A stretch of DNA of 36,309 bases, from positions 1-36,309 of IMG/VR virus record IMGVR_UViG_3300013126_002828. The stretch is one strand, 5' to 3'. This document shows positions 1 to 36,309 of this stretch, piece after piece (the first letter of the stretch is position 1; every line of letters starts with the position of its first letter). Under the pieces are notes generated by a model. The model searched no databases. It saw nothing but the letters and a program-made list of their open reading frames with translations, and was not told where the DNA came from. This DNA is from a virus. Both the position numbers and the translations under genes were made by a program.

Positions 1-101
1 CGAATTGGTTTATCTTTATCCAATTCATCTTTTAATCTTTTTCTTAGTTGACTTACACGCTGTTCAAACACACCTAAAAATCCACTTGCTGAATCACCCA
101 T
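1..101 (-). CDS. Partial unknown protein (N-terminal 33 residues)
   Basis: An ATG at 101-99 opens a frame that runs without a stop to the left edge. The visible product begins MGDSASGFLGVFEQRVSQLR and continues as a basic/acidic, probably helical stretch. The start lies directly after the TAA of the glycosyltransferase gene, and AGAGG sits seven bases upstream, so it is the next gene of the same minus-strand operon. Too little is visible to name a family. Confidence 0.6.
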   Translation of the reverse strand, partial: MGDSASGFLGVFEQRVSQLRKRLKDELDKDKPI

Positions 102-1094
102 TTATACCTCTAATAAATTGTTTTTGAATATTTGCCAAGCATTTTCCCAATCATACTTAGTACTACCGATTTCAACATCATATCTATCCAGTGTAAGGCA
201 CTCGGTTATTGCTTGTTTTAAATTGTCTCTTAAAAATCCTGTTACACCATGCTCTACTACATCAATTGGGCCTTGGCATGGATATGCTGCTACTGGGGTA
301 CCGCATGCCATTGCTTCTATCATAACAATTCCAAAAGTTTCCCAACGACTTGGAAAAACAAATACATCAGCATTAGCGAAATAAGTTGCCAATTCTGTGC
401 CTGTTTTAAATCCAACAAATTCAACATCAGGGTATTTACTTTCAAGTTCTTTACGATATGGGCCATCACCAACTAAAATTTTATGTGCGTGAAAATAATT
501 TATACTACAAAAATCATCTAAATTTTTTTCTTTACTAACACGACTTACACAAACTAAGTTTAGTTTTTCTGATGACTTATTGCGTAGTTTACTAGAAAAA
601 ATGTTTCTGTCAACCCCTCTAGTCCAAGAAACAAGGTTTTTTATACCCTTTTGTCTAAGTTGTTCAACCATACTTGGAGTGGTGGTTAGTACTCTACCTG
701 TATGTTTATGAAACCATTTTATATAGCGCCAAGTAATTGATTCAGGAATTCCAAAAAGGGTTTCCAGTCCTTCAGGGAATTTAGTATGGTAAGCAGTATT
801 ATACCTAATATTAGATTTTGTAAGATATTTTCTAGCCCACAGACCCACAGGACCCTCCGTGGCGATGTGGATATAATGTGGATTGATCTCCTCAATCTTC
901 TCGCCCATTTTCCTTGGATAGGCAATCTTGACTTCGTGATAGATAGGGCAATCAAAGTAGCTGAACTCATCGGGAGTAATATAAACAAAGTTATAACTAT
1001 CCCGAAGCGCATACGCCTCCAAATTTTTGTATGTTGTGACCACGCCATTAATTTGGTCTCGTATGTTGTCTGTTACTATCAATATTTTTTTCAC
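102..1094 (-). CDS. GT4-family glycosyltransferase, Agt-like (glycolipid synthesis candidate)
   Basis: This is a 330-residue GT-B glycosyltransferase. The N-terminus (VTDNIRDQINGVVTTY), the HIATEGPVGLWAR segment, GDGPYRKEL, and the C-terminal ADVFVFPSRWETFGIVMIEA stretch with its E-x7-E nucleotide-sugar motif are typical of GT4 enzymes of the mannosyltransferase/diacylglycerol glycosyltransferase type. It starts with GTG, chosen because GGAGG lies six bases upstream. In many bacteria a GT4 enzyme of this subtype (Agt) is coded beside PlcP and makes glycolipids that replace phospholipids when phosphate is scarce. Here a PlcP-like gene lies just upstream with one small gene between, and phoX and pstS lie further upstream. 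Lipid glycosylation is therefore the favoured role by context. Glycosylation of LPS or a virion component is the alternative. Confidence 0.85.
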   Translation of the reverse strand: MKKILIVTDNIRDQINGVVTTYKNLEAYALRDSYNFVYITPDEFSYFDCPIYHEVKIAYPRKMGEKIEEINPHYIHIATEGPVGLWARKYLTKSNIRYNTAYHTKFPEGLETLFGIPESITWRYIKWFHKHTGRVLTTTPSMVEQLRQKGIKNLVSWTRGVDRNIFSSKLRNKSSEKLNLVCVSRVSKEKNLDDFCSINYFHAHKILVGDGPYRKELESKYPDVEFVGFKTGTELATYFANADVFVFPSRWETFGIVMIEAMACGTPVAAYPCQGPIDVVEHGVTGFLRDNLKQAITECLTLDRYDVEIGSTKYDWENAWQIFKNNLLEV

Positions 1095-1251
1095 ATTTAC
1101 CCTCCACTTTAAACCAAGGAAACTTAACCCAATAATTCATATTTTGTAATGCTTCACTACAACTAGTTTCATCTTTAAATTGTAGTTGTATTCTACCAGG
1201 AATGTCAGTTGGGTCATATATGTTGACCACTATCAGAAACAATGTCCACAT
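1048..1251 (-). CDS. Small conserved-looking protein with hydrophobic N-terminus
   Basis: This 67-residue ORF fills the gap between the PlcP-like and glycosyltransferase genes and overlaps both, by 38 bases upstream and 47 downstream. It starts MWTLFLIVVN, then has a polar region with two cysteines (SCSEAL and GKCEK) spaced like small phage proteins of the 'MW-hydrophobic, then C-x-n-C' type. It is retained because the gap would otherwise be empty and the composition is protein-like. The function is unknown. The short hydrophobic N-terminus might be a membrane anchor. Confidence 0.55.
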   Translation of the reverse strand: MWTLFLIVVNIYDPTDIPGRIQLQFKDETSCSEALQNMNYWVKFPWFKVEGKCEKNIDSNRQHTRPN

Positions 1252-1996
1252 CTAACAATTCCTTTGTCCAATAAATTATTTCCCAAGTACCATCTGTATG
1301 TTCTACTAATGCTGTACAACTTTCTACCCAATCTCCATCATTCATATATCGTATACCTTTAATTGTTTTGATTTCAGCATGATGTATATGACCACATATA
1401 ACTCCATCAAACCCACGCTTAATACAATAATCAGCCAAATTATTCTCAAATCTAAAAATAAAATCCATAGCCCGTTTGACTCTGTGCTTAAGATATTGAC
1501 TAAGACTCCAATAGCCGAACCCAAAACGGTGACGAATACGATTAAACTGGGTATTAAGTGATAAAAGAACATCATAGGCTTTATCTCCAAGAAAACTTAT
1601 CCATGGAGCCAATCTTGTTATCCCATCAAATAAATCTCCGTGTACCACTAAGTATTTCTTACCATCAATACCACTATGTGTATATTGATTAGCTATTTTA
1701 ATTTTACCAAAGTTAATCTTGTATGGTAATAATGGTCTAATGAATTCATCATGATTCCCTAACACATAGATAACTTCTGTGCCCCGTTTAGATAGACCTA
1801 ATATACGGCGTATTACATTGGTATGGGTCTGTTTCCAGACCCATTTGTTTTGTTGTATCTTCCAGCCGTCTATTATATCACCGATAAGATATAACTTAGT
1901 TGACGAATTATGTTTTAGAAAGTTTGCTAATAATTCAGCTTTACAACCCTTCGTGCCCAAGTGTACATCTGATATAAAGATAGCGTTATAAACCAT
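1214..1996 (-). CDS. Calcineurin-like metallophosphoesterase, PlcP-like phospholipase C candidate
   Basis: This 260-residue enzyme has the full calcineurin-like metal-binding set in order: SDVHLG near residue 9, GDIIDGW near 39, GNHDEF near 80, HGDLFDG near 119 and GHIHHAE near 202. The pattern, including YWSLSQYLKHRVK and NDGDWVESCTALVEH, is that of the group usually auto-annotated as UDP-2,3-diacylglucosamine diphosphatase (LpxH-like). Its characterised member PlcP is a phosphate-starvation phospholipase C that degrades membrane phospholipids to diacylglycerol. A GT4 enzyme of the Agt type lies downstream and phoX-pstS upstream, so PlcP is favoured over LpxH. The start is ATG; the Shine-Dalgarno is weak. 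Family is confident; substrate is inferred from context. Confidence 0.85.
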   Translation of the reverse strand: MVYNAIFISDVHLGTKGCKAELLANFLKHNSSTKLYLIGDIIDGWKIQQNKWVWKQTHTNVIRRILGLSKRGTEVIYVLGNHDEFIRPLLPYKINFGKIKIANQYTHSGIDGKKYLVVHGDLFDGITRLAPWISFLGDKAYDVLLSLNTQFNRIRHRFGFGYWSLSQYLKHRVKRAMDFIFRFENNLADYCIKRGFDGVICGHIHHAEIKTIKGIRYMNDGDWVESCTALVEHTDGTWEIIYWTKELLDVDIVSDSGQHI

Positions 1997-2023
1997 TTCA
2001 TAGAGGAACCTATTTAACCAACA

Positions 2024-2233
2024 TTATACTTCTAAATCGTCATCATCCCTATCTAAATCAGAATCTTGTTTTTCATCAACAATCTGAGTAATAGAAATAT
2101 TTACTTTCTCATACTGAACTAATGTGTTCAATAAATTTTTAACTGTATCTAAAACCTGTGTTTGGTCTAAAGTATCATCGTCTTCTAATTCAACTTTGAC
2201 ATCTAGATCCCAGGCACGCATTTCAAGTTTCAT
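2024..2233 (-). CDS. Small acidic protein, unknown function
   Basis: This 69-residue protein begins MKLEMRAWDLDVKVEL and ends in a run of aspartates (DLDRDDDDLEV). The ATG at 2233 is preferred over an upstream in-frame ATG because AAGGAG lies eight bases before it, and because the upstream extension would run through a strong stem-loop. It sits between pstS and the PlcP-like gene in the phosphate-stress block. The fold looks mixed alpha/beta with an acidic tail. I do not recognise the family. Confidence 0.7.
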   Translation of the reverse strand: MKLEMRAWDLDVKVELEDDDTLDQTQVLDTVKNLLNTLVQYEKVNISITQIVDEKQDSDLDRDDDDLEV

Positions 2234-2249
2234 TTTGTGACTCCTTGTT

Positions 2250-2278
2250 AGTATTGAGAGCTTGTGACTCTCAACACT
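2250..2278 (-). other. Stem-loop between pstS and the next gene
   Basis: On the minus strand AGTGTTGAGAG and CTCTCAATACT form an 11-pair stem with one G-U pair and a seven-base loop. No U-tract follows; the next gene's Shine-Dalgarno comes directly after. It is therefore unlikely to be an intrinsic terminator. It may protect the pstS 3' end or lower downstream expression. Confidence 0.5.
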
Positions 2279-2322
2279 ATTTACAGGTATCAACAAAATT
2301 TATTACTACGAAATTGTTACAA

Positions 2323-3327
2323 TTACTTAATCTGACTCCATACTTTGGTACGGATATCATTTTGTAATTTGTCTGGCAAATGAACATAATCCAGTTCTTC
2401 ACTCATTTTCTTACCATTCTTAAAACTCCAGTCAAAAAACTTAATCACTTCTTGGCTAGCTTTCTTATCAACAGGATCTTTGTACATGACAATAAAACTT
2501 GCTGTAGAAATGGGCCATGTGTCTTTACCAGCTTGATTTACAATACTAACACCCATTCCTGGAACACTAAACCAATCTGCGCCTGCTGCCGCTGCTGCGA
2601 AAGTTATATCATCTGGAGCAACAAATACTCCTGCTTTATTTTGTAACAACATAAAGTTCATGCCGTTCTTTTTAACATAAGCATATTCTACATAACCAAT
2701 ACTACCTTTAATTCTATTTACATTAGCAGCAACGCCTTCATTACCTTTGCCGCCTACTGCTGTAGCAGGAATCCATTTAACGGCAGCACCCTTGCCCATT
2801 TTAGTTTTCCATTCTTCACTGACTTCACTTAAGTAATCAGTAAAATTAAAAGTAGTACCAGATCCATCAGCACGATGAACAACAGTAATTGTTGTGTCTG
2901 GGAGCTTTTTTCCAGTATTAAGTTTACTAATTTTTTCATCATTCCACTTTGTTATATTTCCTAAATAAATGTCAGCAAGCACTGAGCCTGTTATGCGAAG
3001 TTCGCCTGGCTTAAAACCATCAAGATTAACTACAGGAACAGTACCACCAATGATAGCAGGGAATTGAACTTGAGCAAGTTTATCAAGGTCTTCTCCTTTT
3101 ACTGGTGCGTCAGTGGCACCAAATGTCACAGTCTTGGCATTGATTTGACGAATGCCTCCACTACTACCAATACTTTGGTAATTTAATCCTACACCCGTTT
3201 GTTTTTGATAAGCTTCTGCCCACTTAGCATAGATAGGGTAGGGGAATGTAGCACCTGCGCCTGTAATTTGTGCTTGTGCTGTGATTGCGAAAAATGTGGT
3301 CGTAATCGCCAATAAAAGTTTTTTCAT
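2323..3327 (-). CDS. pstS: Phosphate ABC transporter substrate-binding protein PstS
   Basis: This 334-residue protein has a Sec signal peptide (MKKLLLAITTTFFAITAQA, then QITGAG) followed by the classic PstS start GATFPYPIYAKWAEAYQ and the phosphate-binding segments SIGSSGGIRQI, FGATDAPVKGEDL and HRADGSGTTFNFTDYL. In a bacterium it delivers periplasmic phosphate to PstCAB; no pstC, pstA or pstB is visible here, so it would feed the host transporter. Length is normal for the family. It follows phoX by 46 bases without its own recognisable promoter, so co-transcription from the Pho-box promoter is likely. Phage-borne pstS is established in marine cyanophages, where it is induced under phosphate starvation by the host PhoB/PhoR system. 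Confidence 0.96.
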   Translation of the reverse strand: MKKLLLAITTTFFAITAQAQITGAGATFPYPIYAKWAEAYQKQTGVGLNYQSIGSSGGIRQINAKTVTFGATDAPVKGEDLDKLAQVQFPAIIGGTVPVVNLDGFKPGELRITGSVLADIYLGNITKWNDEKISKLNTGKKLPDTTITVVHRADGSGTTFNFTDYLSEVSEEWKTKMGKGAAVKWIPATAVGGKGNEGVAANVNRIKGSIGYVEYAYVKKNGMNFMLLQNKAGVFVAPDDITFAAAAAGADWFSVPGMGVSIVNQAGKDTWPISTASFIVMYKDPVDKKASQEVIKFFDWSFKNGKKMSEELDYVHLPDKLQNDIRTKVWSQIK

Positions 3328-3349
3328 AATTTTTTCCTTTGTGTGTGAT

Positions 3350-3375
3350 AGGGGCCGTAGCCCCTTATTTTTTTT
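3350..3375 (+). terminator. Plus-strand intrinsic terminator-like hairpin between phoX and pstS
   Basis: AGGGGC-CGTA-GCCCCT is followed on the plus strand by TATTTTTTTT, the form of a rho-independent terminator. All neighbouring genes read on the minus strand, where the hairpin has A-residues before it and no U-tract after it. It would stop antisense transcription, or act only as an RNA structure between phoX and pstS. Confidence 0.45.
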
Positions 3376-5587
3376 ATACGCCTATTAGTCCGCCGTCAAC
3401 CTTTGTTATTACCAAAGTTGCTGAACGAGGACGACCAATTACGCCATAACCTGCGTTACCAGGCCATTGACTTTCTGGTGCTGTACCTGTCCAAAATGCT
3501 GCTGTGGTATTTTCACCAGGATGTTGAACATTGACAAATATAGTGCGTCCATCTGCTGACTCAGCAATACCAGTGATTTCACAACCTGCTGGCCCAGTTA
3601 AGAACCTACGCAATTTAGTTTCGCCTAATTCAGCACCAACGAATGTGGCTTGATCTTTAGTGACGCCACTATTGGTATTGGTAATTGTAGTGGCCTTACC
3701 ATCTCCAACTTGTCCTGGAATAGCCACTAATAATTGATTATGAACTTCATCTGTGTAGGCACCATCGTCTGTTTGAATCCAGCATAGACCTGTAGCTTTG
3801 CTGAACCATAAACCATCTGGACTACTAAATGAATTCTTAGCAGAGAGTTTAGACACATTGCTGGCAGCATTATCTTCCTCTGAACCAAACAAGAAGATAT
3901 CAAACTGAAATGTCAATCCTGTAGCACTTTCTTTAAAACGGATAATATGTCCGTTGGGATTACCTGAACCTTTTTTACCATCAGGATCAGCATAACTTCT
4001 TGGGTTAGCAGCATCAGTGGTATTAGGATTACGATTTGTGCTATTATTGTTAGTCAATGCGAAATAAACTTCACCATTGGCAGGATTCACAGCACCCCAC
4101 TCTGGACGATCCATTTTAGTAGCACCAACCGCATCAGCAGCCAAGCGAGTGAATACATAAACTTCTGCTTGATTATTAAACTTAAATGTAGCATAATTAG
4201 CAATAGCAGGATTTGTAATGCTTAGTTCCAACCACATACCTGTGCCATCTGCCAAGAACTTGGCTACATACAATTTTCCATCGTTAAGATACTTGTCGCC
4301 AGCGGCTGTGCCACCACCTACATCAGCAGGATCCCAAGTCTTGGCACTGACCCACTTGTAAATGTATTCATTACGACTATCACAGCCCAAATAGAATGAG
4401 ACAGGCTTACCTGCTTCTAATCGTCCGAATACCGCAGCCTCGTGAGCAGTCCTTCCCATAGCCACTCTTTTAACAGGAACACTGTTTGGTTGAATAGGAT
4501 CTATCTCAACAATATATCCGAAGGTCTGTGGTTCGTTACGAAAATCGTCACGGTCGGTAGCGCCCTTAATGCTGGCATCCCAACGACTGAAACGATGCTC
4601 TGTGTCTGGTTGATCTGTGACTGTGTGCCATCCCTGTGTGTTTCCAGTCACAGCAGTGGCACTTAGTGCTGCGTTACGAACTCCGTAACGAGCACGAGTT
4701 TGCGCCATACGAGCATCCGGTGCCACGCTGCCTTTTGGCATAGCAAAGTATGTGGCCCAGTTTTCTTCACAGGTTAGAAAAGTTCCCCAAGGAGTATATC
4801 CAGTGCCACAGTTGTTTAGTGTGCCGCGACTAGTAGCGCCTGTGGTGTCAAACTTGGTCACAAACAAGGCCTTAATATTATTAAGTTCGCTGGCAGGACC
4901 TGCAATGCGAGCCACAGTATGTGGTGTCATACGACGATTGAAAGCACTGTCTAACTTATAGGTCCAACCTGCGCTGCCACGATTGATTTCTACAATGCTA
5001 ACACCGTGATGATTGATTTCTTTCAGTGCTTCAAGACCTGGACGCCGCCCTAAATCCCATTCACTAAACTGGTCATATTTCTTACCACTAGTACCATTGC
5101 TAGTCTGTCCGTTAGGGTGGAAGAAATGTGCGTCTGCTGAACTTTCATGATTCATTGCTAATAAGGCACGATCGGTCATATTTTTTGTATATTTGCCATT
5201 GGCATCAAGATGGAATAATTCAACGCCGTCGTGATGATCGCCTACTCTCTTGCTCCAGTCATCAGTTTCTGTGCCTTTGTTTGAATAGGCAGGAATGCTG
5301 CTGACCAGTCTATCACCTGTACCATGTAATACAGTATATTGATATCCTGGTGGCAGTGTGACCTTGTCTAATGTATTTTTAGGCACTGCTTCAAAAGTTA
5401 ATGCTGTGGGTCTAGTGAAAACATCATCATCGCCACTAGCACAACCTGCCAATGTTGCGCCTGTTGCCGCCGTTAAAAAAGCCGAACTTCCTTTTAAGAA
5501 ATTTCGGCGATTGGGGTTTACCATCATCTCACTAATAATTTCACTTAAATGTTTATTATTAGAGGTGTTCTCGGTCTCTGTAATCAT
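3374..5587 (-). CDS. phoX: PhoX-type alkaline phosphatase (Tat-exported)
   Basis: This 737-residue protein is a PhoX-family (DUF839) alkaline phosphatase, a calcium/iron enzyme that releases phosphate from organic esters in the periplasm. The N-terminus carries a twin-arginine signal (NRRNFLKGSSAFLTAATGA) ending in LAGCASGDDD, so it may also be lipid-anchored. Further PhoX-like features are LPPGYQYTVLHGTGDRL, LAMNHESS, the TPWGTFLTCEENW segment and the GRTAHEAAVFGR stretch. ATG with AGGAG nine bases upstream fixes the start. It is the first gene of the phosphate-stress block and is preceded by a Pho box. The length is within the family range and no frameshift is seen. It is probably acquired from a host. 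Confidence 0.95.
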   Translation of the reverse strand: MITETENTSNNKHLSEIISEMMVNPNRRNFLKGSSAFLTAATGATLAGCASGDDDVFTRPTALTFEAVPKNTLDKVTLPPGYQYTVLHGTGDRLVSSIPAYSNKGTETDDWSKRVGDHHDGVELFHLDANGKYTKNMTDRALLAMNHESSADAHFFHPNGQTSNGTSGKKYDQFSEWDLGRRPGLEALKEINHHGVSIVEINRGSAGWTYKLDSAFNRRMTPHTVARIAGPASELNNIKALFVTKFDTTGATSRGTLNNCGTGYTPWGTFLTCEENWATYFAMPKGSVAPDARMAQTRARYGVRNAALSATAVTGNTQGWHTVTDQPDTEHRFSRWDASIKGATDRDDFRNEPQTFGYIVEIDPIQPNSVPVKRVAMGRTAHEAAVFGRLEAGKPVSFYLGCDSRNEYIYKWVSAKTWDPADVGGGTAAGDKYLNDGKLYVAKFLADGTGMWLELSITNPAIANYATFKFNNQAEVYVFTRLAADAVGATKMDRPEWGAVNPANGEVYFALTNNNSTNRNPNTTDAANPRSYADPDGKKGSGNPNGHIIRFKESATGLTFQFDIFLFGSEEDNAASNVSKLSAKNSFSSPDGLWFSKATGLCWIQTDDGAYTDEVHNQLLVAIPGQVGDGKATTITNTNSGVTKDQATFVGAELGETKLRRFLTGPAGCEITGIAESADGRTIFVNVQHPGENTTAAFWTGTAPESQWPGNAGYGVIGRPRSATLVITKVDGGLIGV

Positions 5588-5621
5588 TTTTTATCTCCTG
5601 TAAATGATTTGTGTATATTTA

Positions 5622-5660
5622 CATTTATAGTAGCATATTATTATTACAGAATTATGACAA
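5622..5660 (-). promoter_or_regulatory. Pho box and -10 of the phoX promoter
   Basis: On the minus strand TTGTCAT-AATT-CTGTAAT (5643-5660) matches the PhoB Pho-box layout of two CTGTCAT-like heptamers four bases apart, with one mismatch in each. A -10-like TACTAT follows about ten bases later (5628-5633). PhoB sites normally replace the -35 at this spacing. The phoX start is about 55 bases downstream of the box. This suggests control by the host PhoB/PhoR system. Confidence 0.75.
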
Positions 5661-5664
5661 TTAA

Positions 5665-6369
5665 TTAAAAGGACAAATCATATTCATTAGATGTGTAAAA
5701 ACTATACCCATCAATGTGTTTAGTATTGTATTTGCCATCAACAATAATGTCATGTGTTTTGATAGCATGATCCAATAATGATACTAAACTATTTTCTTTT
5801 GGATATGATAAACAAAATACTTTATTGTCATCATTAACAAACCAATATTCTATCCTACCAAGTAACCTACTGTCTCTATACAATCTAGTCAAAAACTTTA
5901 ATTTGTGTTTACCGAAAGTTGTTCCACTAACTTCAGTTTTGCCATACATAATATTATGAAGTTCACAATCATATTCATAAAAACTCGGTAAACGATAGAC
6001 CATACCATATACTTTTTCTTCATACACATAGCATTTTTGGTCAGGATCATAAAAATCTTTACTAATAAAATCACACAAATCTTTACGGAACTTAGTTAAT
6101 TCTATACCTTTTAGTTTAAGAAACATAAACTTTTTGCTATAGTAGTCTATAATCTTATTTCTTAGTAATTCATCCTGATCATTGATATAATTAGGCATGT
6201 AGCTATGAAGTGATCTACCCTTACCATCAAATTTTTTGAGACGGTGTGCCGAACAACTTATTGTAAGTAAGTCATTTGGTGCCATAAAAGTTTTACTTTT
6301 TTCATCATTAACTAGGTCATCTAACCAAAGTGAATTTGTAAAGAGGTTTGATTTTATAATATTAGCCAT
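5665..6369 (-). CDS. Unknown protein, 234 residues
   Basis: The start is placed at ATG 6369 (MANIIKSNLFTNSLWLDDL) because AGGA precedes it and the upstream gene stops three bases before. A longer frame back to 6471 would overlap uvsY by 100 bases. The product is rich in aromatic and lysine residues, with no obvious membrane segment, signal or nucleotide-binding motif. It follows uvsY, so it is probably part of the replication/recombination operon, but I do not recognise a family. Confidence 0.75.
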   Translation of the reverse strand: MANIIKSNLFTNSLWLDDLVNDEKSKTFMAPNDLLTISCSAHRLKKFDGKGRSLHSYMPNYINDQDELLRNKIIDYYSKKFMFLKLKGIELTKFRKDLCDFISKDFYDPDQKCYVYEEKVYGMVYRLPSFYEYDCELHNIMYGKTEVSGTTFGKHKLKFLTRLYRDSRLLGRIEYWFVNDDNKVFCLSYPKENSLVSLLDHAIKTHDIIVDGKYNTKHIDGYSFYTSNEYDLSF

Positions 6370-6371
6370 AT

Positions 6372-6830
6372 TTATCCTATTGTAATATCTTCCATACCAG
6401 CTGACCTTAAACGAACCACATGTCCTAGCATGAAATTTTTTGAATCCAAGCCTTTCATAATGCCTAACCATTTATTTCTTAGTAAGGCTACTTCATTAAT
6501 TAATACTTCAAAGTCAATCACTTCTTCTTCGCCATCAACATACTTTTCAGCATCACGGCTAGTCAATGCTCTATTATACGCTTCTAAGTATTTTTGAAAA
6601 TGTTTTCGGCGAATCTTGCGTAATTGAATGTTAAGATAATTTAATACTGCTTCAACTTCTTGTAGTTGGTTAAAACGGTGTTCAGTGACGCCAGGTAATG
6701 CTGAAATATTCTTTTCAACATTACCATACACTTTTACATCTTTTTTTGCCAACTCAAGTTCATTTTCGTAGTATGAAATGAAGTTTGGAATAACAGTTAA
6801 GTCTGCTGTTATTTGTGAATACCAATTCAC
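6372..6830 (-). CDS. uvsY: UvsY-like recombination mediator
   Basis: This 152-residue helical, charged protein contains the segment ALTSRDAEKYVDGEEEVIDF followed by LRNKWLGIMKGLDSKNFMLG, a pattern I associate with UvsY of T4-like cyanophages. UvsY loads the UvsX recombinase onto ssDNA covered by gp32. Its position close behind uvsX, with only one small gene between, supports the call. It is slightly longer than T4 UvsY (137 residues). Identification rests on remembered similarity and context, not on a catalytic motif. Confidence 0.75.
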   Translation of the reverse strand: MNWYSQITADLTVIPNFISYYENELELAKKDVKVYGNVEKNISALPGVTEHRFNQLQEVEAVLNYLNIQLRKIRRKHFQKYLEAYNRALTSRDAEKYVDGEEEVIDFEVLINEVALLRNKWLGIMKGLDSKNFMLGHVVRLRSAGMEDITIG

Positions 6831-6834
6831 TTAA

Positions 6835-7086
6835 TCACCATTCATCATCGTCATCTTCTGTATAATTATCTTCCCAGTCACTATCTTCATATTCTTCTTT
6901 TTCAGCAAAATATGAAAGTGCGCTGGCAATCTCTTTGTCTCCACGAAAGTTTTCTTTTATTTCATCAACATCGAATCCATTATCAACCAATAAATTAACT
7001 AATGTATCAGCAGCATCACCTTTGTCAGCCAATTGGATATGTTGGCGTAATGCTTCCCAAACTTCACTAATCAACGATAAACTCAT
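6835..7086 (-). CDS. Small acidic protein between uvsX and uvsY
   Basis: This 83-residue protein begins MSLSLISEVWEALRQHI, contains KGDAADTLVNLLVDNGFDVDEI and ends in a very acidic tail (DNYTEDDDDEW). Similar small genes lie next to uvsX in T4-like cyanophages. The ATG overlaps the uvsX stop by four bases (ATGA), so translation is coupled. The function is unknown; the acidic tail could mimic DNA or bind recombination proteins. Confidence 0.8.
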   Translation of the reverse strand: MSLSLISEVWEALRQHIQLADKGDAADTLVNLLVDNGFDVDEIKENFRGDKEIASALSYFAEKEEYEDSDWEDNYTEDDDDEW

Positions 7087-8150
7087 TCTGTAACTTCCTC
7101 CTCAGTAGTTACATTACTTAGTTGATTTGCGTTTCTTTTACTATACTCAGTCATGACCTTATCTAAACAATTATCGTTATTAGTTTCCCAACCTTTACGA
7201 AAGTTTTTGATAACTTCACCATCAACTGTAGTATAGGCTAACCGATTGCCTTCTTTTGTTAACAATCCTGATTTTTCAAATAAATCTAACAAACCACTAT
7301 ATGGGTTCATTCCTGTGCGGTAAGGGATTTTTATTTGAACACTCTCAAAGGGTTTAGCATATCTTGTTTTCATAACTTTACAAGCACTACGAATACCAAG
7401 CACATCACTTACTTTGTTTCCGTCTTCATCTTCTTTAAGTTTTAGTTTACGCATAGCTACAACAATACTACTTGCGTAGATAAAGCCTTGACCACCACTG
7501 ATTTTATCATCAGGGTCAAACATGTCTTGGCTTGCATAAGTATGATTGGTTGCGATTAATCCTACATTATGACTACCAAACATATTAACACAATTACGAA
7601 CAAGTGCTGTTAGTGCTTTAGGTTTACGACCCATATCACCTTTCATATCACCTGCTTCAAATTGATTAACATCTGTAGGTGTGAGCAACATACCAAGACT
7701 ATCAATAACAAAAAGAACTTTTGGTTTGTCATTTTCTGTTAATGTCCTATAGTTTTTCATAAACTCACTTATTGTTTTAGCAACATCATCAATCATTGCC
7801 ATGTTCAATTTAAGTAGTTTATCCTCACTAGTGTCTACTCCGAGTTTTTGCAACCAGTCTTCATCCAAGGCATTTTCTGTATCAATAAGCACAACATAGA
7901 TTCCTTGTTGTTGTGCGTGACGGACGAGATTTCCTGAACAGATATAGCTTTTTCCTGATCCTGGTTCTCCGGCAAAGACAGTAACTTTACCAAGAGGTAC
8001 GCCTTTATTAAAATCACCGCTAATGAGATAATTGAGGGCGTGATTGCCTGTAGATATCCAATCAGTTGGGTCGTTGAATCCAATGCTAAGTCCTTCAATG
8101 GACTTTGTAATATCTTTTCTAAATTTTGCGAAATCATATGGTTTTACCAT
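7083..8150 (-). CDS. uvsX: UvsX, RecA-like recombinase
   Basis: This 355-residue protein shows the RecA/UvsX core: Walker A GEPGSGKS at residues 61-68, the catalytic glutamate region VLIDTENALDEDW, and Walker B VLFVIDSLGML. Further segments are LIATNHTYASQDMF and SGGQGFIYASSIVVAMRK. UvsX catalyses strand exchange and recombination-dependent replication in T4-like phages. Its length is close to T4 UvsX. The start (MVKPYDFAKF) is preceded by AGAGG and overlaps the end of an HNH endonuclease gene by 17 bases. Downstream follow the small acidic gene and uvsY. Confidence 0.95.
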   Translation of the reverse strand: MVKPYDFAKFRKDITKSIEGLSIGFNDPTDWISTGNHALNYLISGDFNKGVPLGKVTVFAGEPGSGKSYICSGNLVRHAQQQGIYVVLIDTENALDEDWLQKLGVDTSEDKLLKLNMAMIDDVAKTISEFMKNYRTLTENDKPKVLFVIDSLGMLLTPTDVNQFEAGDMKGDMGRKPKALTALVRNCVNMFGSHNVGLIATNHTYASQDMFDPDDKISGGQGFIYASSIVVAMRKLKLKEDEDGNKVSDVLGIRSACKVMKTRYAKPFESVQIKIPYRTGMNPYSGLLDLFEKSGLLTKEGNRLAYTTVDGEVIKNFRKGWETNNDNCLDKVMTEYSKRNANQLSNVTTEEEVTE

Positions 8151-8640
8151 TTATAGCCTCTTTTATATATTTTAAAATTTTTTCTAATTCGTAAATCGTC
8201 ATATCTGATTTAAGTTTATTTGCTCTCCAAGATATTACAAATACATTTCCCAAAACATATCCCAACTCTGGAACCACTTTATCAATTGTTGCTTTATTGG
8301 GGTCTCTTGAATTACCACTAGAACCTCCCCAACCATAATTTAATTTTAGTCCCAATATTGGACAAAATTCAGGTTGGGCTAAATCTTCAAATTTTATGGT
8401 AAAGGGTATTCCTTTTTTAACTGCGCTGTTTTTTCTTTGTCTAAACTGTACTTCTAAAGTATTTTCTAAACTTCTGTATCTGTCTCTATCACTTTGATAA
8501 AGATTTAAGCGTGAGCAACTTACACATGTCCAAGTTGTTGTAAATCTCTCAGATATGTGTCCTCTTTTACAAGGCTTGCCTGTAAAATAAGTCTGTAAAC
8601 CTTGTTTAAGTGCTTCTTTGCGCTCAAAAATTTGTGACAT
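8134..8640 (-). CDS. HNH-type homing endonuclease upstream of uvsX
   Basis: This 168-residue protein has an N-terminal zinc-ribbon-like part (GKPCKRGH...WTCVSC) and an HNH-like core (FCPILGLKLNYG, then NKATIDKVVPELGYVLGNV and WRANKLKSDMT). This is the layout of small free-standing phage HNH endonucleases. It is on the same strand as uvsX and ends 17 bases inside it. AGGAG lies somewhat far (about 13 bases) from the ATG. It is probably a mobile homing gene that targets the uvsX region; no duplicated flank was found here. Confidence 0.8.
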   Translation of the reverse strand: MSQIFERKEALKQGLQTYFTGKPCKRGHISERFTTTWTCVSCSRLNLYQSDRDRYRSLENTLEVQFRQRKNSAVKKGIPFTIKFEDLAQPEFCPILGLKLNYGWGGSSGNSRDPNKATIDKVVPELGYVLGNVFVISWRANKLKSDMTIYELEKILKYIKEAINGKTI

Positions 8641-8656
8641 AAATCAAATATATCTC

Positions 8657-8893
8657 CTATTTGTTTAATGTTTTTAAGTATAGTTTATCAGAAAAACTTA
8701 TTTTATCAAGTATGTCTGGACAACTATCTGCTATACGGTCCAATTCATAATCACTTGGGTAATGTCTAAGTGCGGCTCTTGCTCGGTCACGAATTAAACT
8801 TGGTACTCTTGGTGTACGACCTGGATCACATAGCTCCTCTAATAATTTCTTACCTTGCTTTAGGGCTCGGTATCGTTCATCTGGTAATGTCAT
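8657..8893 (-). CDS. BPSL0761-family protein
   Basis: This 78-residue protein (MTLPDERYRALKQGKKLLEE, then RDRARAALRHYPSDYEL) fits the BPSL0761 family, small proteins of unknown function frequent in betaproteobacteria and some of their phages. Its Shine-Dalgarno (AGGAGAACACA) lies just after the terminator of the gp32 gene, so its level may depend on read-through. The function is unknown. Confidence 0.75.
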   Translation of the reverse strand: MTLPDERYRALKQGKKLLEELCDPGRTPRVPSLIRDRARAALRHYPSDYELDRIADSCPDILDKISFSDKLYLKTLNK

Positions 8894-8903
8894 TGTGTTC
8901 TCC

Positions 8904-8930
8904 TAAAAATGGGAGAGATAAACTCTCCCA
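8904..8930 (-). terminator. Intrinsic terminator after gp32 gene
   Basis: On the minus strand TGGGAGAG and CTCTCCCA form a clean stem with a short TTTAT loop, followed by TTTTTAGG. It begins seven bases after the gp32 stop and ends just before the Shine-Dalgarno of the next gene. It should separate abundant gp32 mRNA from the uvsX operon. Confidence 0.8.
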
Positions 8931-8937
8931 TACTACC

Positions 8938-9933
8938 TTAGGCTGACTTGTTTTGTCTATTGCGGATCATTGCCAAAATGTCCGCTGCTTTGTCTGATGA
9001 CTTTTCAGATTTTGGAACAGTAATAGGATTACTTGCTGCTTCTGGTTCATCTTCCCAAGGAGCTGCTTCTTTTACAGGTTCTTTTACAGTTTCTTTTACA
9101 GGTGCTGCTACAACACTGCGTTCTGCTGTATTTGAACCACTAGGAGCATCAATGCCATATGGACGATAATATTGACCCCAACGATCATTATCATAAGGTT
9201 GTCCATCTACACTGGCTTCAAACATTTCCTTGATAATTTCTAGTTCTGCTGAAGTTGGTTTCTTAGGAAGAAAATCAGCAAGATTGAACAATCCATGTGC
9301 TTCAATTGCTTGCTGTTCAGCCTCAGTCAATGGACTTTCTTTTCTAGCCCAATTACTTGTTGAGTAATCAGCATAACCACCTTTACTTGTTTTCTTAATA
9401 TTAAAATCAAGACCACGCATAAAATCAGTAGGTAGTTCTTCCATTTCAGGATCCATCAAACTAGATTTGATAATAGTAAAGATTTGTGGACTGATAACAA
9501 GTCTACGAATAGGATTTGCTGGAGTTTTGTCATCACCAATTGGGTTTTGACGAACAAAAGCTTGGAACAAATAACTACGCTTTTTCCAATACTTATTTGC
9601 CATTTCTTTAAGTGTTTCATCCTTATACCAAGGACGAACTTCAGTTAATACTGGGCAGGTATCGCCATACATCTCTACGCAAGGAACTTGTACCTGAACC
9701 TGTTTTACATTAGGATCACCCTTTACTCCATTGAAGGGCAACTTGATAATTTGTCGCTCAACCCAAAAGAATGTGTTATTATTGTCTGCGTCAGGTAAAA
9801 AGCGGACTGTAGTAGTTGTGCCTTCTTCTGCGTTCCAGTGGGGATATATTGATGTATCGGTCGTAGTTTGACCTTTTTGTGTTTTGTTTTCTTGCGCTGC
9901 GATTCGTGCGCGGATATCTGCTAAACTTGCCAT
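8938..9933 (-). CDS. gp32-like single-stranded DNA-binding protein
   Basis: This 331-residue protein matches T4 gp32 in layout: a basic N-terminus (MASLADIRARIAAQENK) for cooperative binding, a core with TTTVRFLPDADNNNTFFWVER, VPCVEMYGDTCPV, YLFQAFVRQNP and RRLVISPQIF, and a C-terminal tail with the acidic patch PWEDEPEAA. Only two of the usual zinc-ligand cysteines are apparent (VPC and TCP). It coats ssDNA and works with UvsX/UvsY in replication and recombination. AAGGAG precedes the ATG. A consensus sigma70 promoter lies upstream and an intrinsic terminator downstream, so it is a single-gene, high-level unit. Confidence 0.92.
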   Translation of the reverse strand: MASLADIRARIAAQENKTQKGQTTTDTSIYPHWNAEEGTTTTVRFLPDADNNNTFFWVERQIIKLPFNGVKGDPNVKQVQVQVPCVEMYGDTCPVLTEVRPWYKDETLKEMANKYWKKRSYLFQAFVRQNPIGDDKTPANPIRRLVISPQIFTIIKSSLMDPEMEELPTDFMRGLDFNIKKTSKGGYADYSTSNWARKESPLTEAEQQAIEAHGLFNLADFLPKKPTSAELEIIKEMFEASVDGQPYDNDRWGQYYRPYGIDAPSGSNTAERSVVAAPVKETVKEPVKEAAPWEDEPEAASNPITVPKSEKSSDKAADILAMIRNRQNKSA

Positions 9934-9999
9934 AATATTTCTCCTTTAAATTAAGATGGTCTTTGTTTTGTGCCTAAAAATGTGCCTAAACACAGAGTG

Positions 10000-10028
10000 A
10001 TTATATACTACAAAACACGCTGTGTCAA
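10000..10028 (-). promoter_or_regulatory. Consensus sigma70 promoter for the gp32 gene
   Basis: Minus strand TTGACA (10023-10028), a 17-base spacer and TATAAT (10000-10005) match the sigma70 consensus perfectly. The leader to the gp32 ATG is about 60 bases. A GATAAATA element, resembling T4 late promoters, lies just upstream at 10033-10040. Confidence 0.85.
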
Positions 10029-10039
10029 AATATATTTAT

Positions 10040-10080
10040 CCCAAATGTAGGAAACCGCACTTTTTTGTGCGGTTTTTGGG
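10040..10080 (-). terminator. Terminator after the 858-residue modular protein gene
   Basis: AAACCGCAC-TTTTTT-GTGCGGTTT forms a nine-pair stem, with a partial outer stem CCCAAA/TTTGGG. It starts five bases after the upstream gene's stop. The better U-tract is on the plus strand (TTTTTGGG); on the minus strand GGTTTCC follows. It is probably bidirectional and insulates the gp32 promoter. Confidence 0.65.
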
Positions 10081-10084
10081 AGAT

Positions 10085-12661
10085 TTACTTTCTAATAATT
10101 CTTAGTATAGCATCGAGGTCTTCCTGCCCCTCTTTTACATCTTTTTTATGTGCCTTGTCCATTGCCTGGTCTAATACCTTTTTAGCATCTTTGGCAGCGT
10201 ATTTGGCTTTGACTGGCTTTACAGATTTTTCAGGACCTTTACCCGAGTCTTCATCGCCGCGGTGCCCTTTATGACCTTCACTATCCATTTCAGATAAATT
10301 TACAGATTCATTAGCACCAACTAATTTACCAATGTTATTGTTTTTAACATTTTCTGTTGGGCCCAATTGTCCTACACGCTTTTGATTAGCATCTAGGTCT
10401 TCTGCCACACCTTGCTTTTGAAATACCTTCACTCCAGGGAATTCCTTAGCAGGATCGTATTTTTTGTGTCCGCGTGGTGTCTTTACAGGAACATCTTTTA
10501 ATGATACCAATAAGTCGTTTGGATCTACTGGCTTGTTGCTTGCTGGAATCTTTTTAGAGCCTTCCGCCACATCTTGTATAGATTGTATTTTCTCACCCTG
10601 TCTCCATGAGTATACAGGTTTCCCATTTCGCTTAATAATACAAGCATTTTTTTCTTTATCGTAACCAAGAAATTTACGTGCCTTGTTTATAGCATGATCT
10701 TGATCGTAACATTCATAATCCTTGCCTTTGTATTCAACCGACCAATTATCATCGTCTTCCGCCACTGCCTTCTTTTCATCCTTCTTCTCAGGCTTAACAG
10801 GTTTAACAGGTTTAGCCACATCCTTATCACTTACTGGATAGTCTCTTAAATGACGAGTAGTAGCATTAGGTTTTTTTACAGCCTCTCTAAGCATTTGAAT
10901 AAGTTTTGGTAGTGATTTCCCTTTAAAACTAGCAGGCTTTAGATTCGGATATTTGTCTAACAAACGATTAATAGTCTGCTGCTCTATTTTATCAACAATA
11001 GCCTTCTGTATATCCTGACCACTTAAACTATCTCTATGTATACGATCAGTAGGTGGAACTTTACCACTTAAACTAAACATATCATCATCTACAGATTCGT
11101 CAACTTTTTTAGGATTATTAATATTTGCCAAATGTAATAATCTATCTAAGCTTTCATTAGTTTGTTCAGAGCCTTCCTCCACACCTTGTTTACCGTAATA
11201 ATCTTCTAATTGATCAGCCATTCTTGTTATAATAACTTCAAAGTCATCATCTGGATGTAGTCTGCCTTCTCTTGCGATATCAATATACATATCCTGCAAG
11301 TATGGTCCTAAATCGTCATCACCAGTTAGGGCATCGTAGATAGCATCAAATATATCAGGAGCCTTAGTTAATTGAGTCAACTTCATTTCAATATCTGTAT
11401 CTTCAACATCTTTTTCTTCTAAAGTCTTTTTAGGCTCATCTGCTAAACGACCTACAACGCCTGAACTACTAGGATGTTTTTTACTAGCCTCTATGTCACC
11501 CGTTGATAATGGGCCACGCTTGTAAGGAGGTATTTTAATTTTTTTTCTTGCTAATTCAGCAGCGTCTAATTCATCCTGTACATCATCTTCTTCTAAATCA
11601 AAATCTTTTAAGTTTGACATTTCAGTATTTTTATTATGATTATATGTCATAGGACCAGGTGCTTCAGTTAATCCTTCAGCCCATTCTGCTAATTCATCTA
11701 CTTCTTTCATTTCTACTACTGATTTTCTTAACTTACTTAATATTGGAAGAACACTCTCTATTCTTGGGTCTAATGTCTCTTGGACAAATAATTCGTTTAT
11801 TGTATTATCTTCACTTTCATCTTCCATTAATGTTGGAGTCCAACTTTCAAAGTAAGTATTATAACCACGATGACCACGCATTCTACTTAATGTTTCACGC
11901 AGGCTTGTATAATGATTTACACCTTCATTAACTAATTGTTGTGCTGATTCATTAAATTGGTTATTCTTTACAGCACGGACAAAACCTGCCATTTTGCTAT
12001 ATTCTTCACATAAACCTTTTATGTGATTCCAACGCTCATCATTAGGAACACCACCTTCTGCTAAATGTCTAGCATATACTTGTGCGATTCCAGGACGGAC
12101 AGTAGGTGCTAGTATTCTTTCACCTAGTTGATTCTCAAGGAAAATCTTAGAAACATTTCTATAACGCTGTTCACCCTCTTGGATTTGGCGAGTATGTTGT
12201 AAAATAATTTTTACTGTTGGGATAGCATCACTATAGCTTGCTTGTTTGCCCATTGGGTAATAACCCTCGTTAATCTTTTCTTTATCCATTACATATTTCC
12301 TTTGCGCCAAATCATCGCCTAAACGATCTTTGTTACTTAAATCAAAACCTAATTGTTTATTCATAGCCCAATGCTTCATTTGTTTTAAAAATCCTGACCA
12401 TGTATCATCATAATCTAAATCTCTAGTAGGACTACTTGGACTGTCTGTTTGCTCATCATCATAATATACAGTCACATCATTGTCAACTGTTACATAAGAT
12501 ACTCCATATCTTTCACCGTCTTTTTTAAATTGGAATTCAAAAACTACAGCCTGTTCAGGATCTGTCTTTTCACCTTTAAAATCTAATGGTACAGGACGAT
12601 AACCCTTTGTTTTTAATAAACTGTATAAATCTTTATTATATGTTTCTGATGAGATAGCCAT
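10085..12661 (-). CDS. Large modular, probably capsid-associated, protease-processed protein
   Basis: This 858-residue protein has an alpha/beta N-terminal part (to about residue 330, with WNHIKGLCEEYSKMAGFVRA). A string of charged, low-complexity modules follows. The modules are separated by motifs that resemble T4-type prohead protease sites (hydrophobic-x-E, then G/A/D): GLTE-A, QGVEE-G (11171-11188), KAVAE-D, QDVAE-G (10559-10576), QGVAE-D (10397-10414) and DVKE-G near the end. Segments such as RVGQLGPTENVKNN and NIGKLVGANES recur in proteins of aquatic T4-like phages as I remember them. It lies directly after the terminase gene, has no clear Shine-Dalgarno, and CTAAATA stands just upstream. 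A head scaffold/core or injected internal protein is plausible; no enzyme domain is recognised. Confidence 0.75.
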   Translation of the reverse strand: MAISSETYNKDLYSLLKTKGYRPVPLDFKGEKTDPEQAVVFEFQFKKDGERYGVSYVTVDNDVTVYYDDEQTDSPSSPTRDLDYDDTWSGFLKQMKHWAMNKQLGFDLSNKDRLGDDLAQRKYVMDKEKINEGYYPMGKQASYSDAIPTVKIILQHTRQIQEGEQRYRNVSKIFLENQLGERILAPTVRPGIAQVYARHLAEGGVPNDERWNHIKGLCEEYSKMAGFVRAVKNNQFNESAQQLVNEGVNHYTSLRETLSRMRGHRGYNTYFESWTPTLMEDESEDNTINELFVQETLDPRIESVLPILSKLRKSVVEMKEVDELAEWAEGLTEAPGPMTYNHNKNTEMSNLKDFDLEEDDVQDELDAAELARKKIKIPPYKRGPLSTGDIEASKKHPSSSGVVGRLADEPKKTLEEKDVEDTDIEMKLTQLTKAPDIFDAIYDALTGDDDLGPYLQDMYIDIAREGRLHPDDDFEVIITRMADQLEDYYGKQGVEEGSEQTNESLDRLLHLANINNPKKVDESVDDDMFSLSGKVPPTDRIHRDSLSGQDIQKAIVDKIEQQTINRLLDKYPNLKPASFKGKSLPKLIQMLREAVKKPNATTRHLRDYPVSDKDVAKPVKPVKPEKKDEKKAVAEDDDNWSVEYKGKDYECYDQDHAINKARKFLGYDKEKNACIIKRNGKPVYSWRQGEKIQSIQDVAEGSKKIPASNKPVDPNDLLVSLKDVPVKTPRGHKKYDPAKEFPGVKVFQKQGVAEDLDANQKRVGQLGPTENVKNNNIGKLVGANESVNLSEMDSEGHKGHRGDEDSGKGPEKSVKPVKAKYAAKDAKKVLDQAMDKAHKKDVKEGQEDLDAILRIIRK

Positions 12662-12666
12662 AATGA

Positions 12667-12676
12667 TATTTAGTCC
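12667..12676 (-). promoter_or_regulatory. Possible late promoter element (GGACTAAATA)
   Basis: The minus-strand decamer GGACTAAATA lies six bases before the start of the 858-residue protein gene. The identical decamer occurs at 23144-23153 upstream of a GIY-YIG gene. It resembles the TATAAATA-type late promoters of T4-like phages. The very short leader here makes the role uncertain. Confidence 0.35.
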
Positions 12677-12679
12677 AAC

Positions 12680-15496
12680 TTAGCTTAACACAGCGAAGAA
12701 TGGTAATGGCGCTATAAATTCATCGTGGTCACGAATTTGACTTTCTAAATCAACATGATAATCACTTAAATGTTGGAACATACGCACAACTAATAAACTT
12801 GCCATAACTAAATCATCAGTATCACCTATTTTAGCAGCATAACTACCACCATGTGCTATAAAAGTTTTCAATTCACTTATTAAACTTCTACTATGAAGTT
12901 TCATTTTCTTACTCTCTAATAATGACTTAAACTTGGCACATGCTGTGAGTTTTACTTTTTGTGTTGTGTTAAAGCCTTTACGCTTTTTACCTGCTTCACT
13001 TAAAAATATACCAGGTATATTAATTTCACCATACTCACCTAAAGAAATTAATGCTGCTTCACCTATGCTATTATTTTCTATACTATAATAAATATTGTTA
13101 GGTTCTCCAGTACATTCTTCAATATACTTGTTAATTTGTGCTAATAGTTTAATTTGATTAGGAATATCTGTTTGGTTATGTTTCCATTCACCGATTTGTG
13201 TTGTAGTATTTGCTTCAAAAATTTGTATTGCTGAAGGATCACTTCCTGTTCCTAAGCTAGGATCAAGTCCAACAACATATATATTTCCTTTTGTAGGAGT
13301 CTTATACCAACGAACTTGCCCCATTCTATTAACAGGATCTATACCCTCTAAATCTATTAGTGTGGTTGGAGCAATTAGTGTTTCATCGGCTATCAAAAAT
13401 TCGCAATTTATTTCTCGTCTGAAACGATCTTCTCCAAGTTGTGCTTTAATTTGTTCAGCCCAAGCTTCATCTCGACCAGGTTGTTCATGCCAATATGCTC
13501 TGTACGCTCTAAATCCATTAACACCTAAGTCAGTTGTATTTCCATAAGCATCTTCTGTTTTATTAGCACCTTTCCAAATCAATGCGAATTGATCCTCATC
13601 ACTGTTTGGGGTGCTTGTAATAATTGCTTTACCACCAGTTGCTAATGTTGGAGTAATACTTGTCCAAAATAACTCAGCAATAGTTGGTCTTACGAAAGCA
13701 AATTCGTCTAAGTAAAGTAATGAGATAGACATACCACGACCTGTGTTTTCAGTAGTAGTTGCTGATACAATACGACTACCATTCTCAAAGTCTAAACTAC
13801 CTTTATTATATGTTGTAACACCAGCTTTTATATGCATGGGACAATTTTCATACGCATAACGAATACGCAGCATAATTTCTTGTGCGCCAGTATATTTGTG
13901 TGCTGCTATAAGAATTGTGCTGTCAGGGACAAACATAGCATACCAAAGCAAATAACCAGCAGCACTTGTGGAATTGTGGCTTAGTATCCCATTAGAATAA
14001 AATCGATGATTTTCATGATTTACAGTTAAGTCAAACATATTTTCTTTTTTATTTGTTTTATAAATGTATTTTATATAATCAATTCCGTTAACGGTTCTTA
14101 TTGCAAAACCAACGTTTAAATCTTTAGCAAATATTTGATTATGGTGTTGATCAAACAAAATATGTGTGTCTGCACATTCTAATACCAATCCTGATTGAGT
14201 TTCTATTTTATATACTTCGTATGGTACAGTAAGATGTAGGTCTGTTACAGGTTGGAAACCGAAATCAGTTAATACTTCATATTCTGAAATTGAATGACTT
14301 TCAATAAACTTTCTTTCTACTTGGTCAGAAAGTTTAAGCACTCTGTTATAGTTTTTTGGGGATGTTTTGTGTAATCCTCTTCCCGCACTCTCAAAATTTG
14401 ATATCCAGTTTGAATTATCGCTTGTTCTCGATGTTTTTCCCTTTTTGGATTCGATATCTTTTGTCCATGCCAATATGTTCCGTCGAACTCTATTATTTTC
14501 TTCTTTTCTAAATCTATAAAATCCGGTAGAATAATCTTCCCTGTTGTTAATGGTAGCCTGTATTCTTTGTTGACATAAGTTTCCATATCTGGTCGGGAAA
14601 ATGTAGCATAATATACTTGATTGGACTTGTAGGTTTCCATAATTTGGTTGAACAATTTTTGAGAAATTTGAGAAAAATTTTGCTTCTTGAAATTTTTCAA
14701 CCATTTCTGTTGTCTGGCTGACCAATATCGCATCCCTTCTTCTTTTCCGTATTTTGCAATGCATTTTTCCAATGAAAAAGTTGATTGTCTCTGAGACAAA
14801 AGATGTTGAGCTTTTTCTAGATTTCCATTTGTTTTCTTTAACCAATAATCCAGTCTGGTAGAGTGAGAACTGTTTTGTTTTCTGCTGAGTTCTGCCTTTG
14901 TATTGATAATCTTTGATATATCTCCCTTTAAAAATTTTTTTGAGAAGGGGGACATAGTTCCATTGTGTTTGTACCCAGGATTTCGTTTTCCTGAAAAATT
15001 TTTTGAATTTATTTCTAACAATGCTTGACACCGGGTAGCCGCACAGGGGTATATAGTTTTGTACGTAGTTACTGTCATTTGATGTTTCCGAAACAAATGA
15101 CTGTGTAACTCCTTCATTTCTGCTCCACAAATTTGGCACTTTACTAATTCTGTCATAAAATTCTCCTATAGTTATTTCTTCAACTTTTCCTGTTGTTATA
15201 TTTTTAAGAGTAACTAAAGTATTTATTCCAAAACATTTACCACTTTGTCTTGGCATTAATGCTATACTAAAACGATAGTTATGATATGTTTCAATTAATC
15301 GTTTTTGATAATTGTATGGATGATATACCATACTACCACGAGTTGGATGTTGTATATGGAAAAAGTTATCCATAAAATATAGATAACCGGTTTGTGGATC
15401 ACAACATTTTACAAAGTCATCAAGTTCCTTTTGCGTTTTAAAAACTGTTTTTACATAAGGATCTTTAATTAATGTTATACTACCTGACTTATTCAT
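12680..15496 (-). CDS. Terminase large subunit (gp17-like) interrupted by an intein
   Basis: The extein is a gp17-type packaging ATPase/nuclease. Walker A is MPRQSGK, then (after the intein) STSAAGYLLWYAMF; Walker B is LLYLDEFAFV; coupling is TSTPNSDEDQF; the nuclease acidic residues are in VVGLDPSLGTGSDPSAI, YYSIENNSIGEAAL and DTDDLVMASLL. Removing the 421-residue intein gives a protein of about 517 residues, somewhat shorter than T4 gp17. The start is placed at 15496 (MNKSGSITLIKD) because this ATG overlaps the stop of a 35-residue ORF (ATGAATAA). An in-frame ATG at 15553 would add 19 residues but has no Shine-Dalgarno. The intein splits the Walker A motif, so the enzyme is inactive until splicing. 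Translocation and cutting of the concatemer at the prohead portal is the expected role. Confidence 0.93.
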   Translation of the reverse strand: MNKSGSITLIKDPYVKTVFKTQKELDDFVKCCDPQTGYLYFMDNFFHIQHPTRGSMVYHPYNYQKRLIETYHNYRFSIALMPRQSGKCFGINTLVTLKNITTGKVEEITIGEFYDRISKVPNLWSRNEGVTQSFVSETSNDSNYVQNYIPLCGYPVSSIVRNKFKKFFRKTKSWVQTQWNYVPLLKKIFKGRYIKDYQYKGRTQQKTKQFSLYQTGLLVKENKWKSRKSSTSFVSETINFFIGKMHCKIRKRRRDAILVSQTTEMVEKFQEAKFFSNFSKIVQPNYGNLQVQSSILCYIFPTRYGNLCQQRIQATINNREDYSTGFYRFRKEENNRVRRNILAWTKDIESKKGKTSRTSDNSNWISNFESAGRGLHKTSPKNYNRVLKLSDQVERKFIESHSISEYEVLTDFGFQPVTDLHLTVPYEVYKIETQSGLVLECADTHILFDQHHNQIFAKDLNVGFAIRTVNGIDYIKYIYKTNKKENMFDLTVNHENHRFYSNGILSHNSTSAAGYLLWYAMFVPDSTILIAAHKYTGAQEIMLRIRYAYENCPMHIKAGVTTYNKGSLDFENGSRIVSATTTENTGRGMSISLLYLDEFAFVRPTIAELFWTSITPTLATGGKAIITSTPNSDEDQFALIWKGANKTEDAYGNTTDLGVNGFRAYRAYWHEQPGRDEAWAEQIKAQLGEDRFRREINCEFLIADETLIAPTTLIDLEGIDPVNRMGQVRWYKTPTKGNIYVVGLDPSLGTGSDPSAIQIFEANTTTQIGEWKHNQTDIPNQIKLLAQINKYIEECTGEPNNIYYSIENNSIGEAALISLGEYGEINIPGIFLSEAGKKRKGFNTTQKVKLTACAKFKSLLESKKMKLHSRSLISELKTFIAHGGSYAAKIGDTDDLVMASLLVVRMFQHLSDYHVDLESQIRDHDEFIAPLPFFAVLS
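13973..15235 (-). mobile_element. Intein in the terminase Walker A motif, with a nested endonuclease gene
   Basis: The intein runs from Cys (15235-15233, CFGINTLVTLKN) to the C-terminal GILSHN, followed by Ser of the C-extein: 421 codons. Block A, the GKVEEITIGEFYDRI segment, the YEVLTDFGFQPV segment, block B-like LECADTHILFD, and the C-terminal ENHRFYSNGILSHN are all present. About 280 codons between the GEFYDRI segment and KFIES have no intein similarity. They are the alternative-frame reading of the endonuclease gene at 14317-15156. Without them the splicing domain is of about mini-intein size (roughly 140 residues). Confidence 0.92.
14317..15156 (-). CDS. Vsr-like (PD-(D/E)XK) homing endonuclease nested out of frame in the intein
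   Basis: This 279-residue protein is read one base out of phase with the terminase. It has an N-terminal zinc-finger-like motif (VKCQICGAEM then HSHLFRKH), a middle region rich in lysine and serine with RYWSARQQKWLKNF, and a C-terminal nuclease core: LPDFIDLEKKKIIEFDGTYW, then HGQKI, the REKHREQAI helix and TGYQILRVREEDY. This matches the very-short-patch-repair-like homing endonucleases found with split inteins in phage metagenomes ('fractured genes'). It has its own Shine-Dalgarno (TATAGGAG, eight bases before ATG) formed by the intein codons for I-G-E. Its TAG lies five codons before the intein sequence resumes at KFIES. It should cut intein-free terminase genes and drive homing. Confidence 0.9.
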   Translation of the reverse strand: MTELVKCQICGAEMKELHSHLFRKHQMTVTTYKTIYPCAATRCQALLEINSKNFSGKRNPGYKHNGTMSPFSKKFLKGDISKIINTKAELSRKQNSSHSTRLDYWLKKTNGNLEKAQHLLSQRQSTFSLEKCIAKYGKEEGMRYWSARQQKWLKNFKKQNFSQISQKLFNQIMETYKSNQVYYATFSRPDMETYVNKEYRLPLTTGKIILPDFIDLEKKKIIEFDGTYWHGQKISNPKREKHREQAIIQTGYQILRVREEDYTKHPQKTITECLNFLTK

Positions 15497-15596
15497 ACTT
15501 AAGTTGTAGTGGCTGCTGTGCCAAGTCTTTGTTATCCTCTGAGGATTTGGCATCTATTATATCAGCAAGTTGCCTTAAGATTTCACTGGTTTTCAT
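15489..15596 (-). CDS. Small ORF upstream of and overlapping terminase start
   Basis: This 35-residue ORF (MKTSEILRQLADIIDAKSSE, ending QLKYE) has an amphipathic N-terminal helix of a type seen in small phage proteins. Its TAA overlaps the preferred terminase start (ATGAATAA), which would couple translation. GGA lies eight bases before its ATG. It occupies the place of the small-terminase gene in T4 but is far too short for that. It might be a leader peptide or a small conserved gene. Confidence 0.5.
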   Translation of the reverse strand: MKTSEILRQLADIIDAKSSEDNKDLAQQPLQLKYE

Positions 15597-15600
15597 AGAT

Positions 15601-15648
15601 TTGATCCATTATTAATTATTTATCATAATTTTATTAATAATGGATCAA
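15601..15648 (-). repeat. Perfect 16-bp inverted repeat between methyltransferase and terminase operon
   Basis: TTGATCCATTATTAAT (15601-15616) and ATTAATAATGGATCAA (15633-15648) are perfect inverted copies separated by 16 bases. No U-tract follows on the minus strand. A GATAAATA late-promoter-like element (15617-15624) lies in the loop. It might be a transcript-end structure, an RNase III site or an operator. Confidence 0.6.
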
Positions 15649-15653
15649 TAATA

Positions 15654-16358
15654 TTACTTAACGTCTAATGGTTTAACTTTTTTAGCTAAAATACAATAAT
15701 ATTTTTCTTTGTAAGCTTTGTTTTCTTGATCAGGACGTGTATCATTTAAATCAAATTCTAGGTTATTAACAATAGTAATTTCAAATCCTGTACGCAACAT
15801 TAATGCGATAAGCATTTGAGCATCAAAAATACTATAATGATTTAAATTAAACTCATGTGGACGATCATTTAATGGGGCAGGTGTTTCAACATAAAGTTTA
15901 CCACCTTGCTTCAATATTCTATTAATCTCCATTAATGTAAAGATAGGATATGGGCTATGTTCTAATGTGTGCCTAATAAACACTAAATCAAACTTTTCAT
16001 CTTCGAATCCATCAGTTTGTGGTAACCAAGTAAAATCATAACGTTTTACATTATGTCCTTTTTCAGTATTATTTTTATAATCTTTAGGGCTTAGTGTTAC
16101 ACCGACAACATTTTCATAACCACGAGTTTTCATTTCATCTAAAAAATATCCCGGACCACATCCCAAATCAGCAACTTGTGCGTCTTTTGGTAAATCGAGT
16201 GGATCAATATATTGTGCTACTACTTGTCCTGTAAGAATTTTATGCCAAGCTGCGTCTTCTTCATTATACATGTGTTGAGTATACAAATACTCATTGTAAA
16301 ATTTTAATTTAATCATGTCTATGACTTTATTAGCATCAATTAACTCATCTTTATCCAT
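15654..16358 (-). CDS. SAM-dependent methyltransferase (class I)
   Basis: This 234-residue protein has the Rossmann SAM-binding motif I ADLGCGPGYFLDEM, the post-I acidic strand (VVGVTLSP), motif II FDLVFIRHTLEHSPYP and motif III ILKQGGKLYVETPAP, as in Methyltransf_11/23-type small-molecule methyltransferases. The EH after FIRHTL resembles sugar or lipid methyltransferases rather than DNA methylases, and no NPPY/PC motif is present. AAGGA precedes the ATG. The substrate is unknown; a glycan of the virion or the surface sugars handled by the epimerase/aminotransferase genes would fit. Confidence 0.85.
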   Translation of the reverse strand: MDKDELIDANKVIDMIKLKFYNEYLYTQHMYNEEDAAWHKILTGQVVAQYIDPLDLPKDAQVADLGCGPGYFLDEMKTRGYENVVGVTLSPKDYKNNTEKGHNVKRYDFTWLPQTDGFEDEKFDLVFIRHTLEHSPYPIFTLMEINRILKQGGKLYVETPAPLNDRPHEFNLNHYSIFDAQMLIALMLRTGFEITIVNNLEFDLNDTRPDQENKAYKEKYYCILAKKVKPLDVK

Positions 16359-16406
16359 ATCTTTCCTTGTAGGTAATGTATTACTTATTTTAATTGTTTT
16401 ATATAA

Positions 16407-16805
16407 TTATTTTTTGTAGCCTTTAAAACCTTTAACTATGCTTTTTGTGTTAACATAGTCAGCTTCATAGCTACGATTGTTTGTGAGTTGTTTTACTTCA
16501 CCTGCCCCAATCATTTTGGCAGCACCATTAATAATATCCATTTCTACATCGGTATATGTAGATAATAATGGATCGCCAGCAAAAGCACCTGCCGGTTCAG
16601 TTGGGTAATCGGGGGCTCCTGCCATTGCTATACCAAAGCGCCATTGAGCGTATGGACTACCGCCCTGCTTTGTTTGACTAATGTCAGGCATGCTAATCAT
16701 ACCTTTCATAGCACTTCTTTGACTTTTAGGCAATTTTTTTGCGTCTGCTGGAACATCTTCTGCTGCTCCATACTTTGCTTCTGTAATAAATTCACTTGCC
16801 CTCAT
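16407..16805 (-). CDS. MRASEFITE paralogue 1, candidate packaged internal protein
   Basis: This 132-residue protein opens MRASEFITEAKYGAAEDVP and closes VKGFKGYKK, both ends shared with two paralogues at 17682 and 18065. The opening resembles the capsid-targeting sequence of T4 internal proteins (MKTYQEFIAE, cut after the glutamate by the prohead protease), with I-T-E followed by A. The body (SPYAQWRFGIAMAGAPDYP) does not reveal a domain. The gene overlaps the Ntn-hydrolase gene by 14 bases. Packaging in the head and ejection with the DNA is inferred from the N-terminus. Confidence 0.75.
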   Translation of the reverse strand: MRASEFITEAKYGAAEDVPADAKKLPKSQRSAMKGMISMPDISQTKQGGSPYAQWRFGIAMAGAPDYPTEPAGAFAGDPLLSTYTDVEMDIINGAAKMIGAGEVKQLTNNRSYEADYVNTKSIVKGFKGYKK

Positions 16806-17679
16806 GTGTATCTTTCATATCCATTTTAGCAAAAGGTTTAGGTTTTTTAGACTTTTGCCATAACTCTCTATTATTTAGTATTTCTACCCATACGTTAGTG
16901 TTTGGTTTATTAAGTTTCCAAAAATCAAATTGTAGATTACTACTAACTGGGCGACAATATAATGTTCTTTCACTAGGAACACAAAGTTGCTGTGATGTAG
17001 TGCGGTACTGATCTTTACCTGTACTAAATCTCATAATGTTTAACTGAGGATGTTTTAAAAATACTTTACACATACCATCAACTAAATCTTCAGGTCTTTG
17101 CGCTGAATCAACTACTGCTTCTGCTTGTAATAATCTACTTTCACTACTAATTCTATCTAATACTTCTTGTTTGTTTTTACTATCACGCTGAAAACTTGCC
17201 CATGGTAAATAGATACCATGATTTGTTCTTGCTATTGCTTTATTCTTACCAATTTTTTTGACAACATATTCATATGGTTTAGTTCCATCTTGGTCACTAG
17301 CTTCAATTAAATAGCAATCATCTTTGTTAAAAACAATTGTACAACCTACAAGTTTTCTTTTTACAAGATGTTTTACTGCATCTAAGGGATTATGTGATAA
17401 CAATGCTTCTTCAATATACTTTCCATCTGGGCTTGATTTTACTTTACCACTCTCAACATCGGGCTCATCATTAAGAATATCTAAACTAGTGTTTAGTATA
17501 CTAACTCCGTGATTATTAAGTCCTTCTTTGTATCCAGTGATTTGGTCGTGCATCATCATCCGTTTTACTCCATTTACTTCATCTTCAATGAAGTCAAGGG
17601 TTGGTATATATTTTCTGTCACGGTTCTTGGCGCCCGCCCAACCAATACCAGGGAAGTATTTTGCGAGTATAATACACAT
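16792..17679 (-). CDS. Ntn-hydrolase-like protein (penicillin V acylase / AAT type)
   Basis: This 295-residue protein starts MCIILAKYFPGIGWAGAKNRDRKY. The Cys at position 2 followed by a strand and an AKNRD motif is the signature of Ntn hydrolases of the acyl-CoA:6-APA acyltransferase / conjugated-bile-acid-hydrolase superfamily, which use the exposed N-terminal Cys as nucleophile. NNHGVSILNTSL (around 55), CYLIEASD and IARTNHGIYLP are further family-like segments. It lies between genes for capsid-targeted-looking paralogues, but has no such N-terminal peptide. It could act on an acyl-amide such as a host signal, lipid or peptide bond; the substrate is unknown. Confidence 0.75.
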   Translation of the reverse strand: MCIILAKYFPGIGWAGAKNRDRKYIPTLDFIEDEVNGVKRMMMHDQITGYKEGLNNHGVSILNTSLDILNDEPDVESGKVKSSPDGKYIEEALLSHNPLDAVKHLVKRKLVGCTIVFNKDDCYLIEASDQDGTKPYEYVVKKIGKNKAIARTNHGIYLPWASFQRDSKNKQEVLDRISSESRLLQAEAVVDSAQRPEDLVDGMCKVFLKHPQLNIMRFSTGKDQYRTTSQQLCVPSERTLYCRPVSSNLQFDFWKLNKPNTNVWVEILNNRELWQKSKKPKPFAKMDMKDTHEGK

Positions 17680-17681
17680 TG

Positions 17682-18068
17682 TTATTTTTTATAGCCCTTA
17701 AATGCATTTATTGGACTTTTTAAGTTGGTATCATCAAGTTCCCATTTACCAGTAGTAAATAATTCTTGTGGCTTCATGCCCAACTTTTTCATAACTTTCT
17801 TAAGTTTTTCTCTGTCATGTTCTGTATATGCGCTATAGACAGGTAAGTTGCCGAAAAAACTAATATCATCAACTTTATCCAACTCATCAGGATCCATGCC
17901 AATCAAACTAGCAATTCTGTAAAAATCATAGTATCGACCAACATACATATCGCCACGACCAGTTGGGCTGACTAAGCCAGGATGTGCTGCTTGAAATTCT
18001 TTAGTGGCATCTGATCTAGTACCACCTCTCTCACCCTTACCTTCTGTTATAAACTCACTTGCTCTCAT
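17682..18068 (-). CDS. MRASEFITE paralogue 2, candidate packaged internal protein
   Basis: This 128-residue protein starts MRASEFITEGKGERGGTRSD and ends INAFKGYKK. It shares both termini with its neighbours, while the middle (GRYYDFYRIASLIGMDPDEL and the HDREKLKKVMKKLGM helix) differs. The ATG overlaps the stop of the upstream paralogue by four bases (ATGA). The I-T-E-G sequence is a good match to the T4-type prohead protease pattern. The function is unknown. Confidence 0.75.
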   Translation of the reverse strand: MRASEFITEGKGERGGTRSDATKEFQAAHPGLVSPTGRGDMYVGRYYDFYRIASLIGMDPDELDKVDDISFFGNLPVYSAYTEHDREKLKKVMKKLGMKPQELFTTGKWELDDTNLKSPINAFKGYKK

Positions 18069-18466
18069 CTCTTATAACCCTTAAATGGCTTTATTGGAGA
18101 TTTTTTCAACGTATCGTCAAACTCCTTACTTCCTGGTGTGCTTACTGCTATTCTTCCACTCTTATTAACTTGCTTCAATGCTTTGTCAATAACTTTTTCC
18201 ATGGCAGGATCAAAACTGCTAATAATTTGATTTTCACCCCAAGTTGTTTCAGCACGAAACTCAGGCTTGTATGGATCAATATCTTTATCATCACCCATAT
18301 TTCCACGAACATCAGCAATACTTACACCAAAGCGATATAATTCATAAAAGTCTTGATTCTTTAATTCAGGTAAAACATAGGTATATGGTAATGATCTAGC
18401 AGCAACGTCCAAACCATCATGGACATCGCTTAATTTTTGCTCTGTTATAAACTCTCTAGCTCTCAT
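18065..18466 (-). CDS. MRASEFITE paralogue 3, candidate packaged internal protein
   Basis: This 133-residue protein starts MRAREFITEQKLSDVHDGLD and ends SPIKPFKGYKR. A shared DFYELYRFGVSIADVRGN segment resembles paralogue 1's WRFGIAMAG and paralogue 2's DFYRIASLIG, suggesting one ancestral fold. It overlaps the stop of the upstream virion-protein gene and the start of paralogue 2 by four bases each. Packaging in the capsid is inferred from the N-terminus. Confidence 0.75.
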   Translation of the reverse strand: MRAREFITEQKLSDVHDGLDVAARSLPYTYVLPELKNQDFYELYRFGVSIADVRGNMGDDKDIDPYKPEFRAETTWGENQIISSFDPAMEKVIDKALKQVNKSGRIAVSTPGSKEFDDTLKKSPIKPFKGYKR

Positions 18467-18999
18467 TGATTTTGTGTGGATAGTTCGTTGCTATTTTCTG
18501 TAGCTAAGACGCTATTAGCTATATACCCATTTAAACCAATACCCAATCCTTCAGGAACGCTTGGGAAGTATAATACTTGACTGTTAACATAATGTAGTAA
18601 ATCTACATCAGGAATAGGATTAACTAATAATCTTACATTACCTTCAAACAAATCCATACTATAATTAGTTAATACATTACCATAAAATGTAGTACCATAT
18701 GCTGTAAATTTTACGTCATCACCATCGTTATTTAATTGGCTAAAAATTGTGACTAATTGACTATCATTAGTGCTTGTATTTGTACTACGTATTGTAAAAG
18801 TGCCTTGCGTGAATAAGTTTGCTGCTATTGTATAAACTGGTTGATTAGCTAAATCACCAAAACTATAAGCATAACTTACTGTGCTAGATGTTTCAAATAA
18901 CTGGGTGAAATTATTGTTAATCTTTTGAAAAGCAACACGTAACGGATCACCTTGTCCATCGTTTGGTAGTGTTCCAATATTAATAATTTCTTGTGTCAT
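18463..18999 (-). CDS. Virion structural protein (tail/baseplate type)
   Basis: This 178-residue protein begins MTQEIINIGTLPNDGQGDPL and then RVAFQKINNNFTQLFE. This 'INIG-NDG-GDPLR-AF-KIN-NF' opening is common at the N-terminus of virion proteins of T4-like aquatic phages. The rest is beta-rich with many Asn, Thr and Ser residues. AGGAT precedes the ATG, and a GATAAATA late-promoter-like element lies 19 bases upstream. It heads the cluster with the three MRASEFITE genes. Confidence 0.75.
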   Translation of the reverse strand: MTQEIINIGTLPNDGQGDPLRVAFQKINNNFTQLFETSSTVSYAYSFGDLANQPVYTIAANLFTQGTFTIRSTNTSTNDSQLVTIFSQLNNDGDDVKFTAYGTTFYGNVLTNYSMDLFEGNVRLLVNPIPDVDLLHYVNSQVLYFPSVPEGLGIGLNGYIANSVLATENSNELSTQNQ

Positions 19000-19017
19000 A
19001 TCAATATCCTATAAGAT

Positions 19018-19025
19018 TATTTATC
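19018..19025 (-). promoter_or_regulatory. Late-promoter-like GATAAATA
   Basis: The minus-strand GATAAATA lies 19 bases before the virion-protein ATG, close to the T4 late promoter consensus TATAAATA. The same octamer occurs at 15617-15624 and 10033-10040. There is no -35 match, as expected for late promoters. Confidence 0.45.
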
Positions 19026-19262
19026 TTAATTTGGACAATTCATTGTAACAGTTTTGACATCATTTCTTTGTAATTGCATTATAGCAGTAGCTTTTACAAC
19101 AGGATCAGCACTTTTTGTCATCTCAATTAATGCATTAATACGTGCTGCTTCCATTACTACCATGTCTTTGCTGATAGATTTTTGTACTTCAATACATTTT
19201 ACATATTGATGTGTTGAGCACCCACCTAATAATAAACATAGACTAATAACTATAAATTTCAT
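19026..19262 (-). CDS. Small lipoprotein
   Basis: This 78-residue protein has a lipoprotein signal (MKFIVISLCLLLGGCSTHQY, lipobox LLGGC), followed by a helical region and a C-terminal MNCPN. It lies directly behind the o-spanin gene, eight bases apart, with AGG upstream of its ATG. It may be an accessory outer-membrane lysis or exclusion lipoprotein. No family is recognised. Confidence 0.75.
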   Translation of the reverse strand: MKFIVISLCLLLGGCSTHQYVKCIEVQKSISKDMVVMEAARINALIEMTKSADPVVKATAIMQLQRNDVKTVTMNCPN

Positions 19263-19269
19263 ATTTTAC

Positions 19270-19557
19270 CTATTTGGTCTTGATATTTTCAAAAATCTTT
19301 CTCTGTTCAGTATACCAATCTTGCCAACCTTCTACACGTGTTGAACATTCATAATATAATGTATAATTCTGTACAATTATCTTTAATAAATCCGTAATGG
19401 CTACTTTATCTGTAGTATCAACCTTACGTAATTCTTCACATTTTTTTAACAACTCAGGTACTGCTTCAGGAAACTTTGGCACGATTGGAACGGGTTGTTT
19501 AAATAAACCACACCCGGATAATGATAAAACAACTATTAATAGAGATAACTTCTTCAC
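19270..19557 (-). CDS. o-spanin-like outer-membrane lipoprotein
   Basis: This 95-residue protein has a lipobox (LLIVVLSLSGC) followed by a proline-rich spacer (FKQPVPIVPKFPEAVPELL), then NYTLYYECSTRVEGWQDWY and QRKIFENI. The lipid anchor, the prolines and this C-terminal pattern are typical of Rz1-type o-spanins. Its GTG start overlaps the stop of the i-spanin gene (GTGA) and AAGGAG lies upstream. With its partner it would fuse the inner and outer membranes at lysis, which implies a Gram-negative host. Confidence 0.82.
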   Translation of the reverse strand: MKKLSLLIVVLSLSGCGLFKQPVPIVPKFPEAVPELLKKCEELRKVDTTDKVAITDLLKIIVQNYTLYYECSTRVEGWQDWYTEQRKIFENIKTK

Positions 19558-20051
19558 TTCTTATCTCCTTTACTCATAGTTGCTGCTTTATTATGTAACT
19601 CAATAATCTCAACTGGTATTGGACAATTTTCTACAAACTTTATAATTTCTTCAACTTTAATACGCTCTGGTCCGGGTATTTCTTTCAGCACTTCACGATC
19701 TTTATAACGATCCACATACTTAATGATAGTGTCACCCTTTTCTTTAATTACTTCTTTTTTCTCACTTAGTTTGGCTTGTAACTCGGTATTCTTTTTATGT
19801 GCTAGAGCCTCAGCTTGTGCTACTTGTGCTTCTACTTCTTTAACACGTAATTGCCAAATAGCTTCATTAGCTAACCCACCTTCTAAGTATGTACCACATA
19901 AAAACAACAATAGACTAATTACTTTAATAGGAATATTATACTTTTTAATAAACGGTACTATCCCTAAAATAAATCCAGCGATAAGACCCAAGAATCCTAT
20001 TCCTGTAATAAAGTGAACTACCCATTCGGGCATAATAGTAAAAATCCACAT
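19554..20051 (-). CDS. i-spanin-like inner-membrane protein
   Basis: This 165-residue protein has two hydrophobic segments near the N-terminus (IGFLGLIAGFILGIVPFI and VISLLLFLCGTYLEGG). A long charged coiled-coil region follows (VKEVEAQVAQAEALAHKKN through KEVIKEKGDTI). Membrane anchor plus periplasmic coiled coil directly upstream of an o-spanin lipoprotein is the standard two-component spanin arrangement. The two membrane segments are slightly unusual for an Rz-type protein, which usually has one. CATAAATA lies six bases upstream of the ATG. Confidence 0.78.
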   Translation of the reverse strand: MWIFTIMPEWVVHFITGIGFLGLIAGFILGIVPFIKKYNIPIKVISLLLFLCGTYLEGGLANEAIWQLRVKEVEAQVAQAEALAHKKNTELQAKLSEKKEVIKEKGDTIIKYVDRYKDREVLKEIPGPERIKVEEIIKFVENCPIPVEIIELHNKAATMSKGDKK

Positions 20052-20064
20052 ACAATTATTTATG

Positions 20065-21129
20065 TTATTTGTAGAAATTGATAATTGTATCCGCTATAAA
20101 TTCAACTTCTACATCATATAATTCAGGATATATTGGTAATGACAATACACCTTTTGTAAGCATATAACTTGTGCTAAATGCGCTAGGGTTGTTATAATGC
20201 TTATACGCAATCATTTCACTTAGTGTTTTTTCGTAATTTATTCTAGTGTCAATACCTGCCACTGTCAATGTATTACGCAAGGCTGTTCGTTCACTACTAT
20301 AAATCGTATATTTTTGAAAAGCGTGTGCTCCACTTGTATCACATAAGGTTTTTATAGGAAGATTCTTAAGTCTATCATTCCAATATGTAGCAATTTTCTT
20401 TCTTTTTATTTGCCATTCATCAATATACTTGCTACGCACCAATGTATGAGCACAATCTATCTCACTCATCTTACTATTGGTGCCCACACTTTTAAACAAT
20501 GGTCTACCGTTACTACGAAAATTTTTTACGAAATCATATAATTCTTCGTTATCAGTAAGAATGGCGCCACCATTACCGCTAGCATTTAAGTTTTTAGTTG
20601 GGTCAAAACTTACTGTAGTAGCAAAGCCCAAATAACTCTTTTTAGTTAAACAAATCCAATGTTGTGCCCCATCAAACACTAAAAATTTAGAATTGTCTAA
20701 ATTTGCTTTAACATATTTGTGTGGATCTAATCCATACAGTCCTACAACAACTGTAACATCGTTTGGTCGTATGATTTTATCAGTATTGATTATACCAAAC
20801 TCATTGGTATCAATTAAATCAATATCGTATCCAACAGTTATAAAGGCGTTAGCACTGGCTGGATATGTTATGTTTGGAATCGCTGCTACTGGATTGCTTA
20901 ATTGTTGGCGTAGGTAAGTTGCTACAAGTTCAAGTGCTTGTGTTCCACTATGACAAGTTAAAGCAAAACACATTAGTCTTTCACTAAGCCACTGCTCTAA
21001 TTCGTTTGTAAAATAACCTTCTAAGAATTGTCCTGACTTTAGTACAGTATTTGTTACATGTAACAATTCATCTTTAATAGTTTCATACTGTCGCTGTAGG
21101 CCGAAGTGCGGAATTACATAACCAGTCAT
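20065..21129 (-). CDS. DegT/DnrJ/EryC1-family sugar aminotransferase
   Basis: This 354-residue PLP enzyme shows the DegT family features: N-terminal VIPHFGLQRQYETIKDEL, a cofactor-contact SGTQALEL, FDGAQHW, and the lysine-bearing SFDPTKNLNASGNGGAILT, where the Lys would form the Schiff base with PLP. Such enzymes aminate nucleotide-linked keto-sugars. The start overlaps the end of the epimerase gene by 47 bases. It works with the upstream epimerase, perhaps to make an amino sugar for surface glycans or glycosylated DNA/virion; the product is unknown. Confidence 0.88.
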   Translation of the reverse strand: MTGYVIPHFGLQRQYETIKDELLHVTNTVLKSGQFLEGYFTNELEQWLSERLMCFALTCHSGTQALELVATYLRQQLSNPVAAIPNITYPASANAFITVGYDIDLIDTNEFGIINTDKIIRPNDVTVVVGLYGLDPHKYVKANLDNSKFLVFDGAQHWICLTKKSYLGFATTVSFDPTKNLNASGNGGAILTDNEELYDFVKNFRSNGRPLFKSVGTNSKMSEIDCAHTLVRSKYIDEWQIKRKKIATYWNDRLKNLPIKTLCDTSGAHAFQKYTIYSSERTALRNTLTVAGIDTRINYEKTLSEMIAYKHYNNPSAFSTSYMLTKGVLSLPIYPELYDVEVEFIADTIINFYK

Positions 21130-22048
21130 ATTGAAGTTTTAACCCTTGCCAAATAGAAACAGTAGGAGAATATCCTAATTCTCTTGCTGCTTTAGTAATA
21201 CTTAGTGCTCCTCTACTAGGAATATTTTTATCTTTTTCTAATAACTGAATATTACCACTGCCCACAATATCAATTACTAACTTAGCTGCTTCGTGTATTG
21301 TATAACTTTCTCCTTTTGTTATGTTATAAGTTTGATTTTTTACATTACATAAACTTGCTTTTACTATGCCTTCAGCAACATCATCTACATAGCTAAAATC
21401 CAAACGTTCCTTAGGCCCATTAACATACAATGTTTCATTATTCAATGCGGCATGTAAAAACTTGTTTATTACTCTATCACTATAATCATCAGGACCATAT
21501 ACAGCACTAGGTCTTATAATAACATGTGGCAATTTATGTCTTAGTGTATAACTACGGACCAGCTGTTCCCCAGCTAACTTAAGTATACCATATTCATTGA
21601 TAGGATTACAAGGTTGGTCTTCAGATACATAATCAACAAAATCACCATATACCATACTACTGCTTATATATACAAACTTACTAACATTACACTCTATAGA
21701 ACTGTTCAGTGTGTTTAATAAACCTTCAGTTAGTGTTCTTGAGCTATAAGCAACATCTCTTAAAAAAGCACTTTGTCTACTTGGGCTAGCACAATGTATT
21801 ACAATGTCGGGCTTTACTAGTTTAATAACTGAGTTTAAATGATCCTTATTAATAATATCACATGGAATAACTTCTACGTCCTTAAACTTACTAACACGGT
21901 TGTTATATAAAGTATTGTATTCGAAATCATTAATCCTACTATAATTATAAACACAATCAATCACAGCAACTTTTAAGTTTAGTTTATTAAGCAAGCAAGC
22001 AATACGATGACCAATAAAACCCGTTCCACCTGTAATTAATACATTCAT
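21083..22048 (-). CDS. NAD-dependent epimerase/dehydratase (extended SDR)
   Basis: This 321-residue protein has the extended-SDR nucleotide motif GGTGFIGH at residue 7, the catalytic SSSMVYG segment, and YGILKLAGE with the YxxxK dyad. It resembles GalE-type or dTDP-glucose-4,6-dehydratase-type sugar-nucleotide enzymes. Its ATG overlaps the stop of the upstream small gene (ATGA) and its end overlaps the aminotransferase gene, indicating a coupled sugar-nucleotide module. The substrate is undetermined. Confidence 0.88.
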   Translation of the reverse strand: MNVLITGGTGFIGHRIACLLNKLNLKVAVIDCVYNYSRINDFEYNTLYNNRVSKFKDVEVIPCDIINKDHLNSVIKLVKPDIVIHCASPSRQSAFLRDVAYSSRTLTEGLLNTLNSSIECNVSKFVYISSSMVYGDFVDYVSEDQPCNPINEYGILKLAGEQLVRSYTLRHKLPHVIIRPSAVYGPDDYSDRVINKFLHAALNNETLYVNGPKERLDFSYVDDVAEGIVKASLCNVKNQTYNITKGESYTIHEAAKLVIDIVGSGNIQLLEKDKNIPSRGALSITKAARELGYSPTVSIWQGLKLQYDWLCNSALRPTATV

Positions 22049-22317
22049 TTATACTTCAACTTAAAAAATGTATAATCCTGTTCCTTAAAAATTCCCGTTA
22101 TTGTAACACGATATCCGTAACTAAGTGGATCAGCGCCAATCGTATAATAAAGCTGTTCAACACTTTTTTCTATACAATATTTGCCTACTTCAGTTTGTTG
22201 CCATTCATATATTGGACTACCAGCATAAATGTCAGGATCGTCAACATCACCCATATTAAATGAATGAACAATAGCTTTAATTAAACTGCCATTTTGGCTA
22301 CAATCTGAGGATGACAT
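22045..22317 (-). CDS. Conserved phage protein, unknown function
   Basis: This 90-residue protein contains FNMGDVDDPDIYAGSPIYEW, QQTEVGKYC, and ends YGYRVTITGIFKEQDYTFFKLKY, a pattern I recall from small hypothetical proteins of T4-like cyanophages. Its first 12 or so residues (MSSSDCSQNG) overlap the thyA-tail copy at the end of the GIY-YIG gene. They may not belong to the original protein; the original start may have been altered by the insertion. No enzymatic motif is evident. Confidence 0.75.
   Translation of the reverse strand: MSSSDCSQNGSLIKAIVHSFNMGDVDDPDIYAGSPIYEWQQTEVGKYCIEKSVEQLYYTIGADPLSYGYRVTITGIFKEQDYTFFKLKYK
22281..22313 (-). repeat. Displaced thyA 3'-end copy, fused to the GIY-YIG gene
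   Basis: The last 11 codons of the endonuclease gene read CHPQIVAKMAV-stop, matching the thymidylate synthase C-terminal pattern H-P-x-I-x-x-x-M-A-V. The current thyA gene ends SHGQLKAPMAV at 23172-23204. At DNA level ATGGC(A/G)GTTTAAT is shared by both with one difference in 13 bases. Confidence 0.65.
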
Positions 22318-23126
22318 GTTTCTATCTTTTTAATCATATGTTTATTAAAAACACTCTTAGTCGGTATTATACCCTTGGACATACGTTTAATGGTTGCGTG
22401 AACATTAGAAATACTGACATTGAATTCTTCTGCGATACTCTTTAAACCTGCTACTTGTTTTGTCTTCCCATTTGGATAAATTATCTCATAATATGTCGTA
22501 TAGGGTAATAGGGCAGGGTCAATTCCCTTAATCCACTTTCCTCCTGCTTTACTTAGTTTTTTTAATGTTTTTTCTGAATGCGTTTTTCCGTAGAATGGAT
22601 TCTGCCTTCCTGTTCTATCACGGCATTTACCGCATGTTTTAGATGTTGGTTCAATTCTAATTTTTTGACATACTGGACACATTATTTTTTTCCCACCGTT
22701 TCTCCAATTTGGATTACTTTCACCTGGTTTACTAAATCGAGCTTTTCTCTCTAGGTCAGTCAAGTTGGCCATCCATTCCCTAAATTTATTTGCCCTATCC
22801 TCAAGTATAGTCTCTCTATCAGGGTGATTAGACAATGTATCACCTCCATTAGCTTGTGCTATGTTATAGCCATCAAAGTTATTGTCAATATACCATTGTT
22901 CCCTATCTTGAAGTTCTTTCTTAGTAGGATCACCCATATCTTCTATAGGTATAAAAGAAAATTTATCAGACCCGTGTAAATTATACGAACGCTGTAGATA
23001 AACATTGATATGTTTTCCTTTGGTTAATCCCCTGCGATGCTGTTCTAATCTCCATTCGATGTTCATTGAACTACCGTAATACCTTTTACCTGTAACAATA
23101 TTTTCTATACAATATATGCCCTTCAT
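22281..23126 (-). CDS. GIY-YIG homing endonuclease inserted behind thyA
   Basis: This 281-residue protein has the GIY-YIG domain (MKGIYCIENIVTGKRYYGSS, then RLEQHRRG and LQDREQWYIDN). A zinc-finger-like part (CPVCQK...CGKCRD), NUMOD3-like repeats (NPNWRNGG, NPFYGKTHSEKTLKKLS) and a C-terminal NUMOD1-like helix-turn-helix (GLKSIAEEFNVSISNVHATI) follow. AGGAG lies seven bases before its ATG. Its last codons (CHPQIVAKMAV-stop) look like the C-terminus of a thymidylate synthase, not of an endonuclease. This suggests it was inserted into the thyA 3' end and uses the displaced tail as its own. Confidence 0.9.
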   Translation of the reverse strand: MKGIYCIENIVTGKRYYGSSMNIEWRLEQHRRGLTKGKHINVYLQRSYNLHGSDKFSFIPIEDMGDPTKKELQDREQWYIDNNFDGYNIAQANGGDTLSNHPDRETILEDRANKFREWMANLTDLERKARFSKPGESNPNWRNGGKKIMCPVCQKIRIEPTSKTCGKCRDRTGRQNPFYGKTHSEKTLKKLSKAGGKWIKGIDPALLPYTTYYEIIYPNGKTKQVAGLKSIAEEFNVSISNVHATIKRMSKGIIPTKSVFNKHMIKKIETCHPQIVAKMAV

Positions 23127-23171
23127 AATGTGCTCCTATATTGTATTTAGTCCTTGAACTTCCTTTAAACA

Positions 23172-24020
23172 TTAAACCGCCATCGGAGCCTTCAACTGAC
23201 CATGTGATTGATAATTTATTAATTTAATATCATCTATCGTAAATTTATCAATGTCAGATACTTCTGAATTTAGCCATAACTCGGGTAGTGGATAAGGATG
23301 CCGGGTTAATTGTTCTTTTACTTGGTCTAAATGATTTTGATAGATATGTGTATCTCCAGTAGAGACAATCAATTCTCCTATACCAAAACCACATACTTGA
23401 GCAATCATATGAGTGAGTAAGGCATAACTTGCATAATTGAATGGTGCCCCCAAAAATACATCCTGACTTCTCTGGTACATATGACAACTTAACTCATTTT
23501 TATTACTTACATAAAATTGTGCCATCATGTGACAAGGGGGCAATACCATTTCACTAAGTTCACCCGGGTTCCATGCCGTAATAATGTGACGGCGACTATG
23601 TGGGTCAGATTTTAATCCATCAATTAAGTTTTGTAATTGATCTACATATCCTTCATTAAATGGTTTACGCCAACGGCGCCATTGTACGCCGTAAATTCTT
23701 CCAACATCACCTATAAACTTTGCTTTCTTTTTCCAATAACCAGCAAGACTGTTTGGTGTCCAAATAGTTACAGTGCCATCTTTACTACCATGTGTTATTT
23801 CTGCCAACCGTCTTTCGTCTTTTGACCCTTCAATAAACCAAAGAAGTTCACCAACGACACTTTTCCAAGCAAGTTTCTTAGTGGTAATGGCAGGGAAACC
23901 CTGTCTAAGGTCAAATCTGAATTGTCTTCCAAATACAGACAGGGTCCCTACGCCCGTCCTATCGTCTTTGTTCTCTCCATTAACTAAAATGTCTTTAAGT
24001 AAATTATGGTATTGTTCCAT
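23172..24020 (-). CDS. thyA: Thymidylate synthase ThyA
   Basis: This 282-residue enzyme converts dUMP to dTMP with methylene-tetrahydrofolate. It shows DDRTGVGTLSVFG, WKSVVGELLWFIEGS, the catalytic LPPCHMMAQF (Cys163), the MYQRSQDVFLGAPFNYASYA loop and STGDTHIYQNHLDQ. Length and motifs are complete, so it should be active. The C-terminal KAPMAV is supplied by a segment apparently introduced with the downstream GIY-YIG gene. The start MEQYHNLL has no Shine-Dalgarno, and a near-consensus promoter ends six bases upstream, so the mRNA may be leaderless. DHFR upstream is the usual partner, but here it is broken. Confidence 0.96.
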   Translation of the reverse strand: MEQYHNLLKDILVNGENKDDRTGVGTLSVFGRQFRFDLRQGFPAITTKKLAWKSVVGELLWFIEGSKDERRLAEITHGSKDGTVTIWTPNSLAGYWKKKAKFIGDVGRIYGVQWRRWRKPFNEGYVDQLQNLIDGLKSDPHSRRHIITAWNPGELSEMVLPPCHMMAQFYVSNKNELSCHMYQRSQDVFLGAPFNYASYALLTHMIAQVCGFGIGELIVSTGDTHIYQNHLDQVKEQLTRHPYPLPELWLNSEVSDIDKFTIDDIKLINYQSHGQLKAPMAV

Positions 24021-24026
24021 GTTGTT

Positions 24027-24055
24027 ATTATATCAAAACAAGTTCCGTAAATCAA
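24027..24055 (-). promoter_or_regulatory. Sigma70 promoter of thyA, giving a leaderless transcript
   Basis: Minus strand TTGATT (24050-24055), a 17-base spacer and TATAAT (24027-24032). The ATG of thyA begins seven bases after the -10, where transcription would be expected to start. Between -10 and ATG there is only AACAAC, with no room for a Shine-Dalgarno. Confidence 0.75.
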
Positions 24056-24134
24056 CTGAAAACGGAATAAATAAAATTGTAGTTCGCGGAATTGGCGTTC
24101 CCAACTACTCTATGATTATGAAGGAATCACAGCA

Positions 24135-24722
24135 ATGATATTTAGCAGAAAACATCCTCCTACTGAATTTTATGTATATGCCTATCTTAGAGAAGATGGC
24201 ACACCCTATTATATAGGTAAAGGTAAAGATAACCGAGCCTGGGATAGTAATCACACCGTAAATCTTCCCAAAGACAAATGTAGAATAATAATTATATCTC
24301 ATGGATTAGTTGAATTGTGGGCGTTAGCAATTGAGCGCAGATTAATAAGATGGTATGGGCGTAAAAATAATAAAACAGGTATACTTAGAAATAAAACTGA
24401 CGGTGGTGAGGGAGGTAGTGGATCTATATGGACTGAAATATCAAGGAATAAATTACGAGGAACTAATAATCCTGCCACTAAGCAAGAAAATAAAGACAAG
24501 TTCTCTGGAAGAAATCATTACATGAAAAAACCTGGGTATTTACCAACAGATAATCACAGATACGATACAACTATATACAACTTTGAAAATATCAATACCG
24601 GAGAAAGAGTTGCTATGACTCAGCATCAATTACGAATTTTATATAACCTCGAGGCTGGTAACTTGAGCAGAGTCATACGAGGGAAGCAATCATCAATTCA
24701 CGGCTGGCGACTGAGTAAGTAA
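24135..24722 (+). CDS. GIY-YIG homing endonuclease (plus strand) between thyA and DHFR
   Basis: This 195-residue protein starts with the variant GIY-YIG domain [20 protein letters not shown] and [18 protein letters not shown], a NUMOD3-like [22 protein letters not shown] stretch and a C-terminal helix-turn-helix-like part ([20 protein letters not shown]) follow. AAGGA lies nine bases before the ATG. It is one of only two plus-strand genes and separates thyA from DHFR, genes that are normally adjacent. It is therefore an insertion. No duplicated gene end was found around it. Confidence 0.88.
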
Positions 24723-24768
24723 GCGCATCCTAAATTGAAGCATATCAATCCTGTAAACAATAATACTA

Positions 24769-25224
24769 TCATTTTCTTTTGTAAATTTCATAACTATATT
24801 CACCAAATCCACTGCCATGTGTAAGTGTGAAATTATCTGAGATTATTTTTCTATCTATAAATGTATCACAAGTATACTCAGTAAGCACTAGTGAAAGGTG
24901 AATTTCATGTATATGATGCCAATTACTATTTACAAGACTAGCACCACCTATTACCCAAGCATTATCAAAACCTTTGATATAATCTAAATTTGGAATTGTA
25001 AAACAACAACTAGGAAGAAATCCTACACTACTTGTTACAATAAAATTTAACCGATTTGATAATGGTTTTCTGTTTAAGCTTTCCCAAGTTCCTCTACCCA
25101 TTACTACTACGCCACCTTCAGTCAACCGTTTAAATCTAGGTAAATCAGCAGGTAATCTTTCCCATGGCAATTTACCTTAATAACCAATGCCTCCATTTAT
25201 ATCGCAGGCTAATATTAACTTCAT
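24769..25224 (-). pseudogene. Dihydrofolate reductase with an in-frame stop at codon 16
   Basis: Reading from ATG 25224 gives MKLILACDINGGIGY, then TAA (25179-25177), then GKLPWERLPADLPRFKRLT in the same frame, a clear DHFR. The stop replaces the lysine or other residue expected in GIGxxGKLPW. The rest is intact: VVMGRGTWESL, WVIGGASLVN and the C-terminal FGEYSYEIYKRK, with the catalytic Asp in LPADL. The ATG overlaps the stop of the upstream gene (ATGA), which confirms the true start. A TTG at 25170 with AAGG just upstream could restart translation but would lack the first beta strand and the start of the Met20 loop. It is a recent nonsense mutation, a sequencing error or a recoded codon. 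Confidence 0.85.
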
Positions 25225-25565
25225 AGTTTATATAGTAGTTTATCTGTTTCTGGTTGTACTGTATCGGCAATTGCTTCAACGTTTAGTATAAATTCTATGC
25301 TAACAATGTGTTCATCTAATTCATGTAAACGTTTACCTATAGCAGTTTCAATTTGTTCTTCTTCAAGTCCTTGTTGAAATAGTTTTTGAATGTTTATTGT
25401 TTGTTGCTTTTTACCCTCTAATTTTATAACTAGTTTTTTAATAAACTGTACTGGGATCTTTTGCTTTTCTACATCTTCTAGGATAACTTCCCATTTAGCC
25501 ATAAACTCTTTTTTCATGTCAGGCTGCGACTTTGGGCTTTCTTCCTCTGGTTTTTGGTTTGGCAT
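25221..25565 (-). CDS. Conserved phage protein, unknown function
   Basis: This 114-residue protein starts MPNQKPEEESPKSQPDMKKE at ATG 25565, with AGAGAG eight bases upstream. It contains KIPVQFIKKLVIKLEGKKQQ and ends SIEFILNVEAIADTVQPETD, a pattern I recall from hypothetical proteins of T4-like cyanophages. It overlaps the 3' end of the upstream gene by 47 bases and the DHFR start by four. No enzymatic motif is visible; the structure is predicted alpha/beta. Confidence 0.75.
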   Translation of the reverse strand: MPNQKPEEESPKSQPDMKKEFMAKWEVILEDVEKQKIPVQFIKKLVIKLEGKKQQTINIQKLFQQGLEEEQIETAIGKRLHELDEHIVSIEFILNVEAIADTVQPETDKLLYKL

Positions 25566-26199
25566 TATCAACACTCTCTTTAACTGGTTGTACTGGTTCC
25601 ATTGCTGATGCCTCTTTTAATAGGCGATCTGCTTCAGCCAATAAACCTTTTGCTTCAGCACTCATCTTGTTAGCTTGGTCACGTAGTCTTTGTGCCAAAA
25701 CATTATCACTTAACAAGTCACTAGGATTATTAGATGTAACGGGCGTTTGTGATTGTTGCTCACCACGCATTCTTCTAGCAACTTCATTGGGACTTTGCAT
25801 TCCTAAACTCTTATCCATATCTGCTAAACGTTTGGTAGCATCTTCACCTTTTTTCATTTCATCTAAAATGGTATTTAACTCATTTAGCTTAATACGAACA
25901 TTTGGCTGCGGAGTCATTACAATCAACTCAGTATTTACTTTTTTAAGCAAACCTTCACCATGTAATACTTGTAAAATAAATCTGCCATCTTTAGTGTATG
26001 ACCTATTAAGTGCGTCAGCAAGATTCTCACTATTTTGACCAATATCACTCTCAATACATTTCATCATTGGATCGTGCATATTTTGGTTTAATAGTTCTGT
26101 GTAGGTAACTAAACACATATGTGGTTCACCTGGAATTTCGCGGAATACCACAGCAACTTTTCTGTCACCATGCTTACCTACATGCCTTAAAAAACTCAT
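25519..26199 (-). CDS. Conserved T4-like phage protein, unknown function
   Basis: This 226-residue protein begins MSFLRHVGKHGDRKVAVVFR, then EIPGEPHMCLVTYTELL, a start that I recall as conserved in T4-like cyanophages. The first 110 residues look globular. The rest is coiled-coil (NVLAQRLRDQANKMSAEAKG) ending in a basic tail (KPKTRGRKPKVAA) that could bind nucleic acid. AAGGAG precedes the ATG. It heads a compact set with the 114-residue gene and DHFR. Confidence 0.8.
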   Translation of the reverse strand: MSFLRHVGKHGDRKVAVVFREIPGEPHMCLVTYTELLNQNMHDPMMKCIESDIGQNSENLADALNRSYTKDGRFILQVLHGEGLLKKVNTELIVMTPQPNVRIKLNELNTILDEMKKGEDATKRLADMDKSLGMQSPNEVARRMRGEQQSQTPVTSNNPSDLLSDNVLAQRLRDQANKMSAEAKGLLAEADRLLKEASAMEPVQPVKESVDNAKPKTRGRKPKVAA

Positions 26200-26252
26200 T
26201 GTTTTCTCCTTAAGTATAATTATTTAATAACTAAACTACACACCAAAAATAA

Positions 26253-26519
26253 TTATGACCATGTAAGTTCATATAACATTGCTTCGCTACTATCTTCAAA
26301 AGCAGGAAATTTATCCGTACCAAAAAATAATGAACTTGCCGTTTCCAATTCTCTTTCAGCAACATTCACTAAAACAAATCTACCAACAGTTTTTTCTAGT
26401 ATCCAATTATATGACTCAGGCGTAAGATTAGTTTTAGTCTTTACGAAATGTCTGGGACAATGTTTTAATTCACGGTTACTAAGATAGGTGTGTATATTGA
26501 TTTTTGATAAACTGGACAC
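26253..26519 (-). CDS. Small phage protein, unknown function
   Basis: This 88-residue protein includes CPRHFVKTKTNLTPESYNWI, GRFVLVNV and the acidic FPAFEDSSEAMLYEL. It lies one base behind the upstream 123-residue gene, so translation is probably coupled. A ten-base inverted repeat (26216-26225 with 26247-26256) follows its stop. Similar short proteins occur in T4-like cyanophages as I recall, without known function. Confidence 0.7.
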   Translation of the reverse strand: MSSLSKINIHTYLSNRELKHCPRHFVKTKTNLTPESYNWILEKTVGRFVLVNVAERELETASSLFFGTDKFPAFEDSSEAMLYELTWS

Positions 26520-26520
26520 T

Positions 26521-26892
26521 TTACCTAATTACCTTACGATCAGATTTAGTATAGTCACTATAAATTTTGTTGCCGTTTTCACGGATCCAGTTTACAATAG
26601 GCTGTGGATCACTAGCAAATTCTACTCTTACATCATTCATGCTTAGTGATGTTTCAAATGAATAAATTTCATAGCTACGGTGAGCGTTGGCTCTGGCTCT
26701 TAACAATAGCATTTGTAGTGGAATTGGATTAGGACATTTACCAACAGTCTCATCCTTTAGTGTTTTCCAAATCTTGTCTTTTTCATAGTTCTCTACTTCT
26801 TGTAAGGCATCATCGATACTAAAAATAGATTCTAATCCAAACATATCATATATAACGAGGAATCTGTTAAGCTGTTTTTTTCTTGAGGGCAT
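26521..26892 (-). CDS. Small phage protein, unknown function
   Basis: This 123-residue protein starts MPSRKKQLNRFLVIYDMFGL, has an acidic helical region (SIDDALQEVENYEKDKIWKT) and the segment ARANAHRSYEIYSFETSL. It overlaps the end of the upstream gene by 26 bases. No domain is recognised. The consistent compact packing with its neighbours supports it as a real gene. Confidence 0.72.
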   Translation of the reverse strand: MPSRKKQLNRFLVIYDMFGLESIFSIDDALQEVENYEKDKIWKTLKDETVGKCPNPIPLQMLLLRARANAHRSYEIYSFETSLSMNDVRVEFASDPQPIVNWIRENGNKIYSDYTKSDRKVIR

Positions 26893-27115
26893 ATAACATC
26901 TCTAATTGTTTTAGTGCGTCATTTAGTGTAACATCATTATCAGCCATATATACAATAGGCTTTAATCTTTCCCAGCGTTCATATAGTTGTCTTTGTTTTT
27001 CATATGCTGGATCAACATGATATAGATGGCGAACGGTCTCGCCAATATTTCTAGCATAGACCGTGTTGCCACCATCAGGCGATTCAAAAACTACTGGTGT
27101 CTCATTTTTCATCAT
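26867..27115 (-). CDS. Small phage protein, unknown function
   Basis: The start is placed at the ATGATG at 27115-27110, giving an 82-residue protein (MMKNETPVVFESPDGGNTVY, then RNIGETVRHLYHVDPAY). A longer frame back to 27181 would run through the VWA-tail remnant. The start overlaps the stop of that remnant, suggesting that the gene was originally coupled to the end of the VWA gene before the HNH cassette was inserted. Confidence 0.72.
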   Translation of the reverse strand: MMKNETPVVFESPDGGNTVYARNIGETVRHLYHVDPAYEKQRQLYERWERLKPIVYMADNDVTLNDALKQLEMLYALKKKTA

Positions 27116-27179
27116 ATAATGCGAAAGTGCCAAACGGGGGATTAGGATCCCTGTCACCATGAATGATCCAAGTAGTGTC
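27102..27179 (-). pseudogene. Displaced 3' end of the VWA/metallopeptidase gene
   Basis: In the minus frame ending at TGA 27104-27102, the sequence reads DTTWIIHGDRDPNPPFGTFA, then LYDEK-stop. It aligns with the end of the complete VWA gene, DTTWISHGNPNPQAPFGTVA then IYDDNN-stop (27924-28004). It has no start of its own. Its stop overlaps the next gene's start, as a native operon junction would. It is therefore probably the original tail, cut off when the HNH cassette was inserted. Confidence 0.8.
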
Positions 27180-27312
27180 AATAGTATTCATATAAAGATT
27201 ATACAATGTAATGTGCCAAGTTTCAATATATTCGGGATAAATAAAAGTGAGAGCCACGGAACAGCGAATTCCCGCCCTCTCTAATGCTAAATTATTTGCA
27301 AGGAGCATCAGC

Positions 27313-27942
27313 ATGACTATTTATAATCAAATACTACCATTATGTGAAAATGGATGTGGACGCAACTCTATTAGAGTCACCAAAAAAGGAAAAGCAGTCT
27401 GTTCGGATAAACCTGCAAGATTCCCGGCAATACTAAAAAAGATGCAGGCAACTTCAGTTGAACGGTATGGAACAGTCAATGCTAGTTCTACCCAGTTTGT
27501 CAAAGACAAACGCAAACAGAAAGCATTGGATAAATACGGTGTAGATAACGTGTCCAAAGCAGAAAGTATCAAGAAATTTCTGTCTGAGCAGAGAACTAAA
27601 TATTGGAATCAAGTATATTTTGGAAAGAATTTCACTTTAGATGGATTATCAAGACTACAATATAGTCATCGTTGCCAACAATATGCTAATACTCAATACC
27701 AGCGATATAAAAATATGCTAGATCCTGAGTGTAAGAGAGGAAGACATTGGCACATAGATCATATCTATAGCATAACCGACGGATTTCTAAATGATGTGCC
27801 GATAAATGTAATTTCTGATGTTTCCAATCTTAGGTTGATTAGTGATAAAAACAATTACAAAAAACACAAAAAATCAGAAAAAACCCTCGAGGAATTATAC
27901 GAAGGTTTTTTCAATTCCACCCATCAATTGTTATCGTCATAA
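27313..27942 (+). CDS. HNH homing endonuclease (plus strand) in the 3' end of the VWA gene
   Basis: This 209-residue protein starts MTIYNQILPLCENGCGRNSI; AAGGAG lies seven bases upstream, so this ATG is preferred over one at 27247. It has an N-terminal cysteine motif (CENGCG). A NUMOD-like region (SVERYGTVNASSTQFVKDK, KYGVDNVSKAESIKKFL) and a C-terminal HNH core (HWHIDHIYSITDGFLNDVP, then NLRLISDKNNYKKHKKS) follow. It is convergent with the VWA gene and overlaps its last 19 bases. Two different versions of the VWA gene's 3' end flank it, marking it as a mobile insertion. Confidence 0.88.
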   Translation: MTIYNQILPLCENGCGRNSIRVTKKGKAVCSDKPARFPAILKKMQATSVERYGTVNASSTQFVKDKRKQKALDKYGVDNVSKAESIKKFLSEQRTKYWNQVYFGKNFTLDGLSRLQYSHRCQQYANTQYQRYKNMLDPECKRGRHWHIDHIYSITDGFLNDVPINVISDVSNLRLISDKNNYKKHKKSEKTLEELYEGFFNSTHQLLSS

Positions 27943-29180
27943 ATCGCTACTGTACCAAATGGAGCCTGCGGGTTCGGATTTCCATGTGATATCCAAGTAG
28001 TATCGCAATAATCAGGATCTCCCCAGGACCCGCATGGATAGCAATCCGTAAACACAATCAATCGTTTTGGTTCAATCGCATGTTCACGCAGATAACTAAA
28101 GATAACATCAAAGTCAGTGCCACCCCCACCAGCTGGAACATATTCATCAATCGTATCCATGTTCTCTGAAGTAAAATCTTGTGGGTTATAAACATCAGTA
28201 TCAAAACAAAATACATGAACCTTGTATCCATCAAAAGCAGCCATCATTCCTGCAATTTCACTTAAGAAAGCCTGTCCTTGTTTATCGGTAATTGATCCAC
28301 TCATATCCAAACCAACAACTACATCAATTTCTTCACCTGGGGTCATACCAGGCATGATTGCGTCACTATGCCAACCCCTACGACTGGGACGCATCCAACT
28401 AAAGTCAGTACGGATAGCACTAGTCAAGTTAGTTTGAATCAATTCACGCCAAGGCATAACTGGATTAGTATGTTGCCTAATTAGTCTTTCAACACCCTTA
28501 GGAATAGTTCCAGCATCAGCACCTTGGGCAGCATTTAGAATTGCTTGTCTTACTTCTTGACGGACACGCTCACGCTCCTCACTACTCATTTTAGGACGCT
28601 TACCATCTGATTCATCAGCATTTTCACCTTCTCCGTCAAGGTGATCATCAATCATTTGATCAAGCAAATCATCAATATTGATTTTCTGAACATTCTTCAT
28701 CAAATCATCATAGATTTCCTCAGCAGGCTTGCCGTCATATTTTGCTTCGTATAAGCATGGAACAGTTTTAATAAACTCACCAACACGGTGTCGTTTAAGA
28801 TCGGCATTAACTGCGTAGTCATCAGCAACATTCCAAATCTGTGGATCACGACCATTGCGACGGCCCATGTGATCATAGACAACATGTAATACTTCATGCC
28901 CAACTAGAAACTCAACTTCTTTAGGCTTGAGCATCATAATGAAACGTGAATTGTAATAAAACTTAAGTCCGTCAGTTGCGGCAGTAGCACACCATTCATC
29001 AGCATTAATAAGTTGTAATCGGGTAGCAAGATTCCCGAAAAAACTATGGCGTAGTAACAACCCAATACGGGCAGTTACCAAGCGTTCGCGGGCTTGATGA
29101 TCAACTTTACTATCAGTTGGTCCGATAAGTTTAGCAAACTTATCATTTTGTTTTTTGCGTTTTCCGATTACTTCACTCAT
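27924..29180 (-). CDS. VWA-domain protein with N-terminal metallopeptidase-like region
   Basis: This 418-residue protein starts at ATG 29180 (MSEVIGKRKKQNDKF; AGG seven bases upstream). The N-terminal half has a zinc-protease-like GHEVLHVVYDH (HExxH) as in DUF2201/VWA-like bacterial proteins. An acidic linker (DDHLDGEGENADESDG) and a C-terminal VWA domain with MIDAS motif VGLDMSGSITDKQ, GGGGTDFD and VFTDCYPCG follow. Such proteins pair with MoxR AAA+ ATPases, here three genes upstream, in chaperone-like complexes. The last 27 codons differ from the displaced native tail at 27102, so the C-terminus is a replacement. It is transcribed from its own consensus promoter. Confidence 0.88.
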   Translation of the reverse strand: MSEVIGKRKKQNDKFAKLIGPTDSKVDHQARERLVTARIGLLLRHSFFGNLATRLQLINADEWCATAATDGLKFYYNSRFIMMLKPKEVEFLVGHEVLHVVYDHMGRRNGRDPQIWNVADDYAVNADLKRHRVGEFIKTVPCLYEAKYDGKPAEEIYDDLMKNVQKINIDDLLDQMIDDHLDGEGENADESDGKRPKMSSEERERVRQEVRQAILNAAQGADAGTIPKGVERLIRQHTNPVMPWRELIQTNLTSAIRTDFSWMRPSRRGWHSDAIMPGMTPGEEIDVVVGLDMSGSITDKQGQAFLSEIAGMMAAFDGYKVHVFCFDTDVYNPQDFTSENMDTIDEYVPAGGGGTDFDVIFSYLREHAIEPKRLIVFTDCYPCGSWGDPDYCDTTWISHGNPNPQAPFGTVAIYDDNN

Positions 29181-29208
29181 ATGACACCTCATGTATTAGA
29201 TTACCAAC

Positions 29209-29237
29209 AGTATAACATTTGTTGGATTTATTGTCAA
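29209..29237 (-). promoter_or_regulatory. Promoter P1 (repeat family) for the VWA gene
   Basis: Minus strand TTGACA (29232-29237), 17-base spacer starting ATAAATCC, and TATACT (29209-29214). It is one of six promoters sharing TTGACAATAAAT. It lies at the 3' end of the preceding small gene, 29 bases before the VWA ATG. Confidence 0.8.
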
Positions 29238-29440
29238 TGTAGTGTTTTTGTACTAGCATCAATGTTTACACCAAAATTTTGCCACTCATCCACACTGTCA
29301 TCAACTTTTAATTCCTTAGCCAATTCTTCGGGAGTCAAACCATTAAAATAATTTGTGATCTCCTTAATTACTTGATCCAATTCTTCTTGGGTGCCTTCAA
29401 AATTATCAAAGCTACTTTGAGCAAAAGTTACTTTAATCAT
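29234..29440 (-). CDS. Small acidic phage protein
   Basis: This 68-residue protein (MIKVTFAQSSFDNFEGTQEE, ending NIDASTKTLH) is acidic and helical; I recall similar short genes near MoxR/VWA genes of T4-like cyanophages. Its ATG overlaps the stop of the upstream 52-residue gene (ATGA). The VWA promoter lies over its stop codon. The function is unknown. Confidence 0.75.
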   Translation of the reverse strand: MIKVTFAQSSFDNFEGTQEELDQVIKEITNYFNGLTPEELAKELKVDDSVDEWQNFGVNIDASTKTLH

Positions 29441-29595
29441 ACTAGACTAAGCCCCCTAAACCCCAAATCAAAATAAATGTGAGCATACCCATCTGTTGGA
29501 ATACAAAACACATTCATTCCTTGATCCTTGGTCCAGCCCCTACTACGGGCACTTTGACCAAGGCTGTAAAAATATTTTTTACCGTTACCTGCCAT
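29437..29595 (-). CDS. Small protein between MoxR and VWA genes
   Basis: This 52-residue ORF (MAGNGKKYFYSLGQSARSRG, then WTKDQGMNVFCIPTDGYAHI) exactly fills the space between the MoxR gene and the 68-residue gene. Its ATG lies one base behind the MoxR stop, and its TGA overlaps the next ATG. The tight packing and protein-like composition support it. No function is recognised. Confidence 0.72.
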   Translation of the reverse strand: MAGNGKKYFYSLGQSARSRGWTKDQGMNVFCIPTDGYAHIYFDLGFRGLSLV

Positions 29596-29596
29596 T

Positions 29597-30694
29597 TTAG
29601 TTACCTGCCTCTACAATGTATTTACCATACTTCTTGTGGAACTCATCAAAGTTTTTAAGTTGGCTGGGTTCAATCGGAAGCTTGTAAGTCTTAAGGGCAA
29701 TCTTAGCACCCATAACAACCAATTCAGTCTCAAAGTTTGCCATGATATAGTTGAAAAAGTTATTAGCCATTTCATGGAACTTTTTGTTATCTGCTTTCTT
29801 GTTATCAATAGCATCACGCAATTCGTAACACATACTGATGGTCAATGAATACATAGCAGAAATTTCTTTGACTTGTAGATCCTTAACCTTACCACTGAGA
29901 ATATCACTGGGCTCGGGCATACGACCTGCTACTTTACGATGAGCCATAAACTTAGTAGCAAGACCATCACCAACTGAACCTGCTACAAGACTAAACAATG
30001 TATCATTATCATCATCCTCATCTTTAAGCAAATCGCTAACAAAAACCCAACTACGGGGAGTAGCAAAAGCGCGGCTAGAACTCTTACTATCAAAATCGTA
30101 TAGATCCTGTTTACTGAATGACAAGTAACCAACTACATCCTTATGAATGCCTTTGCCTACTGCCCAGTTTTGCCAACTAGAGAAATCGGGACGCATTTCA
30201 ATATGAACGAAACGATTAGCTAAGGGCATTGGCATACGATAAGTAACACCTTTGTCACTATCACGATTACCAGCAGCAACAATAACAACATTGTCGGGCA
30301 GAATATATTTACCAATACGGCGATTCAATACAAGTTGATAACCTGCAGCTTGAACTGCGGGAGGAGCACTGTTCATTTCATCAAGGAAAAGAACAATAAT
30401 TGGATATTGACTAGCAAGTTCCTGATCAGGCAAATCAATCGGAGGAGCCCAATCCATTTTGTTTAGGTCACGATTGAAGAAGGGAATACCACGAATGTCA
30501 GTAGGTTCCATTTGAGCCATACGCAAATCAATCATAAAGCCACCGAGTTCCTCAGTTACTTCACTAACTACTTCAGACTTACCGATACCGGGAGGGCCCC
30601 ACAAGAAAACTGGACGCTTCGCATCAAACGCTTTAAGCAATGCTCTGCGTGCCTGCACACTAGTAACAGTGTGATTATCAGAAACTTTAGTCAT
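29597..30694 (-). CDS. MoxR-like AAA+ ATPase
   Basis: This 365-residue AAA+ protein has Walker A WGPPGIGKSE near residue 33, Walker B VLFLDEMNSAPP near 103, sensor 1 VAAGNRDSD and the arginine-finger region PLANRFVHI, all typical of the MoxR branch. MoxR ATPases remodel or activate partner proteins together with a VWA-domain protein, and the VWA gene follows. ATG with AGGAG fixes the start. Phage MoxR/VWA pairs are known from T4-like cyanophages; their role in infection is not established. Confidence 0.9.
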   Translation of the reverse strand: MTKVSDNHTVTSVQARRALLKAFDAKRPVFLWGPPGIGKSEVVSEVTEELGGFMIDLRMAQMEPTDIRGIPFFNRDLNKMDWAPPIDLPDQELASQYPIIVLFLDEMNSAPPAVQAAGYQLVLNRRIGKYILPDNVVIVAAGNRDSDKGVTYRMPMPLANRFVHIEMRPDFSSWQNWAVGKGIHKDVVGYLSFSKQDLYDFDSKSSSRAFATPRSWVFVSDLLKDEDDDNDTLFSLVAGSVGDGLATKFMAHRKVAGRMPEPSDILSGKVKDLQVKEISAMYSLTISMCYELRDAIDNKKADNKKFHEMANNFFNYIMANFETELVVMGAKIALKTYKLPIEPSQLKNFDEFHKKYGKYIVEAGN

Positions 30695-30725
30695 ATTAAC
30701 TCCTATTGAATATTTAAGAAAAGCT

Positions 30726-30755
30726 AGTATAGCAAAAACACTGATTTATTGTCAA
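30726..30755 (-). promoter_or_regulatory. Promoter P2 (repeat family) for moxR-like gene
   Basis: Minus strand TTGACA (30750-30755), then ATAAATCA and a total 18-base spacer, and TATACT (30726-30731). The leader to the MoxR ATG is about 25 bases and carries the Shine-Dalgarno. Confidence 0.75.
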
Positions 30756-30758
30756 ATA

Positions 30759-31016
30759 TCACATTGACCAATATGCTTCACTACTTGGATTCAAACACCA
30801 TGGGGTGTTACTATCAATTTCAACTTCTACACCAGTCATCAAATTCTTAACTGTTTTGCGAGTGACCACACGGCGCTCATATGTCTCCATATCAGCAAAT
30901 GTATAGTATACATCACCTGCTTTACGATTCATACATGTAGCACTACGCTTAGCCGAACTTCTTAATTCAAAGGTCTTGACAATTTGTGTGCTTGCTTTGT
31001 GATAAACGACAAACAT
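30759..31016 (-). CDS. Small conserved phage protein
   Basis: This 85-residue protein starts MFVVYHKASTQIVKTFELRS and ends NTPWCLNPSSEAYWSM, a C-terminal pattern I recall as frequent in small T4-like cyanophage proteins. AAGGAG lies six bases upstream. It follows the 98-residue gene by ten bases and ends just before promoter P2. The basic middle (RSSAKRSATCMNRKAGD) suggests nucleic-acid contact, but no function is known. Confidence 0.8.
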   Translation of the reverse strand: MFVVYHKASTQIVKTFELRSSAKRSATCMNRKAGDVYYTFADMETYERRVVTRKTVKNLMTGVEVEIDSNTPWCLNPSSEAYWSM

Positions 31017-31026
31017 AATTAGCTCC

Positions 31027-31323
31027 TTAGGCTAGAACCAATTCTTTTGCGGGGTATGTGATATGACCCTCGTACTGTAGTTGGCTACGCTCAAATTGTG
31101 TGAGGTAGCTGTCCTCAACCACGTTCCAGCATATGATGGACTCACGGAGATAATCGGTGTCGGACTCGATTTGGTCGCGGAGACTAAGGACGACCTCCGT
31201 GACTGTGTTGAAATCGGTAAAGTTTGGTACCACATAATCTTCGCCTCCTTTGGCTTTCCAGTAGGGTTTTTCAGCAGACCCGTAGTTTTCGTAAACTTGT
31301 GTAGTGATAAGTAACTTAGACAT
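31027..31323 (-). CDS. Small conserved phage protein
   Basis: This 98-residue protein starts MSKLLITTQVYENYGSAEKP, then YWKAKGGEDYVV, a beginning that I recall from conserved small proteins of T4-like phages. It has its own promoter (P3) and a GGAG Shine-Dalgarno. No catalytic motif is visible; the likely time of expression is early, from the sigma70 promoter. Confidence 0.8.
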   Translation of the reverse strand: MSKLLITTQVYENYGSAEKPYWKAKGGEDYVVPNFTDFNTVTEVVLSLRDQIESDTDYLRESIICWNVVEDSYLTQFERSQLQYEGHITYPAKELVLA

Positions 31324-31354
31324 TTGTATCTCCGTTGTTTCAGACTATACCGTT

Positions 31355-31383
31355 ATTATAACACCTTGACCATTTATTGTCAA
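31355..31383 (-). promoter_or_regulatory. Promoter P3 (repeat family)
   Basis: Minus strand TTGACA (31378-31383), 17-base spacer starting ATAAATGG, TATAAT (31355-31360). The leader continues GGTATAGTCTGAAA, a sequence partly shared with P4 and P5. It drives the 98-residue protein gene. Confidence 0.85.
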
Positions 31384-31389
31384 GTGTCT

Positions 31390-31494
31390 TAGATTGCTTT
31401 GAAAAGGGTCACCAAAAAGACTAAACTACCTGAACTTAAAATCCCTAACAAAAAATCTTTTCTTGCTTGTCTGTCTCTCTGTTTTCACACTATA
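31390..31494 (-). other. Gene-less stretch downstream of promoter P4
   Basis: Between the stop of the 115-residue gene (31530) and the start of the 98-residue gene (31323) there are 206 bases with two full promoters. The roughly 100 bases transcribed from P4 before P3 contain no ATG-started ORF with a Shine-Dalgarno. Only a TTG-started 20-codon hydrophobic frame (LLGILSSGSLVFLVTLF) is present. It could code for a small RNA or membrane peptide, or be only an upstream tandem leader. Confidence 0.35.
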
Positions 31495-31499
31495 CCCAT

Positions 31500-31528
31500 A
31501 TTATATAGCCTTACCCATTTATTGTCAA
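31500..31528 (-). promoter_or_regulatory. Promoter P4 (repeat family), no clear gene behind it
   Basis: Minus strand TTGACA (31523-31528), 17-base spacer starting ATAAATGGG, TATAAT (31500-31505), a perfect sigma70 consensus. The next ORF start is about 180 bases away, behind a second promoter (P3). Confidence 0.85.
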
Positions 31529-31529
31529 C

Positions 31530-31877
31530 CTATGCCATTATCCAATTTTCTTCATTTTCCAAGATTACTGATTCGGACCCGTCATACTCATGTATGCGAA
31601 ACTTAGTTCCAATTGGTACCCAGCATATGTTCAAATCTATTGACCCACCATCATGGAAACCATCCATAAGTACCCCATATTTGGTTTCCAAATCAGGGTA
31701 CTCCCCTTCTTTCCCATTTTCAACCCACGCAACTATTTCAGGGTCAAAAATTAATTTTTGTGCTAATTCAGGGTCAGCCCAAGTAGACCAACCAGCTCCA
31801 AATCCTGGGCTGTATAATACTGCTACTTTCCCATCACGGACTACCCGCTCTGCCAAAACATATAGACTATTTGTCAT
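31530..31877 (-). CDS. Unknown phage protein, 115 residues
   Basis: This protein starts MTNSLYVLAERVVRDGKVAV and contains SPGFGAGWSTWADPELAQKL and GVLMDGFHDGGSIDLNICWV. It looks like a complete small globular alpha/beta protein. It follows the 89-residue gene by two bases, so translation is probably coupled from promoter P5. I do not recognise its function. Confidence 0.78.
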   Translation of the reverse strand: MTNSLYVLAERVVRDGKVAVLYSPGFGAGWSTWADPELAQKLIFDPEIVAWVENGKEGEYPDLETKYGVLMDGFHDGGSIDLNICWVPIGTKFRIHEYDGSESVILENEENWIMA

Positions 31878-31879
31878 AA

Positions 31880-32149
31880 TTAGACCAAATCTACCTGAAC
31901 ATCAATTTCGACCCGCTTACTATCATGGTCATATACTGACATGCGAGTACCAAAACCACTTGGACGACGGTCTACTGGTAGTAACTGATTGAACCCTAAT
32001 GAGGTTAGTGCTGAAGTAACCGCGATCCTTTGGCTATGAAAACACATATCAAAAGCACCACGAACCGTAGTATAGAAACCAACACCATTAACAATAACAC
32101 GGATTTTTTGGCTATTGTCAAGACCAGTAATCAATCGCTTTGTACGCAT
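31880..32149 (-). CDS. Unknown phage protein, 89 residues
   Basis: This protein begins MRTKRLITGLDNSQKIRVIV and includes AFDMCFHSQRIAVTSALTSL and a C-terminal beta-like EIDVQVDLV. TAGGAG lies seven bases upstream and promoter P5 about 30 bases upstream. Basic at the start and acidic at the end; no family is recognised. Confidence 0.75.
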   Translation of the reverse strand: MRTKRLITGLDNSQKIRVIVNGVGFYTTVRGAFDMCFHSQRIAVTSALTSLGFNQLLPVDRRPSGFGTRMSVYDHDSKRVEIDVQVDLV

Positions 32150-32178
32150 TACAATCTCCTAAATTTCAGTATACCGTT

Positions 32179-32207
32179 AGTATATCACCAAACCCATTTA
32201 TTGTCAA
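32179..32207 (-). promoter_or_regulatory. Promoter P5 (repeat family)
   Basis: Minus strand TTGACA (32202-32207), 17-base spacer starting ATAAATGGG, TATACT (32179-32184), then the leader AACGGTATACTGAAA, close to that of P3. It drives the 89- and 115-residue genes. Confidence 0.82.
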
Positions 32208-32437
32208 CCTACGACAATTACCCTAGGATCGGTATCATTGTCTAAGAAGTGATTTCCTTGGGTAGGAGCAGTAAAATAGTCTGTAGTAAACTTACGATCC
32301 TCATTACCTAGCCAAACACGCTTGATAAATTTGGCCCTAAAAGTTCCGTCGAAATGTATCCCTGTGACTTTTCCAATCATGTAGCAATTTTGTACACCTG
32401 GGAAATCTAAAGACTTAACAATATCACCAACTTTCAT
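32204..32437 (-). CDS. Small phage protein, 77 residues
   Basis: The start is ATG 32437 (MKVGDIVKSLDFPGVQNCYM), six bases after GGGGA; an in-frame ATG at 32452 lacks this. The product (IGKVTGIHFDGTFRAKF, ending DPRVIVVG) looks like a small beta-barrel, of a type I recall in T4-like cyanophages. It is transcribed from promoter P6. The function is unknown. Confidence 0.78.
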   Translation of the reverse strand: MKVGDIVKSLDFPGVQNCYMIGKVTGIHFDGTFRAKFIKRVWLGNEDRKFTTDYFTAPTQGNHFLDNDTDPRVIVVG

Positions 32438-32470
32438 TGCTATCCCCGTCAATTAACTTTCAATATGAAC

Positions 32471-32499
32471 ATTATATATCCATGCCCATTTATTGTCAA
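32471..32499 (-). promoter_or_regulatory. Promoter P6 (repeat family)
   Basis: Minus strand TTGACA (32494-32499), 17-base spacer starting ATAAATGGG, TATAAT (32471-32476). The ATG of the 77-residue gene is 34 bases downstream of the -10. It stands in the 107-base gap behind the giant gene. Confidence 0.85.
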
Positions 32500-32559
32500 G
32501 TAAAATTACTGGATAGAATTGTTGTTTTTTACTCTTAGGCTTATACTAAAGTATTATAG

Positions 32560-35500
32560 TCAAGGCTTAAGTAGTGGGGGAATTCCTGCTCTATTAGTTT
32601 TAAAGCCAAAAGCTTTAGCGTTTTTTTGTATGCTATCGGGCTTTATGTCAACTGTTAATGCTGTTTTATAGCGTGGATCGTTTGCTTGTTTTTTGCTAGG
32701 AATATATCCTGAACTTTCCTTCATATTATTACCCAAGTCATCAAGACCAAAATCTGTTGGTGGAACATATTTATCATTATGTTGTTTGATATGGTTAACT
32801 AAGTCCGCTAAATCTCTGAAGCCACGATTTTCAAGTTCTTGGTCAACATCAAGAAATTCTTTGCCGCCCCACTTATATAGGGCCAACACCATATCATCTA
32901 CATCTTGCTTCTCGTTTATCCCATTGATAACATAACCCACAATGGCGTCCCAGTTGGTATCTTGCCGATCTTGGTCTAAATCACTCATTACACCTTCCGC
33001 CACACCTTGCTGACCTTGGCTCATTCGGTGTAGAGTGTTTAACTCGTCCATCATTGCCCTGCCTGCTTGTTTAACATCGCCAGTGTGTTTCATTACGGTA
33101 TAACCTGTTTCAATAGCAGCCAACATTTCATCTTTGCTGGGCTTCCATCCTTGAACATTCTTTTCGTAGAATCGCATCATTTGCGGCAGAGTTGCTAATA
33201 ACTTTTCTTTGTATGCTTCTGCGTCCAAGCCTTCCGCCACACCTTGCTTGTTTTCGTTCATACCTTCCGCACCGTATTGAGCAATTTTACCTGCTTGGTG
33301 CAATTTCTTTACTTGTTTGAATACTTTGTTTATATCATCAGTTACCCGAACTGTCCACCCTTGATCAGCGATATATTTGAATGGATCACCAATGGGAATT
33401 TGCTTAATAAAATTACCAGGATTTTCACTAAACCATTCGCCTGTTGGCAATTTTCTAAAATTTGCGGCATTAAATACAGTGAGGTAAGTTTTACGATTAC
33501 GCATTGCTGGTATATCTTTTCTGTCAAAATAAACAATTGGTTCACCGTTTTGTGTAAATTCTACATAGCGTGTTTCATGAGCATTACCTGTGGCATACAG
33601 TGCTGTTCTACGAGGATCACCAGCAAATAACCCTTTAGTAGTTTTAGTTTTAAGATTTTTATTCTTCCAATAACTATCATCGTCTGTATCTAAACCACTT
33701 TGACTCCAATCATCTGTATGTCTATATGTTTTAAGATTAGAAGCAAAATCTGTAATAGGTTTACTATCAATTCTTGTAACTGTTGCCCCTTCCGCAACAC
33801 CTTGCTTTAATGGTTTTTTAAATTCAGGATTTGGAGGTGGACCGTTTGGATCATAATCCTCCATAGCTTTAATTTCATTTAACTTATTATTGATTAAGCC
33901 CCAGAATGGATCCGTTATAACTAATGTGCCATCTTTTCTACGCATTACATTTTCAGTATGTAAGTCCCAACCCATGTTGTTTGCTAAGCCATACTCATAC
34001 AATCCTACCATTGTTTGATAAAGTTGTTGATAATATTTTAATTTGTTTTTATCAGTCATCGCTAAAGTTTGCCAAGCTTTAGCAAATTTCTTAGGAGCAT
34101 TATTTTTTGCCTTATAATATAGTACTATAGGATCATTACCGAAATAATCATAAGTCTCTGGATCACCCATATGATCCTCAACTTCCGACCATGGCGTTTT
34201 ACTAGCAGCAAACTCACTAAATGCCCAAATGATAGCTTCTTCTAAAGTATTTTTCTTATATGGATAAAGTTGCTCCATACTAATTTGTAAAAATGTTCTA
34301 TCTCCAATCTTAAATCTAGCATAGTCTTTGCCTTGTATTGGAATAAATTTAGGTAAGAATATATTGCCTTTATTTTGTTTTACAAAGTTGTAGAATTTAA
34401 TAAAAGTTTTTTCTGCGTTATAAAAATCTTTATTTAAATCTTTCATATCTTCTAGATCAGGCATGATAATTTTTATAACTGATCCTTGATCTCTTACATA
34501 AACTGCCGCATCGACCCCTGCCCCTATTTTTTTATACCCAGCCTGCCTAAGTTTTTGATCAATTTCTCTACCTTCTTTACTGTATTCATCTTCTTCATTT
34601 AGTGTTTCATGTAATAACATAACTGGATAACCACTAGCCATACCTATTGTTTCAAATCCGTAATTTTTATACCAATTGGTTAAATCAAATTTGTTTTGTT
34701 CACTAGTATCACTTATTAACAAAATTGCTTCAGCCCCATCTTCATAAGCGTCATCAATTGCTTTATCAAAAATTTCTCTTCCTATACCCTTACTACGATG
34801 TTCCTCGTTAACATAAAAGTTTTTAAGTATAGCTATTCTACTAAATTTTTTACTTAATAGTTGTGCTAGTTTTTGGTCTGCCTTTTGGCTACTTAAATAG
34901 TTTGCTAAATTAGGTTTCGTTGTGTCAACAACATATCCCTCAATACTACCATAATCATTACTACTGCTAATATTAGATTCAACTAATTTATTGCCAGAAT
35001 CACTTGGCAATAAATCAATCATTACGCTAATTTTATGAGGAGCTACATTTTGAAACTTTTGTCTAGCTAATCGTAGTGCCTCATTTTCACTACTTGCTAC
35101 AACACTTCCAATCATCTTTTTAGTTTGCCATGGAGGAGCATTCTTTGGTTGGTCATATACAACATACTTTTTAGGACTGTGCTGTTTATTTCTAGCTTCT
35201 TTTTCTCGGGTTGTAGTTGCTGGAATCTGTTCAGCACCTGTAGGAACTTTTCTTGGCTTTGGTGGTTGTGCTGGATTATCTAATTTTCTATCATTAGCTA
35301 TAATTTCTACATCATACCAATATGGATCATATTTTTGACGAACTTCTTTTTTAATTTCATCGTAACTGCCATACATTTTTTGAATTTCTACAGCATTATT
35401 ATTAAACTTATCGTAAACATATACAAAATAGTCAGGTGGAACTGTTACGCCAATCGTATTAACACGAATCTTTCCTTGCCCTACCTGATTGATTTTTCCT

Positions 35501-36309
35501 TGATTTCCAAAGGATAACGGATCAGTTAATACAAGTTGTGGTCCATATTTCGTTCTACGCACCATAACATTACCACTATGTAAATCTTCTCCATAACCAG
35601 TTTTTTTAAGATACCTTATAATATTGATTGCTTCTATCAATTGCGGATCTTTAATACTATTACCTTTAATATCTGTGTAATTAGGATCACTAATAGTTTT
35701 TATTATATAACGGAATAATTCATCTATAATAATTTCTTTATAAGGTACACCTTTTCTTCCAACCAACTGTCTAAATTCTTCTATACTATCAAGTTGAACA
35801 TCTAATGCTTTACTAAAAATCATAAGCAATTCATCTTCTTCAAGGTCTTGCCATTTACTTAACTTTTCCATGTCCAATTCAAAATATGGAGCAGCTCTTT
35901 TAGGCTTTACTATATTGGCATTGTAAACTTGTGGTAGATAAGGATTATCGTTCTGATCCTTTAATGACATTAACCTATTAATATATGCGTAATAACCGTC
36001 TAATGATGGTTTATCTTGGTCAAATCTAGATATTTTCTTTGCTGTACCTATGCCTAACTCACTCTCTGGTTGGTCATAAACTTTACCAAAGTATCCACTT
36101 CCCAATTTAGGTTGTGTCTTGGATATTGCTGCTGCTCGTTGTTTTTGAGTTGGGCCTTGTGTAACTGGAATATCTTCATCAAGATCACCCTCTTTTACAA
36201 AATCATCAGGTGGTATAGTAACTCCCATTGTGTTAACACGAATCTTTCCTTGTTCTACCTGATCAATTTGTGCTTGATTACCAAATGATAACGGATCCGT
36301 TATTACAAG
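32560..36309 (-). CDS. Giant modular protein (5' end outside window): kinase-like repeats, GNAT domain, protease-site-like linkers
   Basis: The frame is open to the right edge, so at least 1,249 codons belong to it; an internal ATG at 36228 is not the start. Numbered from that ATG: residues about 40-245 are kinase-like (LGSGYFGKVYD, EDLHSGNVMVRR, LVLTDPLSFG), and the stretch before residue 1 is the end of another copy. About 425-545 is a GNAT acetyltransferase (FYVNEEHRSKGIGREIF, NWYKNYGFETIG). About 560-780 is a second, divergent kinase-like domain (KKIGAGVDAAVYV, MGWDLHTENVMRR, LVITDPFWG). QGVAEG follows at 33787-33804, then an unrecognised domain (LFAGDPRRTALYATGN). Two more QGVAEG motifs (33229-33246, 32992-33009) delimit small helical modules. 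The C-terminus (ESSGYIPSKKQANDPRYKTA, ending AGIPPLLKP) recurs in other aquatic phages as I remember. A packaged polyprotein is a reasonable inference. Confidence 0.8.
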   Translation of the reverse strand, partial: LVITDPLSFGNQAQIDQVEQGKIRVNTMGVTIPPDDFVKEGDLDEDIPVTQGPTQKQRAAAISKTQPKLGSGYFGKVYDQPESELGIGTAKKISRFDQDKPSLDGYYAYINRLMSLKDQNDNPYLPQVYNANIVKPKRAAPYFELDMEKLSKWQDLEEDELLMIFSKALDVQLDSIEEFRQLVGRKGVPYKEIIIDELFRYIIKTISDPNYTDIKGNSIKDPQLIEAINIIRYLKKTGYGEDLHSGNVMVRRTKYGPQLVLTDPLSFGNQGKINQVGQGKIRVNTIGVTVPPDYFVYVYDKFNNNAVEIQKMYGSYDEIKKEVRQKYDPYWYDVEIIANDRKLDNPAQPPKPRKVPTGAEQIPATTTREKEARNKQHSPKKYVVYDQPKNAPPWQTKKMIGSVVASSENEALRLARQKFQNVAPHKISVMIDLLPSDSGNKLVESNISSSNDYGSIEGYVVDTTKPNLANYLSSQKADQKLAQLLSKKFSRIAILKNFYVNEEHRSKGIGREIFDKAIDDAYEDGAEAILLISDTSEQNKFDLTNWYKNYGFETIGMASGYPVMLLHETLNEEDEYSKEGREIDQKLRQAGYKKIGAGVDAAVYVRDQGSVIKIIMPDLEDMKDLNKDFYNAEKTFIKFYNFVKQNKGNIFLPKFIPIQGKDYARFKIGDRTFLQISMEQLYPYKKNTLEEAIIWAFSEFAASKTPWSEVEDHMGDPETYDYFGNDPIVLYYKAKNNAPKKFAKAWQTLAMTDKNKLKYYQQLYQTMVGLYEYGLANNMGWDLHTENVMRRKDGTLVITDPFWGLINNKLNEIKAMEDYDPNGPPPNPEFKKPLKQGVAEGATVTRIDSKPITDFASNLKTYRHTDDWSQSGLDTDDDSYWKNKNLKTKTTKGLFAGDPRRTALYATGNAHETRYVEFTQNGEPIVYFDRKDIPAMRNRKTYLTVFNAANFRKLPTGEWFSENPGNFIKQIPIGDPFKYIADQGWTVRVTDDINKVFKQVKKLHQAGKIAQYGAEGMNENKQGVAEGLDAEAYKEKLLATLPQMMRFYEKNVQGWKPSKDEMLAAIETGYTVMKHTGDVKQAGRAMMDELNTLHRMSQGQQGVAEGVMSDLDQDRQDTNWDAIVGYVINGINEKQDVDDMVLALYKWGGKEFLDVDQELENRGFRDLADLVNHIKQHNDKYVPPTDFGLDDLGNNMKESSGYIPSKKQANDPRYKTALTVDIKPDSIQKNAKAFGFKTNRAGIPPLLKP
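35431..35535 (-). repeat. Internal repeat of the giant gene, copy B
   Basis: This segment codes LVLTDPLSFGNQGKINQVGQ and GKIRVNTIGVTVPPD. It repeats the segment at 36205-36309, which codes LVITDPLSFGNQAQIDQVEQ and GKIRVNTMGVTIPPD. The offset is exactly 774 bases (258 codons), and identity is high at DNA level. It marks a tandem duplication of a kinase-like unit. Confidence 0.88.
36205..36309 (-). repeat. Internal repeat of the giant gene, copy A (cut by window edge)
   Basis: This copy matches 35431-35535. It shows that at least one more kinase-like unit lies to the right of the window. Confidence 0.85.

What the first reader, a model, noticed from the sequence alone, without database searches (positions are those of the whole stretch)
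14317..15235. Homing endonuclease gene nested out of frame inside an intein, with both frames open over about 280 codons
Seen: the terminase/intein frame runs without a stop from before Cys1 to the C-terminal HN. A complete Vsr-like endonuclease (14317-15156) is read one base out of phase within it. The intein similarity stops at GEFYDRI and resumes at KFIES, exactly around the endonuclease, so the host frame there is pure 'shadow' translation. Keeping a shadow frame open for 280 codons in AT-rich DNA is unlikely by chance, so selection for an unbroken precursor is implied. Known: Vsr-like endonucleases occur as free-standing genes between the halves of split inteins. Here the intein is not split; this looks like an intermediate between a classical intein and a 'fractured gene', or a new way to carry a homing gene. 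The shadow polypeptide would form a roughly 270-residue basic, serine-rich insert in the splicing domain.
Basis: partly seen in the sequence, partly recalled or inferred. Interest (0 to 1): 0.92.

Follow-up and report, generated by a model that had tools for sequence, protein, structure and literature searches.

The report
Endonuclease gene hidden inside an intein
In this phage, a DNA-cutting "homing" gene is written in a second reading frame on top of a self-splicing protein insert (intein) inside an essential packaging gene, and relatives show that evolution keeps the first frame free of stop codons by silent changes only, which is a new way for such selfish DNA to be carried without breaking its host gene.

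Summary
The 957-aa terminase/intein frame (12680-15553, minus) runs open through a complete 279-aa EDxHD/Vsr-like homing endonuclease gene (HEG) read in the +1 frame (14317-15156). Given the protein and this phage's codon usage, the probability of no shadow stop is about 3e-20. At codons where a final T would make a shadow stop, the HEG has 0 T and 19 C; elsewhere 69 T and 18 C. Seven further metagenomic lineages (33-62% HEG identity) are nested in the same phase with no shadow stop. 36 split-intein lineages with the same HEG family carry 18-67 stops there, with nothing in between. Shadow amino acids are no more conserved than HEG conservation predicts: only openness is selected. The HEG's Shine-Dalgarno and ATG lie within the intein's own TIGEFYD codons. 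One intein is 100% identical in two terminases that are 65-71% identical, and 79 of the 80 nearest terminases have an empty site, so it is mobile. A 714-bp in-frame deletion leaves a mini-intein with a shadow-derived linker. Splicing and cleavage are inferred, not assayed. The trees favour nesting derived from split inteins, perhaps twice, but are unrooted. New variant of intein plus homing endonuclease.

The parts
12680..15553 (-). Terminase large subunit precursor ORF (957 codons) carrying the intein, open throughout
   Evidence: Pfam Terminase_6N / 6C
15236..15553 (-). N-extein (106 codons), ends ...PRQSGK (Walker A motif)
   Evidence: the empty site ...PRQSGK|ST... is seen in 79 of the 80 nearest terminases
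15137..15235 (-). IntN (residues 1-33, Cys1 at 15233-15235)
   Evidence: pLDDT about 88 in the intein model
15152..15172 (-). Intein motif T-I-G-E-F-Y-D whose codons also form the Shine-Dalgarno (GGAG, 15163-15166) and the ATG (15154-15156) of the HEG
   Evidence: same position in 7 of 8 nested lineages examined and many split relatives
14317..15156 (-). EDxHD/Vsr-like homing endonuclease gene, 279 aa, +1 frame relative to the host ORF; N-terminal zinc-finger-like part, C-terminal nuclease domain (about 160-279)
14321..15136 (-). Shadow stretch in the host frame (intein residues 34-305): no stops, not conserved as a protein, predicted disordered
14339..14341 (-). GTG at the place where split relatives start a separate IntC; arises from the HEG's E-C codons
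   Evidence: no start codon there in nested L179 and L196
13973..14317 (-). IntC (115 residues), ends in His-Asn
   Evidence: TIGR01443 intein_Cterm above cut-off
12680..13972 (-). C-extein of the terminase, begins STSAAGY (+1 Ser), with stop

Best explanation
This is a mobile, contiguous (cis) intein in the Walker-A motif of a T4-type phage terminase whose homing endonuclease is encoded out of frame, on top of the intein frame. Ribosomes that start at the terminase start read straight through: N-extein, IntN, about 272 residues of meaningless 'shadow' peptide, IntC, C-extein. IntN and IntC are inferred to fold into a HINT domain with the shadow as a disordered surface loop, and the intein splices itself out together with the shadow, leaving a 536-aa terminase. 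Other ribosomes are inferred to start inside the same mRNA at an ATG whose Shine-Dalgarno sequence is coded by the intein's own T-I-G-E-F-Y-D motif, and make the 279-aa EDxHD endonuclease, which cuts intein-free alleles and copies the whole element into them. Because the host frame takes HEG codon positions 3-1-2, every possible shadow stop is NNT followed by AA, AG or GA. NNT and NNC always encode the same amino acid, so any such stop can be removed silently by T to C; this phase lets a full endonuclease and an unbroken precursor coexist. Shown: the anatomy, stop purging, its conservation across lineages, lack of conservation of the shadow, mobility, and HEG-deleted in-frame derivatives. Inferred: splicing, internal initiation, cleavage of the empty site.
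For: Anatomy. Purging: 0 T / 19 C before AA/AG/GA codons against 69 T / 18 C elsewhere in the window HEG (Fisher p = 4e-11). The same holds in L001, L003, L098, L099, L171, L179 and L196 (p 1e-9 to 3e-15) and in partial L007 (p = 3e-4). Ordinary genes of the window show no such bias (1382:376 against 2380:740). Conserved nested layout with 0 shadow stops in 8 lineages including the window, against 18-67 stops in 36 split lineages of the same phase. Shadow identity between lineages (25-33%) equals that expected from HEG conservation alone; HEG substitutions fall mostly at position 3. Mobility: L003 and L004 inteins are identical over 1266/1266 bp while exteins are 65% and 71% identical; 79 of 80 nearest terminases have an empty site. 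L087 is an L003-like allele minus 714 bp (238 codons), frame kept. Start site inside the intein motif. Intein catalytic positions invariant (C1, H358, D402, H410, H420, N421). Intein model: both halves pLDDT mostly 81-94, shadow all under 50; best match VidaL intein, Z 21.0, 1.5 A over 136 residues. HEG best match I-Bth0305I, Z 11.7.
Against: No expression, splicing or cleavage data. All nested loci are uncultivated viral contigs; none was found in cultured phages or in genome contigs. Whether a HINT domain splices with a 272-residue disordered basic insert is not known. In most nested lineages a start codon remains at the split-type IntC start (GTG in the window), so some trans-splicing cannot be ruled out there, though L179 and L196 lack it.
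Confidence: 0.88

Rival explanations
1. Functionally still a split intein: the host frame is open, but terminase is made by trans-splicing of an IntN-shadow fragment with a separately initiated IntC-terminase fragment starting at the GTG/ATG near 14341.
For: Close relatives are split inteins with an IntC start at exactly this codon; most nested lineages keep ATG or GTG there.
Against: Nested L179 (TTT) and L196 (GGT) have no start codon there. Trans-splicing would not require the purging of every shadow stop. HEG-deleted L087 and L084 keep the frame.
Confidence: 0.07
2. The nested form is the older state, an intermediate from a contiguous intein towards fractured genes; split relatives arose by gaining stops. 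This concerns the history, not the mechanism, of the best explanation.
For: Unrooted trees cannot exclude it. In 36 split lineages IntC keeps the phase it would have in an unsplit intein. A single new stop is enough to split.
Against: Nested HEGs fall among split ones and L196 separately (AU p = 0.019); nested IntCs fall in about four places among split ones, weakly resolved. No locus with a partly decayed shadow (1-17 stops) was found among same-phase lineages.
Confidence: 0.35
3. The HEG stretch is removed at RNA level (group I or other intron), so the host frame is never translated there.
For: HEGs are often intron-borne (general knowledge).
Against: No Rfam match at gathering thresholds in the window. 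The similarity to the intein is flush with the HEG, leaving no room for an intron core. RNA removal would give no selection against shadow stops, yet all are purged.
Confidence: 0.01
4. The shadow peptide itself has a function as a protein domain.
For: It is kept open for 272 codons in all nested lineages.
Against: Shadow identity equals the expectation from HEG conservation alone; predicted disordered; 238 codons of it are deleted in L087.
Confidence: 0.03
5. Programmed frameshifting fuses IntN to the HEG as in a classical in-frame bifunctional intein.
For: Classical inteins carry in-frame endonucleases; Vibrio phage Va1 has a related nuclease domain in frame with IntC.
Against: The HEG has its own Shine-Dalgarno sequence and ATG at a fixed place. 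Two shifts would be needed and would not explain shadow purging.
Confidence: 0.02

Closest known systems
Fractured genes: split inteins with a Vsr-like (EDxHD) endonuclease gene between the halves (Dassa et al. 2009, doi 10.1093/nar/gkp095; not held in the library, cited through PMC11766414 and from memory)
   Same: Same kind of endonuclease and neighbourhood; direct relatives found here are of this type, with the HEG start inside the IntN motif and the IntC start overlapping the HEG end.
   Different: Here the intein is not split: the host frame is open through the HEG and all shadow stops are purged.
Atypically split terminase inteins (AceL-TerL, GOS-TerL, Cat-TerL; IntN 25-37 aa; PMC11766414) and VidaL (6vgv)
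   Same: Same kind of host gene (TerL), same break point after about 30 residues; VidaL is the closest solved structure (Z 21.0).
   Different: Those act as two polypeptides; this one is contiguous, with an overprinted HEG at the break point.
ShiLan domain: out-of-frame HNH endonuclease in an actinophage methylase (PMC11855218)
   Same: HEG hidden in another frame of an insertion that has no stop in the host frame; homing behaviour.
   Different: ShiLan has no splicing domain and is thought to stay in the protein, has no recognisable ribosome-binding site, and carries HNH in mycobacteriophages. Here a full intein surrounds the HEG, a Shine-Dalgarno is present, and purging is shown against a split control.
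I-Bth0305I, EDxHD homing endonuclease (3r3p)
   Same: Best sequence-profile and structural match.
   Different: Annotated as a mobile intron protein; here it is intein-borne and overprinted.
Classical bifunctional inteins with in-frame LAGLIDADG or HNH domain
   Same: Mobile intein carrying its endonuclease.
   Different: There the endonuclease is in frame and part of the intein protein; here it is a separate out-of-frame protein.

Membership tests
Intein (HINT domain, class 1) | Cys/Ser at 1, block B His, block F, C-terminal His-Asn, Cys/Ser/Thr at +1 | tested here: met
   C1, H358, D402, H410, H420, N421 invariant in 10 loci; +1 Ser; TIGR01443 above cut-off
Intein (HINT domain, class 1) | HINT fold formed by both halves | tested here: met
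   Model: both halves pLDDT mostly 81-94; VidaL Z 21.0, gp41-1 Z 17.8
Intein (HINT domain, class 1) | Self-splicing activity | not testable with these tools
   Needs expression
Split intein / fractured gene | Two separately translated halves, host frame interrupted by stop | tested here: not met
   Host frame open over 957 codons; split relatives have 18-67 stops
Atypically split TerL intein (AceL/Cat/VidaL type) | Break after about 25-37 residues of the intein | tested here: met
   HEG begins at intein residue 27-28; similarity ends near residue 33
EDxHD (Vsr-like) homing endonuclease | Vsr/I-Bth0305I nuclease fold | tested here: met
   3r3p Z 11.7, 1cw0 Z 9.0; Foldseek first hit 3r3p; profile E 5e-4; DUF559 above Pfam cut-off
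EDxHD (Vsr-like) homing endonuclease | Cleavage of the intein-free allele | not testable with these tools
   Mobility is seen indirectly
Out-of-frame HEG insertion (ShiLan type) | HEG in another frame, host frame without stop | tested here: met
Out-of-frame HEG insertion (ShiLan type) | No intein or intron around it | tested here: not met
   A complete intein surrounds it
Group I intron-borne HEG | Group I intron core | tested here: not met
   No Rfam match at gathering thresholds; no sequence left for a core

The most novel reading that the evidence does not exclude
Split inteins can be re-fused: silent T-to-C removal of all 20-60 shadow stops in the intervening endonuclease turns a split, trans-splicing intein into a contiguous one that still carries an intact homing endonuclease. 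This happened at least twice (window clade and L196), and the purged HEG then moves as a cassette that fits both frames.
Probability: 0.45. Interest if true: 0.88.

Novelty: new variant of a known kind. Interest (0 to 1): 0.8.

Why it matters
It is a third way, beside in-frame fusion and gene splitting, for an intein to carry its homing endonuclease: overprinting. It is a clean natural example of a long same-strand overlap in which one frame is selected as a protein and the other only for being open, with a built-in control (split relatives). It makes testable how split inteins arise or are undone, explains how an intein motif can double as a ribosome-binding site, and suggests that inteins tolerate very long disordered inserts at the AceL/VidaL break point, useful for intein engineering. 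Gene callers that report one frame per stretch would miss one of the two genes, so such HEGs are probably overlooked.

Tried and rejected
Chance openness: rejected by simulation and controls. Low-T codon usage of the HEG: rejected, T is normal at safe sites. Intron: no Rfam hit. Shadow as a functional domain: identity as expected from the HEG alone, low pLDDT. A DNA pattern for the start region in viral contigs found nothing, the spacing was probably wrong. Genome-contig scan with nested HEGs: no relatives. Cultured phages: no nested case, only HEG relatives under 36% identity, mini-inteins at the same terminase site in Vibrio phage Kuja and Klebsiella phage Magnus, and a split one without HEG in Agrobacterium phage Atu_ph07. 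L166 first looked nested but belongs to another gene and intein. The IntC tree has only 114 columns and is poorly resolved, so it is used only as a hint of HEG/intein exchange. Dassa et al. 2009 was not held.

Full report
What is there. The window is a 36,309-base IMG/VR virus record. On the minus strand a 957-codon ORF (12680-15553) encodes a T4-type terminase large subunit with an intein in the Walker-A motif...PRQSGK | C1...HN | STSAAGY.... Between intein residues 34 and 305 the host frame matches nothing known. A complete 279-codon gene (14317-15156) is read there in the +1 frame. Its protein is a Vsr-like endonuclease: DUF559 above Pfam cut-off, weak Vsr by NCBIfam, profile match to I-Bth0305I (3r3p, E 5e-4). 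A model (mean pLDDT 80) has 3r3p as best structural match (Z 11.7; first by Foldseek), with a Ros-like zinc-finger match at the N-terminus.

The shadow is open by selection. Given the protein and the phage's own codon usage, about 32 stops are expected in the host frame; P(none) is 2.8e-20. Shuffling the gene's own synonymous codons gives 15.3, minimum 6 of 5000. In this phase a host-frame stop is always NNT followed by AA, AG or GA, and NNT always has the synonymous NNC. The window gene has 0 T and 19 C at such sites and 69 T and 18 C elsewhere (p = 4e-11), while other genes of the window show no difference (1382:376 and 2380:740).

Relatives. Scans of viral contigs gave eight nested lineages counting the window (L001/L003 group, L007 partial, L098, L099, L171, L179, L196; HEG identity to the window 33-62%), all in the same phase, all with 0 shadow stops and the same codon bias. 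The same HEG family also sits between the halves of split inteins: 36 distinct same-phase split lineages have 18-67 stops there, and nothing lies between 0 and 18. Split relatives occur in terminases and, by their NGSGKC or PKLGKC contexts, in other ATPase genes (gene names inferred).

Only openness is selected. Between nested lineages the shadow peptide is 25-33% identical in most pairs, as expected if only the HEG is conserved (for example 0.253 observed, 0.268 +/- 0.020 expected), and HEG substitutions fall mostly at third positions. AlphaFold gives the two intein halves pLDDT mostly 81-94 and the whole shadow under 50; the halves match the VidaL intein at Z 21.0, 1.5 A.

Start site. In seven of eight nested loci examined and many split ones the HEG ATG lies at one fixed place in the intein motif T-[IV]-G-[DEK]-[FL]-Y, whose codons also supply the Shine-Dalgarno (ATAGGAGAATTTTATG). 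L196 uses the analogous upstream motif T-G-E-I-Y-E. In split relatives the IntC start codon overlaps the HEG end; nested L179 and L196 lack it and so cannot use that route.

Mobility and life cycle. L003 and L004 carry inteins identical over 1266 bp in terminases with 65% and 71% DNA identity around them; each form recurs in another sample (L005, L006), which speaks against a chimeric assembly. 79 of the 80 nearest terminases have an empty site. L087 equals the L003 allele (549/552) minus 714 bp (238 codons) and keeps the frame: a mini-intein with a shadow-derived linker. L084 is a similar relic joining an L171-like front to an L003-like back.

Direction. Nested HEGs form one group except L196, which sits with split lineages and with Caulobacter phage Cr30's gene (one-clade AU p 0.019). 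The intein halves tell a different, poorly resolved story, suggesting exchange. I lean to split inteins being re-fused, but the trees are unrooted, and no partly purged intermediate was seen.

Literature. The closest precedent is the ShiLan domain (PMC11855218): out-of-frame HNH in a methylase without any splicing domain. AceL/GOS/Cat-TerL (PMC11766414) show the same break point in split form. Searches found no report of an out-of-frame endonuclease in an unsplit intein, but subscription papers are not covered.

Limits. No expression data; metagenomic contigs only; splicing, internal initiation and cleavage are inferred.

Noticed in passing
window 16410-16805, 17685-18068, 18068-18466 (minus): Three small paralogues share an N-terminus MRA[SR]EFITE and a C-terminus ...FKGYK[KR], without Pfam match.
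   Followed up: no
window 22284-23126 (minus): GIY-YIG endonuclease with I-TevI-type zinc finger and NUMOD3: a second homing-type endonuclease in the window.
   Followed up: no
window 24135-24722 and 27313-27942 (plus): Two plus-strand ORFs among minus-strand genes; the first looks GIY-YIG-like by eye ([17 protein letters not shown], no Pfam match), the second matches DUF7487.
   Followed up: no
L004 and L006 about 7.1 kb; L007; L098; L099: A second intein or IntN further down the same terminase in several nested loci; L002 lacks the one in L004. In L098 the second IntN is fused in frame to a GIY-YIG-like domain and the ORF then ends.
   Followed up: no
L009 (Vibrio phage Va1) 2281-4566: A related Vsr-like nuclease domain in frame and N-terminal to IntC of a split terminase intein: a third layout of the same modules.
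   Followed up: partly
L084 231-809: Mini-intein whose front shadow residue matches L171 and whose back matches L003: a recombinant HEG-deletion relic.
   Followed up: partly
L220 (Agrobacterium phage Atu_ph07) 2019-4210: Terminase annotated as two adjacent genes: a split intein at the same site without an endonuclease between.
   Followed up: partly
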